This document shows positions 1 to 64,000 of a stretch of 64,000 bases of DNA, piece by piece. The translations under genes were made by a program, and so were the position numbers. This DNA comes from a bacterium (GTDB lineage: Bacteria; Armatimonadota; UBA5829): positions 62,001 through 126,000 of the forward strand of contig JAJFVF010000006.1 of NCBI GenBank assembly GCA_021371935.1, in the 5' to 3' direction. The notes beneath the pieces were generated by a model, which had not been told where the DNA came from, ran no database searches, and saw only the letters and a program-made list of their open reading frames with translations. Every line of letters begins with the position of its first letter. Positions within the stretch are counted from its first letter, which is position 1.

Positions 1-865
1 TTCTATAAATCACAAAATCCTTCTTGCCTATCCAGAGAGTCTGAACAGCATTGGAGCCTTTTGGACAGCCGACACCCTCTTTGATACGCATAGAGAGAAC
101 GTAAGTATCTCTGCCGCCGACTTTGGAGTCCTTAAGCAGTTTCATCGAAGACATCATTGGAGCGTAGTCCAGACCCATCAATAGACCGAGACTCCGCACA
201 CCTGCTTGTGAACCTATCATCTCTCTGAAAAGCAGACGCTGCTTTTCTTTGTCGAGCTTGGTCTTGGCAAAGCGTTTTGTGCCACTGAAATACCTGACAA
301 CTACTTTGCCGTCGCTTACCATCCGCTCATTTGATCCTGTGACATTGAATTTGTCAGGACGCTTAAACACAAAACTAGATTTGGTGCCTGAACTCTTATT
401 TACAACTTTGCCATCAGCCTCAACAATCACGCCTGTTGTGCCTGTTATGTTGATAGTCTTGACGGACCTATATCGCATCTGCACAAGCGCCAGAAGCTGA
501 TCGGGCTTTGGCTTAACCGATTTGGGAAGTGCGGCTGGCGCTGAAGCTGCAGGTGCTTTGGTAGGCACATTAAGGTTTCCAGCAATCCCGGAGCCTTTTG
601 GGCTGGCCTGGCTATTATTGTTCAGTGCGCCAAGAGGATTAAGTGCCTGATCCAGTGTCTGCGGCTGGATATTAAACGACAGCCCGGAATCCGATTGGTC
701 ATTTGCCGCTTGAGGCTTCGTGGCTGTATTATTGGGAGAGTTTGCGCTCGTTGACGCTGTTTGACGGTTTGGCTTTTTTGCAGACTTCACCGAAGTATTT
801 TTATGGCCGCATCCCACCAGCACCAGCATGCAAGCCAGACTCAAGATCAAGACTCTAAACTTCAT
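1..865 (-). CDS. Lipoprotein with LolA-like domain (C-terminus beyond window)
   Basis: Open frame of 288 codons running off the left edge. The ATG at 865 follows a GGAGG ribosome site. The N-terminus is a lipoprotein signal ending LVLVGC (Cys19), so the protein is probably lipid-anchored and exported. A linker rich in Ser, Ala, Asn and Pro (about residues 20-130) leads to a domain of beta-strand character whose text (KTINITGTTGVIVEADGK, then KRPDKFNVTG) resembles the LolA/DUF2092 fold that binds lipid acyl chains. It is co-directional with the upstream glycosidase-like gene, 73 bp away, so the two may be co-transcribed. Fold assignment is by pattern only; the function is inferred. Confidence 0.75.
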   Translation of the reverse strand, partial: MKFRVLILSLACMLVLVGCGHKNTSVKSAKKPNRQTASTSANSPNNTATKPQAANDQSDSGLSFNIQPQTLDQALNPLGALNNNSQASPKGSGIAGNLNVPTKAPAASAPAALPKSVKPKPDQLLALVQMRYRSVKTINITGTTGVIVEADGKVVNKSSGTKSSFVFKRPDKFNVTGSNERMVSDGKVVVRYFSGTKRFAKTKLDKEKQRLLFREMIGSQAGVRSLGLLMGLDYAPMMSSMKLLKDSKVGGRDTYVLSMRIKEGVGCPKGSNAVQTLWIGKKDFVIYR

Positions 866-938
866 GAATTATCCTCCGCTTCGGAAACTGGCGTCCCGAG
901 GCATATCTTAATTATCGTTCCATGAAAAGGACCGTGTT

Positions 939-2660
939 CTAATTGCTATTGGGAACTGATATTTCGCTGGATACTTCATCTACCACAGCCTTGACAATCC
1001 GCTTCTCAGTTATGTCCCATACAACATCCGTCGAATATGTGCCGTTTTTGTCGGTCTTCCCAGCACTGGTGTTTGGGATGCCGTTTGTAATCGTCAAAGT
1101 GATATCTTTATTCGCAAGAAAGTTGCCGTTCTGATCGGTTACTGTTGCCTTGACCTTCGTGCGCCGCGGATCGAGTTTGTCATTCACTGCAGATATGCTG
1201 ATTCCTGCAGGCTGACCACCGATTACCGTGACGGGAATGCTTACCTTCTGGTCACCATAAAATGCATCGATTGTCCCGGTGCGCGCCATTATTGGATTGA
1301 AATAGCCGTTCTGGTCGATGAAACCTATACCCTTTGTGCATCCCCACACCACTCGCGAAAGCTGCTCCTCCGTAAGCGTCTGATCGTCGTTGCCCCAGGT
1401 CAGATAGAGCTGAGTCTTCTCGCCCGACTCTATCTCTTTTCCAATGCCGCTGATTTTAAGCTTGGAAAGCTCACGTTCAGCGGCATCTTTTTCTACGTTT
1501 ACCAACAGCATATCGGCTACGGCACGCTCACCGCCATCGTATGGGTTGCCCGCCACAGCGCCGCCTGAAGGACTGTTTACTATGGTCCCGCGTATCGACA
1601 GTGTCGTGGAGCCTCCACCGTCAAGGTTGATTGCCTGACATGCACCTAGTATCTTCATCGCCTCGGCCAGCTTCTGCAGAGAAAGCCCGCTGCTGAACGA
1701 CTGTCTGCCATCGACCGTTACTATAAGGAGCTTATTGTCCGAAGTGACGCCGATTGCAGTGCGTGGATGGTTCTTTCTGGCAAAGTCATTTTTGAAATTT
1801 TCTGCTTTATAGTCCAAATATATATTGCCGCTTTTTATCAGCCATGGTCCACCACCTACTGCCTGATCCATCTGTGTCCAATCGACGCCGCTGGCGCTTT
1901 TGATGTTTAGAACCATTCGCAGCTTATCACCAACCGCTACATTACCTGCGAGAAATGATGCGGCTGGTCCGCCCGCCGATATCACGACCCCATTTTTTGG
2001 AATTTTTGTGTCCAGGACATCTGTATTGATCTCGGTTACCGTCAGGGCTAGACTGCAGCCTACCCGCACAGGCAGCTCATCTGTTGTGGCAACTACCTCT
2101 GTGCCCTTGAATTTGGACAGAGTGCTATCACCATATGTGGGGGTGTAGACTACCAGCTGGTTCGTCTCTCTGCCACGGTTGATGCCGTCTATCTGCCGGC
2201 CAACACCGTTGGCAAAGGTGAGTGTTGCATTGAGACTGGGGGTGTCAAAGACGACAAGTCCGTTTCTCAACAGTCCGAAAGCCGGCCTGCCATTCCACGG
2301 CTCGCTTATAAGCTCGCCGTCAGATATGCATATGCCGTTTGGGTCTCCATTGAATGGAAAGAAGTCGGCATTTACTCCAATCACCGCCCCTTTGCGCGCA
2401 GTGATCGAACTGACTATCTCGCGGCCTTTGCTCGGAGTATTGTCCATCACCATATCCCGGCCTATCGCCGCCTTTACATGAACAGCCGGGTTCGCAAGGT
2501 CTATCCTCACCACATTCGTTACTAATGGCTCCGGCTCGGTAGTGATATCCTGGTAGAGTGTGATTCCGTCAGCAACTTCTTTTACTACAGGCTCGGAAAA
2601 CGCCGATGTCCCCAGCGCAAGAATGGCGAGAATAATAAACCATATTTTTTTGTATCGCAT
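939..2660 (-). CDS. Secreted phosphodiester glycosidase (NAGPA-type) with Ig-like tail
   Basis: 573 residues. The start is set at the ATG MRYKKIWF because GGAG lies six bases upstream and a clean signal peptide follows (cut near TSAFSEP); longer in-frame starts lack a ribosome site and would run back through the leader hairpins. The central part, roughly residues 80-385, carries the NAGPA/DUF2233 hallmarks: GVNADFF, NHPRTAIGVT, TVDGR and the glycine motif NLDGGGSTTL. This family removes GlcNAc phosphodiester caps or acts on exopolysaccharide. The last 150 residues look like one or two bacterial Ig-like domains. It probably works outside the cytoplasm on an envelope or matrix polysaccharide; the substrate is unknown. 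Confidence 0.85.
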   Translation of the reverse strand: MRYKKIWFIILAILALGTSAFSEPVVKEVADGITLYQDITTEPEPLVTNVVRIDLANPAVHVKAAIGRDMVMDNTPSKGREIVSSITARKGAVIGVNADFFPFNGDPNGICISDGELISEPWNGRPAFGLLRNGLVVFDTPSLNATLTFANGVGRQIDGINRGRETNQLVVYTPTYGDSTLSKFKGTEVVATTDELPVRVGCSLALTVTEINTDVLDTKIPKNGVVISAGGPAASFLAGNVAVGDKLRMVLNIKSASGVDWTQMDQAVGGGPWLIKSGNIYLDYKAENFKNDFARKNHPRTAIGVTSDNKLLIVTVDGRQSFSSGLSLQKLAEAMKILGACQAINLDGGGSTTLSIRGTIVNSPSGGAVAGNPYDGGERAVADMLLVNVEKDAAERELSKLKISGIGKEIESGEKTQLYLTWGNDDQTLTEEQLSRVVWGCTKGIGFIDQNGYFNPIMARTGTIDAFYGDQKVSIPVTVIGGQPAGISISAVNDKLDPRRTKVKATVTDQNGNFLANKDITLTITNGIPNTSAGKTDKNGTYSTDVVWDITEKRIVKAVVDEVSSEISVPNSN

Positions 2661-2678
2661 TCCAAACTCCATACAAAT

Positions 2679-2764
2679 TATGCGCTTTACGCTAACCCGT
2701 ATTACGCGTAAAGCGCATAACACGGGTTTCCGAGAGCATTATTCACGTTTCTCGTGAATAATGC
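2679..2764 (-). promoter_or_regulatory. Leader with three hairpins, two mutually exclusive
   Basis: Read on the minus strand just ahead of the glycosidase-like gene. Hairpin 1 has perfect 12-bp arms at 2753-2764 and 2736-2747. Hairpin 2 has 11-bp arms at 2718-2728 and 2694-2704 with one non-Watson-Crick position. Hairpin 3 has perfect 14-bp arms at 2706-2719 and 2679-2692 and ends 12 bases before the GGAG site. Hairpins 2 and 3 share bases, so only one can form at a time. This layout suggests an attenuator or translational switch; a mobile palindromic repeat is the alternative. Confidence 0.5.
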
Positions 2765-2790
2765 GGACTAAGTAAATTGCACGTCACGAT

Positions 2791-2821
2791 CTGGATACCG
2801 TATATTCAGAACACATATCTC
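2791..2821 (-). repeat. 31-bp dispersed repeat, copy A
   Basis: On the minus strand this segment matches 63894-63924 (plus) at 27 of 31 positions; both contain GTTCTGAATATACG. It lies in the 348-bp gap between the superoxide dismutase and the glycosidase-like gene. Both copies are intergenic. Confidence 0.5.
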
Positions 2822-2937
2822 CGATGCAAGCTCAAGACTGCTCTTTACTTAGCTACGCATGATGGCTCTCCAGCGTTCCGATTGATTTAATTACGATTAT
2901 GTTACTCCAAAACCGCGCTTGCGATCAAACGAGGACA

Positions 2938-2977
2938 ATCGTGTATCGCCATAATCAACGACCAGGCGATACACGAT
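2938..2977 (-). terminator. 13-bp hairpin downstream of superoxide dismutase
   Basis: Perfect inverted repeat ATCGTGTATCGCC / GGCGATACACGAT with a 14-base loop, 32 bp past the dismutase stop. No T-run follows on the minus strand, so it may stabilise the mRNA end or be a repeat rather than an intrinsic terminator. Confidence 0.45.
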
Positions 2978-3008
2978 CAATAAAATGAGGATCAAACACC
3001 CACAGATA

Positions 3009-3734
3009 TCACATGCTTGCACTGATCTTTTCGGGCACATATGATCTGGCTGCCGACAGGTTCTTGGCGACGTTGTTCCAATTGATTACGTTCCACCAGT
3101 TCTCGACCCATTCAGCACGGCGGTTTTCGTATTGCAGATAGTAGGCATGCTCCCATACGTCCAGAACGAGTATCGGCTGCGCTCCTGACAGTTCGTTGTT
3201 CTGATGGTTCAATATCTGTGTTATATAGAGCTTTTCAAACTCAGGCTGCCAAACTAATGCTGTCCAACCGCTGCCTTCAACGCCAACTGCAGCGGCGGAA
3301 AACTGCTTCTTGAAGGCATCAAAACTGCCGAAGTCTTTCTTTATCTGATCTGCAAGGTCTCCAGTCGGCTCGCCTCCTGCATTCGGAGACATACTCGCAA
3401 AGAAGAGAGTGTGCAGCACATCTCCAGAGCCGTTGAAAGCAAGCTGCCGTTCCCAGTACGAGACGACCGCGAAATTTCCTTCGGACCGAGCCTTCGCAAG
3501 CTCCTCTTCGGCTTTGTTTAAACCAGCAACATACGCTGCCTGGTGCTTATCATGATGCAGACGCATAATCTGCTCACTGATATAAGGCTCAAGTGCTTTG
3601 TAATCGTAGGGGAGTGGGGGTAGTTCGTGCATTTTAATCGTTCCTCCATCAGTAATATTAGACTGCGCGGCAGATAATGTGCCGCTCGAAACCAACAGTG
3701 ACGCAAATAGTATGTAGAGTATTCGCGCAAACAT
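3009..3734 (-). CDS. Exported Fe/Mn superoxide dismutase
   Basis: 241 residues. The start MFARILYILFASLL is chosen because AAGGAG stands six bases upstream; the in-frame ATG five codons earlier has no comparable site. An N-terminal hydrophobic signal (about residues 1-25) is unusual for this normally cytoplasmic family and implies export. The Fe/Mn-SOD body starts at MHELPPLPYDYKALEPYI. Metal ligands visible are the His in LHHDKHQAAYV, the His in VLHTLFFA, and Asp and His in LDVWEHAYY. It disproportionates superoxide to peroxide and oxygen. In the second motif the usual NGGGHxNH reads NGSGDVLH; the ligand His is kept. Metal preference cannot be decided here. Confidence 0.93.
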   Translation of the reverse strand: MFARILYILFASLLVSSGTLSAAQSNITDGGTIKMHELPPLPYDYKALEPYISEQIMRLHHDKHQAAYVAGLNKAEEELAKARSEGNFAVVSYWERQLAFNGSGDVLHTLFFASMSPNAGGEPTGDLADQIKKDFGSFDAFKKQFSAAAVGVEGSGWTALVWQPEFEKLYITQILNHQNNELSGAQPILVLDVWEHAYYLQYENRRAEWVENWWNVINWNNVAKNLSAARSYVPEKISASM

Positions 3735-3800
3735 GATCGTCTCCTTCATGCAGCCTCATCAATAATACCCATAATCGGGAAATACAAACACCGCATCAGT

Positions 3801-4025
3801 TTATATTTTTTTCGCCAAGATAGACGGTTCCGCCGGATCCAAGATGCGATATCCAAGCAATTTTATACGGTCGTTGACCAGAAACCAGGCAAGAGCATAA
3901 CCCCAGACTGCCAAAGCCCAGCCTATCGGGGTCATAAACAAACCATAAACAGAGACTAGAGTTGCAATGACCTGAGCACTAATAGTGGTTATCATTAACG
4001 CTCGTGCTGGTCGGATAGACCATTC
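3801..4025 (-). pseudogene. C-terminal remnant of a plasma-membrane P-type proton ATPase
   Basis: The frame reads EWSIRPARALMITTISAQ, then YGLFMTPIGWALAVWG, then ALAWFLVNDRIKLLGYRI. From memory this matches the last two membrane segments of plasma-membrane H+-ATPases (P3A type, roughly 800-900 residues). Homology appears to begin upstream of the only nearby ATG (3995), and the frame is closed by TGA near 4069, so the catalytic part is gone. A 64-residue protein starting at the ATG is possible, but a decayed stump is the simpler reading. It sits between the dismutase and the HEAT-repeat gene. Confidence 0.7.
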
Positions 4026-4145
4026 TTGATTGGGCTTCGCTTTGCGGAAGGCCGATGTCGGATGTGTTCAAGAGCTTAAATCGTTGTTCGACAGGCACGT
4101 CTTTGAGTTGTTGACCTTGCTCGGAATGAAACTGGGTCGGCATAT

Positions 4146-4715
4146 CTATGAGTCTCCGAGCAGTTCGTCTTCTTCAACACTTTCAGCTTCAATATCGAGA
4201 GCTTCCAGAGCTGCTTGAATGTATGGAACCACATCCTTTGCTCCACTGACTGCGCCCAAACCGTCAATGACAGGGCTGAGGATGCCCTGCAGCGACGGAT
4301 CTTTGCCGGCAATGGAATAGAGCACGTGGTGCGCCCCATCTCTCAAAAAGCCCGAATCAGGGTTTTGCAGCAGTTCAAGAAACAGCGGCCTGAGACCATC
4401 CTTTCCGAACTTGACCAGAGATTCCGCAGCTATCCACCGGATGCCGAAGTTGTCCTGCTTGAGCCTGGCTACAAGAGCCTGAGCAGCGCTTGGGTCACCG
4501 ATTTCTTCCAAGGCCTTTGCAGACTCCCAGCGCACATTTTTGTTCTTGTCCGCCAACGCTTGAATCAGAGACGGAATTGCGGGCCTGCCTATGACGACGA
4601 GCGCCTCACGTGCAGACTTGCGCATCAGACCATCACGGCTGGAAAAAACATATATCAGGGACTCTATCGCCGCATCCAGTTTTTCTTCGCACGTGCATTC
4701 GGATCGTTCAGACAT
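4146..4715 (-). CDS. HEAT-repeat protein
   Basis: 189 residues. The start MSERSECTCEEKLDAAIE is chosen because GGAGG lies nine bases upstream and the helical repeats follow directly; the longer in-frame extension is Arg/His/Cys-rich and reads as non-coding. About four HEAT/PBS-lyase-like repeats of some 30 residues are visible, for example SAREALVVIGRPAIPSLIQA, then VRWESAKALEEIGDPSAAQA, then IRWIAAESLVKFG. Such solenoids act as binding scaffolds. The acidic tail ESVEEDELLGDS is distinctive. No catalytic residues are seen; partner and role are unknown. Confidence 0.8.
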   Translation of the reverse strand: MSERSECTCEEKLDAAIESLIYVFSSRDGLMRKSAREALVVIGRPAIPSLIQALADKNKNVRWESAKALEEIGDPSAAQALVARLKQDNFGIRWIAAESLVKFGKDGLRPLFLELLQNPDSGFLRDGAHHVLYSIAGKDPSLQGILSPVIDGLGAVSGAKDVVPYIQAALEALDIEAESVEEDELLGDS

Positions 4716-4782
4716 CGAACCCAACCTCCAACAATCAGAAATGGGGCACCTCGTTGTGCCCCACAAGATCATAAAACTTTGG

Positions 4783-5034
4783 TTATTGCCCACCGGGCGA
4801 TGCCGGTGAAGCAGGGCTTGTCTGCGAAGGCGATGCGGGCACGTTTTGCCCACTGGATCCCTGCCCGCCACTGGATGCCGGGTTTACAGGAGCCTGATTG
4901 GAATCTGAAGAAGCTGCATTCTGGTGACCGGCCATGTAGTTCATTATTCCGGCGGCAACTAATATCGCGACAATGATAATTACTGCCGCTACTACCGGAC
5001 TGACCTCCATGGCTGCTTTGCTGTTCGCCATCAT
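4783..5034 (-). CDS. Small single-pass membrane protein with Pro/Ser/Gly tail
   Basis: 83 residues starting MMANSKAAMEVSPVVAA after an AAGGGGG ribosome site. One hydrophobic helix (about residues 14-34) anchors it, followed by a low-complexity tail rich in Ser, Pro, Gly, Gln and Asn. The helix ends in GIMNYMAG. The VSPVVAAVIII opening recalls class III signal / archaeal-type pilin leaders, but no prepilin peptidase site is clear. It lies between the HEAT-repeat gene and the PHP gene on the same strand. Function unknown. Confidence 0.6.
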   Translation of the reverse strand: MMANSKAAMEVSPVVAAVIIIVAILVAAGIMNYMAGHQNAASSDSNQAPVNPASSGGQGSSGQNVPASPSQTSPASPASPGGQ

Positions 5035-5098
5035 CTACACCCCCTTGCTGGAAGATAGAGGCTAGAGGTCAGAAGCTAAAGTGAGAAAACTCGTTCTC

Positions 5099-5938
5099 CT
5101 AACACTCACGCCTGAGTCGAGACTTGATTCTCAGTTCGATGACAACACCATATGGAACGGTCACATCCCCTACTCCAGGCCGAATATTACCCGCAAAACC
5201 ATGGGCATCGGAACCGCCTGTTGCAATCAGCCCCCGGCTTTGCGCAAACCGCTTGTAGAACTTTCGCCCTGCCGAAGAGTGATCAGGATGATTGACCTCT
5301 ATGGCGCGAAGACCACTGCCGACCAGTTCCACAATGATTTCATCTCTCCTTAGCTTTGCCACATGTGCAGCGCATGAAACCCCTCCGGCCTCGGAAATTA
5401 TCTCCATCGCCTCCAACGGCGTCACTTTATATCTAGGCACATAACCGGGTCCGCCTTCCTGCAAAAACCTGCCGAACGCAGAGTCCATGGATGATGCAGC
5501 GCCCACCTCACAGATGGCCTTCGCTACATGCGGCCTGCCGACCGCACCATGCTGGGCAAGCTCCAACACTCGGTCAAAGCTGATATGCACACCCACGGCA
5601 TTGAGCTTTTCAACCATCTGTCTGGCGCGATCATATCTGGCATTTTTGAGCACATCGAGTTTCTCGATCAACGAAGGACTCTTGTGATCTATAAAATAGC
5701 CGAGAATGTGCACCTCGACTTTATCGTGATATATCGTGCTGATCTCGATGCCGGGTATGACCTCTATCCAATTGTGTTTTCCAGCTTCCAGCGCTTCATC
5801 TATACCTGCGACGGTGTCGTGATCCGTAATTGCAACAGCGGTCAGACCTGCTTTCGCAGCTGCCTCAACAACTTGCGTCGGGGTATGGCAGCCATCGGAG
5901 GATGTGGTGTGAGTGTGTAGATCTGCTAACTTATCCAT
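5099..5938 (-). CDS. PHP-domain phosphoesterase (RNase AM / YciV type)
   Basis: 279 residues. The N-terminal PHP signature DLHTHTTSSDG and the second motif VAITDHDTVAGIDEA give the metal-binding His/Asp cluster; further motifs are PGIEIS, GRPHVAKAI, SCAAHVAK and the C-terminal GSDAHG. This order matches 3',5'-nucleoside bisphosphate phosphatase / 5'-3' exoribonuclease AM, trimetal phosphoesterases that act on pAp-like nucleotides and short RNAs in the cytoplasm. The length is close to the family norm. It is divergent from the gene at 6066. The exact substrate is inferred from the family. Confidence 0.88.
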   Translation of the reverse strand: MDKLADLHTHTTSSDGCHTPTQVVEAAAKAGLTAVAITDHDTVAGIDEALEAGKHNWIEVIPGIEISTIYHDKVEVHILGYFIDHKSPSLIEKLDVLKNARYDRARQMVEKLNAVGVHISFDRVLELAQHGAVGRPHVAKAICEVGAASSMDSAFGRFLQEGGPGYVPRYKVTPLEAMEIISEAGGVSCAAHVAKLRRDEIIVELVGSGLRAIEVNHPDHSSAGRKFYKRFAQSRGLIATGGSDAHGFAGNIRPGVGDVTVPYGVVIELRIKSRLRREC

Positions 5939-6065
5939 AACAGGTAGGCCTTATGCGAAAGTGAACTCGATTCCTGCGAGTTTCTGTAAATGCAGGAATG
6001 CGCAGAGGATTTGAGTAAACAAATTTATAACTTGTGCGGCTGGCCAATACCTCAGAGGATGTCTT

Positions 6066-7973
6066 ATGAAGCGTTTTTCAGTGGTTTTGCTCGTTTTCAT
6101 GTTGCTGGCAAGCGCAGCGTCCGATGCTCTGGCTTTCGGGAAAACAACAGTTGATCCGAACTCTGCCGAAGTAGAGATCGAAAACAACGATTCCAGGCTG
6201 GCGCAGAAGATATCGTGCTCGCTGGAAAAGAAATCAGTCGTCCAGACACTGTACGTCTTGTCCACTTTGACCGGCATTACGCTCAATGCCGGGTTTAACG
6301 ACAAGGACTGGCAGGTGCGCGACAGACGGATGAATGTGTTTGTAAAGGACATGCCTATCGGCGATCTGATGAACTCCATAGCACGCGTGATGAAGTTCAA
6401 GTGGAAGAAAACAGGCGACGGCGATCAGACCGTATACCGGCTGTACATGGATCGTGCAGCCGTAATTACTGCCGAGATGCGCAAACAAAAAGAAACCGAA
6501 TCGGCAGCAAAGAAACTTGCCGATGCCAGGCTGTCTCTGGTGAATACACTCGCCGACCCGGATGCATGGATTGATAATTCAGATCAGGATAACCCGTATC
6601 TGTCAGCGTTGGATCAGTCAGGCACTGCGGACGCCATGTCGAGGCTGTTTGTAGAATGCCCCGACCTGAAGATGGCTATGGCGAACGGAACTGAGTTGGA
6701 AATCAATTCGGCAAAGCTATCACAAAGCGGTCAGGAGGCCATGCTCGATTTCTTTAAAGGTTTGTACAAGATGGATGTTCAATATGGCAGAAACCCAAAC
6801 AAGGTTGCATCCATACCTGAGGACATCAGCAAAGACATGGACAAAATCTCCCTTGTGCTCGGCAACAACACAACAGCATTTCTGGGATACATAAATAACC
6901 TGTCGATGAACATATCCACACACAGTTATCTGGGATTTCGCTTTGGGTTCTGTGACCCGAAAAGTTATGCTGCAAAGATAGAAGGTAATTTCATCGATGA
7001 AGTTTGGGGTTCGGATGACTCTTACGAAGACATCCACCGGAAATACTGGCAAAAGCAGATCGAAGCTACAATGCCTGAGTGGCGAGAATTGATCGATATA
7101 AGTAATGACCCTGAAGCACAGCATTCTGATGATCCTGATATGAAACGGGTTGAAAAAGACGTTATCACTCCCTTTAAAAAATACCAGCTTGAAGATTTCG
7201 CACGAACACTGGCCGAAAAGTTCAAGTTGAATATTGTTTCGGACGGCTACCCGGGTGACATAAGCGGCGGCACAATCGGCATTATGGGGCAGGACATGCA
7301 TGGCATTGAAATGAGCCTGGGAGACTTACTTTCACGGGTTGCAAGTGCATGCAATGCAAATTGGTGGAAGCGCGAAAACACAGTGGAACTACGCAAGAAA
7401 GACTGGTATACTCTCAGGCAGCAGCAAATCCCGGACGAATGGATGGAACACTGGCGAGAGGTATTCAAAGACACCGGCACGCTCGATCTCGACGACCTTA
7501 CATGGATGGCGACGTTAACTAAATATCAATATATATATAACATAGGATCGGACGAAATACTTAACGGTTATAAGGACATAAATACATCTGAAATCCATTC
7601 GATCATCGGCCGGTCCGACAGCAGTGGTCTGCTCAAATTCTACTCCACGCTTACACAAAAACAGAAAAACTCCGTATTTACTGAAAAGGGGCTCGACCTG
7701 CTGAATATCAGGTGGGACAAGAGACCTGCTTTGGAAGCCTGGCTGGGTTCGCCGAGCAAGCTGAGTTCGCCTCTGAGCCCTGAGTCCGCAGTTACAGCGT
7801 TGAGGCTGTATGGAACTGTGAGCCAGAATGACAAAGTCTTCAACTATAAATTTGAGATTAAAGCGGATAAAGGCGCCGAGCTGGAGAGATGGAATTACTC
7901 CATATCCTTTACGACGCCTAAATACGTTGAGCCGAAGAAAAATCAAAACACAGTGACGATGGGAAACACATGA
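6066..7973 (+). CDS. Exported protein with two STN (secretin short N-terminal) domains
   Basis: 635 residues. Start ATG with AGAGGA seven bases upstream; signal peptide ends near ASDALAFG. Two stretches look like STN domains: residues about 45-135 (VVQTLYVLSTLTGITLNAGF, later MPIGDLMNSIARVMKFKW) and about 375-455 (EDFARTLAEKFKLNIVSDGY, later MSLGDLLSRVASACNANWW). STN modules occur in secretins and TonB-dependent receptors and bind periplasmic partners, but no secretin beta-domain follows. The rest is unrecognised. Its stop overlaps the start of the DUF58 gene by 4 bp, so the two are translationally coupled. Function unknown. Confidence 0.75.
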   Translation: MKRFSVVLLVFMLLASAASDALAFGKTTVDPNSAEVEIENNDSRLAQKISCSLEKKSVVQTLYVLSTLTGITLNAGFNDKDWQVRDRRMNVFVKDMPIGDLMNSIARVMKFKWKKTGDGDQTVYRLYMDRAAVITAEMRKQKETESAAKKLADARLSLVNTLADPDAWIDNSDQDNPYLSALDQSGTADAMSRLFVECPDLKMAMANGTELEINSAKLSQSGQEAMLDFFKGLYKMDVQYGRNPNKVASIPEDISKDMDKISLVLGNNTTAFLGYINNLSMNISTHSYLGFRFGFCDPKSYAAKIEGNFIDEVWGSDDSYEDIHRKYWQKQIEATMPEWRELIDISNDPEAQHSDDPDMKRVEKDVITPFKKYQLEDFARTLAEKFKLNIVSDGYPGDISGGTIGIMGQDMHGIEMSLGDLLSRVASACNANWWKRENTVELRKKDWYTLRQQQIPDEWMEHWREVFKDTGTLDLDDLTWMATLTKYQYIYNIGSDEILNGYKDINTSEIHSIIGRSDSSGLLKFYSTLTQKQKNSVFTEKGLDLLNIRWDKRPALEAWLGSPSKLSSPLSPESAVTALRLYGTVSQNDKVFNYKFEIKADKGAELERWNYSISFTTPKYVEPKKNQNTVTMGNT

Positions 7974-9280
7974 TCTTTACAACCAGATTCGTAATACTGC
8001 TTGTAATCGGAGCGCTGATGATCGGCTTCTCGGGATGGTCCGGTGCTCTTGTGACCAGCGGAATAGTGATAATAACATTCGCAGCTGCCGCCGCGGCATG
8101 GGAATGGCTGTGGATCGTGCGAGGGAAATCTGTCGAGGTCATGCGTGTTTGTGACGAGAAGCTCTCACTGGGCGTTGGAAATCCTGTGCGACTGGTCATG
8201 AGGAACTCCGGCTATCGACACGTGAACGGCATTGTTCGCGATGAATATCCAGAGGGCTTCGACGCGCATGGAAATGTCGTCAATTTCATATTAGCTGCCC
8301 GGTCGGAATGGGAGACGACCTATCATCTGATCCCACCAAAAAGGGGTAACTATGAGTTTATGGATATATACGTCCGGCTCTTCGGCCCATTGGGACTGGT
8401 CATTCGGCAGTACAAGATTCCAGCAAGGCAGCATTGCAAGGTCTACCCTAACCTGCTGGATATGCGCAGATATGAGATCGGACTGAGGCGAGAACATGCC
8501 ATCCAGCCGGGACAGAGGTTCGCGCGGATTCGCGGCAGAGGCACTGAGTTCGAGTCTTTGCGGGACTATATGCCCGATGATGAGTTTCGAGCAATCGACT
8601 GGAAAGCCTCCGCCAGACGCGGGAGGCTGGTGACCAGGATATATCAGCAGGAGAGATCGCAGAACATACTCATAGTCCTGGACTGCGGGCGCATCATGGG
8701 ACCGGTGATCGACACTCTTACACGCCTCGACCACAGCATAAACGCATCCATGATGCTCGCGCATGTGGCGGCGATAAAGGGCGACAAGGTCGGGCTGATG
8801 ACCTTCGGCGAAGACATAACCAACTACTCACCCCCAAAGGCAGGCAAAAGCCAGACATTGAGCCTGCTGCGGCTTACTTATAACCTCAAGGACGCTGAAG
8901 GGGACTCGAATTATTACCGCGCGATACCCTATCTATCAAAAAAATGGACCCGGCGGAGTTTGATAGTCTTCTTCACCGACCTGGTTGACCCGGAATCCTC
9001 AAAGCCATTAATCTCGCAGATCGCAAGCCTTACTAAAAAACATCTGTGCCTGATCGTCACGATGGCGGACCCGGCTGTGACTGATGCTGTGCGAACTAAA
9101 GTTGAAAACTCAGAAGATGCGTTCAATGCCGCTGCGGCCAGACAGGTGCTGCAGTCTAGAAAACAAGCGGCTGCACATTTGGTACGCTCCGGCGCAATTG
9201 TCCTCGATGTCCCGCCGGAAAAGTTCACGCCTTCTGTGATAAACGAATATCTGAACATAAAAGGCAAAAACATGTTGTAG
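7970..9280 (+). CDS. DUF58 domain protein
   Basis: 436 residues. Two N-terminal membrane helices (about residues 5-45) precede a beta-rich region and the DUF58 core with its signature RGRGTEFESLRDYMPDDEFR followed by IDWKASARRGRLVTR. The C-terminal half is a von Willebrand A-like fold: ILIVLDCGRIM opens the metal-site strand and GLMTFGED and IVFFTDLVDPE follow. The MIDAS sequence is not the classic DxSxS. DUF58 proteins usually sit with a MoxR AAA+ ATPase; none is visible here. ATGA overlap with the STN protein upstream, convergent with the SpoIIM-like gene. Confidence 0.88.
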   Translation: MIFTTRFVILLVIGALMIGFSGWSGALVTSGIVIITFAAAAAAWEWLWIVRGKSVEVMRVCDEKLSLGVGNPVRLVMRNSGYRHVNGIVRDEYPEGFDAHGNVVNFILAARSEWETTYHLIPPKRGNYEFMDIYVRLFGPLGLVIRQYKIPARQHCKVYPNLLDMRRYEIGLRREHAIQPGQRFARIRGRGTEFESLRDYMPDDEFRAIDWKASARRGRLVTRIYQQERSQNILIVLDCGRIMGPVIDTLTRLDHSINASMMLAHVAAIKGDKVGLMTFGEDITNYSPPKAGKSQTLSLLRLTYNLKDAEGDSNYYRAIPYLSKKWTRRSLIVFFTDLVDPESSKPLISQIASLTKKHLCLIVTMADPAVTDAVRTKVENSEDAFNAAAARQVLQSRKQAAAHLVRSGAIVLDVPPEKFTPSVINEYLNIKGKNML

Positions 9281-9290
9281 GGGCTAGAGG

Positions 9291-10244
9291 TTAGGGATTG
9301 GTATTCCCTATCCCCCCGGCAAAGCCCAGGTACGCTGTCAGGCCGATGGCTGTTATGGCGGCAAATGTGAGTTTGGACCATATAGGCAATACCGACGGTG
9401 TGATGAAACCTTCAATCATCCCGGCAACGATAAACATTGGGATCGTCCCTGCAAAGAGCCTGAGAGCCTTACCGGATGCCAATCGGATAGCATCAGAGCG
9501 GCGCATATTGCCCGGAGCAATCATAGCCGAGCCTATCATTAACCCTGCCCCGCCGCATATAAATATGGCCACAAGCTCGATTATTCCATGAGGGAGTATA
9601 TATGACCAGAATCGCGCCCTGCCCATTATGGGCGCATAGAGTGTGGCGACCACACCTATCATCGCGCCGTTCTGGACCATCTCGAAAACCGTTATTGCGC
9701 CCGCACTTATTCCACCGGCAAATGAAAATATGCCGACCTTGATGTTGTTGGTCATTATATAACTCGACATCTGCGCGGGGTCGGGGATCGGAGACTTGAT
9801 ATTTCTGACATCCTTGGCCTGCAGCTTCTCTGGCATGAGCGCATAAGATATGCTCGGGTCGGTAATAACCAGATAAGACGCGCCCGCCCAGCTTGCCATG
9901 AAGATCAGCGTGGCCAAAAGTGTATGCCTGATTGTGGAACGAAACAGCGCCGGAAACTCTCTAATAAGAAAGGACCAAATTCCGCTGACACTTGCGCCGG
10001 ATGTGGCATAAAGTATACCATGTGCTCTGGCAGCCAGCTCGTTGAGATAGAGCACCAGTTCATTGCTTGCGCCCTGGCTGCGGGCAAACGACAGGTCGGA
10101 GACTACGCTGCGATACTCCGAGCCTATGGATGCAAGTTCGGCTCGCGAAAGAGAGCGCAGGCCATGCGTGCGTATGCGGTCGATCTTGTTCGACAGGCTA
10201 TGCCATGAATCTTGTCTGTTTTCTATGTATGAGCGTTCGTCCAC
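9291..10244 (-). CDS. Stage II sporulation protein M family membrane protein
   Basis: 317 residues, GTG start. The N-terminal 90 residues are helical and charged (MDERSYIENRQDSWHSLSNK), then at least five hydrophobic segments follow with the SpoIIM/DUF95 pattern FRSTIRHTLLATLIFMASWA, IKVGIFSFAGGISAGAIT and GARFWSYILPHGIIE-like text. Outside spore formers this family sits with RDD and DUF58 proteins, as here, and is not evidence for sporulation. There is no ribosome site; a TGCTATAAT promoter element ends six bases before the GTG, pointing to a leaderless mRNA. Confidence 0.85.
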   Translation of the reverse strand: MDERSYIENRQDSWHSLSNKIDRIRTHGLRSLSRAELASIGSEYRSVVSDLSFARSQGASNELVLYLNELAARAHGILYATSGASVSGIWSFLIREFPALFRSTIRHTLLATLIFMASWAGASYLVITDPSISYALMPEKLQAKDVRNIKSPIPDPAQMSSYIMTNNIKVGIFSFAGGISAGAITVFEMVQNGAMIGVVATLYAPIMGRARFWSYILPHGIIELVAIFICGGAGLMIGSAMIAPGNMRRSDAIRLASGKALRLFAGTIPMFIVAGMIEGFITPSVLPIWSKLTFAAITAIGLTAYLGFAGGIGNTNP

Positions 10245-10250
10245 ATTTGA

Positions 10251-10259
10251 ATTATAGCA
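10251..10259 (-). promoter_or_regulatory. Extended -10 of a likely leaderless promoter (SpoIIM-like gene)
   Basis: Minus strand reads TGCTATAAT then TCAAAT then the GTG start at 10244. The perfect extended -10 with only six bases to the start codon places transcription start at or next to the GTG. No Shine-Dalgarno is present. Confidence 0.6.
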
Positions 10260-10294
10260 GATAGAGGCCGATAGTTGGAAGTTGGAGGTTGGGT

Positions 10295-11062
10295 TTGTCG
10301 AGACACATAACCGTAGTTACGCCTGAAAATGTCAGGATAGAATATGAACTGGCGGGGCTGGCTTCGCGCGCAGGGGCTGCAATTATCGACCTGCTGCTTC
10401 AGGTACTATTGATATTGGCTGTGCTGGGGGTGCGCATGCTCCTATCCGAACACGGCAGATGGCCGGGAACGACTTGGGCAAATGCACTATTGGCAATAGC
10501 GTCGTTTGTTATGTGGTACGGCTATTATGTCTACTTCGAGACTGTCTGGAACGGACAGTCGCCCGGCAAACGCTATGCCAGAATGCGCACCATTCGTGAA
10601 GGTGGAACCCCTATAGACTTCGCAAGCGCCGCCGTTCGCAACCTGGTGAGGATAGTCGATATGATCCCCGGAATATATCTTGTCGGAATGATATCTGTGC
10701 TGGCAAACAGCAGAAATAAACGCCTGGGAGATTTTGCGGCGGGCACATTGGTCGTCAAAGAACGCAGTGAATGGATGCACACCAAGGAAAAGCAAACTCA
10801 GGAAGAAGCATCCGCTGCGCAATACCCGGAGGCCGAACTTGTGAGAAATATCGAGCTTGTCAGCCCGGATGATTTCGAGACGATAAAGAGATTTGTCGAA
10901 CGTAAAGCCGAGCTTGACGGAAAAGTGCGAGAAGAACTTGCGTCCAAAATTGCTGTGCCGCTGATGGCTAAGCTGGGTATCGAAGACAATGGACATATAG
11001 GTTATTCAAATATGCTTACCGAAATTTATAATAAGTGTGCTGCCCAAAGAGGCATGAGATAG
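10295..11062 (+). CDS. RDD family membrane protein
   Basis: 255 residues. The TTG at 10295 is preferred because GGAGG ends six bases before it; the TTG at 10289 directly abuts the ribosome site. The RDD hallmark is present: GLASRAGAAIIDLLLQ (Arg and Asp), a second helix SFVMWYGYYVYFETVWNGQS, then PGKRYARMR and the third helix. A cytoplasmic tail of about 90 charged residues follows (KERSEWMHTKEKQTQEE onwards). RDD proteins are of uncertain function, proposed to be transporters in some bacteria. Divergent from the SpoIIM-like gene, 50 bp away. Confidence 0.85.
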   Translation: MSRHITVVTPENVRIEYELAGLASRAGAAIIDLLLQVLLILAVLGVRMLLSEHGRWPGTTWANALLAIASFVMWYGYYVYFETVWNGQSPGKRYARMRTIREGGTPIDFASAAVRNLVRIVDMIPGIYLVGMISVLANSRNKRLGDFAAGTLVVKERSEWMHTKEKQTQEEASAAQYPEAELVRNIELVSPDDFETIKRFVERKAELDGKVREELASKIAVPLMAKLGIEDNGHIGYSNMLTEIYNKCAAQRGMR

Positions 11063-11174
11063 ATCATAAACAACTCATCTGTGGAACAAGGTTATAGTTG
11101 AGGATTTACGGGTAACATGGTGTTCGACAGTCAATGCAATTTGGACCATAACTGCCGGCGCACTACAAAAGATT

Positions 11175-14100
11175 ATGTCACAATCGCCCTCGGATAACTC
11201 TGCCATACATAAAATTGCAGAGCTGATAGGATCGAACGGATCGGCACCGGAGATTATGCGGCAAATATTCGATATTTCCCGCGATGCTCTGGGAGCCGGA
11301 TCGTCTCATAACGCCTCGGATCCATCCACTCACCCGGACCGCAGGCATCTCGAAGAGATCGCATCCCTATACGAAGTGGGACAGGCCGTGGATCCGCATG
11401 ACGTGATGCCGCTGCTCAACACTGTCGTGACGAAGGCTGCATCGGTGATGGACGCGCAGACTTGCTCGTTGATGCTGATAGAGCCGGGCGAGAACACACT
11501 GGTCATCAAATCCAGCTATGGCCTGGCAGACGATATAGTCCACGGAGCCAGGATAGCCATGGGCGAAGGAATCGCAGGCAGAGTGGCTCAGACCGGCGAG
11601 CCGGTCCTGATAGAAGACATATCGCATGATCCAAGGTTCAAAGACAGCATAAAACCCAGACCGGGTGTCAGCGGGTCTATGTGTGTACCTCTCAAAGATG
11701 AAGAGGGTTATGTCAAAGGCGTTCTGAGCATCAGACGCCATAAACCAAAACCGCCATTTACACAGGATGACCTAAAGCTCTTTTGCGTCTTTGCAACTCA
11801 TGCGTCGCTCGCTATATCAAACACTCATCTAACCTCACGGCTCAACCGCAAGATTGAGGAGATGTCGCGAATATCCGAAGTACTGAGGGCTATCAACTCT
11901 ACACTCGATCTTGAAAATGTGCTCGATCAGATTGTCGAGAGCATCACCGATATCGTGGGATTCGACAGGTGCTGTGTATACCTGCTGGACACCAGGGCGA
12001 ATGAGTTCGTTGCAGGGGCGCGTAAAGGATATGATGAAAATGATCATGTCATTGACCGTGTGAAGCCGGGCGAAGGAGTAATCGGCCTGGCAGCTAAAGA
12101 ACAGATTCCTATCTTTTCACAAGGCTCCCCTTTTGAACCCAGCCAGCAGGGTTCCGGCGAATTCCTGGCAGCTCCGATTGTGGTGCGAAAGACAACTATC
12201 GGAGTGGTCGTCGCGGACAACTCCGTGAATAATAATGCAATAGAACCCGAGCATGTGGACCTGCTGGCCACATTCGTGAGCCAGGCCGGTATTGCCGTCG
12301 AGAACGCGCGGCTCTATGAGGCGATGGAAGAAAAATATGCCGAACTCAATGTCCTCTATGAGCACAGCCGTAATATCAGCGCTGCATACGGTCTGGACAA
12401 TGCATCTCATATGCTGGTGCAGACGTCGGCAAAAGCGGTCGGATGCGATGGTGCCGGCCTGCTACTCTTCGACACAAAGCGCGGTCACCTGATACTCAAA
12501 GCCTTTTCCGGCGGGCTCAAGCCGCTTGCAGCAAAGATCGAAGAAGCCACGAAGAATCAAAAATCAGTCGATTTTGTGCGTGAACTCAAGGCCCCAATGC
12601 TGATATCACCTAACGATATCAGCGATAGTGAAGCCTACTCAGAACTGCTTCAAGCTCTCGCGCCGGGTAGAACAACACTCATGCTTGCGCCGCTTGTCGC
12701 TGAGGATACCACCATCGGCGCAATCGTCCTATATAGAAACGGTGGAGAAGCGTTTGAAAGCACGGAACTCAAACTGATATCGATAATGGCGTCACACGCT
12801 GCAACAGTCCTCAAAAATGCCATGACATATGAGCAGAAGATGCATCAGCGTGTGCTCGAGATGACTGCGCTTTATGAGTTTTCCAAGAAGATAAGTTCCG
12901 CGGCGAACCTGGAAGAAGCCCTCGACTCGATTCTGGCGATTGTATCGGACCTGGCCGACTATGACGAGGCGTTTATCTATGCAGTTGACCATGATGCCGG
13001 AATCGCTTCTGTAAAGGCTGCGCGATCACGCAGCAAAAAAATATCCATGCCGCCGGATGAAAGGCTTGGTGGCGCAGGTGTTGTCAGTTGGGCGGTTAGT
13101 GAGCAAAAGGCTATTGTCTCTCCGGATATTGAGATCGACCCAAGGTTCAAAACCGAACATCTGCACAAAGTGCGCTCATTGATGGCGATTCCACTCATTC
13201 TGCAGGACGAAGTAGTCGGGGTGATGAGCGTGCACAACTACAGCCCCAACCATTATTCGGACGATGACGTTCGGGTGCTCTCGATTATCGCGAGCCAGGG
13301 CGCCGCTATATATAAAGAACTCGAAGCGCTGAGCGCTCTCACCAGCTATACTGACAATATCCTGAGCAGTATAGCGGCAGGGGTGGTCACACTTGATTCA
13401 GATGGAATGATCCTTACTTGGAATGCGGCTGCCGAAAATATTGTCGGTATCGGTGTCGAAAAAGTCGTGGGAATGCAATATGACAAGGCTATGGCTCACC
13501 TCAAGGTCGAGGAATCAGAAAAACAGAGCCTGCAAAAGTCAATCGAGCGAGTCTTCAAAACCGGTGAGACCTATCACGGATACAAACTTGCATTCCATCC
13601 GACAAACAATGGCGATGAAGTCTATATCAATGTCAGCGTATCACAACTGCTGAACAGCGCAAGTGAACAGCTCGGCCTGGTCATTATATTTGAAGATATC
13701 ACCCGCGAGATCAAGATGGAGGACGACTTCAGGCGCATGGGTGAACTGGCAGCGGTCGGCCAGCTTGCAGCTAGTATCGCACACGAACTCAGAAACCCCT
13801 TGAGTTCCATAAAGGGAGCCGCGCAGTTCCTGCAGAAAGAATATGAAGAGGAACCAGCAATCGTCGAGTTCCTTGGAATCATCGTTGATGAGGTCAACGG
13901 TCTGAACCGCCTCACAACCGAGTTCCTGGATTTCGCGCGGCCTATGCAGCTTGAACTCAAGCCCGCCTGCATAAATGATATTGTCGAGAAGACGCTGCAC
14001 CTGATGAGCGTGCATATCACCGACAGCAACGTGGTGGTCAAAGAAGATCTGGCAAAATCCGTGCCGGAAATTCAGGCCGACGACAGCCAGCTTGAACAGG

Positions 14101-14453
14101 TTCTCAAAAACATGATAATCAACTCGCTGCAGGCTATGCCAGAAGGAGGCATGCTCACGATAGAGACGGGAGTGATGCCTGCAGGCGGTGCGTTCATATC
14201 GGTGAGCGATACGGGAGTAGGTATTGCGCCGGACAAGGTTGAGCGCATTTTCCAGCCTTTCTTTACTACTAAAACAAAAGGTACCGGCCTGGGACTGAGC
14301 GTGGTCCACAAGATTATCGAAAACCATGGAGGACGGATCGAAGTAACGAGCAAACCGAATATGGGCACAACATTCAAGATCGTGCTCCCGCGCTCCAAAA
14401 CCTATTCGGCCATCGCTGCAGACTACGATCAAACAATGGAACGGCGCATGTAG
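11175..14453 (+). CDS. Sensor histidine kinase with four GAF domains and a PAS domain
   Basis: 1092 residues and no membrane helix, so cytoplasmic. Order: GAF1 (about 60-205), GAF2 (230-375), GAF3 (385-545), GAF4 (555-715), PAS (725-840, LDSDGMILTWNAAAENIVG), dimerisation/phosphoacceptor domain with ASIAHELRNPLSSIKG (His near 870), then the ATPase domain with N box LKNMIINSLQAM, G1 SDTGVGIAPD and G2 GTGLGLSVVHKIIENHGG. The NtrB-like HisKA type and the NtrC-type regulator 310 bp downstream suggest a cognate pair. The four GAF modules imply small-ligand or redox sensing; the ligands are unknown. Full catalytic motifs are intact. Confidence 0.92.
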   Translation: MSQSPSDNSAIHKIAELIGSNGSAPEIMRQIFDISRDALGAGSSHNASDPSTHPDRRHLEEIASLYEVGQAVDPHDVMPLLNTVVTKAASVMDAQTCSLMLIEPGENTLVIKSSYGLADDIVHGARIAMGEGIAGRVAQTGEPVLIEDISHDPRFKDSIKPRPGVSGSMCVPLKDEEGYVKGVLSIRRHKPKPPFTQDDLKLFCVFATHASLAISNTHLTSRLNRKIEEMSRISEVLRAINSTLDLENVLDQIVESITDIVGFDRCCVYLLDTRANEFVAGARKGYDENDHVIDRVKPGEGVIGLAAKEQIPIFSQGSPFEPSQQGSGEFLAAPIVVRKTTIGVVVADNSVNNNAIEPEHVDLLATFVSQAGIAVENARLYEAMEEKYAELNVLYEHSRNISAAYGLDNASHMLVQTSAKAVGCDGAGLLLFDTKRGHLILKAFSGGLKPLAAKIEEATKNQKSVDFVRELKAPMLISPNDISDSEAYSELLQALAPGRTTLMLAPLVAEDTTIGAIVLYRNGGEAFESTELKLISIMASHAATVLKNAMTYEQKMHQRVLEMTALYEFSKKISSAANLEEALDSILAIVSDLADYDEAFIYAVDHDAGIASVKAARSRSKKISMPPDERLGGAGVVSWAVSEQKAIVSPDIEIDPRFKTEHLHKVRSLMAIPLILQDEVVGVMSVHNYSPNHYSDDDVRVLSIIASQGAAIYKELEALSALTSYTDNILSSIAAGVVTLDSDGMILTWNAAAENIVGIGVEKVVGMQYDKAMAHLKVEESEKQSLQKSIERVFKTGETYHGYKLAFHPTNNGDEVYINVSVSQLLNSASEQLGLVIIFEDITREIKMEDDFRRMGELAAVGQLAASIAHELRNPLSSIKGAAQFLQKEYEEEPAIVEFLGIIVDEVNGLNRLTTEFLDFARPMQLELKPACINDIVEKTLHLMSVHITDSNVVVKEDLAKSVPEIQADDSQLEQVLKNMIINSLQAMPEGGMLTIETGVMPAGGAFISVSDTGVGIAPDKVERIFQPFFTTKTKGTGLGLSVVHKIIENHGGRIEVTSKPNMGTTFKIVLPRSKTYSAIAADYDQTMERRM

Positions 14454-14533
14454 GTGAAACAGGTGACGTGTGTTGGGTATCAGGTGCTTGACGAGCATTC
14501 CTACTCCGGCATTTCTAGATAGCTTTGTATATC

Positions 14534-14583
14534 CGGGCAAGAATGCCCGTAAAGAAAGGTCGGGGGCAAGAATCCCCCCGACC
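14534..14583. repeat. Two tandem hairpins sharing a CAAGAAT loop
   Basis: Hairpin A (14534-14549) has 6-bp arms CGGGCA/TGCCCG. Hairpin B (14558-14583) has 9-bp arms GGTCGGGGG/CCCCCGACC around CAAGAATC. Stems differ but the loop text is shared, and a third relative lies at 32275-32294 (loop CAGGAATA). They occupy the 310-bp gap between the kinase and regulator genes, where nothing else was recognised apart from the promoter at its end. Confidence 0.6.
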
Positions 14584-14748
14584 ATCGAGTGTCGGAGAAT
14601 GGATGTTATAACATTATCAGCAATTACGACGAATATCGGATGCTGCCGAATTGCCGATGTCAGGAGATCCCTGGATGGCAAATATCGAACTTAACAGTCA
14701 AAAGTGTTTTTCCCTGGCACCCAATAACCATCACCCAACACTCAGATG

Positions 14749-14763
14749 TGGTATGATTTAAGT
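14749..14763 (+). promoter_or_regulatory. Extended -10 of a likely leaderless promoter (NtrC-like gene)
   Basis: TGGTATGAT (14749-14757) is followed by TTAAGT and the ATG at 14764. No ribosome site is visible. The geometry equals that of the SpoIIM-like gene promoter. Confidence 0.55.
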
Positions 14764-15987
14764 ATGAGTAAAAAGACCGGCAATATACTCGTCGTGGATG
14801 ACGAGCCGAACATAAGAAGAGTATTGGAAGCTGTGCTGACCAAGGAAGGCCACAAAGTCCTCACAGCCGAAAACGGGCGCAAAGGCAAAGAAGTCCTGCA
14901 AAAAAACACCAATGTGGACGTATTGATCAGCGACCTTATAATGCCGGATATCAACGGTGTTGAACTGCTGGCAGCCGCAAAGGAAATTATACCGGACATA
15001 TCCGTCCTGATGATTACCGCCCATGGCACAATAAAAAGTGCTGTGGATGCTATGAAACTCGGCGCACTGGACTATATCCCGAAGCCATTTGACCTAGATG
15101 AGATTAAAATCGTGGTCAAGAACGCTCTCGAACGCAGGGGAATGAACCAGGACACCCGCACAAGTGCTGCCAGAAATCATACAGGTAAGAAAACCATCAG
15201 CAAGGTGGACAATATCATAGGCAGTTCTCCCGCTATGGAAGAAGTCATCGAAATGATCGAGCGGGTAAAAGACAGCCGCGCATCGGTCCTTATTCGCGGT
15301 GAGAGCGGCACCGGTAAAGAAGGAGTGGCCAGAGCGCTGCACTTCGGCTCCGTAAGGGCAAAAGAACCATTTGTGCCGGTGGCATGCGTTGCGTTATCCG
15401 AACAACTGTTGCAAAGCGAACTCTTCGGGCATGAGAAGGGATCATTCACCGGCGCGATAGATCGCAAAAAAGGCCGGTTCGAGACTGCAAACCACGGCAC
15501 ACTCTTTCTCGACGAGATCGGAGACATACCGCCCACGGTCCAGATGATGCTGTTGAGAGTGCTGCAGGAACGCGAATTCGAGAGGGTCGGCGGCACCGAG
15601 ACTATCAAAGTGGACGTGCGGATGGTCACCGCCACCAATCAGCCTTTGGAGAAACTGGTCAAAGAAGGCAAGTTCAGAGAAGACCTCTTTTACAGACTGC
15701 AGGTGGTCACAATAAATATGCCGCCGCTGCGCGATCGTGTGGACGACATACCGCTGCTTATCGACCATTTCATTGAGATGTATGCCGAAGACAACTTCAA
15801 AAAGATCGAACACGTAAGCCCGGAAGCGCTTGAAATGATGATGAACTACAGATGGTCGGGCAATGTGCGTGAGCTTGAAAACACTATCGAGCGGGCGATC
15901 GTCCTTGCAGACCAGGACGCCAAATTCATCACCCCTAACCTGCTGCCGAAAGAACTATGCGAGGCAGCCGAAAAAATACGGAGCTAA
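14764..15987 (+). CDS. NtrC-type sigma-54 activator lacking a DNA-binding domain
   Basis: 407 residues from MSKKTGNILVVDDEPN; an ATG six codons earlier lies inside the -10 element. A receiver domain (about 1-120; acidic VVDDEPN, phospho-Asp in VLISDLIMPDING, Lys in YIPKPF) is followed by the AAA+ domain: Walker A GESGTGKEG, the sigma-54 contact loop GSFTGA (usually GAFTGA), Walker B LFLDEIGD, and the Arg finger region FREDLFYRL. The protein ends at PKELCEAAEKIRS, where a Fis-type helix-turn-helix normally follows. It probably activates sigma-54 promoters from solution, as FlgR of Helicobacter does, paired with the upstream kinase. Confidence 0.92.
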   Translation: MSKKTGNILVVDDEPNIRRVLEAVLTKEGHKVLTAENGRKGKEVLQKNTNVDVLISDLIMPDINGVELLAAAKEIIPDISVLMITAHGTIKSAVDAMKLGALDYIPKPFDLDEIKIVVKNALERRGMNQDTRTSAARNHTGKKTISKVDNIIGSSPAMEEVIEMIERVKDSRASVLIRGESGTGKEGVARALHFGSVRAKEPFVPVACVALSEQLLQSELFGHEKGSFTGAIDRKKGRFETANHGTLFLDEIGDIPPTVQMMLLRVLQEREFERVGGTETIKVDVRMVTATNQPLEKLVKEGKFREDLFYRLQVVTINMPPLRDRVDDIPLLIDHFIEMYAEDNFKKIEHVSPEALEMMMNYRWSGNVRELENTIERAIVLADQDAKFITPNLLPKELCEAAEKIRS

Positions 15988-15992
15988 ATAGA

Positions 15993-17030
15993 GTGACTGC
16001 AACTGGAGAAGCAACAAACACCCCACTGACCTGGCTTGATGTCGCCTCATTGACTATCGAAGGCAAAGGCTGGACCGACACTGAGAGTTTCTATGACCGT
16101 TTCCCGGCCAGAGCAAAAGAATTGGTCGACCCAAACGTTTGGCATCTCGCGAAACAAAGCGCGGGGATTGTCGTTCGGTTTGAGACTGACTCGAATGAAA
16201 TACATGTCCGATGGAAGCTCACGCTCGACCGGCTCGCACTGACGCATATGCCCGCCACAGGAGTGAGTGGCGTAGATCTGTATGCAATGAATGACGGCAG
16301 AGCGCGCCATTTGGCGGTGGGCTTTCCTGTGGAAGCTGAAAACGAAGTCCAACTGGCAAGAAATCTCTGCGGGCGTATGTGCGAATACGCGCTGTACCTG
16401 CCTTTGTATAATGGCGTGGAGTCGGTTGAACTGGGTGTATGCGCAGATTCGACGATCCGAAAAGCTGGCAAACACAAGAAAAACATCAAACCTGTGGTGT
16501 TTTATGGTTCATCGATAGTCCAGGGTGCATGCGCATCGCGTCCGGGCAGAGCATATCCGTCTATCATCTCACGAATGCTCGATATCGAGACCATAAACCT
16601 CGGCTTTTCTGGCAGCGGCAGGTGTGAACATGAAGTCTCGGAACTGCTCGCCCAAATCGACCCGTCGGTATATGTGATCGACTGTATACCCAATATGGCT
16701 GTCGATACGGTTGACGAGCGAATACGTTATCTGCTCGACACATTAATAACCGCCCCCCGGACCCCGGTCATCTTGATCGAAAGCCCAGGACTGCAGAAAG
16801 AGCGTATTTGCCATGATGACCCATGGAATCTTCTGCAGAAAAATGCTATACTAAAAGATGTATATCAGGACTGTGTGGATGGTTGGAACGGTGGGATGCA
16901 CTATATAGAGGGCAGTTCTCTGTTGGGTGATGACGGCGAGGCGACTGTCGACAACCTGCATCCCAACGATCTCGGGTTTTATCGAATGGCAAACGCAATT
17001 GCGCCCGTGATAGGTGATGCTCTGAAATAG
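15993..17030 (+). CDS. SGNH/GDSL-type esterase, paralog 1
   Basis: 345 residues from the GTG at 15993, nine bases after GGAG; an ATG at 15957 would overlap the preceding gene by 31 bp. An N-terminal beta-rich domain (WLDVASLTIEGKGWTDT, then HARWK-like VRWKLTLDRLALTHMPATGV) precedes the hydrolase fold. Block I is VVFYGSSIVQG with the nucleophile Ser, block III LGFSGSGRCE, and block V DNLHPNDLG supplies Asp and His. It likely de-esterifies an acylated carbohydrate; no signal peptide is evident. It is followed after 53 bp by a close paralog. Confidence 0.85.
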   Translation: MTATGEATNTPLTWLDVASLTIEGKGWTDTESFYDRFPARAKELVDPNVWHLAKQSAGIVVRFETDSNEIHVRWKLTLDRLALTHMPATGVSGVDLYAMNDGRARHLAVGFPVEAENEVQLARNLCGRMCEYALYLPLYNGVESVELGVCADSTIRKAGKHKKNIKPVVFYGSSIVQGACASRPGRAYPSIISRMLDIETINLGFSGSGRCEHEVSELLAQIDPSVYVIDCIPNMAVDTVDERIRYLLDTLITAPRTPVILIESPGLQKERICHDDPWNLLQKNAILKDVYQDCVDGWNGGMHYIEGSSLLGDDGEATVDNLHPNDLGFYRMANAIAPVIGDALK

Positions 17031-17083
17031 TATTCGATCTATTTGCCGACCGCATAGAACACCTATGTCAGGACTTGCTGTCA

Positions 17084-18142
17084 ATGAATCAGAACAACTC
17101 TATCAAATGGACCGACGCCGCGACTCTAACCATCGAAGGCAAAGGCTGGACGGATACGGTGCATTTCTATGACCGCTTTCCGGCAAAAGCAAAAGCGATG
17201 GTCAATGAAACACTCTGGAAATTGTCGCGATACAGCGCAGGGATAGCCGTCCGATTCATCAGCGATTCACCTGCAATTCATGCCAGGTGGAAACTCGAAT
17301 ATCCCCAACTCGGACTTACACATATGCCCGCGACCGGAGTGAGCGGAGTAGACCTTTACGTCAGACACCAGGGCAGGCTGCGATGGCTGGCAACGGGCTT
17401 TCCATTGGCAGTCGAAAATGAATCGGAGCTGAGAACCGGCATGACGCGCGAGATGAGAGAATATGCGCTGTATCTGCCTATATATAATGCAGTCGAATCT
17501 GTCGAGATCGGCATTGCGGACGGCTCGGATATTCAAACCGCCCCTCCGCGAAAACCCGCCACAAAGCCTGTCGTCTTCTATGGCACATCCATTCTTCATG
17601 GCATCAGCTGTTCACGACCGGGCATGGCATATCCATCCATAATCGGGCGCAAGCTCGATATCCAGACTATAAACCTTGGCTTTGCAGGCAGTGCCAAATG
17701 CGAGAAGGAAGTCTCCGATCTTCTGGCCGAGCTTGATCCTTCGGTCTATGTAATCGACTGCATGCCGAACATGGATATCGACGACATCGACCAGAGACTT
17801 CGCTATCTCATGAGCAAGCTCAAGCGAACTCGTCCTGAAACTCCTGTGATCTTGGTCGAAGAAGCTCAACGACAATGGATGTTCATGTATCCAGATGAAC
17901 CGCAAAACACCACCGCTAGAAACCTTATTCAAAAACAGGTCTACGAGGACTGCGTGGATGATTGGAACGGCAGGCTCTATTACATCGAATGCCATACACT
18001 CTTGAATGATGACGGTGAGCAGACTGTGGATGGCACACATCCCACCGACCTTGGACTTTGCACAATGGCGAAGATAATAGCACCTGTAATTGGCCGGGTG
18101 ATTTCTTGTCAGGAGAAAAGCAATGACCGCTATACCGGATAA
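17084..18142 (+). CDS. SGNH/GDSL-type esterase, paralog 2
   Basis: 352 residues from ATG 17084. It shares the domain order and much text with the preceding protein: WTDAATLTIEGKGWTDT, LTHMPATGVSGVDLYV, VVFYGTSILHG (nucleophile Ser), LGFAGSAKCEKEV, and DGTHPTDLG at the catalytic Asp/His. The pair looks like a tandem duplication that has diverged. Its 3' end overlaps the FAD oxidoreductase gene by 20 bp, so the three genes form one unit. Substrate unknown; plant or microbial polysaccharide esters are the usual suspects for this subgroup. Confidence 0.85.
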   Translation: MNQNNSIKWTDAATLTIEGKGWTDTVHFYDRFPAKAKAMVNETLWKLSRYSAGIAVRFISDSPAIHARWKLEYPQLGLTHMPATGVSGVDLYVRHQGRLRWLATGFPLAVENESELRTGMTREMREYALYLPIYNAVESVEIGIADGSDIQTAPPRKPATKPVVFYGTSILHGISCSRPGMAYPSIIGRKLDIQTINLGFAGSAKCEKEVSDLLAELDPSVYVIDCMPNMDIDDIDQRLRYLMSKLKRTRPETPVILVEEAQRQWMFMYPDEPQNTTARNLIQKQVYEDCVDDWNGRLYYIECHTLLNDDGEQTVDGTHPTDLGLCTMAKIIAPVIGRVISCQEKSNDRYTG

Positions 18143-19445
18143 AACATATGATGTCATAGTTGCCGGAGGCGGGCCTGCGGGCATGATAGCGGCTATTGCA
18201 TCTGCAAGGAATGGAGCCCATACGCTTTTGATCGAACGGTCGGAATGTCTGGGTGGAACGGCTACGAGTGGGCTGCTGTGCAACTGGGGTGCATTCGATA
18301 ACGCAGACCGAAGAAATGACTTCGCCCGCATGCGCCTGTACGAAGACAACCAGCCATGGCCTGATGAGCTGAAAAACGAGGGCGAGCGCATTATAAAAGG
18401 CATCCCGGAAGAAATGCTGATCCGAATGCAGTCTGTCGGCGCGGCTTCGAAAATACCACTCGGATATATATCTATCAACCCCGAATACTTGAAGATTATT
18501 GCAGATGAAATGGTCAGGCAGGCCGGAGCAGAGATAATCTATGGCATTTCAGCTCTGTCGGCAGAGCGCACAAACAATGAGTGGGCAGTGGACACATGCT
18601 CCAAAAGCGGACAAGTAATTTTCAAAACCAGGCAGGTCATAGATGCGTCCGGTGATGCCGACCTGGCACGATTTGCAGGCGCCGAAATTGTCAGAGGCAG
18701 GCAGAGCGACGGGACAATGCAGCCGCCGACATTGGTGTTCATGATCGGAAACGCTAACGTCAGAGAATCGGATGTCTACCTGAGCCTGAATAAGAACTTC
18801 CGCGAAGCTACAGGCCGGAAAATGGGCTGCTGGACGCCAGTGCCGTTGATGCCGGGAGTTTTCAGCATCAATAATCTGCACAGCCCAGGCGTGGATGGAT
18901 GCTCGCCATGGGACGTCTCACATGCCGTTGAACACTGCCGCAGAGAAGCTATCGAGCTTACCGAACTATTTCGACGCAACATACCAGGCTGTGAAAATGT
19001 CTTCCTGATCGACACCGCCCCGAGCCTTGGTATACGCGAGACCGTGCGGATTGTCGGAGACTACACTCTTACTGAAGATGATGTGCTCTCGGCGCGCAAG
19101 TTTCCGGACGGCATATGCAGGTATGCACACAACATTGATGTGCATCTGCCCGATGCTCATCTGGACAAGCTCGAAAATCACGGATTTGTGCCCGCCGGAT
19201 CGGACTATCATGTCCCATACAAATGTATGCTGCCTAAAAATCTGGACGACTTCCTGGTTGCGGGGCGCACGATCTCGGCCACACATTTTGCAGCCGGAAG
19301 CGCCAGGGTGATGCCCTGCTGTATGGCAATAGGTCAGGCCGCAGGAACCGCAGCAGCTCTGTCGGTCAAGATGAACACGACTCCCCGCAAACTGCCTGTT
19401 GACACATTGATAGGCACACTTCTCGATCAGGGAGTCTGCCTCTGA
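18123..19445 (+). CDS. FAD-dependent oxidoreductase
   Basis: 440 residues. The Rossmann motif VIVAGGGPAGMIAAIASARN (residues about 11-30) and the following LIERSECLGGTATSG identify the FAD_oxidored / fumarate-reductase-like group. FDNADRRNDF-type insert, then QVIDASGDADLARFAGAEI and the C-terminal FLVAGRTISATHFAAGSARV close the FAD site. The family is common in carbohydrate catabolic clusters of Planctomycetes-like bacteria; substrates are mostly undetermined. No export signal. It begins inside the end of the SGNH gene upstream, implying co-translation. Confidence 0.88.
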   Translation: MTAIPDKTYDVIVAGGGPAGMIAAIASARNGAHTLLIERSECLGGTATSGLLCNWGAFDNADRRNDFARMRLYEDNQPWPDELKNEGERIIKGIPEEMLIRMQSVGAASKIPLGYISINPEYLKIIADEMVRQAGAEIIYGISALSAERTNNEWAVDTCSKSGQVIFKTRQVIDASGDADLARFAGAEIVRGRQSDGTMQPPTLVFMIGNANVRESDVYLSLNKNFREATGRKMGCWTPVPLMPGVFSINNLHSPGVDGCSPWDVSHAVEHCRREAIELTELFRRNIPGCENVFLIDTAPSLGIRETVRIVGDYTLTEDDVLSARKFPDGICRYAHNIDVHLPDAHLDKLENHGFVPAGSDYHVPYKCMLPKNLDDFLVAGRTISATHFAAGSARVMPCCMAIGQAAGTAAALSVKMNTTPRKLPVDTLIGTLLDQGVCL

Positions 19446-19480
19446 TAGTGTTCAGTTATATGGGATCTTACCGGTCTTGG

Positions 19481-19545
19481 CTCAGCAGGAGCTTCGCCCT
19501 CCCAAGAGTGTGCTTTCCGGGAGGGCGAGGTTCCCACCGAGCCGT
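19481..19545. repeat. GC-rich dispersed hairpin element (GEAPAEP type)
   Basis: Core inverted repeat CGCCCTCCC (19495-19503) / GGGAGGGCG (19519-19527), bracketed by GGCTC and GAGCC. One minus-strand frame reads WEGEAPAEP, a peptide I recall from spurious small proteins in planctomycete-like genomes that carry this repeat. It fills the gap between the FAD oxidoreductase and hisG and may act as a terminator for the former. Confidence 0.6.
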
Positions 19546-19587
19546 ATTTGTTCCCGAAAACTGAACTGTTTCGACATGAATCCTGAT

Positions 19588-19617
19588 TTGACCAAGGCTC
19601 CCTGCTCACGATATAAT
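19588..19617 (+). promoter_or_regulatory. Sigma-70-type promoter of hisG
   Basis: TTGACC (19588-19593), an 18-bp spacer and TATAAT (19612-19617), ending 33 bp before the TTG start. A strong match to the housekeeping consensus. Confidence 0.7.
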
Positions 19618-19650
19618 GTTGCGGTTGAACTTGTATCGAGGTAAATATAA

Positions 19651-20520
19651 TTGACACTTAAGATTGCGCTGCCGAAAGGGAGCTTGCAGGAAGCTACATT
19701 TGGTCTTTTCAAGAAAGCGGGCTGGGATTTCAGGGTCTCGTCACGATCATATCATCCATCCTGTGACGATCCTGAGATAGAAGCCACACTGCTGCGCGCA
19801 CAGGAGATTGCGCGTTACGTGGAGGCGGGAGTGCTGGATGTCGGCATCACGGGCCACGACAACGTACGCGAATGTGACGCGGATGTTCACGAAGTCTGTG
19901 AACTGCACTATTCCAAAGCCACCACAAAACCATATCGCTGGGTGCTTGCGGCTCCCAAGGATTCCGGAATCAAAGGACCCAAAGACCTGGAAGGCAAGCG
20001 TGTGGCAACAGAACTTGTAAACGTTACTAAGCGCTATTTTCAGGAACATGGGGTCAACTGCCGGGTAGAGTTCTCATGGGGCGCGACGGAGGTCAAAGTC
20101 CCCGAACTGGTGGATGCGATAGTCGAAGGAACTGAAACAGGCAGCACCCTCAAGGCGCATGGTCTGGAAATTCTCGATACTCTGCTCGTCTCCACGACAC
20201 GTCTGATTGCAAATAAAGACGCATGGAACGACGAGTGGAAACGCCGCAAGATCGAAAACATTGCCATGCTGCTGCAGGCCGCTCTCACAGCGGACGGGCT
20301 TGTGGGTCTCAAGATGAATATTCCTTGCAATAAGCTCGACGACATTCTGGCCGAGCTTCCCAGCCTCAAAAAGCCGACCATTTCGCCGCTTGCGGACGAG
20401 GGTTGGGTCGCTGCTGAGATTATTGTGGAAGAACACGCCGTTCGTGAGCTTATCCCAAGCCTCAAGCGCGCAGGAGCATCAGGGATTGTGGAGTATGCGC
20501 TTAATAAAGTGATTTATTAG
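19651..20520 (+). CDS. hisG: ATP phosphoribosyltransferase, long form
   Basis: 289 residues; TTG start with GAGGT upstream. First step of histidine synthesis: ATP plus PRPP to phosphoribosyl-ATP. [18 protein letters not shown] and [13 protein letters not shown] are the N-terminal periplasmic-binding-like lobes, [20 protein letters not shown] contains the PRPP loop, and the C-terminal region from [16 protein letters not shown] to [12 protein letters not shown] is the regulatory HisG_C (ACT-like) domain. This is the self-sufficient long form, which does not need HisZ. No other his gene is in the window; it has its own promoter. Confidence 0.95.
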
Positions 20521-20616
20521 TGGGGGCTTTGCCCCCAATCCCCCACCAGAGACTCTGGGCAAAGCAAATTGTTTATACAATTATATGTGTATTATAAAAG
20601 TAAACAATCTGCTTTG
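20521..20616. repeat. Terminator-like hairpin followed by a long inverted repeat
   Basis: Directly after the hisG stop, TGGGGGC TTT GCCCCCA (20521-20537) forms a 7-bp hairpin without a T-run. Then a 16-base arm at 20560-20575 pairs with 20601-20616 with one mismatch across a 25-base AT-rich loop. The pair stands immediately before the methylase gene and looks like a small palindromic element. Confidence 0.55.
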
Positions 20617-20624
20617 GTGGAAAT

Positions 20625-21881
20625 TTGAGGGTGAAACCCTCAATATCAACGGAGCAGCAATTGGTATCTGCCAGGTCCAATTATCTCTATAACCAGTTGA
20701 TCCCGTATATCGGAAACAAGCGCAAGTTGCTCGACCTTATCGCAAAAGCGCTGAGAAGCACTGGTGTCCGATCAGATTCAACTTTTCTTGACCTGTTTGC
20801 GGGTGGCGGGGTCGTGTCTCGATTTGCCAAGTCTCTGGATTATCGAGTCATATCGAATGACTGGGAGCCGTATACAAGGCCGATCAATACATGCTATATA
20901 GAGTGCAATCAGGCTCCACCTTTTGCTGCTCTCGGCGGATATGAGACGGCGATAGATATTCTGAATTGCCTGCCTTCGCGTGTGGACTGGGTCACCGAGC
21001 ACCTCTGTCCCGATGACGACACGCAGTATGACGTGACCAGGGATCGCATGTTTTATATGCGCAAAAACGGGATGCGCATAGACGCGATTCGCAACCAGAT
21101 AGAGCTTTGGAAAAACGCCGGGCAGATAAAAGATGTGGAGGAGGAGTGCCTGCTGGCTCCGCTGCTTTACCAGGCATGCTATAACAGCAACACCAGCGGC
21201 GTATTCAAGGGATTTCACAACGGCTGGGGCGGACAGACACGGACTGCGCTGTATCGTATAGCAGGGGACTTGCGCCTGTCTCCGGCTGTGTTCTATGATA
21301 ATCACAAAAACAACATCGTCACATGTCGTGATGCGCAGGCACTGGTGGACGACATGAGCGAAAATGAGGTCGACATAGCCTATCTCGACCCGCCGTATAA
21401 CCAGCATCCATACGGCAGTAACTATCATGTGCTCAACTCGGTTGCGCTGTGGGACAAACCTAAGCTGAGCAGAAAAATTACACATGGCACAAAGTCGGCA
21501 ATCCGTATGGACTGGCGCGACCTGCGTCGCAGCCCGTATAACTACAAATCCGAGGCTCTGCAGGCATACGTCAGGCTGATAGACTCCATAAACGCACGAT
21601 TCATAATGACCAGCTACAGTACAGATGGTATAATTCCGCTGGAGCAGTTGCTTGCTGCCAATGTGAAGCGCGGAAGCGTGCAAGTCGAGATGCGTGAGTA
21701 CAAGAGATATCGCGTAAGCTCACAGAGGTTCTCAAAAAAACCGATGAATGTCGAGATTGTCGTGGTCATGGATACGCATCTGACAAGTAGCGCATCCGTC
21801 GACAACCTGATGGCCGATATTGCGGCGGCAGAAAAGAACGCGCTCGCAGCTCATCGCGAAAACAGTGGAATCAATTCGTAA
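20625..21881 (+). CDS. DNA adenine methyltransferase (D12 class)
   Basis: 418 residues if the TTG at 20625 is used; a GTG at 20631 is equally possible. LIPYIGNKRKLLDLIAKAL is the D12/Dam opening, TFLDLFAGGGVVSRF the SAM-binding FxGxG motif, and IAYLDPPYNQHPYGSNY the catalytic DPPY motif. It transfers a methyl group to N6 of adenine. No restriction endonuclease gene is next to it, so it is an orphan methylase or the remnant of a restriction-modification pair. ruvA starts 15 bp downstream, which puts the methylase where ruvC commonly lies. The target site cannot be predicted here. Confidence 0.88.
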   Translation: MRVKPSISTEQQLVSARSNYLYNQLIPYIGNKRKLLDLIAKALRSTGVRSDSTFLDLFAGGGVVSRFAKSLDYRVISNDWEPYTRPINTCYIECNQAPPFAALGGYETAIDILNCLPSRVDWVTEHLCPDDDTQYDVTRDRMFYMRKNGMRIDAIRNQIELWKNAGQIKDVEEECLLAPLLYQACYNSNTSGVFKGFHNGWGGQTRTALYRIAGDLRLSPAVFYDNHKNNIVTCRDAQALVDDMSENEVDIAYLDPPYNQHPYGSNYHVLNSVALWDKPKLSRKITHGTKSAIRMDWRDLRRSPYNYKSEALQAYVRLIDSINARFIMTSYSTDGIIPLEQLLAANVKRGSVQVEMREYKRYRVSSQRFSKKPMNVEIVVVMDTHLTSSASVDNLMADIAAAEKNALAAHRENSGINS

Positions 21882-21896
21882 TCAGAGGATAGACTA

Positions 21897-22499
21897 TTGA
21901 TCGCACATCTGCATGGACAACTGGCAAGAGTGGAAGCCGACTATGTCGTAATCGACATAAACGGTGTCGGCTATAAGGCATATCTGCCTCTTGCCACCAT
22001 AACTCAGATGCCCCAGATAGGCGATGAGATCAAGGTGTTGGTCTCGACAATTGTTAAAGAAGACTCGATCACGCTCTATGGCTTTGTTGACCAAGCTCAG
22101 CAGAGCCTGTTTGAACTGCTGTTGACCGTGAGCGGAGTCGGACCCAAGGTTGCACTGAACATTTTGTCGGTTTTGTCAGTCGAACAGATAGTGAGCGCCA
22201 TATCCGGTGAGCGTCATACAGAACTCAACAGGGTTCCGGGCGTGGGCACGAAGACAGCTCAACGGATCGTATTAGAGCTGAAAGAAAAGATTACGTTGCC
22301 GCAGTGGGCGCAAGCGGCACGTGCATCGATGCCTGCAGAGCAGCGCAGTCTCGATGACGCCATCGAAGGTCTGGTTGCACTGGGCTACAATCGCAATGAT
22401 GCACGCAGCGCCGCCCAGGAGGCTGTGAAGTCTATTAAGGGCACGCCTGAGACTGGAAATATAGTCAGGGCTGCGTTAAAGTTGTTGTCGAAAAGCTGA
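21897..22499 (+). CDS. ruvA: Holliday junction DNA helicase subunit RuvA
   Basis: 200 residues, TTG start with AGAGGAT upstream. The OB-fold N-terminal domain (MIAHLHGQLARVEADYVVID), the two helix-hairpin-helix motifs (LLTVSGVGPKVALNIL and LNRVPGVGTKTAQRIVLEL) and the C-terminal UBA-like domain III (LDDAIEGLVALGYNRNDA) are all present. RuvA tetramers clamp the four-way junction and load RuvB. Length is normal. Confidence 0.96.
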   Translation: MIAHLHGQLARVEADYVVIDINGVGYKAYLPLATITQMPQIGDEIKVLVSTIVKEDSITLYGFVDQAQQSLFELLLTVSGVGPKVALNILSVLSVEQIVSAISGERHTELNRVPGVGTKTAQRIVLELKEKITLPQWAQAARASMPAEQRSLDDAIEGLVALGYNRNDARSAAQEAVKSIKGTPETGNIVRAALKLLSKS

Positions 22500-22540
22500 G
22501 TGTAAAGTTGAAAGTGGAAAGCCGAAAGCAGGCATGACGC

Positions 22541-22583
22541 CACTCCCTCTCCTGGGGGAGAGGGTTGGGGTGAGGGCGCAACC
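22541..22583. repeat. Dispersed hairpin repeat (CCCTCTCC/GGAGAGGG)
   Basis: Arms CCCTCTCC (22545-22552) and GGAGAGGG (22557-22564), then TTGGGGTGAGGGCG. In one minus frame it reads SPQPSPPGEG, a peptide typical of spurious proteins arising from such repeats in many genomes. Lies between ruvA and ruvB. Confidence 0.6.
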
Positions 22584-22622
22584 CCGTAGTTTTCGCACAT
22601 TCTGTTTTTGACCTGTGTAATT

Positions 22623-22674
22623 GCAATCGGAAATTGCGAGATTCTGTTTCGGACCGGATCGGATATCCGGTCCG
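22623..22674. repeat. Structured repeat D, copy 1
   Basis: Two hairpins: a constant one, GCAAT CGGAA ATTGC (22623-22637), then a short linker and a 10-bp stem CGGACCGGAT/ATCCGGTCCG (22650-22659 with 22665-22674, loop CGGAT). Copy 2 at 32308-32360 keeps the first hairpin and linker but has compensating changes in the second stem. Confidence 0.7.
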
Positions 22675-22738
22675 AACGGAGAGAGTGTATGGGCTCTTGG
22701 CTCTCCACTCTTCGCTCTCAGCTTGTTAAGGAGTGAGC

Positions 22739-23764
22739 ATGGATTTTGAGGAGCGGCTGATGTCGCCGGAGCTTATGGATGAGGACCAGGCTGCAGAACT
22801 GTCCCTCCGTCCGCGCAGGCTCGACGAATTCATAGGTCGCGCAAAGATAAAAGAAAGTCTGAGCGTATTCATTCAGGCCGCACACATGCGTGCGGAGGCG
22901 CTCGACCACGTCCTGCTCTACGGTCCTCCAGGCCTTGGCAAGACCACCCTGGCCTATATTATCGCTAACGAGATGGAAGTCTCGATAAGGAGCACATCCG
23001 GCCCCGCCATTGAGCGCCCGGGCGACCTCGCGGCGATCCTTACCAATATCGAGCCAGGCAGCGTGCTATTCATCGACGAAATCCACAGACTAAACCGCGC
23101 GGTCGAAGAGATTCTCTACCCGGCTATGGAAGACTATCAGCTCGATCTGGTGATAGGCAAAGGTCCCAGTGCAAGGACAATCAAGCTGGATTTGCCCAAG
23201 TTCACCCTGATAGGCGCAACTACCCGCACAGGTCTCATCACATCGCCACTGCGGGCCAGGTTCGGTATAGTTCACAATTTTGAGTTCTACGACGTCGAAA
23301 GCCTGAGCACGATAGTCTCCAGATCTGCGTCGATCCTGGGAGTAACGATAACTGACGACGGCGCATATGAGATTGCAGGTCGATCCAGAGGCACTCCGCG
23401 CATCGCTAACCGTGTCCTGCGCAGGGTGCGTGACTATGCCCAGGTCAAAGCTGACGGCACAATAAACCAGAATGTGGCGACAGACGGCCTGGCGATGCTG
23501 GAAATTGACGAATGCGGACTGGATGACGCGGACAGGCGCCTGCTCAAGTGTATAATCGAGAAATTTGACGGCGGTCCGGTAGGTGTGGAGACTATAGCCT
23601 CCGCCACTGGTGAAGAGCGCGATACTATCGAGGATGCTCATGAGCCGTATCTCATCCAACTGGGATTTATCAATCGCACGCCGCGCGGCCGTGTCGCAAC
23701 CCGGCTTGCTTATGAACACCTTGGCATGACGCCAAAGAATGCAGGTCAATCCGGCCTGTTTTGA
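22739..23764 (+). CDS. ruvB: Holliday junction branch migration ATPase RuvB
   Basis: 341 residues. The ATG at 22739 is chosen because AAGGAG stands five bases upstream; a GTG two codons earlier overlaps that site. Walker [10 protein letters not shown], Walker [11 protein letters not shown], sensor 1 IGATTRTG, the arginine-finger segment SPLRARFGI, and the C-terminal winged helix ([20 protein letters not shown], then [17 protein letters not shown]) are intact. RuvB hexamers drive branch migration with RuvA. It is 239 bp from ruvA, an interval filled by repeats, so ruvB may have its own promoter. Confidence 0.97.
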
Positions 23765-23793
23765 ACTGACAATATACAACCGAGTATTTGCCT

Positions 23794-24909
23794 ATGAAAT
23801 GTCCAAAATGCGGCACATATAATGGAAAAACAAACAAGTTTTGCAGGGAATGTGGACTGCACCTGTCGTGGGTGGTCGAGGATGACAACATTCAGGCGGA
23901 CAAGGCCAATGACGAAGTTGCGCTGGGTGAAGCGCTGGCCGATGTTTACAACTGCTACGAATCGGGGGACCTGGATGCAGCCCTTGCAGAAGCAGAGAAG
24001 ATAGTTTTCAATAATTCGGGCAGCACATCCGCGCATGGCGTACTGGCTCTGATATATGAGCGCAAAGGCGAGATGGAACTGGACGCTTATAATGCACAGT
24101 CCGCCCGCCGCTATCTGGAGCTTGCGCTGTCTGAATATGAGCAAATTATCAGTCTCAACCCCAAAAGCACCGCTGACAGAGAGAAGTTGGCAGTGCTGCG
24201 GGCAAAACTCAAGGGTAAAAAACAGACTCCGGGTTTGTGGCGAATTGCTACTTTTAAGAAAGCAGCACACTCTATTCCGCCGCCATTGTTTGCTTCGGGT
24301 ATCGCGTTTATCGTTATACTGATGCTTGCAATCATACTTATTCCGGGTAGTAAAAAGTCTCAATTGCCTGAGCGATTAAAGCCAAACTCTATCGTCAGGC
24401 AGCAGGCTAGTGCCGGCAGCAACAGCTCAAGCCTGGAGAGCACCAATTCCTCTCCAAGACTGAAAGTCTATACATTTCCTGCGCCTGCGACGCAGTCTAC
24501 GACTCCTGCGCCAACACCGGCTCCTAAGCCTGCAACAAACACCAAACCTGGCTCTTCAGAGGTCAAACCGGTAAAATTGCCTTCAATCGGCAATGAGCTT
24601 ACTATTGTTGCTGAGCCAAAGGCATCTAAGAAAGCAAGCGCCACGGTCGAACCAGCCCAGGCAAAAGCGGCCAAGCCTACCCCATCGCCACAAAAAGAGA
24701 ATACTACGCCAAAAGTAGACGGCAGCAGCCTTCTTGCAGCCGCTATCCAATTGCGAAATAAAGGGCAAACACAGGAGGCAATAAGCACCGCCGAGCAAGC
24801 TATCACTCATTTTCATTCGGAGATCAATTCCGGCTCCAATGCGACAAGCGCTCAACGCGGAATCGAAAATGCCAAAAAGCTGATCGCGCTCTGGCAGCAG
24901 GCACAATGA
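23794..24909 (+). CDS. Zinc-ribbon, TPR and single-pass membrane protein
   Basis: 371 residues from ATG 23794 (a TTG two codons earlier is possible). Residues 1-24 form a zinc ribbon with CPKC and CREC pairs. Residues about 45-140 look like TPR helices (ALADVYNCYESGDLDAALAE, then AHGVLALIYERKGEME). A membrane helix lies near 170-190 (FASGIAFIVILMLAIILIP), followed by a low-complexity Pro/Lys/Ala/Thr linker and a final TPR-like pair (AAAIQLRNKGQTQEAISTAE). Topology suggests a cytoplasmic sensor or scaffold with an external tail. It overlaps the next TPR gene by 4 bp. Function unknown. Confidence 0.75.
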   Translation: MKCPKCGTYNGKTNKFCRECGLHLSWVVEDDNIQADKANDEVALGEALADVYNCYESGDLDAALAEAEKIVFNNSGSTSAHGVLALIYERKGEMELDAYNAQSARRYLELALSEYEQIISLNPKSTADREKLAVLRAKLKGKKQTPGLWRIATFKKAAHSIPPPLFASGIAFIVILMLAIILIPGSKKSQLPERLKPNSIVRQQASAGSNSSSLESTNSSPRLKVYTFPAPATQSTTPAPTPAPKPATNTKPGSSEVKPVKLPSIGNELTIVAEPKASKKASATVEPAQAKAAKPTPSPQKENTTPKVDGSSLLAAAIQLRNKGQTQEAISTAEQAITHFHSEINSGSNATSAQRGIENAKKLIALWQQAQ

Positions 24910-26630
24910 TGAGCAGAATTATTTCTTTATGGTTCATAATCATAGTATGCACCGCTTCTCTTGGCAGCCCCATTATGGCACAGGAGAAGTCGCGTCCCGT
25001 CGTGCTGCTGTACAAGACCGAAAAAACACAGGACTTCGACAATTCATTCATCACAGCCGCAACCCGCGCAATTAAAACCTACTTCCGTGAAACCCAACGA
25101 GTTGATGTGATGATATTCGACAGTGAGTCACCTACCGTCGCACGCGCTGTTTTGGATAAAAAGCTCAGCGCAGACAGCGTCACCAGTTATTCCACTCGCG
25201 AACAGAAGATAGAGGTTGCAAAAGTCCTTGGGTTCGATTATGCCTCGTGCGCGGCGGTCGCTATAGATACACCTCAAGACATCGGCAAAAAAATTCTCAA
25301 AATGAAAATCTGGCTGGTCGACGTAAATGCGGGACCAAAGGAAATTTGGGAAACAGCAAGTTCCGCCGTATATATGGATACGGACGCCATGGCCATAAAT
25401 AACACCATTCAGTCAGTCGCAAACAAGGCTGTGCTCGAAGTCACACGCCAGGCATTTGAAAAACTGCCTATCGTCAATTCTGTCGATCCGACTACCGGCG
25501 ATGAGTCCATAGCAATTGGGGCTGCAAAACCCTTGGAAGTAAAGCAGCTTGATGCAAGTGACTACAGTTCCAAGGCTGAGGCAAGTATCAGCGCCGGAAA
25601 TTTGGCCGAATCAATCGAGGAATACTCAAATGCGGTGAACTCTGACCCATTTAACGGACCGCTGCGCATAAAGCTTGCCGAAGCCTATGCGCAAAAGAAA
25701 ATGTATAAGGAAGCACTGGATACGCTCGACCGTGCCCTGGCAATAGGTGCGGAAAAGGCTCTGGTTGATTCGGCAAGGCAGAAGATAGAAGCGATGCAAA
25801 CCGGCCAGGTAGCAGCAGTTACCAAAGAGCCTGAGCAAGATATTTCAAATAATTCAAGTGTGCATGAACCTCCATCCAATACTCGGCAGACTACCCAGCC
25901 TGTGCGGATCAACAAAAAAAATGCAGCCTCAGCAGCCATTGCCAAGATTGTTGAGGGCGATAAGCTATGGGATAAGGGTGACCCCGATGAGGCAGCCAAA
26001 TCATACATGCAGGCGATTTCACTCAACCCATCTGACTGGCGAGCACATGAAAGACTTGCGGTCGTGGATGCTTCGATGTCGCTGTTCGGCGAGAGTCGCA
26101 AAGTCTTGGAGCAGCTCAAGACAATGCAGACAAACCCTTCGGATGCAACTGTCGCTAGGCGATATGAAATGCTGCGTAAGATATTCGACAAGTCTTTCGC
26201 GATGCTTCTGAACCAGTATCAGTCCGAGTCAGACAATTTCCGTGCGCACAAAATAACACGTGAGGGCTATTACAGCACCATTAGGGGACTATCTCTGCGC
26301 TCTGAGGCTATGGCACAGTTTCTGGATGCCCTGACAGTTCCCGCGCAAAAGCAGCCGGCTAATCTTCATCGCAGCCTGGCCTGCGGTCTCTTTGCTCAGG
26401 CTGCATCCAGTATGATCGACTATCTGGAAACCAACTTGGCACAGTCCAAAAACAATGCCCAGACGTTTGTCGACCAAGCAAAAAAGGAGCTTGATGAGGC
26501 GGGCAGACTGGATCAGGACAGGCAAGAGAAAGCAATTGTCACAAAGGTGCAGCAGTCTGAGGAAGAGGAAACAGATCAGCATGATGATTCCCAGCCATAT
26601 GATGATGCACTGGAAGAATATTTACCCTAA
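24906..26630 (+). CDS. Exported TPR-repeat protein
   Basis: 574 residues; ATGATG start overlapping the preceding stop. A signal peptide ends near SPIMAQEKS. Residues about 30-200 (VVLLYKTEKTQDFDNSFITA) resemble a Rossmann-like region seen in outer-membrane accessory proteins but I cannot name the family. TPR units follow: AEASISAGNLAESIEEYSNA, KLAEAYAQKKMYKEALDTLD, and EGDKLWDKGDPDEAAKSYMQ. The C-terminus is acidic (EEEETDQHDDSQPYDDALEE). Coupled to the membrane TPR protein upstream, it may form a complex with that protein's exported tail. Convergent with the permease gene, overlapping 9 bp. Confidence 0.75.
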   Translation: MMSRIISLWFIIIVCTASLGSPIMAQEKSRPVVLLYKTEKTQDFDNSFITAATRAIKTYFRETQRVDVMIFDSESPTVARAVLDKKLSADSVTSYSTREQKIEVAKVLGFDYASCAAVAIDTPQDIGKKILKMKIWLVDVNAGPKEIWETASSAVYMDTDAMAINNTIQSVANKAVLEVTRQAFEKLPIVNSVDPTTGDESIAIGAAKPLEVKQLDASDYSSKAEASISAGNLAESIEEYSNAVNSDPFNGPLRIKLAEAYAQKKMYKEALDTLDRALAIGAEKALVDSARQKIEAMQTGQVAAVTKEPEQDISNNSSVHEPPSNTRQTTQPVRINKKNAASAAIAKIVEGDKLWDKGDPDEAAKSYMQAISLNPSDWRAHERLAVVDASMSLFGESRKVLEQLKTMQTNPSDATVARRYEMLRKIFDKSFAMLLNQYQSESDNFRAHKITREGYYSTIRGLSLRSEAMAQFLDALTVPAQKQPANLHRSLACGLFAQAASSMIDYLETNLAQSKNNAQTFVDQAKKELDEAGRLDQDRQEKAIVTKVQQSEEEETDQHDDSQPYDDALEEYLP

Positions 26631-27863
26631 CCCCAAAACCAATCCGCCAAGCCACGCAATAGTCATCGCAATCAGCACTATAGCCATCGCCCACACTGCA
26701 ATATTGTAGACCTTTGAGTTTGTGTAGGATCCCATTACGTCCTTGCGGTTGATTAACTTGAGCATAAATACAAGTATGACCGGCAGCAATATGCCGCTTA
26801 TCGCCTGGGCATTGATCATGATCTGGATCAATCCCTTGTTAGGCAGCAGGACGACCGCCACTCCAAAGAGTATGGAAAATGTATAGATGCCATAAAAGAT
26901 CGGTGCCTCACTGAACTTGCGAGAGACCCCGATCTCCCAGCCAAAAGCCTCAGAATATGTGTAGGCGGTCGACAATGGCAAGACCGCAGCCGCCAGGAGC
27001 GATGCGTTGAACAGACCCACGGCAAACAATATCTCTGCATACCTGCCAGCGACAGGCTCAAGCGCCTTGGCTATCTGCGCAGCAGTTATTTCTGAGCCGC
27101 TCACCTTGCCGTATACGGTTGCACCAGCAGCCACAATAATAAAAAACGATACCAGATCGGTCATGAATGCGCCGACATATACATCCCACTTCTGATATAC
27201 ATAGTTCTGCACGCGCACACCCTTATCAACCACTGTCGCTTGGAGGAAAAACTGCATCCACGGAGTGATTGTGGTCCCGATGACCGCGATTGCCAGATAT
27301 ATGAACACAGGGTTGGTGTTGAGTCTCGGCACCAGGGTCGCATGCATCACTTCAGACCAGTCCGGCTTGGCCATTATTCCGGCTACGATATATGTGGCAT
27401 ACAGTATAGTGAGAGCCATAAAGACGCGCTCAACTGTCTTGAACGTGCCCTTCACCACCAAAAGCCATATGACTATGGCTGCCGTTGGGACTGTGAAATA
27501 TCGAGAAATACCGAAGAGTTCCAGGCTTGCAGCAATGCCCGCGAATTCGGCGGAGGTGGTTGCGAGGTTAGCAATAAGCAGTGTGCCAAGCGCAAACATG
27601 GTCCACTTGACACCGAAGTTTTCTCGGATAAGCTCCCCAAGGCCCTTTTGAGTGACCACACCCATCCGCGCACACATTTCCTGGATCATCGCCAGCACAA
27701 ATGTGATCAGCACGATAACCCAGAGGAGGTCGTAACGATATAAGGCGCCGGCTACCGAGTACGTGGTGATCCCGCCCGCGTCGTTGTCCGCCGCGGCCGT
27801 AATGATCCCCGGTCCAATTACGGCCAGAAACATCAGCAGCCGCTTGCGACCCAGTCGCCTCAT
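26622..27863 (-). CDS. Nramp-related divalent metal permease, probably Mg2+
   Basis: 413 residues with about 11 hydrophobic helices; GGGGG ribosome site before ATG. It has the Nramp fold (GPGIITAAADNDAGGITTYS in helix 1), but the canonical metal-binding DPGN is DNDA here and the helix-6 MPH motif is replaced by TTITPWMQFF. These changes fit the Nramp-related clade for which Mg2+ transport has been reported, rather than the Mn/Fe transporters. The gene upstream encodes an MgtE-like regulatory protein, which supports Mg2+ handling. Ion specificity is inferred. Confidence 0.85.
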   Translation of the reverse strand: MRRLGRKRLLMFLAVIGPGIITAAADNDAGGITTYSVAGALYRYDLLWVIVLITFVLAMIQEMCARMGVVTQKGLGELIRENFGVKWTMFALGTLLIANLATTSAEFAGIAASLELFGISRYFTVPTAAIVIWLLVVKGTFKTVERVFMALTILYATYIVAGIMAKPDWSEVMHATLVPRLNTNPVFIYLAIAVIGTTITPWMQFFLQATVVDKGVRVQNYVYQKWDVYVGAFMTDLVSFFIIVAAGATVYGKVSGSEITAAQIAKALEPVAGRYAEILFAVGLFNASLLAAAVLPLSTAYTYSEAFGWEIGVSRKFSEAPIFYGIYTFSILFGVAVVLLPNKGLIQIMINAQAISGILLPVILVFMLKLINRKDVMGSYTNSKVYNIAVWAMAIVLIAMTIAWLGGLVLGLG

Positions 27864-28086
27864 AACTAACCCCCTTCCAATTTAGTATTTGAGATCTTAT
27901 ATTTGATATTTGATTTGGTATTTGGTCGGCGTACAAAAGCTGTGCCAGTGGTTTCGGAGCCTCCACTTTCCACACTCCATTTTCCACTACTCGCAATGGA
28001 GGGTTGGGTACGTCACCGCCCTGATCGGCGCTTTCTAACCTTTGCTCTCCACTGTCAGCTTTTCGTTTTCCACTTTCCACTTTTAA

Positions 28087-29343
28087 TCAGCTCCAGATTT
28101 TCGGGATACGCCTGCGTCTACCCTCAGGCGTGATCTCTTCCAGGATATCATCCACAGTGACGATGCCCTGCAGCTCATTTTCTTCATCAACAACCGGGAC
28201 AGCCAGCAGATTGTAATCACTCATCGTATGCTGGATTTTCTCTACATCCGCATCCAAATGCACATGAATAACATTGGAGACCATGATATCTTCGATCCTG
28301 GTCTCGGGCTGCGCCACTATCAAATCGCGCAGCGACAATACCCCCACAAGATGCTCGGCTGAGTCGACAACATACACATAGTAGACCGTCTCCGCGCTCG
28401 GCTCAAGCTCACGCAGCCGGTCGATGGTCTGCTGGGCGGTCATATCCTTCGATACCGCCACATACTCGGTCGTCATCAAGCCACCCGCTGTGTTGTCCTC
28501 ATAGGCAAGCAGTTCTTTGACATCCTCCGCCTCTTCAGGCTCCATCTCTTCCAGGATGTCTTCGCGGCGCTCGGCACTTATATCACCCAAAACGTCCGCA
28601 GCCTCGTCCGGCTCCATCTCCTCCAGAATATCCGCCGCAAGCTCATCCTCAAGATTCTCGACGATCGATGCCTGAACCTCGGGATCGGCCTCCGTAAGCA
28701 CCTCGGCGGCTGTCTCAACATCCAGAGTCTCTATGACATCCGCCCTCTGATGAGGATCAAGCTCATTTATAATACGGGCAATATCAGACGGATGCAGCGC
28801 GCTGAGCCTCTCCGCCGACACCTTAAGCTTGAGTCGACCCAGACCACGCTCGAAGGTCTCCATGTCATGCCATGCAATCACTCTAGAACTCGGCTTGATC
28901 CTGATTATCTTCGAGAGCTTGTCCGCTGCATGCATCAGACCCATCCTGCGCAGCAGTCCGCGAGCACCAGTATCTACACCGACCAGATACAGCCTGTCGC
29001 CGGACGGCTCAATACGCACGTCGTTGACGCGCACCACACGGTAGTCATGCACATCCACGATCTGCTTGTCCATAATATTGGTCCGCAGCAGCAGATCCTC
29101 GTCCGTTATCTCATAATCCTTTATCTGGTCCACATTGACCGCCAATGAGAACCTCTCGGACTCTTCGTCGTACACAAAAGACTGCCAGGCGACATTTCTT
29201 ACCTGATGCCTGCCGGTCTTTACAACCACTGCCGATATGACGGGCAGATGCGGCCCGGGAGATGCGATGAGATCATCGAGCTTGCCCAGTTCTCTGCCGC
29301 TTGGGTCTTTTATGGTCTGTCCTACAACGTATGATAGATACAT
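28087..29343 (-). CDS. PRC-barrel / MgtE-N / CBS-pair protein, no membrane domain
   Basis: 418 residues. Two PRC-barrel-like domains (about 1-75 and 85-160: LSYVVGQTIKDPSGRELGKL, YRVVRVNDVRIEPSGDRLY), then the MgtE N-terminal superhelix (about 175-280) with repeated HPSDIARIINELDPHQRADV, EEMEPDEAADVLGDI and EEMEPEEAEDVKELLAY, then two CBS domains (about 290-410; MTTEYVAVSKDMTAQQTID, VVDEENELQGIVTVDDILEE). It corresponds to the cytosolic Mg2+-sensing half of MgtE without the channel. The permease follows 223 bp downstream, so it is a plausible Mg2+-responsive gate for it. Confidence 0.88.
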   Translation of the reverse strand: MYLSYVVGQTIKDPSGRELGKLDDLIASPGPHLPVISAVVVKTGRHQVRNVAWQSFVYDEESERFSLAVNVDQIKDYEITDEDLLLRTNIMDKQIVDVHDYRVVRVNDVRIEPSGDRLYLVGVDTGARGLLRRMGLMHAADKLSKIIRIKPSSRVIAWHDMETFERGLGRLKLKVSAERLSALHPSDIARIINELDPHQRADVIETLDVETAAEVLTEADPEVQASIVENLEDELAADILEEMEPDEAADVLGDISAERREDILEEMEPEEAEDVKELLAYEDNTAGGLMTTEYVAVSKDMTAQQTIDRLRELEPSAETVYYVYVVDSAEHLVGVLSLRDLIVAQPETRIEDIMVSNVIHVHLDADVEKIQHTMSDYNLLAVPVVDEENELQGIVTVDDILEEITPEGRRRRIPKIWS

Positions 29344-29373
29344 GCTAATATACTTTACATCCCGCCCGCGAGG

Positions 29374-29402
29374 GTGTCAATCATCATTTTTTGTGTTATG
29401 AT
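29374..29402 (+). promoter_or_regulatory. Promoter with extended -10
   Basis: TGTTATGAT (29394-29402) with a weak -35 GTGTCA (29374-29379) 17 bp upstream of the hexamer. Precedes the gene at 29435 and lies in the divergent gap with the MgtE-like gene. Confidence 0.45.
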
Positions 29403-29434
29403 ATGCTTACACTTTATCCCCAGGGTATCTCGCT

Positions 29435-29914
29435 ATGCGCACATATATATGGTTGGCTCTGCTTGCAATTGTGGTCTCTTTCGTCATCATCGCATTTGTG
29501 ACGGTGGACAGAAGCGCTGATGAGGCGCAGATACGTTCTATGGTAAGCGACACAGTCTCATCCATCAACAAGCGCGACCTCGGCGGAACAATCGGATGCG
29601 TATCCAGAGACTATAAAGACTCCACCGATATGACTTATGAACGCCTGAGAATACTGGTTGCTCAGGCACTGCGTGTCGAGACCGACTACCATGCCAGCGC
29701 AAAGGTGAAGAGCGTCAGTATAGAAGGCGATAAGGCTGAGGTGGAACTGCACTTCACAGTGACTGCCATCAAGGATGGAAGCCCCATGTACGAGCGCGAC
29801 TTGACGCTGCACATGGCAAAAGAAAACTCAAAACATGCATGGATCATACCAGTAAAGGTGTGGCGGGTAATAGCCGTGGATGGACTGGCGCTGGAGTCTG
29901 AAATCAAGTATTAA
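29435..29914 (+). CDS. Membrane-anchored NTF2-like protein
   Basis: 159 residues. An N-terminal helix (YIWLALLAIVVSFVIIAFV) anchors a domain of about 130 residues with the alpha-plus-beta rhythm of the NTF2/SnoaL fold: IRSMVSDTVSSINKRDLGGT, then VKSVSIEGDKAEVELHFTVT and LTLHMAKENSKHAWIIPVKV. Such domains bind small molecules or serve as periplasmic dimer modules; no catalytic residues are recognised. Convergent with the phosphodiesterase gene, overlapping 4 bp. Confidence 0.65.
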   Translation: MRTYIWLALLAIVVSFVIIAFVTVDRSADEAQIRSMVSDTVSSINKRDLGGTIGCVSRDYKDSTDMTYERLRILVAQALRVETDYHASAKVKSVSIEGDKAEVELHFTVTAIKDGSPMYERDLTLHMAKENSKHAWIIPVKVWRVIAVDGLALESEIKY

Positions 29915-30474
29915 AGCTCACCTGAATCTGCAATTATAGACCCATCATTTATGTTGATGATCCTTGCACCGGTATCTGTTATTACCCCGACACTAGGAAC
30001 CGGCTTACCGTCTATCTCATACTTGGGAATCGATGGGCTGCCGGGGTTCATCAGGACAAGATCACCCGCATCCTCAAGCACAGGCACATGAGTATGGCCC
30101 GAGATGAAATAATGTGCCTTGTAGCGTTTGCCGAGGTCTATCATCTGATCGCGTGAGAGCGTGTGGCCGTGATTGATTACAATACGCACTCCGGTGCATG
30201 AGACATACGCATACGGCGACTGCACAGGAATCTTCAGCAGCTCTTCATAAACTTGCGCGTCGCAGTTGCCCTGAGCTATCACGATGGGAATCTCGGACGA
30301 GTTTATGGCCTCCGCTAAAGCTGGAATATCATAACCATCCATAAAGCCCATACGCGGGGGGTGATAAAGCACATCCCCCGCATGGACTATCAGATCAGCA
30401 TCGCCTATAAAGCCCAGAGCCTTTTCATAGGCGGCAATGTTGCCGTGTGTGTCGCTGATTACACCTATCTTCAT
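29911..30474 (-). CDS. YfcE/MJ0936-type metallophosphodiesterase
   Basis: 187 residues. Start [11 protein letters not shown], the canonical family opening; the ATG overlaps the stop of the protease gene, so translation is coupled and no ribosome site is needed. Metal motifs: DTHG (8-11), GDV in LIVHAGDVLYHP, GNCD, NHGH and GHTHVP. The family are Mn-dependent phosphodiesterases with activity on model substrates; the natural substrate is unknown. Last gene of the long minus-strand run. Confidence 0.9.
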   Translation of the reverse strand: MKIGVISDTHGNIAAYEKALGFIGDADLIVHAGDVLYHPPRMGFMDGYDIPALAEAINSSEIPIVIAQGNCDAQVYEELLKIPVQSPYAYVSCTGVRIVINHGHTLSRDQMIDLGKRYKAHYFISGHTHVPVLEDAGDLVLMNPGSPSIPKYEIDGKPVPSVGVITDTGARIININDGSIIADSGEL

Positions 30475-31652
30475 TGCTGAGGCTGGGTTCCGTAATCGGC
30501 GGGCATCTTGCCGAGCCTGACAGTCACATCGACTGTCTTGCCGTCGGTGCGGCGCCATATCTGCAGCTTGATAGTCTGACCTATCTTTGCCTGCAGGACC
30601 TCGTTGCTCACGCTTGTCTTGCCGCTTTCAACATGGCTGGAATTGGAAATAGGCTTGCCGTTGACTTTGAGTATGATATCACCGACCTGCAAACCCGCCT
30701 GCTCAGCAGGGCTGCCGGGACGCACACCGCGTATTTCGGCTCCATCAGCTTTCGGCATACCGGTGATTCCACCCTGCTCAAGCTGCTTCCTGCGAGCCGA
30801 ATCATATGGGCCATACATAATGCCCAGATACGGATGATCGACTTTGCCGCTCTTTATCAGCTTCTCGGCCACATTCTTCGCCGTGTTGCTGGGTATCGCA
30901 AAACCGATACCTATGCTGCCGCCGGATGTCGAGGCGATCATTGTGTTGATACCGATAAGGTTGCCGTTCAGATCCGAAAGTGCGCCTCCACTGTTGCCTG
31001 GATTGATGGCGGCATCTGTCTGGATCAGCTTCTCCAACTGCAGTGTCTGACCATTGATATTGAATGGACCTCGCCTGAGTGCACTGACAACACCAACCGT
31101 TACCGTTGACTCATAGCCCAGCGGACTTCCGACCGCTATCGCCCAGTCACCGACCTTGAGTGTGTCCGAATTGGCGAATCTGGCATACTTCAGACCGCGC
31201 GCATCAATCTTGATGACCGCGATGTCCGAAGCCGGATCACGCCCAATGAGCTTTGCAGCATATTGCCTGCCGTTGTGCAAAGTAACTTTCATCTCGGCAG
31301 CGCCTGCTGCAACATGGTTGTTGGTCACGATATAGCCGTCCTGGCTGAATATGACACCGGAACCCTGACCTTTCGGCACAACCTTCTCAGGCATACCACC
31401 AAAGAAATCGAATGGATTGAACTGCACCGTGGGCTTACCAGTGGTATCGATATTCACCACATAGTCGCTGACTATTGCAGCAGCACTACTGACGCTGTTC
31501 GATCCACCATTTATGACAGCCGGACCGCCGCGCGGAATATTGGGCGCGGAAACGGGACCGGCAGTAGGCGGACCATACCAGCGGTAGAGCACCCCGGCGC
31601 AAACTATAAAACCAAGGATGAAAACGACGAAGTACTCTATAAACCTTTTCAT
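30471..31652 (-). CDS. HtrA/DegP-type serine protease with one PDZ domain
   Basis: 393 residues. An N-terminal membrane helix ([17 protein letters not shown]) anchors it to the inner membrane facing out. The trypsin-like domain has the triad His in [11 protein letters not shown], Asp in [11 protein letters not shown] and Ser in [14 protein letters not shown]. One PDZ domain follows (about 275-385; [20 protein letters not shown]). It degrades or refolds damaged envelope proteins. The architecture is that of DegS/HhoA-type enzymes. Its ATG overlaps the ribH stop by 4 bp. Confidence 0.94.
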
Positions 31653-32119
31653 TTACCGATACTCCTGACTAGATTTGCCATTTCGATGGCTGATTCGGCG
31701 GCGTCAAAGCCTTTATTACCCGCTTTTGTTCCCGCTCGCTCAATCGCCTGTTCGATACTGTCCGTGGTGATTACACCGAAAATTACAGGAACTCCTGTAT
31801 GCAGCCCGACATGCGCGATGCCCTTCGATACCTCCGAGGCGATGTAGTCGAAGTGAGGCGTGGCACCCCTGATTACGGTCCCAACGCAGATGACTGCATC
31901 GTATTTCTTGGATTCTGCCATCTTCTTTGCTATGACCGGAATCTCGAATGCGCCGGGAACCCATGCAATCTCGACATCGTCCTCGGAAGCGCCATGACGT
32001 TTGATCGCGTCGAGCGCACCCTCCAGAAGTTTGTTTGTTATAAACTCGTTGAACCTGCTCGCCACTATACCGAACTTCAGGCCTTTCGCAACAAGCTGAC
32101 CTTCGTATACCTTTGGCAT
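31649..32119 (-). CDS. ribH: 6,7-dimethyl-8-ribityllumazine synthase
   Basis: 156 residues, normal length; GGGAGG before [23 protein letters not shown] (start of the phosphate-binding region), [36 protein letters not shown] with the active-site His, and [20 protein letters not shown] are diagnostic. It condenses ribitylaminopyrimidine with dihydroxybutanone phosphate, the penultimate step of riboflavin synthesis. It is separated from ribBA by a 367-bp repeat-filled gap but runs in the same direction. Confidence 0.97.
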
Positions 32120-32244
32120 TTTTGCCTCCCTTGAAAATAGCTGAGAGCGGAGAGTCGAGAGCTAAGAGCCCGGACCATTTACCGCTCAGTTAACCTCATA
32201 GCTTCAGGGCACCGCCCGCAAAGCATAAATCAATAATCAATATC

Positions 32245-32495
32245 AAATACTCATTACTCAATCAAGTTGGAACGCCGGGGCAGGAATACCCCGGACAATC
32301 AAGCACCGCAATCGGAAATTGCGAGACTTCTTTTTCGGGTGCGATCAGATATCGCACCCGATCATAGATCAAATCCTCACCCATTACCCGCAAAGCACAA
32401 AAAAAGCAGATTCCTCGTCGTTACTCCTCGGAATGACGGTATATGGAGCGCCCTACGTCAAATACTCAATCTAAAATACTCATTACTCAATCAAG
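32245..32495. repeat. Composite repeat block flanked by 22-bp direct repeats
   Basis: An exact 22-bp AT-rich direct repeat lies at 32245-32266 and 32474-32495 (the second overlaps the ribBA stop). Between them are a CCGGGG/CCCCGG hairpin with loop CAGGAATA (32275-32294), structured repeat D copy 2 (32308-32360, stem CGGGTGCGAT/ATCGCACCCG), and a repeat AAGCAGATTCCTC...CGGAATGAC (32404-32437) whose relative is at 34478-34509. This fills the gap between ribBA and ribH; no gene or FMN riboswitch is recognisable in it. Confidence 0.7.
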
Positions 32496-33701
32496 AAGAT
32501 GTCCCATTCGGTCGCGCTTTGTGGTGAGATAGCGGACATTGTCCTTGTTCGGCTCGCAAACCATGGGCACGCGTTCGACAATCTCCAAATCGTAACCCTG
32601 CAAAGCTACATATTTGCCCGGATTGTTGGTCATTAGGCGGATCTTCTTGAGACCCAGGTCGACCAGAATCTGCGCACCAAGGCTGTAATCGCGCATATCA
32701 TTGGGAAAGCCGAGCATATGGTTGGCCTCGATTGTGTCGGCGCCATGATCCTGAAGCACATATGCCTTGAGTTTGTTTACAATGCCTATGCCCCGGCCTT
32801 CATGGTGATAAATATACAAAATGACGCCCTTGCCCTCATCGGCAACCATCTGCATGGCCCTGTGAAGCTGCTCGCCGCAGTCGCAGCGCAGTGAACCGAA
32901 AACATCACCAGTCAGACATCCCGAATGGATGCGCACAAGTGTAGGCTCGCCGTCGGTGACATCGCCCATCACAAGCGCAATGTAAGGGCTGGACTCGACA
33001 GTAGATTGATAGCCATGCGCCATAAACTCGCCATACTCCGTCGGGATACGGCAGGCCGCAAACTCGAAGACCAGGCGGTCATTCAATCGGCGATATTTGA
33101 TCAGGTCGGCGATGGTGACGATTTTCATATCCCACTTGTTGGCAATCTCGATCAGTTCGGGGAGCCTGGCCATCGTACCGTCCTCGCTGAGAATCTCACA
33201 AAGCACACCACTCGAACCCATATCGGCATGTTTGACCAGATCGACCACCGCCTCGGTGTGACCGGCACGAACCAGCACCCCACCCTCCTCGGCGCGCAGC
33301 GGATGGATGTGGCCGGGGCGCGCAAGGTCTTCGGGACGGGCATCCGGGTCGACAAAGGTCTTGATGGTCTTTGCCCGATCCTGAGCGGAGATGCCTGTGG
33401 TGGTGCCGTGAATGGCATCCACACTGACCGTGAAAGCCGTGCCAAGCCTGGCTGTGTTCTTCTCGACCATCATCGGCAGACCCAGCTCTTCAAGACGCGT
33501 TGCGGTTGTGGGCACGCAGATCATACCACGGCCGTATCTGGCCATGAAATTGACCGCCTCCGGGGTGACGGCCTGCGCCGCCATTATAAAATCGCCTTCG
33601 TTTTCGCGGTCCTCATCATCGACCACGATTATCATCTTCCCGGCCTTGATATCCTCAATGGCCTCGGGGATATTGGCGAATACTGTTTCAGTATTATTCA
33701 T
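32487..33701 (-). CDS. ribBA: Bifunctional dihydroxybutanone-phosphate synthase / GTP cyclohydrolase II
   Basis: 404 residues. The N-terminal RibB half (about 1-205) has VVDDEDRENEGDFIMAAQ, RYGRGMICV and the RPGHIHPLRA motif. The C-terminal RibA half has CLTGDVFGSLRCDCGEQL with the zinc cysteines, the ILYIYHHEGRGIGIVNK loop, and LMTNNPGKYVAL. It supplies both precursors of riboflavin from ribulose-5-phosphate and GTP. It starts 12 bp after the ribE stop in an ordered ribD-ribE-ribBA-ribH series. The neighbouring rpe makes ribulose-5-phosphate, its substrate. Confidence 0.97.
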   Translation of the reverse strand: MNNTETVFANIPEAIEDIKAGKMIIVVDDEDRENEGDFIMAAQAVTPEAVNFMARYGRGMICVPTTATRLEELGLPMMVEKNTARLGTAFTVSVDAIHGTTTGISAQDRAKTIKTFVDPDARPEDLARPGHIHPLRAEEGGVLVRAGHTEAVVDLVKHADMGSSGVLCEILSEDGTMARLPELIEIANKWDMKIVTIADLIKYRRLNDRLVFEFAACRIPTEYGEFMAHGYQSTVESSPYIALVMGDVTDGEPTLVRIHSGCLTGDVFGSLRCDCGEQLHRAMQMVADEGKGVILYIYHHEGRGIGIVNKLKAYVLQDHGADTIEANHMLGFPNDMRDYSLGAQILVDLGLKKIRLMTNNPGKYVALQGYDLEIVERVPMVCEPNKDNVRYLTTKRDRMGHLLD

Positions 33702-33713
33702 TACAAATGCCCT

Positions 33714-34349
33714 TTACATAAATCCTGCTTCGCGGAGGAGGTCTTCGGTCACACCGGACTCACCGCGAGCGTTCATAAATTTCTCAACATACTTGCCTAT
33801 TATATCTGCCTCGAGGTTGACACTATCGCCTGCCCGCCTCAAGCCAAGCGTGGTCACCTCAAGAGTGTGCGGGATCACCGAAATAGTGAACTCGCGGTCA
33901 TTTTCTGAAGCAATGGTCAGACTTGTTCCATCGACTGCAATGGAACCCTTCTCGACCACATAACGCATTATCTCGGGCGGCGCAGCTATACGTATCACCA
34001 CGGACTCGGCCAGTCTGTCTATCGACATGATCGTCCCTGTGCCGTCGACATGACCCTGCACGAAATGACCGCCCATCATCTTGCCCGCCCTGAGGCTTGC
34101 CTCAAGGTTCACTTTGTCGCCTGGACGCAGGCTCTTCAGTGTGCTCCGGCTCAAAGTCTCAGTCACGGCATCAAAAGTCATCTCAGCCGAGCCAATAGAC
34201 GTGACTGTAAGGCAAGTGCCATTTATGGACACACTGTCGCCGATGGACACATCATTTATCACTTTGCTCGACCCGACAACAAGCCGCCCCACCGTGCCGA
34301 CGGTGAGGCTTTTTACCGTGCCTATTTCTTCTATCAGGCCTGTGAACAA
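33714..34349 (-). CDS. ribE: Riboflavin synthase alpha chain
   Basis: 211 residues, TTG start six bases after AGGGG. The two-fold lumazine-binding repeat is clear: MFTGLIEEIGTVKSL and MGGHFVQGHVDGTGTIMSI open the two barrels, with SVSINGTCLTVTSI and IAVDGTSLTIASEN as matching strands. It dismutates two lumazines to riboflavin. The region upstream up to ribD (186 bp) contains AT-rich and hairpin repeats and no recognisable RFN element. Confidence 0.96.
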   Translation of the reverse strand: MFTGLIEEIGTVKSLTVGTVGRLVVGSSKVINDVSIGDSVSINGTCLTVTSIGSAEMTFDAVTETLSRSTLKSLRPGDKVNLEASLRAGKMMGGHFVQGHVDGTGTIMSIDRLAESVVIRIAAPPEIMRYVVEKGSIAVDGTSLTIASENDREFTISVIPHTLEVTTLGLRRAGDSVNLEADIIGKYVEKFMNARGESGVTEDLLREAGFM

Positions 34350-34367
34350 CTAAAACCCCTAGCCATT

Positions 34368-34509
34368 ATGATTGAGTATTTTAGATTTGATATTGAGTAT
34401 TTGCTGGAAAGCGTCTCAGCAATTCTTAAGAAAGCCTTCGTAGATCGATTGATTTCCATTTGCGATCACAATAGTTCAAAGCAGATTCCTCACATTCGTT
34501 CGGAATGAC
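34368..34509. repeat. Repeat block between ribD and ribE
   Basis: 34368-34404 is an AT-rich tract whose reverse complement resembles the tracts at 32455-32495 (shared CTAAAATACTCA). 34478-34509 is AAAGCAGATTCCTC ... CGGAATGAC, a relative of 32404-32437, with ATTCC/GGAAT arms. The pair AT-rich tract plus GGAATGAC hairpin therefore occurs in both rib gaps. Confidence 0.6.
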
Positions 34510-34535
34510 ATTATGCGAGCACACAGCAAATGCAC

Positions 34536-35630
34536 TCATGCAGTATCGGGATATACTACATACCCTTCGACGGCAATGTCGTCGCCAAATCGTCTTACCC
34601 TAATATGGTCGAGCTTAACCGCGCAAGATATACTCTCCGCTCCGACACCCGCAACAGAATTTACTGAATCATGCCCGCCGATGATAATTGGAGCATGAAA
34701 ATATAACACTTTATCGACCAGGCGTTCCTCTATGGCAAAGGCCGCTGTTTCGCCACCGCCCTCGATGAGCACGCTCAAACATCCCATAGTGCCCAGTTCG
34801 CGCATAAGCCCGGTCAGTGGCGGACGACAACCCGTCTCATTCAATGTTATTATACGCGCACCGGCCGCTTCGAGTTTCCTTAATGATGCAGCATCGGCAT
34901 ATGGTCCGGCGGCTACAATCGACTCGCCAGGCTCGTTGAATAACTTCAGGCTCGGCGACAAGTCACCGGTACCCGTGATAACAACACGGATCGGATAATA
35001 TACTGTCCTGCCGATGCGAGCAGTCAGAGCAGGATCGTCTGTGCGCGCTGTGCCGCCGCCAACTATTATAGCATCCACACGGCTTCTGACGCCATGGGCA
35101 TATACGCGGGAGCGCTCGTTGGTGATCCACTTGGAATCGCCCGTGCAGGTCGCAATCTTGCCATCAATGCTCATTGCGGACTTGAGGATCACAAACGGCA
35201 GACCTGTGGTGCGGTGCTTGATATAGGCTTCATTGAGCGCGCGGGCTTCCTCTTCGAGCAGAGGGTTGTGAACCTTTATTCCTGCCGATCTGAGTTCGTC
35301 AAGACCTTTGGAGGACACTTTCGGGTCGGGATCGGTCATGGCGGCATATACTTCGGAGATACCCGCTTTTATAATAGCCTGGGTGCAGGGAGGAGTGCGC
35401 CCTTGATGGCAGCATGGCTCGAGCGTGACATACATGACTGCGCCTGCAGCCCTGTCACCGGCTTCGCGCAGAGCAAAAACCTCGGCGTGCGGCTCACCTG
35501 CCTTGGGATGATATCCCTCGCCGACGATCTCGCCATCCTTTACGATCACCGCGCCGACCATGGGGTTCGGACTTGTCCTGCCGCGTTTTGCAAGGCTCAG
35601 AGCACGGCGCATATAGTCTTCATGTGTCAC
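34536..35630 (-). CDS. ribD: Riboflavin deaminase/reductase RibD
   Basis: 364 residues. GTG start overlapping the upstream stop (GTGA), with AAGGA upstream. The N-terminal deaminase (about 1-145) has the zinc motif GEPHAEVFALREAG and LEPCCHQGRTPPC; the reductase half has LKSAMSIDGKIAT, SKWITNERSR, DAIIVGGGTARTDDP and the terminal LIEGGGETAAF. It performs the second and third steps of riboflavin synthesis from the RibA product. Full length. Confidence 0.96.
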   Translation of the reverse strand: MTHEDYMRRALSLAKRGRTSPNPMVGAVIVKDGEIVGEGYHPKAGEPHAEVFALREAGDRAAGAVMYVTLEPCCHQGRTPPCTQAIIKAGISEVYAAMTDPDPKVSSKGLDELRSAGIKVHNPLLEEEARALNEAYIKHRTTGLPFVILKSAMSIDGKIATCTGDSKWITNERSRVYAHGVRSRVDAIIVGGGTARTDDPALTARIGRTVYYPIRVVITGTGDLSPSLKLFNEPGESIVAAGPYADAASLRKLEAAGARIITLNETGCRPPLTGLMRELGTMGCLSVLIEGGGETAAFAIEERLVDKVLYFHAPIIIGGHDSVNSVAGVGAESISCAVKLDHIRVRRFGDDIAVEGYVVYPDTA

Positions 35631-35980
35631 TTGCGCTCGTCCTTTTCAACACCGCGCAGAACGCTTTTAACCGATGAGTAGCCTTTCATCACAGCCAGCA
35701 AATCGAATGTCGCTAATACAACTACAGCCAGACCCAGCAGAATGCAGATGAACCAATATATCAGCTCGGCGAGTTTGCTCACGTGAAGAGCAACCCATCC
35801 ACCCGCAAGGATCATGATAAGCAGCAATTCGAGGATCGATATCAGTATTACGCGAAGTATACGTAGGCGTCTGCCGACAACGGAGCCGGGCGATTGCCAT
35901 TTGCGCAGTTCAACGAGAAAGACAGTCGGTATTGCGACTATGCCGACCAGAGCCAGCCATTGGATGAATGATCCGGGCAT
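35627..35980 (-). CDS. Small three-helix membrane protein
   Basis: 117 residues with three hydrophobic stretches: IQWLALVGIVAIPTVFLVEL (about 6-26), LRVILISILELLLIMILAGG (about 41-62) and YWFICILLGLAVVVLATFDL (about 75-95), and a charged C-terminus (SVKSVLRGVEKDERK). It starts one base after the rpe stop and ends inside the ribD start, so it is firmly part of the operon and very probably translated. No family recognised. A role linked to riboflavin genes is only positional. Confidence 0.75.
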   Translation of the reverse strand: MPGSFIQWLALVGIVAIPTVFLVELRKWQSPGSVVGRRLRILRVILISILELLLIMILAGGWVALHVSKLAELIYWFICILLGLAVVVLATFDLLAVMKGYSSVKSVLRGVEKDERK

Positions 35981-35981
35981 T

Positions 35982-36668
35982 TCATATTTCCCCGACTAAA
36001 AGCGCGCTCTCGGCTGCAGACCTTATATCTGCACAGGCCTGCATAATACCCTTGCAGTTGCCGAATACGGAAGAACCCGCGACAAGCACATTTGCCCCGG
36101 CTCTAACGACTTTCGGAGCAGTGTTCACATCGATGCCCCCGTCAACCGCTATATCTATGTCAACGCCTGCTTCTTCAGCCATTTCACGTGCTTTGGATAT
36201 CTTGGGCAGCATTGTCTCAATAAAGCTCTGCCCGCCAAAACCGGGGTTTACGGTCATAATTAAAACTACATCCAGGTCGGTTATTACATTTTCCAGGACA
36301 CACAGTGGTGTGTGTGGGTTCAATGCGACTCCGGCAGGCACGCCCAGTGCCTTGATGGAACCAATGGTGCGGTGCAGATGCTTGCAGGCTTCGGCATGAA
36401 CCGTGATCTCGCTTGCTCCCGCACTCACAAAGTCTTCGATATAGCGCTCGGGCTGCTCGATCATCAGGTGCACATAAAGCGGCATGCTCGTGATCTTCCT
36501 GACCGCCTTCACCACCATCGGACCGAATGTGATGTTCGGGACGAAGTGGCCGTCCATGATATCGCAGTGAAGCCCGTCCGCCCCACCCTCCTGAGCCGCC
36601 ATTACATCCTTGCTCAAATTGCTAAAATCTGCCGACAGCAGCGACGGCGCAATTATCAATCTGCTCAT
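35982..36668 (-). CDS. rpe: Ribulose-phosphate 3-epimerase
   Basis: 228 residues. The ATG at 36668 lies five bases after AGGAG; a GTG two codons upstream overlaps the kinase stop. TIM-barrel motifs: IIAPSLLSADFSNL (Ser/His region), GLHCDIMDGHFVPNITFGP (metal Asp/His), YVHLMIEQPERYI, VLIMTVNPGFGGQSFI and IAVDGGIDVNTAP (second Asp) and the phosphate-binding VAGSSVFG. Interconverts ribulose-5-phosphate and xylulose-5-phosphate. The kinase-rpe order is common in bacteria. Confidence 0.97.
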   Translation of the reverse strand: MSRLIIAPSLLSADFSNLSKDVMAAQEGGADGLHCDIMDGHFVPNITFGPMVVKAVRKITSMPLYVHLMIEQPERYIEDFVSAGASEITVHAEACKHLHRTIGSIKALGVPAGVALNPHTPLCVLENVITDLDVVLIMTVNPGFGGQSFIETMLPKISKAREMAEEAGVDIDIAVDGGIDVNTAPKVVRAGANVLVAGSSVFGNCKGIMQACADIRSAAESALLVGEI

Positions 36669-36670
36669 AC

Positions 36671-38359
36671 TCACTCCTGGCTGCCGCCTCCAGCCGAAAA
36701 CTCCTTGACCAGTTCTCCACCCACATATACTTTAATGGATGCATTGTCGCCATATGCGGTCACGGTCTCGGTAAAGCGGTCACCGGGACTGCGGTTTTCA
36801 GAATATGCAGTCGTCTCACCACGGCTGTCGTCGACCACTATCTGGACCTCCTGCTCGCCATCGGCATCAGCGGGAACCTCGACTTTGACTTTATAGCGAT
36901 GCTGCCTTTCGGACGAAGCTGGTGTAGTTGTATTTTCGTTCTCATCATCCTCCGGCTTGGAACCATTGCTTAAAACAATATCTATTGCGCTGCCGGGAGC
37001 ACGCTTCACACCCTCTGGCGGATCTTGAGAGATAACCGTGTTTGCTGGCGCACTCTCACTGTATTCCTGCTTCACCCTGCCTATGGTAAAACCTGCATGT
37101 ACGGCGGTCTCATTGGCCTGCGTTTCTGGAAGACCCGTGAGGTCAGGTATCTCAACCATACTCGGACCCGTACTTATCTTTACCTTTACTATGGGATTGT
37201 CCTTAGATACCGTTGAGCCCGTGGCCGGGTTTACATCACATATCTGACCCGCCGCATAGGTATCGCTAAAGGCTCTGCCATCATCGACGAGCTTGATGTT
37301 GTTTTCGTCCGCAATAAACTGCGCCTCATCCCATGTCTTGCCCAGCAGCGGAGGCACCTTGATCTGCGACTTGCCACCTATGACATACATCGTCATCCCA
37401 AGGAAGAGCACTACAACGGCCACAAAAACTACAACCAGCCAAATGAAGTTCTTTTTCAAGAGCTGCTCTTCGGATCGAGACTCGTCGGTGGGCGCGGCTA
37501 TGTGGCGCGATGGGTTTACTACTGTTGGGTGGCCTGTCCTCATAGACTCGCTGACAGCCTTGATATCGGCAAGCATAGCCGAAATGCTTTGATAACGATC
37601 TTGAGAAGATGCTTCAATTGCACGCATTACAATATCACTCAGAGACTTGGGAATGGCAGTGTTTATTGAACGCGGAGGAGTAGGCACTTCCTTGACTTTC
37701 TTTAAAGCCACAGCTATGGCTGTTGCGCCACTAAACGGCAGTTGGCCTGTGAGCATCTCATAGAGGATAACGCCTATTGAATAGACATCCGCCTGAGGAG
37801 TCGGAGTCCCGCCCTCCGTGATCTCGGGCGCTTGATAGTGAACCGAACGCATTGCGCATTTGTCCGCCGCAGCTCGGCACCCGCTTACTGTTGGCCACAG
37901 ACCGAAATCGGTCAATTTCACCTCGCCGTCGGGACTGACAATTATGTCCTGCGGCGCTATGTCACCATGGACAACACGGCTTGCATGCGCATACTCGACT
38001 GCAGTAAGCACTGGCAGAATGATATCCAATGCATTGGGTGCTGGTATTGGACCAGCTCTGCGAATCCGCTCCTTGACATTTGTCCCACGGGCAAACTCGC
38101 AAGCAACAAAAAACTCAGTGTCGGTTTGGTCCACATCAAGCACCCTGACAATATTGGGATGCGCAAGTGAAGCAGCACTGCGGTAGCCGGAAAGCATAGT
38201 TTGAGTGCAATCACTGTCCGCCCGCAGATCCTTTGCCAACACTTTTAATGCAACCAGACGGTTGAGCACCTTGTCGCGAGCCTTGTACACGGAGAAGACC
38301 GGTCCATCGCCCATCTTCTCTAAAACTTCGTACCTATGATTCACAATATGTCCTATCAA
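36671..38359 (-). CDS. Membrane Ser/Thr kinase with two PASTA domains, degenerate catalytic loop
   Basis: 562 residues. Kinase domain about 1-270: glycine loop MGDGPVFSV lacks the standard spacing, ATP Lys39 in VALKVL, catalytic loop H131-G-D-I-A-P-Q-D138 instead of HRDLKPxN, and DFG at 151-153, QAPE at the activation-segment end. Catalytic Asp133 is kept, but the Lys is Ala and the metal Asn is Asp. A helix near 305-327 crosses the membrane, then PASTA domains (about 335-400 and 405-470) that bind peptidoglycan fragments in homologs, and a C-terminal beta domain. Rpe follows two bases downstream. It may be weak or inactive as a kinase. Confidence 0.9.
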   Translation of the reverse strand: MIGHIVNHRYEVLEKMGDGPVFSVYKARDKVLNRLVALKVLAKDLRADSDCTQTMLSGYRSAASLAHPNIVRVLDVDQTDTEFFVACEFARGTNVKERIRRAGPIPAPNALDIILPVLTAVEYAHASRVVHGDIAPQDIIVSPDGEVKLTDFGLWPTVSGCRAAADKCAMRSVHYQAPEITEGGTPTPQADVYSIGVILYEMLTGQLPFSGATAIAVALKKVKEVPTPPRSINTAIPKSLSDIVMRAIEASSQDRYQSISAMLADIKAVSESMRTGHPTVVNPSRHIAAPTDESRSEEQLLKKNFIWLVVVFVAVVVLFLGMTMYVIGGKSQIKVPPLLGKTWDEAQFIADENNIKLVDDGRAFSDTYAAGQICDVNPATGSTVSKDNPIVKVKISTGPSMVEIPDLTGLPETQANETAVHAGFTIGRVKQEYSESAPANTVISQDPPEGVKRAPGSAIDIVLSNGSKPEDDENENTTTPASSERQHRYKVKVEVPADADGEQEVQIVVDDSRGETTAYSENRSPGDRFTETVTAYGDNASIKVYVGGELVKEFSAGGGSQE

Positions 38360-38556
38360 GTCTCAGATCTCCCGCGCCTCTTGCACGAAATCGCCAGCAT
38401 GACCGATATAGCAGCACCAGTCATGCACAACCCAAGAACAACTATATATACGCATCGGCTCACAGACAGCAGTTCCAAAAACGGGCTCAGAACGAAAAGC
38501 ACACCCATTAATATTATCCACACAGCAATCGCAATGTCCAGGATAAATCTCATCAT
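38356..38556 (-). CDS. Small two-helix membrane protein
   Basis: 66 residues, MMRFILDIAIAVWIILMGVL; the ATG overlaps the aroB stop and the gene ends inside the kinase start (4-bp overlaps at both ends), which argues that it is translated. Two hydrophobic helices (about 3-27 and 35-57) and a basic tail KRRGRSET. No family recognised; it may be an accessory to the membrane kinase. Confidence 0.65.
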   Translation of the reverse strand: MMRFILDIAIAVWIILMGVLFVLSPFLELLSVSRCVYIVVLGLCMTGAAISVMLAISCKRRGRSET

Positions 38557-39650
38557 GAGAACAATGCCTTGTGTTTGTCTATCGCACGAGCGATCATTTC
38601 GCGGTCTATGTTTGACACGATTCTGCACTCGCCTAACTTGACCGGCAGCGCAAGACGTATTGCGCCGCCCATAGTCTTCTTGTCCAGCTCGATTGCACTT
38701 ATAACATCACTTGTATTCAGAGAAGCATCGAACTTCACCGGCAGGCGCATCTTGCTCAGAACCGCTGATATCTTATCTGTTATGCCCTGTTGCGCAAAGG
38801 AGTTTTCCTCGGCCAACAGCGCCTCGGTTACCATACCTATTGAAGACGCCTCGCCATGCCTGTACTTGCCATAACCACTCAGGACTTCTATTGAATGACC
38901 GAGTGTGTGACCGTAGTTCAGTATTGCTCTGATGCCCGACTCACGCTCATCAGACTGGACGACATCGCGCTTGATTTCCACTGACCTGCATACCGTATGT
39001 TCGAGTTTGTCCATATCCCGAGCCAGCAGAGCCTTGGCATTGGTGTCGATATAATCAAAATACTCCCGGTCGTAAATTATACCATGCTTGACAACCTCGG
39101 CAAAACCCGAACGCAGCTCGCGCATCGGAAGCGTGCGCAACGTCTCTATATCCATCACCACGGCTCTCGGCTGGTGAAAAGCTCCGACAAGGTTCTTGCC
39201 CCTGGGCAGATCGACCCCGGTTTTGCCGCCAACGCTTGCATCCACCTGGGCCAGAAGTGTCGTTGGAACTTGAACGAAATCGATGCCGCGCATATATGTG
39301 GCTGCGGCAAACCCGGCTATGTCTCCGATCACACCACCGCCCAGCGCCACTACAACACCTCGGCGGTCCATCTTCATATCCAACAGGCCGTCGTATATCC
39401 TGCTCACACTGTGCAGAGTCTTGAAGCGCTCACCAGTTGGTAATATTATCGTATGTGTGCGGATGCCTGCATGCTCAAGGCTCGCAACTACCTCCGCTGC
39501 ATAATGTCCTGCAACTGTCGGATTTGAAATAACAGCTGCGGATGTTGGAGCGCACACGGAAGAGACGACCTCTCCCACACGTGCCAGGATTCCAGCACCT
39601 ATCGTAATAACGTATGAGCGTTCATTTAGGTTAACACTGATTTCAGCCAT
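38553..39650 (-). CDS. aroB: 3-dehydroquinate synthase
   Basis: 365 residues; AGGAAA before ATG. NAD site GGGVIGDIAGFAAATYMRGI, VPTTLLAQVDASVGGKTGVD, substrate and zinc residues in LRSGFAEVVKHGI, LNYGHTLGHSIE and GYGKYRHGEA are present. Converts DAHP to 3-dehydroquinate in the shikimate pathway. The order pilMNOPQ-aroB also occurs in proteobacteria. A hairpin separates it from pilQ. Confidence 0.97.
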   Translation of the reverse strand: MAEISVNLNERSYVITIGAGILARVGEVVSSVCAPTSAAVISNPTVAGHYAAEVVASLEHAGIRTHTIILPTGERFKTLHSVSRIYDGLLDMKMDRRGVVVALGGGVIGDIAGFAAATYMRGIDFVQVPTTLLAQVDASVGGKTGVDLPRGKNLVGAFHQPRAVVMDIETLRTLPMRELRSGFAEVVKHGIIYDREYFDYIDTNAKALLARDMDKLEHTVCRSVEIKRDVVQSDERESGIRAILNYGHTLGHSIEVLSGYGKYRHGEASSIGMVTEALLAEENSFAQQGITDKISAVLSKMRLPVKFDASLNTSDVISAIELDKKTMGGAIRLALPVKLGECRIVSNIDREMIARAIDKHKALFS

Positions 39651-39678
39651 TTTCCTAACAACCCGTGTACATGGAACA

Positions 39679-39706
39679 AAGGGGATTGCAATAGTGCAAC
39701 CCCCTT
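39679..39706 (-). terminator. 12-bp hairpin between pilQ and aroB
   Basis: On the minus-strand RNA, AAGGGGGUUGCA pairs with UGCAAUCCCCUU; the one non-Watson-Crick position is G-U in this RNA but A-C on the plus strand, favouring a function in the minus transcript. CCCCUUUGUU follows, a weak U-tract. Probably a partial terminator that lowers expression of genes downstream of the pilus operon. Confidence 0.5.
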
Positions 39707-39729
39707 AATCATATCATTACACTCTATGA

Positions 39730-41433
39730 TTACGGAACAAGAGACTCGCCCACCACACCCGTGCCAGATGGAGAGATGATGGTCGGTGTAACAAAGATCA
39801 ATAGTTCACGATCCTCGGTCGTGTTTGAGTGAGTTCTGAACAGACTGCCAACAATCGGCAGATCGCAGAGAATTGGAATACTCTTGTAGGAGTTGGAATC
39901 GGACTTCCTGACAAACCCGCCAATTACAACGGTCTCACCATTTGATACTCGCCTCTGACAAGACAGCGACTGCGTGCGCTCTTCAGGAATCTGAGTGCCG
40001 TCAGGACCTGTATATATAGTTCCTGTGTCAGCTACCTGCGGGTATAGAGTCATCGTAATCGTACCATCTCCGTTAACCCGTGGCAAAACCGCTAATATGC
40101 TTTGGATCTCGATATAGTTCACCGAATAGGAAGTGTTTGTGGTGCTGTCTGAAACTACCGTTACGCTCTGCCAATAAGGTATAACGTCCGATATCTGTAT
40201 ATAACCCGTCTGGTTGTTTATTGTCGAAATAATCGGTGAGTTGATAATCCGTCCGACTTCGCTCGTAAGCTGAGCTTTGAGCTGAGCAGTAAGGTTGCCA
40301 CTGGTAAAACCGATGACTACATTGCCTTCAGGATTAAATGATGTGTTGAAACTCTCATTGATCCTTTCAAGGCTCCAGTCGATTCCGAATTTTTTGATGT
40401 CGGTTGTTGTAACCTCGATAAACTCAGCCTTGATCTGAACCTGCTTCGGAGGAACATCGAGCATACGTACGATCCTCTTGAAATCCTCGATGCCGTCCTC
40501 GGTGCCTTTTACGATGATCGAGTTATCAAGGTCGAATGGTTTTACATCATCTATTCCATCCGGCATGAGAAAACTGTCATTGCCGGATGTGCTGGATGAA
40601 GAAGGTGTGGCACCTTGCCTGGAGTATGGCGTCTGACCACCATAGCCGCCTTGATTATAATTGCCGCCGCCGGGAGCATAACCACCAGGTCGCATAGCAC
40701 CTGCATTAGGATATTGCGATGCACCCGTCACTTGATCGGCTGCTCTTCCCGATCCACGGCTCAGACTGCTCGGATCAATTGACGGAACAACCGGCTGGCT
40801 GTTCTGATTTCGTATGTTCGACATGGGATCGAATATCTGACCGTCATTGTTGATTGTTGTCAACGGCCTGACTGTCTCCCTGATCGTATATCCATTACCA
40901 AAGCCTTCGGGACATATAGAGTCACAGTTGGGCAGCGGATTCCTGCCCTCCCATCCGATAAGCCTCAATAATTCACTGGGCTTGGAATGAATAAGCTTCA
41001 CAACAACAACTTGCTTGTTCTGATTGCTCACAGATTGATATGCAGGAACCTCGACCGGAGGAAGCGAGGCAGCCACGTCTGTCAGCGATACAGCAGGTTC
41101 ATCATCGATTGCTGCACCAATTATATATGTGCCGTCGTTTGTCTTTTTATAAGAAACTCCTGCACCCTTCACTACATAATCAAGCGCCTTCTCAATAGAA
41201 ATATCATTCAGAGAAGCTGTTACCTTTTTATCCAGCTTGGAGTCATCCGCTATGACTATGTTTGTACCGCTCTGCTGGGTAAGCAGCATTACCACTTCCT
41301 TGAGCGGAAGGTCCTTGATTTGTAGTGAAATCGCATCCGCTGCGCCCGCAAGTATAAATACTGCGAGAGCCATTACGGCAACCAGCAAAGCCCTGACCCT
41401 TGATATATGCCATGGCTTTAATATTTGAAGCAT
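39730..41433 (-). CDS. pilQ: Type IV pilus outer-membrane secretin
   Basis: 567 residues; GGAGGAGG before ATG; signal segment about 12-35. STN domain about 36-100 (LQIKDLPLKEVVMLLTQQSG), N-domain about 135-325 interrupted by a Gly/Tyr/Gln-rich stretch near 245-300 (GGYAPGGGNYNQGGYGGQ), and the secretin beta-domain from about 330 (PPKQVQIKAEFIEVTTTDI) to RELLIFVTPTII near the end. It forms the gated pore through which the pilus passes. No AMIN domains precede the STN, so it is shorter than typical proteobacterial PilQ. Last pilus gene of the operon. Confidence 0.93.
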   Translation of the reverse strand: MLQILKPWHISRVRALLVAVMALAVFILAGAADAISLQIKDLPLKEVVMLLTQQSGTNIVIADDSKLDKKVTASLNDISIEKALDYVVKGAGVSYKKTNDGTYIIGAAIDDEPAVSLTDVAASLPPVEVPAYQSVSNQNKQVVVVKLIHSKPSELLRLIGWEGRNPLPNCDSICPEGFGNGYTIRETVRPLTTINNDGQIFDPMSNIRNQNSQPVVPSIDPSSLSRGSGRAADQVTGASQYPNAGAMRPGGYAPGGGNYNQGGYGGQTPYSRQGATPSSSSTSGNDSFLMPDGIDDVKPFDLDNSIIVKGTEDGIEDFKRIVRMLDVPPKQVQIKAEFIEVTTTDIKKFGIDWSLERINESFNTSFNPEGNVVIGFTSGNLTAQLKAQLTSEVGRIINSPIISTINNQTGYIQISDVIPYWQSVTVVSDSTTNTSYSVNYIEIQSILAVLPRVNGDGTITMTLYPQVADTGTIYTGPDGTQIPEERTQSLSCQRRVSNGETVVIGGFVRKSDSNSYKSIPILCDLPIVGSLFRTHSNTTEDRELLIFVTPTIISPSGTGVVGESLVP

Positions 41434-41486
41434 CTACTATTTCCTCCTCCGGTTAAAGGGCACAAATCTTTATAATATTAAGCATC

Positions 41487-42140
41487 CTACCAGCTTCTGC
41501 CACTGCTGCCACTGCTGCTGCCCCAGCCGCCACTGCTGCCGCTGCTGCTACCCCAGCTGCCACCGCTGCTGCCAAAGCCGCCACTGCTGCCAAAGCCGCT
41601 GCTGCCGCCAATACTACCGAAACTACTGCTGCTGCCAAAACCACTCGTGCCAAAACCGTTAGTGTTGTTGGTATTACCATTCATCATATTGAGCAGCTCG
41701 CTCGCGCCGGTGTGGTTTAGTGCAACCTTGTCGATAATCGACTCGGATGTCGTGGTCGTATCAACCTGCGGAATCTCACTCTGAATATCGACGGGGCGAT
41801 TCATATCGGTCTGCTCGGGCTTCTTGCTGATGATATAGATGCCGTTGTCAAGACGATATACAAGGCCGTTTGCCTTTACTAATGTCTTTAGCGCTACCTC
41901 GAAAGGCGTGTCCTTAACCGAAAATGATGAGACAACACCTGCCACCTGAGAATCAACAGCATAGCCGATGCCTGTGCCGCTGAACAACGCATCAATAGCA
42001 GTCTTTACATCAATATCCTTTAATTCAATAGTGACAGGCTCACCCTTGTCCGCTGCGGCAAAGCCTGCAGAACACATCAGCCCCGAGGCTGCTGCCGCTA
42101 TTATCAGCGCAACAATTAACCCCTTTAATTGCTTGCCCAT
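41487..42140 (-). CDS. Short exported STN-domain protein with Gly/Ser repeat tail
   Basis: 217 residues from MGKQLKGLIVALIIAAAA, six bases after AGGAGG; the in-frame upstream extension has no ribosome site. A signal peptide is followed by one STN domain (about 35-105; PVTIELKDIDVKTAIDALFS, VYRLDNGIYIIS) closely resembling that of pilQ next door. There is no pore domain. The final 65 residues are almost only Gly, Ser, Phe and Trp in repeats such as GGFGSSGGSWGSS. It likely assists or gates the secretin, or arose by partial duplication of pilQ. Confidence 0.8.
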   Translation of the reverse strand: MGKQLKGLIVALIIAAAASGLMCSAGFAAADKGEPVTIELKDIDVKTAIDALFSGTGIGYAVDSQVAGVVSSFSVKDTPFEVALKTLVKANGLVYRLDNGIYIISKKPEQTDMNRPVDIQSEIPQVDTTTTSESIIDKVALNHTGASELLNMMNGNTNNTNGFGTSGFGSSSSFGSIGGSSGFGSSGGFGSSGGSWGSSSGSSGGWGSSSGSSGRSW

Positions 42141-42251
42141 TTTAATCCTCCTGCGCATACTACACATACAATACCATATCTCAAGCTGAAGCCTACATTT
42201 GGTTTGACTTGCTATCACAAATCAAGGTTCCGCTTATGAGCATAGATCACT

Positions 42252-43013
42252 TCACATTGTCGGCGGCAGTCTGACTCCTCGCTGCTTTTGAGGTGCGCCA
42301 CCGCCGATGAGACCTGTCTCACCCGAAACTGCACCCGTGCCAATATCGTTTTTTGGCGAGGAAGCCATTCTTACAACTATATATCTGGGTTTCTTATCCG
42401 TCGTCTTAAGGATTACCTTGTCCTGCTCTATCTTCTCAACAACCGCCAGGTGATCCTTCAGCTGCTGACCTGGCTGGACAATCTCAGTTGAACCATTTGT
42501 CTCTATGATCGCATAAACTCGCTTGTTAAGCAACAACCCTGCCATTCGCCTGACCGGCTGCTGAGCCTCTTGATATTCAGTCTTTTGTATATCTGTCTTT
42601 GGCAATAGAACAGTCGGAAAAGGAAAATCTGCAATCGGCAGTTTTCTCACAACACGCTTCTTCGGCGCCTTATAGCCTACGGGAAGAAACGGGTCAGACC
42701 TCCATGCCTCCATGGGAGTTGCGCCACTGGAAACCTGATCGCTCTGAGCCGGTTGAGCCGCTGTATTTGCATCAGGAGATGGGGATGCAGTTGGCTGCCC
42801 CATCATATTCGGGTCCGCGCCCTGCTGTCCCGTCATATTCGGATCTGTAGTAGGCTGTCCCGTCATATCCGGTGACGTCTGGGCTGCAGTGTCCTCGCTT
42901 GAACCACCACCGAAAATCATTGGACGAAGCAAAAACACAAACACAGCCACGATTATCACTGCCGCGATAACCGCGATTATCGGCTGGTTCTTTTTATCTT
43001 TAAGCCAATCCAT
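42252..43013 (-). CDS. PilP-like pilus assembly protein
   Basis: 253 residues. N-terminal membrane helix (PIIAVIAAVIIVAVFVFLLR), a linker of imperfect repeats rich in Met, Gly, Gln, Thr and Pro (TGQPTTDPNMTGQQGADPN), a conserved-looking AWRSDPFLPVGYK segment, and a C-terminal beta domain (about 165-225: RRMAGLLLNKRVYAIIETNG, GQQLKDHLAVVEKI) of the PilP / GspC homology type. In other systems PilP links the PilNO complex to PilQ. Position between pilO and the secretin genes fits. A membrane helix instead of a lipobox is unusual for PilP. Confidence 0.8.
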   Translation of the reverse strand: MDWLKDKKNQPIIAVIAAVIIVAVFVFLLRPMIFGGGSSEDTAAQTSPDMTGQPTTDPNMTGQQGADPNMMGQPTASPSPDANTAAQPAQSDQVSSGATPMEAWRSDPFLPVGYKAPKKRVVRKLPIADFPFPTVLLPKTDIQKTEYQEAQQPVRRMAGLLLNKRVYAIIETNGSTEIVQPGQQLKDHLAVVEKIEQDKVILKTTDKKPRYIVVRMASSPKNDIGTGAVSGETGLIGGGAPQKQRGVRLPPTM

Positions 43014-43043
43014 TAAAGTTCAACTCCCAATATCAGCACCATC

Positions 43044-43751
43044 TTATGGCGCTCCAGGCATAGTCATACCAGGAGATGCACCTGCTGCATCCCCAGCTTC
43101 CCCTGTGCCTGCCATCTGAATCTTCTCGCCGCCCTTGGCAGCTGGGAAAATATAGCATGTAAGAGCATAACTCGCCGTAAGATTCGGACTAATCCCGCTA
43201 AGCATCGGCTGTGATACCATTACTAGTCTGCTGCAGTTGTTCCACCGCTGTATATTTGCCATCAGGTCCTTGAAGCTGCCCTGAACCACAACAGTGCCGA
43301 GCTGAAATACCAGCACATCCTGATCGAAGATTGCATTATTCGGATTTGCCGGGGGCGCCGGAAGCGAAAACTTGGCGTTTATTACCTTTACATTCTTGTC
43401 CTTTGCAAAGTTCTCAAGCAGTGGGCCAAGCGTGCTTATTTGCTCGTGCCAAAGTTGAAGCATGCCAAGATCGCGGCGGGCAAAGTTCAGGTTTGGCATG
43501 CGCTTTTTCATCTGTTCATTCATTATCTGCTGAATGCTATTTGTCTCGCGGATCGCATTGTTCAAACTCTGGATGGCCTGGTTCTCAGATGCCGAATTAG
43601 CAAGCGTGCATTTATCAACTCGTGCCTGAGCGGCTTTCACAGCCTCCTGCTTGGGCTTTACAAGCAGCATAAATACGCCGACAATTGCAAGAACGCATAG
43701 GAAAGCACCAATGATTATGACATGTATCTGTTTAAGTTTGGAAAAACTCAT
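43044..43751 (-). CDS. pilO: Type IV pilus inner-membrane protein PilO
   Basis: 235 residues: one membrane helix (VIIIGAFLCVLAIVGVFMLL), a coiled-coil segment (about 30-90: KQEAVKAAQARVDKCTLANS), and a ferredoxin-like domain (QLGTVVVQGSFKDLMANIQR) as in PilO. The C-terminus extends into a Gly/Pro-rich tail. It pairs with PilN to connect PilM to the outer-membrane complex. Confidence 0.9.
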   Translation of the reverse strand: MSFSKLKQIHVIIIGAFLCVLAIVGVFMLLVKPKQEAVKAAQARVDKCTLANSASENQAIQSLNNAIRETNSIQQIMNEQMKKRMPNLNFARRDLGMLQLWHEQISTLGPLLENFAKDKNVKVINAKFSLPAPPANPNNAIFDQDVLVFQLGTVVVQGSFKDLMANIQRWNNCSRLVMVSQPMLSGISPNLTASYALTCYIFPAAKGGEKIQMAGTGEAGDAAGASPGMTMPGAP

Positions 43752-43783
43752 TATTATTCCTTACTAACCGTCCGCCGAATTAG

Positions 43784-44545
43784 TTATGGCATACCCGTTG
43801 CACCCGGCGCGCCGACAGGCGCTGAACCACCCGCTCCAGCAAACGAAGGAGCCGTTATGGGAGTCTTGAGCTTACACAACACAGTAAAGCTGATCCAACC
43901 CTTTTCCCCAGGAATATTCTGCATAGAAGAGCTGATCGCACTGATGCCGGCAAGAGATGACTGAGTGCCGGGATCAAACGATGGACCTGACATCTGCGGT
44001 GACATCTCTCCCGGCATACCGTTCGGAAAACCATTTGCCACACTGGCAGCGCCGGCATCGCCATAACCCGGAACACCGGAAATTGTAACCTCGGTAAAAA
44101 GGTCGGTTGCGCGATACATGTTCAGCAGGTATCTGCCCAAATAATCGAGGTTCTTCGTTTGAGCCGTGATTACCAACTGAGTGCCATCACAAGCCATGCC
44201 TGTATACATGACCTTCTCATAAGTCCACTTGGCAACATCGGAAAAGAGCTTTGGATATACACCGTTGAATTTGAGAACGGAATTGATAAAGTCAAGCTTA
44301 TCCTTGATCGGCTTGACCGAGGCCTGCTGGTCGGCAGCCTGTTTTTGAATCCCCTCGACCCTGCTCTGCCATGCCTCTGCCGCCTGAGCTTCAGATTCCT
44401 TTTGGGATACCTGATTACCCAGGTTTGTGGAAAACACAAATCCGCCTACAATGATGGCGATCAGAACTACACCAAAAGCTATCGCTGTGTTTCTGATGAC
44501 CGCCTTCTCGTTTATTGTACGCGGCAGCAAGTTTATTTTGATCAT
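43784..44545 (-). CDS. pilN: Type IV pilus inner-membrane protein PilN
   Basis: 253 residues. It opens with MIKINLLPR, the cytoplasmic PilM-binding INLLP signature, followed by a helix (AIAFGVVLIAIIVGGFVF), a coiled coil (SQKESEAQAAEAWQSRVEGI) and a periplasmic ferredoxin-like domain (MACDGTQLVITAQTKNLDYL). A Gly/Pro/Met-rich insertion near 175-205 and tail are extra. 29 bp after pilM. Confidence 0.92.
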   Translation of the reverse strand: MIKINLLPRTINEKAVIRNTAIAFGVVLIAIIVGGFVFSTNLGNQVSQKESEAQAAEAWQSRVEGIQKQAADQQASVKPIKDKLDFINSVLKFNGVYPKLFSDVAKWTYEKVMYTGMACDGTQLVITAQTKNLDYLGRYLLNMYRATDLFTEVTISGVPGYGDAGAASVANGFPNGMPGEMSPQMSGPSFDPGTQSSLAGISAISSSMQNIPGEKGWISFTVLCKLKTPITAPSFAGAGGSAPVGAPGATGMP

Positions 44546-44574
44546 TTGCTTGCGTTACTCCATCGATCGACAAT

Positions 44575-46215
44575 TCAGCCGATCATATCTCTAATCGCCA
44601 GACCTATACATACGGAAAAGACCGGCGAGATGTCCTTTAAATATTGCGGTGAAGCCGAAGGCACGTCTACCTTCAGATACTTCATCGGATCAGCAACTTC
44701 ACATGGCACCCCAAGCTCTCTACTCAGAAACTTGTCCAACTTGGGCATTTTGGCCGTCCCTCCACACAGATATATGCGCTGCGGAGGATTGGCATACTTC
44801 GTGCCGTAATAATCAAGCGAACGTCGCAGTTCGACCGCAAGGTCCGTCAACACGCCCGAGATCGCTTTGAAAACATTCTCTTCCATCGATCCACTTCCAG
44901 CAGGCTTGGCCACCGGCACCGGCACAAGCACCTCTTCACCGGGATCGGCATTCCTGCTGGTGTCACTCAGATCGAAATTAGGCTCCACCTTTTCAGTGTC
45001 CATCGACGGCATTTCATCCTGGTCATCAAGGTCGAATGACGGCTTTATCTGTCCACTCGCAGGCTCACCACCACCCAGATCGAATGCCTGACCCTCGTCC
45101 TCCGGTTCGTCCGACCCTAAATCAAACGCAGGACTTGCTTGATCCGGTTCACCGTCAAGATCAAATGCAGGCTTTGAGGGTGCAGACTCGGGTGAACCGA
45201 ATGTGATCCCGCCAAGCGCATCATCGGAGCCGAAATCGGGACCGTCGATAGTGTTTGCAAAACCTCCGGGCTGAACCGCCTCGGTGTCCGCATCTCCTGA
45301 TACAGGAGTTGGGGCAGAACCGGGTTCGTCCATATCAAGCGTAAAACTACCGGCTGAATCCTCAGGACCAACCGAAGTGCCAAAAGAAGTCGGCTCAGAA
45401 CCAAAGTCGAAACCACTCTGGTCATCGGCTGCACTGTCCGCAAAACCGTCCAGGTCCACCGCGGCGTATTCCTTCTTCGTAATCTCGGCCTGCTCAATGC
45501 TCTGACCAAGAGCCTCGGCGATTTCCTGCGTGAATGTAGCACCTGCTATGCCGAGCGGAGGACTTGGAAACGTGAGAATACCCTTTTCAAATATGCCGAG
45601 ATCAGTGTTATGTGCCCCAATGTTGACGATGGCGACAACTTCGTCCTTTACGCCGTTGGTGGAAGTCTCCACAAGCGCACGGCTTGCAGCCAGAGACTCT
45701 ATATCTATCGCCATGGGCTTAAGACCTGCCGCCATAAGCATCTGCACATGACTGTCTATCAGCTCCTGCTGCGCAACCGCAAGCAGCACTTCCATGTTCT
45801 GCGCGTTAGGATCAGCACTGGGCCGCTCCACCGGCTGAAAATCCATCACAATCTCATTCGGAGGAAACGGAACATGCCGCTCGACTTCCCATTTGATCGT
45901 CTCAGCCAATTCCTTGCCGCTCATCTTGGGAACATCAATAACACGAACGACTACCCGTGACTGCCCCGCCACAGAACTGACGCTCTTTTTCGTCTTTATT
46001 CCACTCTCGGCCAGCAGAGACTTAATTGCACTGCCCAGAGCCTTGGGGTCGACAATTACTTCGTTTTCCACCACACCTTCAGGTAGGGGAGCAATGCCCA
46101 GACCAGTTATGGCTATCCCGTCCTTGGTTTTCTTGGCCTCGGCTACCTTGATCGTATCTGTGCCGATGTCCAAACCTACAACTGCGGAAGGCGCGGATTT
46201 GGGTGACGGACTCAT
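44575..46215 (-). CDS. pilM: Type IV pilus actin-like protein PilM with large acidic insertion
   Basis: 546 residues, about 190 longer than usual. The actin-like ATPase starts at VVGLDIGTDTIKVAEAK (phosphate 1) and continues through ETIKWEVERHVPFPPNEIVM and IVNIGAHNTDLGIFEKG (phosphate 2). From about residue 252 to 440 a low-complexity acidic insertion breaks the fold; it repeats FDL/FDF followed by Asp/Gly and Glu-Pro (FDLDGEPD, FDLGSDEPE, FDLGGGEP, FDLDDQDE, FDLSD). The fold resumes at MEENVFKAISGVLTDLAVEL and RIYLCGGTAKMPKLDKFLSR. It binds PilN on the cytoplasmic face. First gene of the pil set. Confidence 0.93.
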   Translation of the reverse strand: MSPSPKSAPSAVVGLDIGTDTIKVAEAKKTKDGIAITGLGIAPLPEGVVENEVIVDPKALGSAIKSLLAESGIKTKKSVSSVAGQSRVVVRVIDVPKMSGKELAETIKWEVERHVPFPPNEIVMDFQPVERPSADPNAQNMEVLLAVAQQELIDSHVQMLMAAGLKPMAIDIESLAASRALVETSTNGVKDEVVAIVNIGAHNTDLGIFEKGILTFPSPPLGIAGATFTQEIAEALGQSIEQAEITKKEYAAVDLDGFADSAADDQSGFDFGSEPTSFGTSVGPEDSAGSFTLDMDEPGSAPTPVSGDADTEAVQPGGFANTIDGPDFGSDDALGGITFGSPESAPSKPAFDLDGEPDQASPAFDLGSDEPEDEGQAFDLGGGEPASGQIKPSFDLDDQDEMPSMDTEKVEPNFDLSDTSRNADPGEEVLVPVPVAKPAGSGSMEENVFKAISGVLTDLAVELRRSLDYYGTKYANPPQRIYLCGGTAKMPKLDKFLSRELGVPCEVADPMKYLKVDVPSASPQYLKDISPVFSVCIGLAIRDMIG

Positions 46216-46298
46216 ATATAATTCCTAATCTCCATTAACAACATGCACGAGGAATATCGTAGCATCAAACACAGCAGAATGTCAATAAAATTACCTCC

Positions 46299-46322
46299 GG
46301 CCCCGCACATATGCACGGGGCC
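46299..46322 (-). terminator. GC hairpin between the giant gene and pilM
   Basis: Arms GGCCCCG and CGGGGCC around a 10-base loop, 19 bp past the stop of the giant gene. A GGAGG and AT-rich text follow on the minus strand, without an immediate T-run; a partial terminator or mRNA-end stabiliser is likely. Confidence 0.5.
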
Positions 46323-46341
46323 ATCGGTATTACAAACCGAA

Positions 46342-49300
46342 CTAATCGGCGGCAAAGCTCGGACTCACTGTTTCCCAGAACAAATCGGAGGTGCCGCCAC
46401 GGGTGCTTGTCCAAAATACCCATATCTTTGAAGAAGTTGGAGCCACGAAAGTTCCACTTGAGTTTGGATATCCTGGGTCCGCAAATGCATATATGCTGTC
46501 TTCATTGACATTTCCGTCCGCAGAAAAGCCCAAAAGCGACTGCTCGGGTGTCTCTTCAATCCAATATATGTCCTTTGCAGTCACAGTCACCTGCGAGCCT
46601 GTACCACTCGATGAACTGGGTGTATACTTGATCTTAATATCGGCTGGAGGATTATCAAACAACGCGCCATTTAATGACTGATAACGCTCGTCGACCTCAC
46701 TGAAATATATCTTGGTCCCTGCTCGATTTACCTCCCATGGACCACGGGCATTGTCGATAGCCAGGTCAGCCGAAGGGTTGACATGACCCACGGAAGCTCC
46801 CGAAACACTGCGCTGCGTAACCATCGGAATTGGGTCATAGCCCAGCGCCGCTAGGTCAATGCCGACACGATAGGTCTTGTAGTATATAGTGCTGGTCTTG
46901 ACACCGGTCCCCGCTTTGCGCCAGAACACCCACAACCTGTCTACCGGCGCACTCGTGCCATCGAATTTGCACAAGCCGGGGTTTGTCGTCGAGTTCATGT
47001 CAGTGCGCTCGATAAATGCCCTGGGACTGTTATCGACAGCATCATCAGTGGTCAGACGCCAGGTCAGAGGAGTATAGTCCGCACGAACCTCCGGCGCAAT
47101 GAAACTGTCACCGTCCTTGACCTCGTTAAGAGGCTGCGTGAACCGGACTACTCCACCCGAAAAGTCGATCAACATCTTGCCCAATATTGCCGTTGTCTCA
47201 GCACTGGCATATTCGTAAGTGTATATGCCGGTCGCTTCATCGTATGTAATGCTGGGTGCTGAGGCTGCTACTACCTCGGTCCCGTCATTCCAGTCATCAC
47301 CATCATTCACAGACCTGATGCTGCCGTCAGTGGCGCTTACTATGTATTCGCTGCTAATCGTGGTCCCGTCAGGCAAAGTGTAGCCCTCGGGCAGCAGCAC
47401 ATGTATATAAGGCACATCGGTTGAGGATGCAGTATATTCGTCCCTGCCCCAACTGTCCGCAACAAGCGATGTCATATCCGGCTTTATCCACGACAGATGC
47501 TGCGAGGCATAGAACCCGTATTTGGGATCGCGCCTGAGCTTCTCGTTAAAGACTCTGGGCATGGACCGAGCGACTTTGCTCGGCAGAGCATTGCTCAGTG
47601 CTTCCTTAATGGTCGCATCAGTCTGGTTGTTGATGTCATTCTGATTTGCAGCGATATAACGACTCAGCAGTATATCAGAGTTCTGGGTGTACTTGCTCGT
47701 CCCCGCGTAGATGACATCCAGAAGCTCCTTGCAGCCGGAATAGTCCGGGCTAGTGTTCAAGTCACCCCAGAAACGGCGGAATATGCAGTTTGGAGCACTT
47801 ACCGAAGACAGACAACCCGACACGGCAAGCACATTGTCATCAGCCCATCCGTCTATCGAAAACTTTGATGTATCGTTTGTCGAATACATAAGCGAGAGCT
47901 TGCCGTCATTCTCGCCCTGCCAGAACATCCAGGCTCTGTCACCATAAATAGCCATACTTGGTGAGCGCTTGATCGTAATGGGATCATGCTTGATATAGTT
48001 GATCGTGGCATCTTCGGAAGTGACGTCGCCTCCGGTAACATTCGTATAGAAGATCAAATGATCCTGTGTGACTTTATTGTCGCTGTTCTCTACATCGGCG
48101 TCACCTGCCCACGCCAGCCACGTGGGCCACGTGGAATTTGCGCTTCCTGATGAACTTGAGCTTGGAGTGTAACCGGTTACCGAGTCGGATGTGAGCCTGT
48201 TGGCTATTGAAGGCGAATGGTGACGAACCGAATAGAAGTCAGTGTCACTGCCGCCCAGTGTCCACCTCATAGGAGTAGACACATCAGTAGGCCACTGCTT
48301 GCCAGTAGGCGGCAGTATGGAATTCGATGAACCTGCTGTCGGCACGGACCACCATCGATTCTCATCAGCCTGTTCCCACTTACCACTATCCCAGTTTAAT
48401 GTGGCACGATCGATAAACCATGGCGCATTGGCAAAGTCTGTGCTGTTGGAATCATTGGCACTCGTTGGATACTCGCTGCTGCTGGCCAGCATCCTGTTGC
48501 TTGACCAGAATAAATAGATGCTTCCAGAAGCCGGATCCCTGAATGCAGCGGGAGTGGAATCACCCACTCGCGGCGTCAAATTGGTGCCCGAATCAGGAAT
48601 ATCGATCTGCGGCAGAGTCAACTTGGTGACACCGCCCGTGAGCTGGTTTTCACGTACGCTTAAATTGAGCTGGAAGCTGGTCTCGGCTACAGGCTCTGAT
48701 TTCAAGTCAAGAACACCATCTCCATCAAGGTCGGCAAACACAGGCACGTAAGGCAGACCATATGCCAAGTCATAACTGCGATATGCTCCTATCGGCTGAG
48801 TCAACGGCACCTCCACGCTCACCTTCACAGGCAGCGGCTCGTCTGTATCGAGACTCGTGCCGAACGCGCTGTTGAGATTGGTCAGCACACCTTCGGTATA
48901 ATCCTTGGTGTAACGCGTGGTGCTCTTGTCATAGAAGTTCATATCCCATTTACGCTTGTCGGGTATCGTCATTATACTTGGGTCGGGATCGCCTACCTTG
49001 GACTTGGTGAGCGTATAGCAGTAGGCATTTGAATTGGCAGATGCCGAGTTTATATCTAACGATGTGATCGATGTTGTAAATGGAGATTCCTTGAAGTCCT
49101 GGAATGGGCTGTCAGCGCTCCAGTCCAATGAACTTGTAATGCAGTTATAGGGAACCGGAGAAATTGAACCTGCCTGATCGCTGTATAGGCGAACCTGGCG
49201 GCCTATATACATATCGGGTATGTTCACATTGCCCGCATTCTTGATGGTGACTTCCTTGAACCACTGAGAAACATCCGGATTCGGATTGTATGGGCTGAAT

Positions 49301-52300
49301 GCCTGAGCATCAGTTAGACCTAAACCCAGTCCATGAGGCGTACGGCCAATATCGATAGTCTGCTGCTCAACCTCAATCTTTGGATCGGGCGGGACCCTGA
49401 CGCCGCAGGAAAACCTGCGATACGCTTCCTGATAGGTGGCGGGTTTGCCGATGGTCACATTGCCGGAATCCCACTTCCCATCACCATCCGAATCAATATA
49501 AGTCTTCATACGTTTGCTGTAACCCGAGTTTGATTTGCCTGCACCATAAATATTGGCGGGTTGGAAACGCGGCACATCAATCGATACATACACCGCATCA
49601 GGCCGCAAAATACAATCATCGTACTCCAATGGAGGCTTTATACTGGATTCACCGGACTCATATACGCGCGGCAGTTCGGTGCTGCCGTTTGAAGGATCAG
49701 CGCCATCGCTGGCCTTCTGATAACTTTGATGCTGCTTTGAAATATTCGGGTAATCAGCCGAACCTATGCTGAACTCCCAGGGGAACTTGACCCCGCCAGA
49801 ATATTTAATTGCAGTCTCACCACCATTCCAGCCAAGCTCGTCAGCACTTATTCTGAATCTGCCTAGTTTATACCAATTCCCCGACTTGCTTTGATTAGTG
49901 CCGGTCGCGCTCCTGTCCATTACCCAAAGCCGCGCCTGACGCGAAGTGGTGCCATGGTTTACCGCCCACAGGTCGACTGTCGGCAGAATGCTATTGCTGT
50001 ACGTGTTGGTTGTAGTGCCTGTAGTTAGATCTGTGGTAGTATCCAGCTTGGCATTGCCGTTATAATGCGCCTCTGGATCGTTTCTGGACTTGCCGTATGA
50101 ACCCCAGGCAGTAACGCTCGTAGCGCGGAAATCAGTTGTAGTGCTACTGGAGTTCGGCCAGGCAATCGAAACATTAGTGCTGCTTGTTTTTCCGGTAATC
50201 CAGCTATTGTCATCATAGGTTTCCCCCTGGTCGTCCATGATGGCAAGGGGATTGTTTACACCAATATCCTGCTCCTGATATACCTCGTCCGCAACAAATG
50301 GTGTCGGCGGATTACCCGAAATCAGGCGTGCGATGGGATAGGTCTTTGTGGTGTAAGAAGACGACGATGTGGTGCCGTCCCTGCTGGTGACAGATATCTT
50401 TAATGTCCATCCCGGACCGGGACTCGGCGGATCATTGTTGTTGGACCGCTTGTAGTTGATCTTGAGAGCAAGATATGCATAGGTGCGTCTGACAGTCTTG
50501 CCGTTGCTATCCCTTAACAAAGGCGCAAAATCATCGCCGGTGCTGCCATATAAAACATTGTATTCTTTGACTTTGAACCTGGTGCTCGTCGTGATGCTGC
50601 CCGCACTGGAACCACCGCTGGCGTTCGCCATTGACAGCTTAAACGCAGAAGAACCCCTACCCTTGAGATTTTTCCTGGCCGGCAGGTTCCACAGGATGAT
50701 GTTGATTGTTTCGCCCCACTCAAAGTAGATAGGCGTGTCATTGGTACGGGCACTGCCGCCAAAGTAAAATTTACGCTGCTCCTTGGCGGCATCCTTCAGC
50801 AGGTTGTCCACATCCATATCGAATGCTGTACCCGTGCTCGTCGGCACGTTGGTAATCATTTTCATATCCGGGCTTACTATCCATTCATTGCCGGAAGTGT
50901 TGTAGTGATACCAAGCATTTGTGTCTGAGGAGTAAGGTGTGTAGTATAAGGTGGTAGGATTGCCGTCAGGGTCCGTGCTGGGCTTTGTTCCCTTAGGATT
51001 AGGCTCGTTGTTAACGGAATTCTGATAAAAGTCATTCTTGAAAATCTCGCACTGGACCTCAGGATCAGATTCCAAGCCCTCGGACTTCATCGAGTCTTCA
51101 GGGAACGGCCAGTAACCACCAGCCCAACTGCCGCCCCACGCACCGCCATAATCCGAAAAAGCATACACCCGACCATCCGAGCAGCCCACATAAACATAAC
51201 TTATCGGGTTACTTGTAGTCCCGTATTTGAACGGCGTGACGTTGGGCGACGAGAAAAGCTCGCCCATTGTCTGGAAATACTGATAGTTCTTGCCCTTTCT
51301 ATTCTTTTCATTTCCGCCAGGGGAAAGATCCGCCTGCGTTGCATTCGGATTGGATGAGTCAAAACGCCAGTCGCTGCGGCCTGAGTTGGCGCTGAGCCAG
51401 TAGAGTCTGCCCTCCATGTCACCGGCATACATGGTCATTGTGTTTTCCACGCCCACACTCGCCTTGTCCGATGACCGCGTGTAATAGGTTGGGTCTTTGC
51501 TGGCAGGCGCAGCATCGAACGCAACCGACCCCTGGATCGGAGAAATGCTAAATTCAGTGTAATCAACACCACCATGAATTTTGCGAGTGCTCGATGTGGG
51601 ATATGATACGTATAGACGGCGGTTGTCCAGATCAACCCCGGTTTTTTGCGCATTGAAACTGTAAACAGTGCCGTCAGTGCTGCCTATCCATGCACGATGC
51701 AGTTCAGCGGATCCATTCACTGTCTTGCCATCCGAAGCATCGCCGACAACAGTGGTCGAATACCTGAATGCGCCGAGAGGCTCAGTATCATTGTCTGGAT
51801 ATCTCCAAATCAGGCTGCCATCCGTTGCATTGATACTGTAGAAATAGCCGGTTACCGAGCCGATAAAGAGTTGACTGGTTGAGTCGTCTATAGTCGGAGT
51901 CGAGGTGAAACCACCCACAGTCACTTCGTCTCCAAATGAATCGGATTCAGCCTGGTCGAAATACGTCCACACTTCGCTGCCGTCTGATGTATTGAGGCAA
52001 TAGATATGGCCGTCAAGAGCAGCAACAAACAGATGCCCTATGCTGTTCTTAAACCAATAAGTCGGAGTGGCACCAATCGAGCCAAGCGGGTCTGCATCCG
52101 CATCGCTCGGTTCCGTAATCTCAGCCTTGGTCCGAATCTTCGGATAGACCCATTTGACCTCGCTGAGATTGTCCTGCTGCAGGCCGTCTGCGCTGAAAGA
52201 GATTACTCTGCCGGTTGCAGTGACGGCGAAAATGGTGTCGGCGATCATGTTGGTCGTATCTGTGCCGGTGACATCATACTCATTCAGCGACTTACTGATA

Positions 52301-54165
52301 TTGGCAACCGGACTGCAATAGCTGAATGTGCCTATGGTATCAGGGACTATCATTACAGCGTCGGAAACCACAGTCCTGCCTGAAGTAACCGGCTGGAGAC
52401 TGACTTCTTTGACGTTGAAATATGAGGATCCGAGCTGCACCCATTTGCCCTGGTTTGATGTGCTCGATTGGTTGATTATTACAGTGGCTGTATCACTGCC
52501 ATTGTATGAAATAACATATTTGCCTTTACCCCTTGCGGATGTTTCACCATAGCCGACAGGAGGTATCCAGGCATATACGCTGTATGACCAACCATCTCCC
52601 TGGCTGCTTCTCGACATTGCGAGCTTACTTGAATCAAAAGTCCAGCGTGTGACCGCAGTGGAATTGGTGGAGTAACGAATGCTGCCGCCGAAAGCGTCGT
52701 CTCGACTGGTTATTTCATTCCATCCGGTATCTGCCCGCTCGCCTACAGTCATGCCCGGGCCCTTCCAGAGAAGCTCGCCTGTTTCGGCATCCAGAGCGTA
52801 GACCTGTCTGTCGCAGCCGGTCATATAACACACCAGCGTGGTGGCACCGTTAATTGTCGCATGGGCAAGAGTGGGAGTGGAATAGAAACCGCCCTCTACC
52901 GGACCTTCAATAGGATTCTTGCGTTTATATTTATAAGCCGCATCTGGCTCCGGCTCCCATGACGGCTGCTCTTCATCCGGCTCAAGCACACGCGATGGAT
53001 AGCGCCAGATGGCTGTGCCCAACCTCTCGGAAAGCTCCTCATATTGGGGGTTGTCGTCGAGCGTGCCGTTGATTGGAGTGACGGAGTTTACACAGTAGAC
53101 CGCACCCGTATCAGGAGCATCGTCATCACTGACCAGCGGCTTTTCGACAGTTCCGATGTAGACCACTGGTGACTGCCCATTATAATCTTCCTGTTGCGTT
53201 TCATACTCGTCCGCCTTGCTGGAATCATGGGTCATGCAATATTCGACTGTGGCACTGACCGGCGAAGAATATATCTCCATGCCAGTGCCCCTGACGAACT
53301 TGACCGCATCGGCAGCAACACGAATTTCTACACTGCTCTGTGTATCATCATCATCGTCGTCGTCATCATCGCTGCTATCACTATTATCACTATCGGTCAG
53401 CATCTCATTGTAAGTCTGATCCGTCACATTGGTAAGCTCGACACCGTAATAGCTGGTCTTGGTCTCGTCCTTGAATGAAAACTGACTGTCGCTTAAAAGC
53501 TGCCAGCCGCCTCCATCAGACTGGTCGAAAGTTATCTGGGTGCTGCCGGTGTCATCGTAGACTGTATAAACGGCCTTGGTGGTAAATGAAAAATTCTCAT
53601 CATCTGGAGCAGTCGGGACCCATACATATATGTAATAGTAACCCAACTTCATAGTGGATTCTTCGCCGCCATACGGAAAAGTCCAGCTCGCTGTGTCTAT
53701 TTTCCAGGTCTTTGAGGTGATGGAAGTATAATTCGAGGGAACGGCACTCATTGAATGATAGCCATATTCTACAGAGTTGTCGCTGTATTCATCGTCCTCA
53801 TCATCCAACACATATTTGTATGACCAGGCATCTTCTGCGGTGCATTCATCCCAAATACCTTTGTCGGTATGAAAATGACTGTAACCTGTTTTGGGATTGG
53901 ATTCGGTGTCATCAACTGCGGACTCAAGTTCAGAGGCATAATCTGCATCGGGGCGTGGAAAGACCCAGATTATATCCAAAGAAGCTGGATTCTCCAAGTC
54001 GCTCGAATTCGGATTGCGCCCGATATGCATCATGTCTGCATGAAACTCAGGCCACACCGGCCACGAATCGGATACCGTGTCCGCACGCCCGGCGTTGGCC
54101 AATATTATTACCCAGACTGCTATGATGACTAATGGAATAAGATAACGAACTCTGCTTCCCTTCAT
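46342..54165 (-). CDS. Giant exported PQQ-like beta-propeller protein with golvesin-like domains
   Basis: 2607 residues. Start MKGSRVRYLIPLVIIAVWVI, ten bases or fewer after GGAGGGAC; the in-frame ATG twelve codons earlier is less good. A signal helix is followed by a conserved-looking WPEFHADMMHIGRNP. Two golvesin C-terminal-like domains occur near 170-310 and 530-620 (LGYYYIYVWVPTAP, VAADAVKFVRG; YSVYAWIPPVG, VVSDAVMIV). PQQ-type blades lie near 440-490, 690-830 and 1000-1050 (RQVYALDAETGELLWKG, GHIYCLNTSDGSEVWTY). Later regions contain Ca-loop-like DSDGDGKWDSG and DLDGDGVLDLKSE and many beta-rich repeats. It probably sits outside the cell; its place before pilM suggests a PilY1-like pilus adhesin. 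Confidence 0.85.
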   Translation of the reverse strand: MKGSRVRYLIPLVIIAVWVIILANAGRADTVSDSWPVWPEFHADMMHIGRNPNSSDLENPASLDIIWVFPRPDADYASELESAVDDTESNPKTGYSHFHTDKGIWDECTAEDAWSYKYVLDDEDDEYSDNSVEYGYHSMSAVPSNYTSITSKTWKIDTASWTFPYGGEESTMKLGYYYIYVWVPTAPDDENFSFTTKAVYTVYDDTGSTQITFDQSDGGGWQLLSDSQFSFKDETKTSYYGVELTNVTDQTYNEMLTDSDNSDSSDDDDDDDDDTQSSVEIRVAADAVKFVRGTGMEIYSSPVSATVEYCMTHDSSKADEYETQQEDYNGQSPVVYIGTVEKPLVSDDDAPDTGAVYCVNSVTPINGTLDDNPQYEELSERLGTAIWRYPSRVLEPDEEQPSWEPEPDAAYKYKRKNPIEGPVEGGFYSTPTLAHATINGATTLVCYMTGCDRQVYALDAETGELLWKGPGMTVGERADTGWNEITSRDDAFGGSIRYSTNSTAVTRWTFDSSKLAMSRSSQGDGWSYSVYAWIPPVGYGETSARGKGKYVISYNGSDTATVIINQSSTSNQGKWVQLGSSYFNVKEVSLQPVTSGRTVVSDAVMIVPDTIGTFSYCSPVANISKSLNEYDVTGTDTTNMIADTIFAVTATGRVISFSADGLQQDNLSEVKWVYPKIRTKAEITEPSDADADPLGSIGATPTYWFKNSIGHLFVAALDGHIYCLNTSDGSEVWTYFDQAESDSFGDEVTVGGFTSTPTIDDSTSQLFIGSVTGYFYSINATDGSLIWRYPDNDTEPLGAFRYSTTVVGDASDGKTVNGSAELHRAWIGSTDGTVYSFNAQKTGVDLDNRRLYVSYPTSSTRKIHGGVDYTEFSISPIQGSVAFDAAPASKDPTYYTRSSDKASVGVENTMTMYAGDMEGRLYWLSANSGRSDWRFDSSNPNATQADLSPGGNEKNRKGKNYQYFQTMGELFSSPNVTPFKYGTTSNPISYVYVGCSDGRVYAFSDYGGAWGGSWAGGYWPFPEDSMKSEGLESDPEVQCEIFKNDFYQNSVNNEPNPKGTKPSTDPDGNPTTLYYTPYSSDTNAWYHYNTSGNEWIVSPDMKMITNVPTSTGTAFDMDVDNLLKDAAKEQRKFYFGGSARTNDTPIYFEWGETINIILWNLPARKNLKGRGSSAFKLSMANASGGSSAGSITTSTRFKVKEYNVLYGSTGDDFAPLLRDSNGKTVRRTYAYLALKINYKRSNNNDPPSPGPGWTLKISVTSRDGTTSSSSYTTKTYPIARLISGNPPTPFVADEVYQEQDIGVNNPLAIMDDQGETYDDNSWITGKTSSTNVSIAWPNSSSTTTDFRATSVTAWGSYGKSRNDPEAHYNGNAKLDTTTDLTTGTTTNTYSNSILPTVDLWAVNHGTTSRQARLWVMDRSATGTNQSKSGNWYKLGRFRISADELGWNGGETAIKYSGGVKFPWEFSIGSADYPNISKQHQSYQKASDGADPSNGSTELPRVYESGESSIKPPLEYDDCILRPDAVYVSIDVPRFQPANIYGAGKSNSGYSKRMKTYIDSDGDGKWDSGNVTIGKPATYQEAYRRFSCGVRVPPDPKIEVEQQTIDIGRTPHGLGLGLTDAQAFSPYNPNPDVSQWFKEVTIKNAGNVNIPDMYIGRQVRLYSDQAGSISPVPYNCITSSLDWSADSPFQDFKESPFTTSITSLDINSASANSNAYCYTLTKSKVGDPDPSIMTIPDKRKWDMNFYDKSTTRYTKDYTEGVLTNLNSAFGTSLDTDEPLPVKVSVEVPLTQPIGAYRSYDLAYGLPYVPVFADLDGDGVLDLKSEPVAETSFQLNLSVRENQLTGGVTKLTLPQIDIPDSGTNLTPRVGDSTPAAFRDPASGSIYLFWSSNRMLASSSEYPTSANDSNSTDFANAPWFIDRATLNWDSGKWEQADENRWWSVPTAGSSNSILPPTGKQWPTDVSTPMRWTLGGSDTDFYSVRHHSPSIANRLTSDSVTGYTPSSSSSGSANSTWPTWLAWAGDADVENSDNKVTQDHLIFYTNVTGGDVTSEDATINYIKHDPITIKRSPSMAIYGDRAWMFWQGENDGKLSLMYSTNDTSKFSIDGWADDNVLAVSGCLSSVSAPNCIFRRFWGDLNTSPDYSGCKELLDVIYAGTSKYTQNSDILLSRYIAANQNDINNQTDATIKEALSNALPSKVARSMPRVFNEKLRRDPKYGFYASQHLSWIKPDMTSLVADSWGRDEYTASSTDVPYIHVLLPEGYTLPDGTTISSEYIVSATDGSIRSVNDGDDWNDGTEVVAASAPSITYDEATGIYTYEYASAETTAILGKMLIDFSGGVVRFTQPLNEVKDGDSFIAPEVRADYTPLTWRLTTDDAVDNSPRAFIERTDMNSTTNPGLCKFDGTSAPVDRLWVFWRKAGTGVKTSTIYYKTYRVGIDLAALGYDPIPMVTQRSVSGASVGHVNPSADLAIDNARGPWEVNRAGTKIYFSEVDERYQSLNGALFDNPPADIKIKYTPSSSSGTGSQVTVTAKDIYWIEETPEQSLLGFSADGNVNEDSIYAFADPGYPNSSGTFVAPTSSKIWVFWTSTRGGTSDLFWETVSPSFAAD

Positions 54166-54328
54166 CAGTCCCTCCACATACACATGCCTATGAAATTCCA
54201 CTTATTTCGACTTTGCCGATATATCAATTGTTCCGTTCCTGGGCTCATATAGCAGCCACACATTATACCATGTTATAGGCAGGAAGTTAGAAATTGAAAG
54301 ATGTTGTAGACTTTTTGCGCCGGAAAGC

Positions 54329-54357
54329 TTGCACTGCGAAACATCAGATGCTATATT
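54329..54357 (+). promoter_or_regulatory. Promoter of the first Gfo/Idh gene
   Basis: TTGCAC (54329-54334), 17-bp spacer, TATATT (54352-54357) preceded by TGC as extended -10. Lies in the 267-bp divergent gap with the giant gene. Confidence 0.6.
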
Positions 54358-54432
54358 ATAAAGTCCATTGTTGGGCTGCCATATAAAGTTTTTGCTCATG
54401 CAATGCAAGAGCATTCTAAAAGAGATGAAAAT

Positions 54433-55389
54433 ATGAAAGTTGCAATAATCGGAATCTGTGGCGCAAACGCCAGAAAACACCTGAACTCATACAAAGAACT
54501 AGATGAGCAGATAAGCGTAGTAGTTGACACAAACCCGAAAGGTCAGTTGATAGCCGATGAACTAAACTGCACATTCCTTGACGACTACGCAAAACTGGAT
54601 GCCTCGATGGCTGAGATCGCCAGCGTCAGTCTGCCTCCGTATCTGCATGCACGGGTCGTGGAACACCTGATATCAAAAGGAATACATGTTCTGTGCGAAA
54701 AACCGCTCCCATTGACTGCAAGCGAAGGACAACGGCTGAAAGGCATTATCGAAACCGGCAAAGTCAGCGTTATGGTGGGCTTTTGCCTCAGATTCAGCAA
54801 AAAATTTATGGCCATACGCGAGTTGATTGAACAGGGAAAGATCGGCACCCCAGTCCAGATCAGGTCCAGATACAGCGCACCAAGCGCAATAGAGGGATCT
54901 TGGCGCGCCGACCCCGATATGGGCGGCGGGATAATGCTCGTCAACAGTGTCCATTATTTCGACCTTGCACCATGGCTTATTGGCAGCGGAGTGATGTGTA
55001 TCGATGCATATGGAGATTCTGCGTTCCACGGGCAGTCTGCTGAAGATAACGCCCACATCATTCTCTCACACGAGAACGGATGCAAGACTATCATCGACGC
55101 AAATTACTGGAACGTCAACTCATCGACCACCGAATTTGAAGTCATTGGCACCAAGGGCAGAACGTTTATTCTCCAGAATACAGTGATTATGGAGAATTCG
55201 GACGGCACCGATAAGATCGAAATCGAAAACGATAAAATGTATCTCGCCGAGGTGAGTCATTTCATCGAATCGGTGAAGTCCGGCAATGCTCCACAACCCG
55301 GCATATCCGAAGGAATAAACGCTGCCATACTGGCGGAAAATGCAGCACTGTCCATGAAACGAGGAGAACGAATATGGCTGAAAGACTGA
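54433..55389 (+). CDS. Gfo/Idh/MocA family oxidoreductase 1
   Basis: 318 residues from MKVAIIGICGANARKH; an ATG ten codons earlier is possible but the Rossmann strand should start near the N-terminus. The dinucleotide motif reads GICGANA rather than GxGxxG. The EKP motif is intact (GIHVLCEKPLPLTASEG), followed by MVGFCLRFSKKF and the C-terminal sheet domain with GGIMLVNSVHYFDLAPWL. The family oxidises or reduces sugars and inositols with NAD(P). It overlaps the next gene by 16 bp, so the two are coupled. Substrate unknown. Confidence 0.88.
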   Translation: MKVAIIGICGANARKHLNSYKELDEQISVVVDTNPKGQLIADELNCTFLDDYAKLDASMAEIASVSLPPYLHARVVEHLISKGIHVLCEKPLPLTASEGQRLKGIIETGKVSVMVGFCLRFSKKFMAIRELIEQGKIGTPVQIRSRYSAPSAIEGSWRADPDMGGGIMLVNSVHYFDLAPWLIGSGVMCIDAYGDSAFHGQSAEDNAHIILSHENGCKTIIDANYWNVNSSTTEFEVIGTKGRTFILQNTVIMENSDGTDKIEIENDKMYLAEVSHFIESVKSGNAPQPGISEGINAAILAENAALSMKRGERIWLKD

Positions 55390-56375
55390 AAATCGCTTTT
55401 GCAGGCGCCAGGCATTTTCATGCAATGATGTTTCTCAATACGATAAAAAAAATGCCTCATGAGATTGTGGCAATTGCGGATGTGGACACAGCATTCATAG
55501 AAGAAAAGTCAGCCGCATTCGGGTGCCGCGGATACAACGATTACAAAGTCATGCTCGACACGGAAAAACCCGACTTCGTCTTCTCATTCGGCAAGCATCG
55601 CGATATGGCAGGCATCCTGAAAGAAATATTGGCACGCAACATCCCCGTGTGCACAGAGAAGCCGATAACCGATGATCCAGATACTATGCGTTCACTCGCC
55701 GAAACCGCAAAGAAAAACGGCATCTACACAGACGTCGCACTGCCGTTGAGGTTCAGTCCGATCCTGCTCACTATCAACGCATTTCGAGAAAAACATGATA
55801 TCGGGAAAGTCGTCCACTGTTATTTCAGGAACATGGCAGGTCCGGTTCAGAGGTATGTCGACTGGGGAAACGCCTGGATGATCGACAAAGAGCTGGCTCT
55901 CGGAGGCCCATTCATGAACGAGGGCGCTCACTACATAGACCTCTTCCTGCAAATAGCAGGACAACCAATCACATCTTCTATTGGATTTACGACCAATCAT
56001 ATATATGGCGGCTCGATAGACGACAATACCACGGTGGTCATGAATACGGCTGATGGCACTAGGTGCGTGATCGAGATATGTTACGGCTATCCCACTTCGA
56101 ATAACTGGAGAGACCTGGCATGCGTGGTAAATACTGAAAACTACCTCTTCACCTTACTCGACAGAGAAGAACCCAGGGAATTCGCACTTGAGATAAGGTC
56201 GAGGATAGATAACCATGTTGAAACGGTGGACCTTTTGCCATATGAGCAAAGGGTATACAGAGTCTTCACTGAAGAGACGCTCAACAACTTCATAAGCGGC
56301 AAAGCCGGAATCGTTCCGTTCGATTATTACTGCGGCATCGTCGATGTTCTGGCATCTGTATACGGAAAACACTGA
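55374..56375 (+). CDS. Gfo/Idh/MocA family oxidoreductase 2
   Basis: 333 residues; MAERLKIAFAGARHFHAMMF with an AGGAG site inside the preceding gene. The nucleotide site reads FAGARHFHA, again not the classic glycine pattern; the EKP motif is kept (NIPVCTEKPITDDPDTM). GGPFMNEGAHYIDLFLQIAG marks the substrate domain with its conserved His. With the overlapping first oxidoreductase it likely performs successive steps or forms a heteromer in sugar catabolism. A hairpin follows 15 bp downstream. Confidence 0.88.
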   Translation: MAERLKIAFAGARHFHAMMFLNTIKKMPHEIVAIADVDTAFIEEKSAAFGCRGYNDYKVMLDTEKPDFVFSFGKHRDMAGILKEILARNIPVCTEKPITDDPDTMRSLAETAKKNGIYTDVALPLRFSPILLTINAFREKHDIGKVVHCYFRNMAGPVQRYVDWGNAWMIDKELALGGPFMNEGAHYIDLFLQIAGQPITSSIGFTTNHIYGGSIDDNTTVVMNTADGTRCVIEICYGYPTSNNWRDLACVVNTENYLFTLLDREEPREFALEIRSRIDNHVETVDLLPYEQRVYRVFTEETLNNFISGKAGIVPFDYYCGIVDVLASVYGKH

Positions 56376-56385
56376 TATAGCAACG

Positions 56386-56500
56386 CAAAACCCCGGCTCT
56401 CACATCGCCGGGGCTCTTATATATAGATACTTTGTTTTCAGTTGTTTGTTGGAGGAAGCGTGCCCTCCACAACGAATCGTCTGTGATTTTCTCTAGGTAA
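56386..56500 (+). repeat. Repeat family X, copy X1, with terminator hairpin
   Basis: Begins with CCCCGGC/GCCGGGG (56391-56397, 56407-56413), then TTTGTTTTCAGTTG, then GGAGG...CCTCC and CAACGAATCGTC. It aligns along its length with 62194-62312 (X2), and its second half with 58901-58957 (X3). X1 and X2 each directly follow a plus-strand gene, so the hairpin probably terminates it. Nothing else is recognised up to 56655. Confidence 0.65.
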
Positions 56501-56655
56501 ATCACGGTTGGTCGCTTGCATACCACTATAGTTTTTCACACCGGTATAACCAAATACAATCGTGCAATTTACTGACCGTAAATTGCTTAGGTCCAAAGAC
56601 AGGATCGGCAGTGCCACTTCCTATCTCATAATGACTCATCTGCTCACTCAAACCT

Positions 56656-57888
56656 TTATAGTTCTTCGAGAATGCATGCCAAATCGTAGGATGGCGGGCT
56701 TGACAACGGGCAATTTAGATATTGTTGCGGCAAAGCATGTTTACACCTAAATCTATGGCGAAGGATATCGATTCCCTGAAGTGTTTTCCCGAATGGATCT
56801 TCACCTGCCTGTGGCCAGAGGCAGTCTTCCAGGCCCGGAACACGCTTATGGACTTGTTCCCACATTACGCTCACACCTTCGCCGCAAGCAATCCGGCCTA
56901 TCTCCAGCAATATGGTGCCTTTGATCAATAGACAGCGAGTTGCGCACATGTACTGAAGTGATGCTTCACGCCATCCTCGCGCGCGAGCGCGAACCATCTG
57001 ATAGCAACCGCGCTCGTCAAGATGCCACTGGATTGAGGCCAAAGCCCGCTCTGTCTCTTCAGGCGAGAGGTCGATTCCTATCGGAAGAGGAAGTGCTCGG
57101 CTTGCGATTCTCTCCACCTCATTGCCAATCAAGCCCTGTGGAAAGGAGATACTGTGGATCTGTCCTTCTAGCATTGCCCGAAGTTGTTGAAGCACAGCTT
57201 TGGACTCTTCACTGAGCCGTTCTGCTAGTGGCCATTGCCATTTGTGAAATGGCAGCAGAGCCTTCTCGCGATGGAACAGAAAGGGAAGCGTCCGCGAGAC
57301 AATGCTGTATGCGAGTAGCCCAACGAAACGCTCCCGACATAGCATATCTAGTTCCTGAAGAACACAGCGTATATCTGCGAGTTGACTTGCACATTGCTTT
57401 GCAGCCCGCTCAGCCAGTCCCTCTGGCATTCGAGCTAGTGAGGCATACACAATTTGCATCTGACCACGCGGATCGTAGACGGGAATGAGGCTCTGGACCC
57501 AGTGTTGGTGACAATTGTAGAAGTTGTCCCAGCTTCCATTACCATCGAAAAGAATACTGACGCCTTCTCGCTGCCAAGTGCTGACTTTCACTCTCAGATT
57601 CACTTTCTTGCTCTGGCTGAACGTTGCTATCTCAGGACTGCTGTATGCCCAGTTCACCAATTCTGTTTCGTGGGCATTGTAATCGTCGGATGGAATGATG
57701 AGTAGTGTGTCAATGTCCGAATGCTCGTCGGCCAGTCCGTATGCTACAGACGAACAAATTGCGTAGAAAGCAGTCTCGATCAAGGCCGGAAAGTATCTTC
57801 GCAGGTGTGGCAGGACTATCTCCGGCCACGCATGTGCAGCGATCTCTCTGTAACGTAGACTGTGGTAAGTCGGTTCTATAACGCCCAT
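56656..57888 (-). CDS. Nucleotidyltransferase-domain protein
   Basis: 410 residues. The nucleotidyltransferase signature is AICSSVAYGLADEHSDIDTL (about 43-62): a serine loop followed by the Asp-x-Asp metal pair. A third acidic residue may be in the strand VNLRVKVSTW. The helical C-terminal two-thirds has many Arg/Trp residues and resembles the DUF4037 type found with aminoglycoside- or tRNA-type transferases. Its substrate cannot be named. It has no co-directional partner within 450 bp and is flanked by repeats X1 and R1. Confidence 0.8.
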   Translation of the reverse strand: MGVIEPTYHSLRYREIAAHAWPEIVLPHLRRYFPALIETAFYAICSSVAYGLADEHSDIDTLLIIPSDDYNAHETELVNWAYSSPEIATFSQSKKVNLRVKVSTWQREGVSILFDGNGSWDNFYNCHQHWVQSLIPVYDPRGQMQIVYASLARMPEGLAERAAKQCASQLADIRCVLQELDMLCRERFVGLLAYSIVSRTLPFLFHREKALLPFHKWQWPLAERLSEESKAVLQQLRAMLEGQIHSISFPQGLIGNEVERIASRALPLPIGIDLSPEETERALASIQWHLDERGCYQMVRARARGWREASLQYMCATRCLLIKGTILLEIGRIACGEGVSVMWEQVHKRVPGLEDCLWPQAGEDPFGKTLQGIDILRHRFRCKHALPQQYLNCPLSSPPSYDLACILEEL

Positions 57889-58172
57889 AACATTCCTCTC
57901 CTTCAGTCTGTTCTCAGAGGAAGGTCATCAGTATAGACCGACTAGAAAACAAAACGCCGTCAGTCCAGATCTAGTCACACGTGGCCTACCGGCCCCATGA
58001 GCACGACCCGACTACGGCATATGCGTCGCATGGTCTCTCGTGAGTTAGAGAAACAGCATTCTTTTCTGAAATGCTAAACTGAATCGAGCGCCTTGTCAAT
58101 AGCTGCGTGTAATTTCTCTGTTCAACCTTTGGAATTGCTCACAAAGTCGAGAAGAAGAAACAGAGAAAAACC
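57889..58172. other. Gene-free stretch
   Basis: Between the nucleotidyltransferase start and repeat R1. It holds a short GGCC TACC GGCC palindrome near 57986 and nothing that resembles a gene, tRNA or known regulator site. Confidence 0.5.
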
Positions 58173-58299
58173 GCGCAAAAGAGAACCATATGAGAGCGTC
58201 TTTGGTAACATACGCTCCAACCCAGCTCAAAGGGATTTGTTACAGACAAGACCGTATACAAAGCAAAACCACGCTCACATAGCCAAAATCTGAGCGTGG
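58173..58299 (-). repeat. Repeat family R, copy R1, ending in a terminator
   Basis: About 125 bp homologous to 63253-63378 (R3) and, in its last 85 bp, to 60271-60356 (R2). Shared landmarks are GCGCAAA(A)GAGAACC, TAACAT, CAACCCAG, GTTTGTCACAG-like text, and GCAAAACCACGCTCA. The hairpin CCACGCTCA/TGAGCGTGG (58269-58299) is followed by TTTTGCTTT on the minus strand, 52 bp past the flavoprotein stop. Confidence 0.7.
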
Positions 58300-58350
58300 C
58301 AGAATGCAATCAGAGACGATTGGTTTCAGAAGCACCAGGAATAATCTATG

Positions 58351-58794
58351 TTATTCGCGGCATGCCTTTTTTTGATCAGGGTAAAGAATATCCCAAAACG
58401 GTTTGCCATCATATTTAAATAAGGTGATTTTTGTTGGTGTGCATTTAATTACTACATCATCTTCATGAGGTGGATAAAGACCAGCAAGATGAGGAAATTT
58501 TGCGTTATATATATTTTTGAATTCAGGATTATTACTGGGATGTCCACATATTGTGGCAATGGCTTCTATTTGCATGTTTCCAACAGCCAATGCTACTTGA
58601 GGGTTGATATTCATTTGCTCGTATTTTCTGCTTTTGTTGTTTGTTCCAAAATAAATGTCTAAACCATCATTTACATGGCACATTGTCCTTGCGGTTACTT
58701 TATCGTCTGATGATGTGGCCAAAACTACGGATTGTTCTTTTTCCAGAATGTGTATTATTTCTTCGCTTAATGCATCAAAATCAATAGCAATCAT
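58351..58794 (-). CDS. Pyridoxamine 5'-phosphate oxidase-family flavin-binding protein
   Basis: 147 residues; MIAIDFDALSEEIIHILEKE starts five bases after GGAG. The split-barrel FMN fold is suggested by SVVLATSSDDKVTARTMCHV, LDIYFGTNNKSRKYEQMNIN and VALAVGNMQIEAIATICG. Members reduce or bind FMN, F420 or haem; the short length fits the general stress / nitroreductase-like subgroup. The gene is visibly more AT-rich than all neighbours, pointing to recent acquisition. It is bounded by R1 downstream and X3 upstream. Confidence 0.85.
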   Translation of the reverse strand: MIAIDFDALSEEIIHILEKEQSVVLATSSDDKVTARTMCHVNDGLDIYFGTNNKSRKYEQMNINPQVALAVGNMQIEAIATICGHPSNNPEFKNIYNAKFPHLAGLYPPHEDDVVIKCTPTKITLFKYDGKPFWDILYPDQKKACRE

Positions 58795-58900
58795 AGCGTC
58801 TCCGATCTGCAAAATTATTTAATTTAAGCAACTTATTTAATTATAAAGAATGCATTTATTATAACAACCCCATTAAGCTTGTCGAGTCCATTGCATTATG

Positions 58901-58957
58901 ATGGAGGAGACATCTCTCCACAACAATTGTCAACGGTTTTCTCCCAAGTCCAGAGAC
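58901..58957 (+). repeat. Repeat family X, copy X3 (partial)
   Basis: ATGGAGGAGACATCTCTCC followed by CAACAATTGTC and GGTTTTCTCCCAAGTCCAGA aligns with the second half of X2 (about three quarters identical by eye). It lies between the flavoprotein and the third Gfo/Idh gene. Confidence 0.5.
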
Positions 58958-58967
58958 CATTACAAGC

Positions 58968-60101
58968 TCATTCCTTTGTCGGAAGCCAACTAGACCAAAC
59001 CTGTGGCTCCGTGGCTACCGGCTTGCCGGTAGCCACGGCTTGGACCATCATTAGGTGGAGGTAGTGATCTTGCGATGCCTCAGCTAGACTGTAGAAACTC
59101 GGGCCACCTTGGACATGTTCAGCCATCTTTTGAAGACCATGGGCGGCGGCAATTTCATCGTCAGACAGACAGGTAGATACAAAGGGATTGCGGTAGACCC
59201 ATTTTTTTCCAAGAGTTATGCCTTCATGGTGACAGTCTTTGGGACAGCTCCAGGCGGAATTCGTTGTTTCCGAACAGATTCGATTGTTATAAATATCTCT
59301 CAGGTGCGCATCATTACCTGTGTCGTGACGAACTAGTTCCACAATTACAGGTTTAAAATCCTGGTCCAGGTATCGCACAGTTGTTCCACATATCTCTCCA
59401 CGCTCTCCTCGCACCAAGACTCTAGATGCGCGTATTCGTGTATCATATTGAGAAAAGCAAAAATCGTATATACCTAACTTATCACCGAAGTCGAAGTGTG
59501 CCAGGGTTTGCTTTTCCTCTACTGTCTCTGCCCCCCCTTCTTCACGAACAGCCATGATCCCATTGAAGAAGCGCGTAGTTATGATTGCAGGTTCGAAATA
59601 CACACCAAGAAGCTTACGCATAGGACTTATACCATGATAGTTATGCGCTGCAGAGACCTGAGCTTCAGTTATCCTGCCCAAGACACCTGATTCCACTACT
59701 GATATTCGAGCGGCGTGCATTGGGAATCGGTAGAACTGCTCTGACACCTGCACGTGTCTACCTCCCTCGGTTTGCTGATAGAGCCAAGTCAGCCCCTGCA
59801 GATCAGCGGCAGGAGGAGTTTCTGACAGAACAGGCATATGGAGGTCAAAAAGCCCCTTGATGATAGTAGGCGCTACTGCCCTAGGAACAGAGACTATCAC
59901 AAACTCTGGCTTTGTAGCAACCAATTGTTCCATGCTGTCTGGAGTTGCCACTTTCCATTCCTGCGCAAACCTCTCCCTCTTCTCAGGATCGCGCACCAAC
60001 ACAGAAACCACCTCAAACAATTCCGGCAGTTTTCTGGCCAGTTGGCAGAAGAATCTAGATCTTCGTCCTGCGCCGACTAGCCCCAATCTGACCTTGCTCA
60101 T
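58968..60101 (-). CDS. Gfo/Idh/MocA family oxidoreductase 3
   Basis: 377 residues; GGAGG before ATG. The Rossmann motif LGLVGAGRRSRFFCQLA is standard. The EKP motif is altered: MPVLSETPPAADLQG has SETP where EKP is expected, so the catalytic Lys is missing. QVSEQFYRFPMHAARI and LMMVQAVATGKPVATEPQVW fit the substrate domain. It may bind NAD without classical hydride transfer, or act with another residue. A perfect ACGGTG/CACCGT palindrome precedes its ribosome site. Stands alone between repeats X3 and R2. Confidence 0.85.
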   Translation of the reverse strand: MSKVRLGLVGAGRRSRFFCQLARKLPELFEVVSVLVRDPEKRERFAQEWKVATPDSMEQLVATKPEFVIVSVPRAVAPTIIKGLFDLHMPVLSETPPAADLQGLTWLYQQTEGGRHVQVSEQFYRFPMHAARISVVESGVLGRITEAQVSAAHNYHGISPMRKLLGVYFEPAIITTRFFNGIMAVREEGGAETVEEKQTLAHFDFGDKLGIYDFCFSQYDTRIRASRVLVRGERGEICGTTVRYLDQDFKPVIVELVRHDTGNDAHLRDIYNNRICSETTNSAWSCPKDCHHEGITLGKKWVYRNPFVSTCLSDDEIAAAHGLQKMAEHVQGGPSFYSLAEASQDHYLHLMMVQAVATGKPVATEPQVWSSWLPTKE

Positions 60102-60113
60102 CTAATCCTCCAA

Positions 60114-60127
60114 ACGGTGAACACCGT
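60114..60127 (-). promoter_or_regulatory. Palindromic operator or hairpin before Gfo/Idh 3
   Basis: ACGGTG AA CACCGT, immediately upstream of GGAGGATTAG-ATG on the minus strand. On the plus strand it is followed by seven T residues and could terminate antisense transcription. Either a repressor operator overlapping the leader or a terminator. Confidence 0.45.
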
Positions 60128-60270
60128 CTTTTTTTCGACACACCGAGTCTCGCTTGCTGATAGTTATGCGACCTAAGCATGCATACGACATTCACTGTAC
60201 GCCTCCCTTCTTTGTTCAAGGTAGCAACAGCTAGCAGTCAGATTACATATCACAGGCTTCTTTGTGCTCG

Positions 60271-60356
60271 TTCAAACCCAGTCCGAAGGAGTTTGCCACA
60301 GACTTGCTGGGCACAAATTGCAAAACCACGCTCATATTGTCAAAATACGAGCGTGG
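60271..60356 (-). repeat. Repeat family R, copy R2
   Basis: Shares AAACCCAGTCC, GTTTGCCACAGAC and TTGCAAAACCACGCTCA with R1 and R3. The terminal hairpin is 13 bp (60326-60338 with 60344-60356) when read as minus-strand RNA, where the one odd pair is G-U; TTTTGC follows. No minus-strand gene lies upstream of it. The rest of 60128-60641 shows no gene. Confidence 0.65.
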
Positions 60357-60641
60357 CGACGTTCATATAAATACGTTTAGGCCTCACACTGGAGATGAAC
60401 CAAGCCCAACGTGTGCAGAATATATCAACCGGACAGCATACCATATATCTGCTACAATATAGTCCGCAGTAGTCCACAGAAGAAGTGCTTACAATTTACA
60501 ACTACTGTGCAGTGTGCCACGTGACAGGAGAACACCATGAACCATGAGGTCCACAGGACAAGGATGTTCGGTTCGGCTTCTTGCCCTACTCAATAAACAC
60601 GACAATTTTATATGAGCAACTATATGACGGACCACTAAACA

Positions 60642-60650
60642 TGCTATAAT
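60642..60650 (+). promoter_or_regulatory. Extended -10 upstream of the beta-helix gene
   Basis: TGCTATAAT, 74 bp before the chosen ATG at 60725. The -35 region is weak (TATATGACGG). Confidence 0.55.
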
Positions 60651-60724
60651 CTGCCACATAACAGGGCTGCTTGATGTATATTGCAGCAACAGAGCATAAA
60701 GAAACCCGGGATCGAGGCAACCAA

Positions 60725-62188
60725 ATGAATCAGATCACTGCGAGCAGAGACAACGGCAGATACGTGGTCTACGCAAGTAGTTATGCTAAGCTCAATAGCA
60801 ACGTAATCGACGGAGGAGGCACAGACGACACCGAAGCACTTCAAGCTATTTTGGACAAAGCTCTGGAATGGGGTGGACTGCATCTGATAATGGATGGCGC
60901 TGCGCTTGTGCGCGGACTTAGCGTGCATTCGAACACGACTATTGAGTGCGAAACACGAGACTGTGGATTCTTCCTTGCATCGGGATCGAACCGTTCGCTT
61001 ATCCAAAACGTCAACCTGGACAAGAAAGTCCGTCACGACAAAAACATCACCCTCTCAGGAGGAACCTATAACCACAACTGTGCCGGGCAACTGCATCATG
61101 TAATCCCCGAACCCGACTCGACTATATATAAGGACGAGAAATGGATCATCACGATGGAGTTCTATGGTGTGGAGCATCTGACTATGCGTGATGTAACGAT
61201 CCGCAATCAGCGAACATTCGCTATGCTGATAGCCAACTGGCGCCATGTTACAATGGAAAACATCACAATCGACCTGCCGGACATTATGCATGGTGAAAAT
61301 CAGGATGGGATACATTTCTGGGGACCGGGGCAATTCCTGAGCATGAGAAACATTACCGGCTGTTCGGGCGACGACTTCATCGCGCTGGCTCCGGACGAGC
61401 ACGACAGCGTATCGGATATTACAGATGTGGTAATTGACGGCGTCTACCTAGATAACGCAGACCAGGGCATAAGATTGCTTTCCAGAGACAAGGGCCGGCT
61501 TGACCGGGTTATCATCAGGAACGTAACCGGAACATTCAAGAGCTTCGGTTTCTTCATTAACCCTTGGTTCCCAGGCGCCAGCGGAAACTTCGGCTGTATC
61601 ACGATCGAGAACGTTGATCTCAGGCAAACCAAGCACAAATATAATCACACCAATCCGTTCCTGTTTCGTCTGGGCGGCAACATTGAAGCGCTCACTCTCA
61701 AGAACATCAATCATCACAATCCCAACGAGCCCCTGTGTCTCATTGAGGCGGGCATTCCGTACTACACTCCCGTTGATGACCCTAGATCGGAACATTCCCA
61801 TATTGGCACACTCACAATAGACGGACTGCATATAGACGAGAGCGAGGTGCATTCCACTGAGATCAGTCACATCAAACTTGGCTGCCGCGTCGATAACTTG
61901 ATAATTAGAGATACTGATATTAGGCAAAATCAGCCTGCGCATGGCGGATGTCTTGTCGAAACAACCAAACAAGCAGAAATTGGCTTGCTTCACGTCAGTA
62001 GCTTGACCGCTGCTGGTCTGAACACCCTGATCCATCACCCCGAAGGAAGCATAGGTGCTCTGTGTCTGAATGACATCCTGTGCACCCAAATGGAAAAGCC
62101 GCTAGTCACCGGCAATGGAAAAATCGGCAATCTTCACGCTAATGCCGTATTCGGCACCCAGGTCGAACAATATGTGCAATCAGAATAA
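60725..62188 (+). CDS. Right-handed beta-helix glycosidase (GH28/polygalacturonase-like)
   Basis: 487 residues from MNQITASRDNGRYVVYASS, preceded by GAGG eight bases upstream; an earlier ATG at 60671 lacks a site. After VIDGGGTDDTEALQAILDKA, the usual opening of pectin-lyase-like folds, come coils such as LTMRDVTIRNQRTFAMLIAN, QDGIHFWGPGQFLSMRNITG and CSGDDFIALAPDEHDS. The GDD pair and following His region match the GH28 catalytic acids. No signal peptide is seen, suggesting a cytoplasmic role on oligosaccharides. It may feed uronic-acid products to the oxidoreductases nearby. Followed directly by repeat X2. Confidence 0.85.
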   Translation: MNQITASRDNGRYVVYASSYAKLNSNVIDGGGTDDTEALQAILDKALEWGGLHLIMDGAALVRGLSVHSNTTIECETRDCGFFLASGSNRSLIQNVNLDKKVRHDKNITLSGGTYNHNCAGQLHHVIPEPDSTIYKDEKWIITMEFYGVEHLTMRDVTIRNQRTFAMLIANWRHVTMENITIDLPDIMHGENQDGIHFWGPGQFLSMRNITGCSGDDFIALAPDEHDSVSDITDVVIDGVYLDNADQGIRLLSRDKGRLDRVIIRNVTGTFKSFGFFINPWFPGASGNFGCITIENVDLRQTKHKYNHTNPFLFRLGGNIEALTLKNINHHNPNEPLCLIEAGIPYYTPVDDPRSEHSHIGTLTIDGLHIDESEVHSTEISHIKLGCRVDNLIIRDTDIRQNQPAHGGCLVETTKQAEIGLLHVSSLTAAGLNTLIHHPEGSIGALCLNDILCTQMEKPLVTGNGKIGNLHANAVFGTQVEQYVQSE

Positions 62189-62193
62189 CTGTC

Positions 62194-62312
62194 GGCAAAA
62201 GCCCCAACAATCACATCGCCGAGGCTCTTCGCAGAGAGAATCTTTGTTTTCAATTGCTTGGTGGAGAAGACGTGCCCTCCGCAACAATCGTCAGCAGTTT
62301 TCCCTAAGTCCA
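62194..62312 (+). repeat. Repeat family X, copy X2
   Basis: GGCAAAAGCCCC ... CACATCGCCGAGGCTCTT, then TTTGTTTTCAATTG, GTGGAGAAGACGTGCCCTCC, CAACAATCGTC and TTTTCCCTAAGTCC align in order with X1. The first hairpin is weaker (GCCCC with a GAGGC-type partner). Starts 6 bp after the beta-helix gene. Confidence 0.65.
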
Positions 62313-62421
62313 AAGATCAATCGTATCGGGATTTTCACTACATTCGAATCCAGAGTAACCCGTGGACAGCCGAATTACCTATGAATTGATAAGCCTCGAA
62401 GAGGCGGCAGAATCGAGAACT

Positions 62422-62931
62422 TCAGTGTGGCAGGATATCCACATACGCCCCGGCGATCAGGCTCTCGGATCGGATGCCCAACCGGCGCATCAATTCCTCG
62501 GCGATGGAACGTCCTTCTTCCTCTGACTGATCCGGCCTCAACACTACCTCAAGCTCAAGGTAATCTCCCAGCCCCTTCACTCTATCCAGGTGCACACGGG
62601 TCTGACCTACGTGGCGGAGAACACGTGTCTTCTCCACGATCCCTGCCACACCCAGAGAATCCGAAAGCGCTTTCAACAGTAGATCAGGATGCTGAACGGG
62701 GCATATAGTGTACTCCGATTGCTTCGGCCCCACCTCATCCTGGCGATTGTAGGAGATCAACTCGGCGCTACCGTCTCCTAAGAACCTCAGTTTGAGACGT
62801 CCTTCCCTTGTATGGAAAAACATATCCTTCTGACTGAGTATCTCATATGGACTATCATTCAACGAGTCCAGGAGTTTCCGAGTTTCTTCCGGGTCGTTTA
62901 CTCGAGCTTTTATTTCGATATTTCGGGGCAT
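62422..62931 (-). CDS. CYTH-domain protein (class IV adenylate cyclase / ThTPase-like)
   Basis: 169 residues from MPRNIEIKARVNDPEETRKL, the normal CYTH opening; an in-frame ATG at 63003 would add 24 residues with no family match. The N-terminal acidic/Lys signature is EIKAR, then KDMFFHTREGRLKLRFLGDG and the tunnel residues RHVGQTRVHLDRVKGLGDYL and LELEVV. CYTH enzymes use metal-bound triphosphates: cyclisation of ATP, or hydrolysis of thiamine triphosphate or tripolyphosphate. The substrate is undecided. A MITE-like element sits in its upstream region. Confidence 0.85.
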   Translation of the reverse strand: MPRNIEIKARVNDPEETRKLLDSLNDSPYEILSQKDMFFHTREGRLKLRFLGDGSAELISYNRQDEVGPKQSEYTICPVQHPDLLLKALSDSLGVAGIVEKTRVLRHVGQTRVHLDRVKGLGDYLELEVVLRPDQSEEEGRSIAEELMRRLGIRSESLIAGAYVDILPH

Positions 62932-63006
62932 TCTTGACAGTACCTCGGCGCTTCCGATATTCGGGAAGAGCATATTTCCACGAGTTCGCTTCACTTCACC
63001 CATGGC

Positions 63007-63134
63007 TAGTGTTCGACAAACTTAATTATGAGGACAGAGACTCCCGTGATAGATGCTTCGGCAGCGGCGTCCCACTGTGACTCTGCAGCCGAAGCCGCTG
63101 TTTCCACCAGCTGATCTTAGTTTGTCGAACACTA
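63007..63134. mobile_element. 128-bp MITE-like element with 16-bp inverted ends
   Basis: Perfect terminal inverted repeats TAGTGTTCGACAAACT (63007-63022) and its complement (63119-63134). The ends are TA, consistent with a TA target duplication as made by IS630/Tc1-type transposases. An inner GCTTCGGC/GCCGAAGC hairpin adds structure. There is no coding capacity, so mobility would need a transposase elsewhere. Confidence 0.65.
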
Positions 63135-63252
63135 AGTTCTTTCCGCAGACCAGGTGGCATCCTTCAATCAATACCACAAGTATACTACCACATGAATGTG
63201 CCTCATTAACACGCGTCGGTCGGGATTTCTTTGGACTTATACAGAAACACTG

Positions 63253-63378
63253 GCGCAAAGAGAACCGTCAAGAGCGTTTTCGGCTAACATCCGGCCCAAC
63301 CCAGTCCAAAAGAGTTTGTCACAGCCCCAGATGGCAGATAAAGCAAAACCACGCTCACATTTTGACGTGTGAGCGTGG
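63253..63378 (-). repeat. Repeat family R, copy R3; terminator of ssrA
   Basis: Full-length copy aligned with R1. Its hairpin CCACGCTCACA/TGTGAGCGTGG (63349-63359, 63368-63378) followed by TTTTGCTTT on the minus strand lies 38 bp past the tmRNA 3' end and is a good intrinsic terminator for it. Confidence 0.75.
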
Positions 63379-63416
63379 TCTTCTAACCTCTAACATCTTA
63401 CTTCTAACTTCTAAAC

Positions 63417-63767
63417 TGGTGGAGGCGGGGGGACTTGAACCCCCGTCCAAAGAAGCGTCGACAAAAGCGTCTACGAGCGTATTCTGCATTTTAAGTCTCG
63501 GGTCTTCATCTCCTGCAGGCGGGATGCTCGGACCCCAGTCCGTAAGGTGGTCCTCGACAGTCGACGGACTTAAAATGTCGAGCAAGTCGGCTAAAATGAC
63601 ACCCGGTTCTATCCACGCCGACCCAGGATAGGCGGATGGCTGCCTAATTAGGCAGCGAGTGCGTAACTATTGTTCGCGTTTACTTTGTTTGCCGCTTTTT
63701 ACGAGGCCAGCGGCGCCTCGGCTCGCAACTTAAGCCAACCTCTTCCCTGTCGACACCAATCGCCCCC
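63417..63767 (-). ncRNA. ssrA: Transfer-messenger RNA (tmRNA)
   Basis: 351 bases. The 5' end GGGGGCG pairs with CGCCTCC near the 3' end, which closes with the encoded A-CCA. GTGTCGACAGGG is the conserved tRNA-like D-region, and the T-arm reads GGGGGTTCAAGTCCCCC. The tag frame encodes ANKVNANNSYALAA and its stop lies in a GCTGCC-TAATTA-GGCAGC hairpin, as usual. It rescues stalled ribosomes and marks the nascent chain for proteolysis; SmpB is not in the window. A promoter lies upstream and the R3 hairpin downstream. Confidence 0.96.
63648..63692 (-). other. tmRNA proteolysis-tag reading frame
   Basis: Resume codon GCA (63692-63690), then tag ANKVNANNSYALAA and TAA (63650-63648). A GCG just upstream could be the true resume codon, adding one Ala. 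The YALAA end is the canonical ClpXP signal. Confidence 0.85.
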
Positions 63768-63802
63768 ATAGGCAAGAGGAACCTAAATGTTTTTTACATT
63801 CA

Positions 63803-63811
63803 ATTATACCA
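63803..63811 (-). promoter_or_regulatory. Extended -10 of the ssrA promoter
   Basis: Minus strand TGGTATAAT, 36 bases before the mature 5' end, leaving roughly 29 bases of 5' leader for RNase P removal. Confidence 0.65.
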
Positions 63812-63893
63812 AATTCCAATTTCATAAACAACTAAAATTGCAAAATGCAAGCTGACAGTCATTGTTACAGCAGGACACCAAAATATATGCATA

Positions 63894-63924
63894 GAGATAT
63901 GCGTTCTGAATATACGAAGTCCAG
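63894..63924 (+). repeat. 31-bp dispersed repeat, copy B
   Basis: Matches the minus strand of 2791-2821 at 27 of 31 positions. The surrounding 63812-64000 shows no gene. Confidence 0.5.
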
Positions 63925-64000
63925 GATGAAAACAACAATCCACTCAGCGTATATTGCTTAGGATTTATCTTGTGACGTCCAGCTTCATGCAAAAGTCACA

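Follow-up and report, generated by a model that had tools for sequence, protein, structure and literature searches.

A long acidic, motif-bearing arm in the PilM protein of an Armatimonadota bacterium

The solved PilM proteins of type IV pili (2YCH, 5EOX/5EOU, and 3JC8) have only a short loop at one site of their actin-like fold, comprising about 21 residues in 2YCH (between aligned residues 253 and 275) and about 3 in 3JC8. In pull-down assays, Thermus PilM captures the ATPase PilF, which PilMN, but not PilM alone, stimulates; the stimulation depends on the GSPIIC domain, whereas the binding does not (PMC6325625). The protein described here (P0001) is encoded in the window, i.e., the whole 64,000-nucleotide stretch of Armatimonadota DNA that was analyzed. 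It is similar to the solved PilMs in its whole fold, in its operon with PilN/PilO/PilP-like and secretin genes, and in a PilN-like partner with an INLLP start, but it carries a long arm where they have the short loop. Searches of the open-licence literature found no account of a PilM insertion that is disordered or bears motifs, and no work on PilM from Armatimonadota. The PilM itself is ordinary; the arm is not, and it bears on how the cytoplasmic actin-like PilM ring communicates with pilus motors. The coordinates of all features are listed in Table 1.

Table 1. Features of the pilM locus, with positions in the window.
Feature	Position	Strand	Basis
pilM with disordered arm (P0001), 546 aa	44575..46215	-	Pfam PilM_2, E 1.9e-54; fold Z 40.4 to Thermus PilM 2YCH
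PilM N-terminal core, residues 1-250: subdomains IA, IC, IIA, start of IIB	45466..46215	-	Pfam, AlphaFold2
Insertion, residues 251-443; about 268-443 predicted disordered, preceded by helix 255-267	44887..45465	-	Ortholog comparison, AlphaFold2
FDF 269-271 (FDFGSEP)	45403..45411	-	Sequence motif, codon comparison
Second motif NTIDGPDF 321-328	45232..45255	-	T-x-[DE]-G-P-x-F conserved in orthologs
FDL 351-353 (PAFDLDGEP)	45157..45165	-	Sequence motif
FDL 364-366; Phe364 invariant in 12 relatives	45118..45126	-	Alignment
FDL 378-380	45076..45084	-	Sequence motif, alignment
FDL 394-396, best conserved copy; P392-x-F-D-L invariant in 12/12 sequences, three families	45028..45036	-	Alignment
FDL 414-416 (PNFDLSD)	44968..44976	-	Sequence motif
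PilM C-terminal core, residues 444-546: long IIB helix 444-474, adenosine motif CGGTA	44578..44886	-	Pfam, AlphaFold2
pilN-like gene, N-terminus MIKINLLPR as in PilM-binding PilN peptides	43784..44545	-	Sequence; no Pfam match; adjoins pilM in relatives
pilO-like, pilP/T2SSC-like, STN-domain, and secretin genes, same operon	39730..43751	-	Pfam, gene order in relatives
aroB	38553-39650	-	Downstream of operon
PASTA Ser/Thr kinase	36671-38359	-	Downstream of operon and aroB

The match of P0001 to the PilM_2 profile (PF11104) reached 185 bits, with residues 14-249 corresponding to profile positions 1-236; in the search of its own genome, a second segment resumed at profile position 252, C-terminal to the acidic block, and the whole core is thereby covered. 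The only Pfam matches of the protein were PilM_2, FtsA, and MreB_Mbl. The core of an AlphaFold2 model built on 47 aligned orthologs reached pLDDT values of about 90 and above and shows the actin-like fold with an IC subdomain as in the solved PilMs. This core aligned with 2YCH over 334 of 336 residues (rmsd 2.5), FtsA being the next structural match. According to the model, the PilM fold of P0001 is predicted to be intact despite the arm.

The initial annotation had reported an acidic low-complexity block at residues 252-440 (44896-45462), and its reading frame, coordinates, and composition were all confirmed. In P0001, about 197 residues lie between positions 249 and 446, well beyond the usual loop of about 3-23 residues at this site. 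In the AlphaFold2 model, the arm exits after helix 255-267 and re-enters the core at helix 444-474, and most of residues 265-438 have a pLDDT under 50 (about 40-50). Judging from the order of the actin-fold elements (phosphate-2 hairpin 193-217, helices, and adenosine motif CGGTA 483-487), the arm probably sits in subdomain IIB. The arms of the orthologs contain 0.8% each of Lys and Arg and always have a negative net charge (-5 to -66). A search for tandem repeats at the DNA level found none in the insertion beyond a trivial 15-bp one, which rules out a recent DNA repeat or microsatellite expansion. The location of the arm also raises the possibility of intramolecular regulation, in which the motifs would dock on PilM itself, either on IIB or in the PilN-peptide groove, and serve as a gate in competition with PilN or the ATPase. 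In FtsA, a related actin-like protein, peptides are bound by the IIB side. This binding (FtsA:FtsZ-peptide structure 4A2A) would agree with such a gate, as would the placement of both arm ends in IIB and the short rises of pLDDT above 50 near several motifs; however, the motifs were modeled with low confidence (block means 40-51) and no docked segment, and a self-docking arm appears improbable.

A PilM match was found in 59 of the 61 relatives. Nearly all bacteria sampled from Armatimonadota have one PilM copy with such an arm: 70 orthologs across the phylum share it at this position, with lengths of 54-370 aa, versus 14-23 residues in 22 control PilMs, with no overlap between the two sets. 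The controls also come from Armatimonadota and are paralogues or short forms of PilM, nearly all of them paralogues from the same or related genomes. The comparison of length and repeat number among orthologs that the initial annotation had proposed thus revealed a recurring arm of variable length with enriched motifs. It had also named two findings that would speak against the insertion, namely a sequencing or assembly fusion and orthologs devoid of it. A fusion or annotation artefact is excluded by the 70 orthologs, whose reading frame runs uninterrupted across an arm in this position, and the insertion codons are under purifying selection, as estimated by codon comparison of relatives; although in two relatives a break within the insertion splits pilM into two frames, the probability of an artefact (fusion or frameshift) is practically negligible. 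The split genes (L012, L037, L061 (G003/UBA5829), and L045 (G041)) all belong to draft genomes and reflect a sequencing error or a frameshift.

Orthologs without the insertion were found in two genera of family f32, g61 and g107, where the loop has 22-23 aa. In the same family, the arms of genus g114 comprise 54-62 residues without Phe motifs, and those of g72 are 91-94 residues long, each of the three having a single motif, FDS, in the context VFDS. The short-loop genome G198 retains the pilM-N-O-Q-aroB order, which identifies its gene as a short-loop ortholog and not a paralogue. The short-loop orthologs of g61 and g107 indicate that the arm is dispensable in some lineages and has no universal core function; as far as sequence comparison goes, it appears to be accessory rather than a core requirement, at least in family f32. 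In a quick tree, all 70 arm genes were placed on one side of a branch with an SH-aLRT of 100 together with three of the 22 controls, including L149, the short-loop ortholog of G198. The tree is compatible with one group, but the fewest changes amounted to three, and therefore a single gain of the arm is not established. One wider contig scan gave matches at two loci, both in Armatimonadota, and a plasmid search returned matches covering the N-terminal core only, at 25-28% identity. The arm is accordingly claimed for Armatimonadota in comparison with the solved structures.

The motif FD[LF] occurs six times in the insertion of P0001 (at 269, 351, 364, 378, 394, and 414) versus 0.25 times expected, and none of 2000 shuffled sequences reached six. 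The initial annotation had counted at least five FDL/FDF units running into Glu-Pro; the repeats are real, but only four of the six copies reach the E-P pair (FDFGSEP, FDLDGEP, FDLGSDEP, and FDLGGGEP), while the remaining two read FDLDDQDE and FDLSDTSR, so the earlier count was slightly too high. When 68 arms were pooled, [FILMV]D[LF][SGD] was observed 151 times versus 6.0 expected by shuffling; the corresponding values in the pooled arms were 134 versus 7.2 for FD[LFI] and 41 versus 0.6 for FD[LF]S. The insertion columns identical in 12/12 sequences of three families (P392, F394, D395, L396, F364, D379, P284, and L255) are mostly motif positions, although the overall identity of these arms is only about 30-40%. 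In comparison with ortholog L011, 11 of 12 arm Phe residues were kept, versus 76 of 170 other residues (Fisher p 0.0015). The amino-acid change per site was lower in motif codons than in linker codons in 6/6 pairs, the difference being two- to three-fold for the majority of the more divergent pairs; the dN/dS values are only rough since synonymous sites are near saturation.

These data bear on whether the arm might be a passive spacer or entropic bristle, which need only be long, acidic, and disordered, e.g., for spacing subunits or keeping the ring soluble. The seven-fold variation in arm length, the fast divergence of the linkers, the constantly negative charge, and the genera that do without the arm would all agree with this function. 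However, a pure spacer requires no conserved hydrophobic residues, and the motif conservation therefore counts against it: Phe-Asp-Leu motifs are about 20-fold above the shuffled expectation, and P-x-F-D-L is invariant over three families despite the low arm identity. A spacer is thus rather unlikely.

The second motif, T-x-[DE]-G-P-x-F, which the initial annotation had missed, is kept in 13 orthologs, two of which belong to other families (L041 and L042). A triple-FDL pattern matched PilM alone in the source genome, whereas in more distantly related genomes of the phylum most of its matches lay away from pilM. A motif hub shared with other proteins was rejected, since the source genome has no second triple-FDL locus. 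The arms of L021, L025, L056, and L138 carry repeated NPF/SPF instead of FDL, with near-perfect QELNPFATAEEESAP repeats in L021; the NPF/SPF arms of some families seem to be an example of motif turnover. The replacement of FDL by other aromatic motifs (NPF, WDV, and PFFPF) in some families would be compatible both with aromatic residues acting as loose stickers and with a single specific pocket. Hence, a sticker-and-spacer condensate has to be considered, in which the aromatic motifs would self-associate weakly and cluster pilus bases with no single partner pocket. The aromatic residues are regularly spaced in an acidic Pro/Gly/Ser-rich chain, and the shift of motif type between families (FDL, FDFS, NPF, and FGG) is expected of loose stickers; within an order, however, the motif is a defined P-x-F-D-L and not any aromatic residue, and the high negative charge opposes self-association, which makes a condensate unlikely.

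The neighborhood of pilM encodes PilN with an INLLP-type peptide, PilO, PilP, and secretin, in the same order in relatives. Pfam matches in the operon were T2SSM and T2SSC (both below the cut-off), STN, and Secretin. In the arm-bearing operon, the gene order pilM-N-O-P-STN-secretin is maintained, with aroB behind it in many genomes and, in families f1, f8, f17, and f27, a PASTA kinase gene thereafter. In Pseudomonas and Thermus, pilMNOPQ also adjoins aro genes. Directly upstream of pilM lies a gene for a 2619-aa protein (46342-54201, minus strand) that combines PQQ/beta-propeller repeats with a C-terminal Golvesin domain; genes for homologous proteins precede pilM in several families (L102, L103, and L114-L116), and the protein could be a pilus-associated adhesin in the PilY1 role. 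A secretin-like STN protein that lacks a secretin domain is encoded between the pilP-like and secretin genes (41487-42218, minus strand); it has a Gly/Ser/Phe-rich tail (FGSSGG...), and its STN portion is conserved among Armatimonadota.

The source genome contains two more PilM operons, both without the arm: a type II secretion-like one with GspE (L064, 408-aa frame) and a PilMNOPQ-like one (L065, 412-aa frame), located at G000:C2:257900-268900 and 353100-364100, respectively, which makes three separate PilM operons in one genome. In addition, at least four full-length PilB/GspE-type ATPases are encoded. In one traffic ATPase (L093, G000:C6:4576-5733), the N-terminal segment resembles an anti-sigma-type zinc-binding domain (MNCEQARTEIIAYLKGELSEDQ...), as judged by eye.

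The kinase gene suggests that the arm could be a phospho-switch, phosphorylated by the PASTA Ser/Thr kinase whose gene lies downstream of aroB, with T-x-[DE]-G-P-x-F as a phospho-site read by an FHA-type protein. The kinase gene is near the operon in the window as well as in the four families mentioned, and Thr is part of all 13 second-motif matches. However, three genomes (G047, G051, and G026) have the arm but no kinase near pilM, the proximity may be mere synteny, and the second motif is absent from most orthologs, so that phosphorylation is a very improbable explanation. In family f32, a PASTA-repeat frame of 262-300 aa occurs within about 10 kb of pilM (e.g., G198:C27:67871-68257 and G125:C4:32767-33156); these frames are too short for a full kinase, whereas the family of the window has a full kinase-PASTA protein there.

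We give an even chance to the arm being a multivalent short-linear-motif docking tether on the PilM ring that captures a cytosolic partner, most likely the traffic ATPase. The arm is a chain predicted to be disordered with repeated conserved short motifs. The earlier suggestion that short FDL motifs recruit a partner fits this disorder, the motif enrichment, the retention of motif residues while linkers drift, and the triple-FDL pattern unique in the genome, whereas the recruitment itself, and any binding by the motifs, is what we infer. The disordered, negatively charged arm would leave subdomain IIB, and each PilM in the cytoplasmic ring would show several motif copies separated by Pro/Gly/Ser/Asp/Glu spacers, of the form P-x-F-D-[LF]-[SGD] in P0001 and [FILMV]-D-[LF]-[SGD] across the phylum. 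These motifs may be bound weakly and repeatedly by a cytosolic partner through a hydrophobic, basic pocket, and the ring would multiply the weak sites and concentrate the partner under the pilus base.

The likeliest partner would be a hexameric traffic ATPase of the PilB/PilT type, which leads the candidates in view of the binding between PilM and its ATPase in Thermus; even so, this assignment by analogy is doubtful. The PilM-binding part of Thermus PilF appears to be C-terminal (PMC6325625), which counts against it, and neither T2SSE ATPases nor PASTA proteins separated arm-bearing from arm-less genomes. Most of the phylum has kept the arm, whereas paralogues within one cell and two genera of family f32 lack it; this distribution amounts to a natural experiment and suggests a defined binding peptide. 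Since the arm peptide is usable as bait, the PilM partner should be directly findable.

Among known systems, the GspL-GspE pair of type II secretion is comparable in that GspL uses its PilM-like domain for docking the traffic ATPase (4PHT, in the Foldseek list), and the binding of the traffic ATPase by XpsL/EpsL is among the results cited in PMC6325625. In the part of the literature available, this contact is between folded domains and no motif-bearing arm is described, unlike in P0001. The polar hub proteins HubP/FimV, which organize pili or flagella, share with the arm a long acidic, unstructured cytoplasmic region of variable length, repetitive in HubP (PMC12918733). They are characterized by LysM, a transmembrane helix, and a C-terminal FimV/TPR domain, whereas P0001 is an actin-like core component in which Pfam matched no LysM, FimV, or TPR domain; the likeness is at most a works-like analogy. 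In Thermus thermophilus PilM 2YCH, residues about 254-274 form an acidic loop at the arm site (...PTEDEELLLDFDAERE...). This loop reads PTEDEELLLDFDAERERYSPG and contains LLDFD, within which LDFD fits the phylum motif. It differs from the arm in having 21 residues and a single motif-like tetrapeptide, and, as one case with a chance probability of roughly 2% (a rough estimate), the Thermus LDFD is a lead only. Tentatively, and at less than even probability, Armatimonadota may possess a phylum-wide, hitherto undescribed class of pilus machine whose PilM carries a multivalent [FILMV]-D-[LF] arm capturing a dedicated partner; if this is true, the motif would give a direct handle on how PilM is coupled to a motor or regulator, and the arm would possibly elaborate the short acidic loop of the Thermus type.
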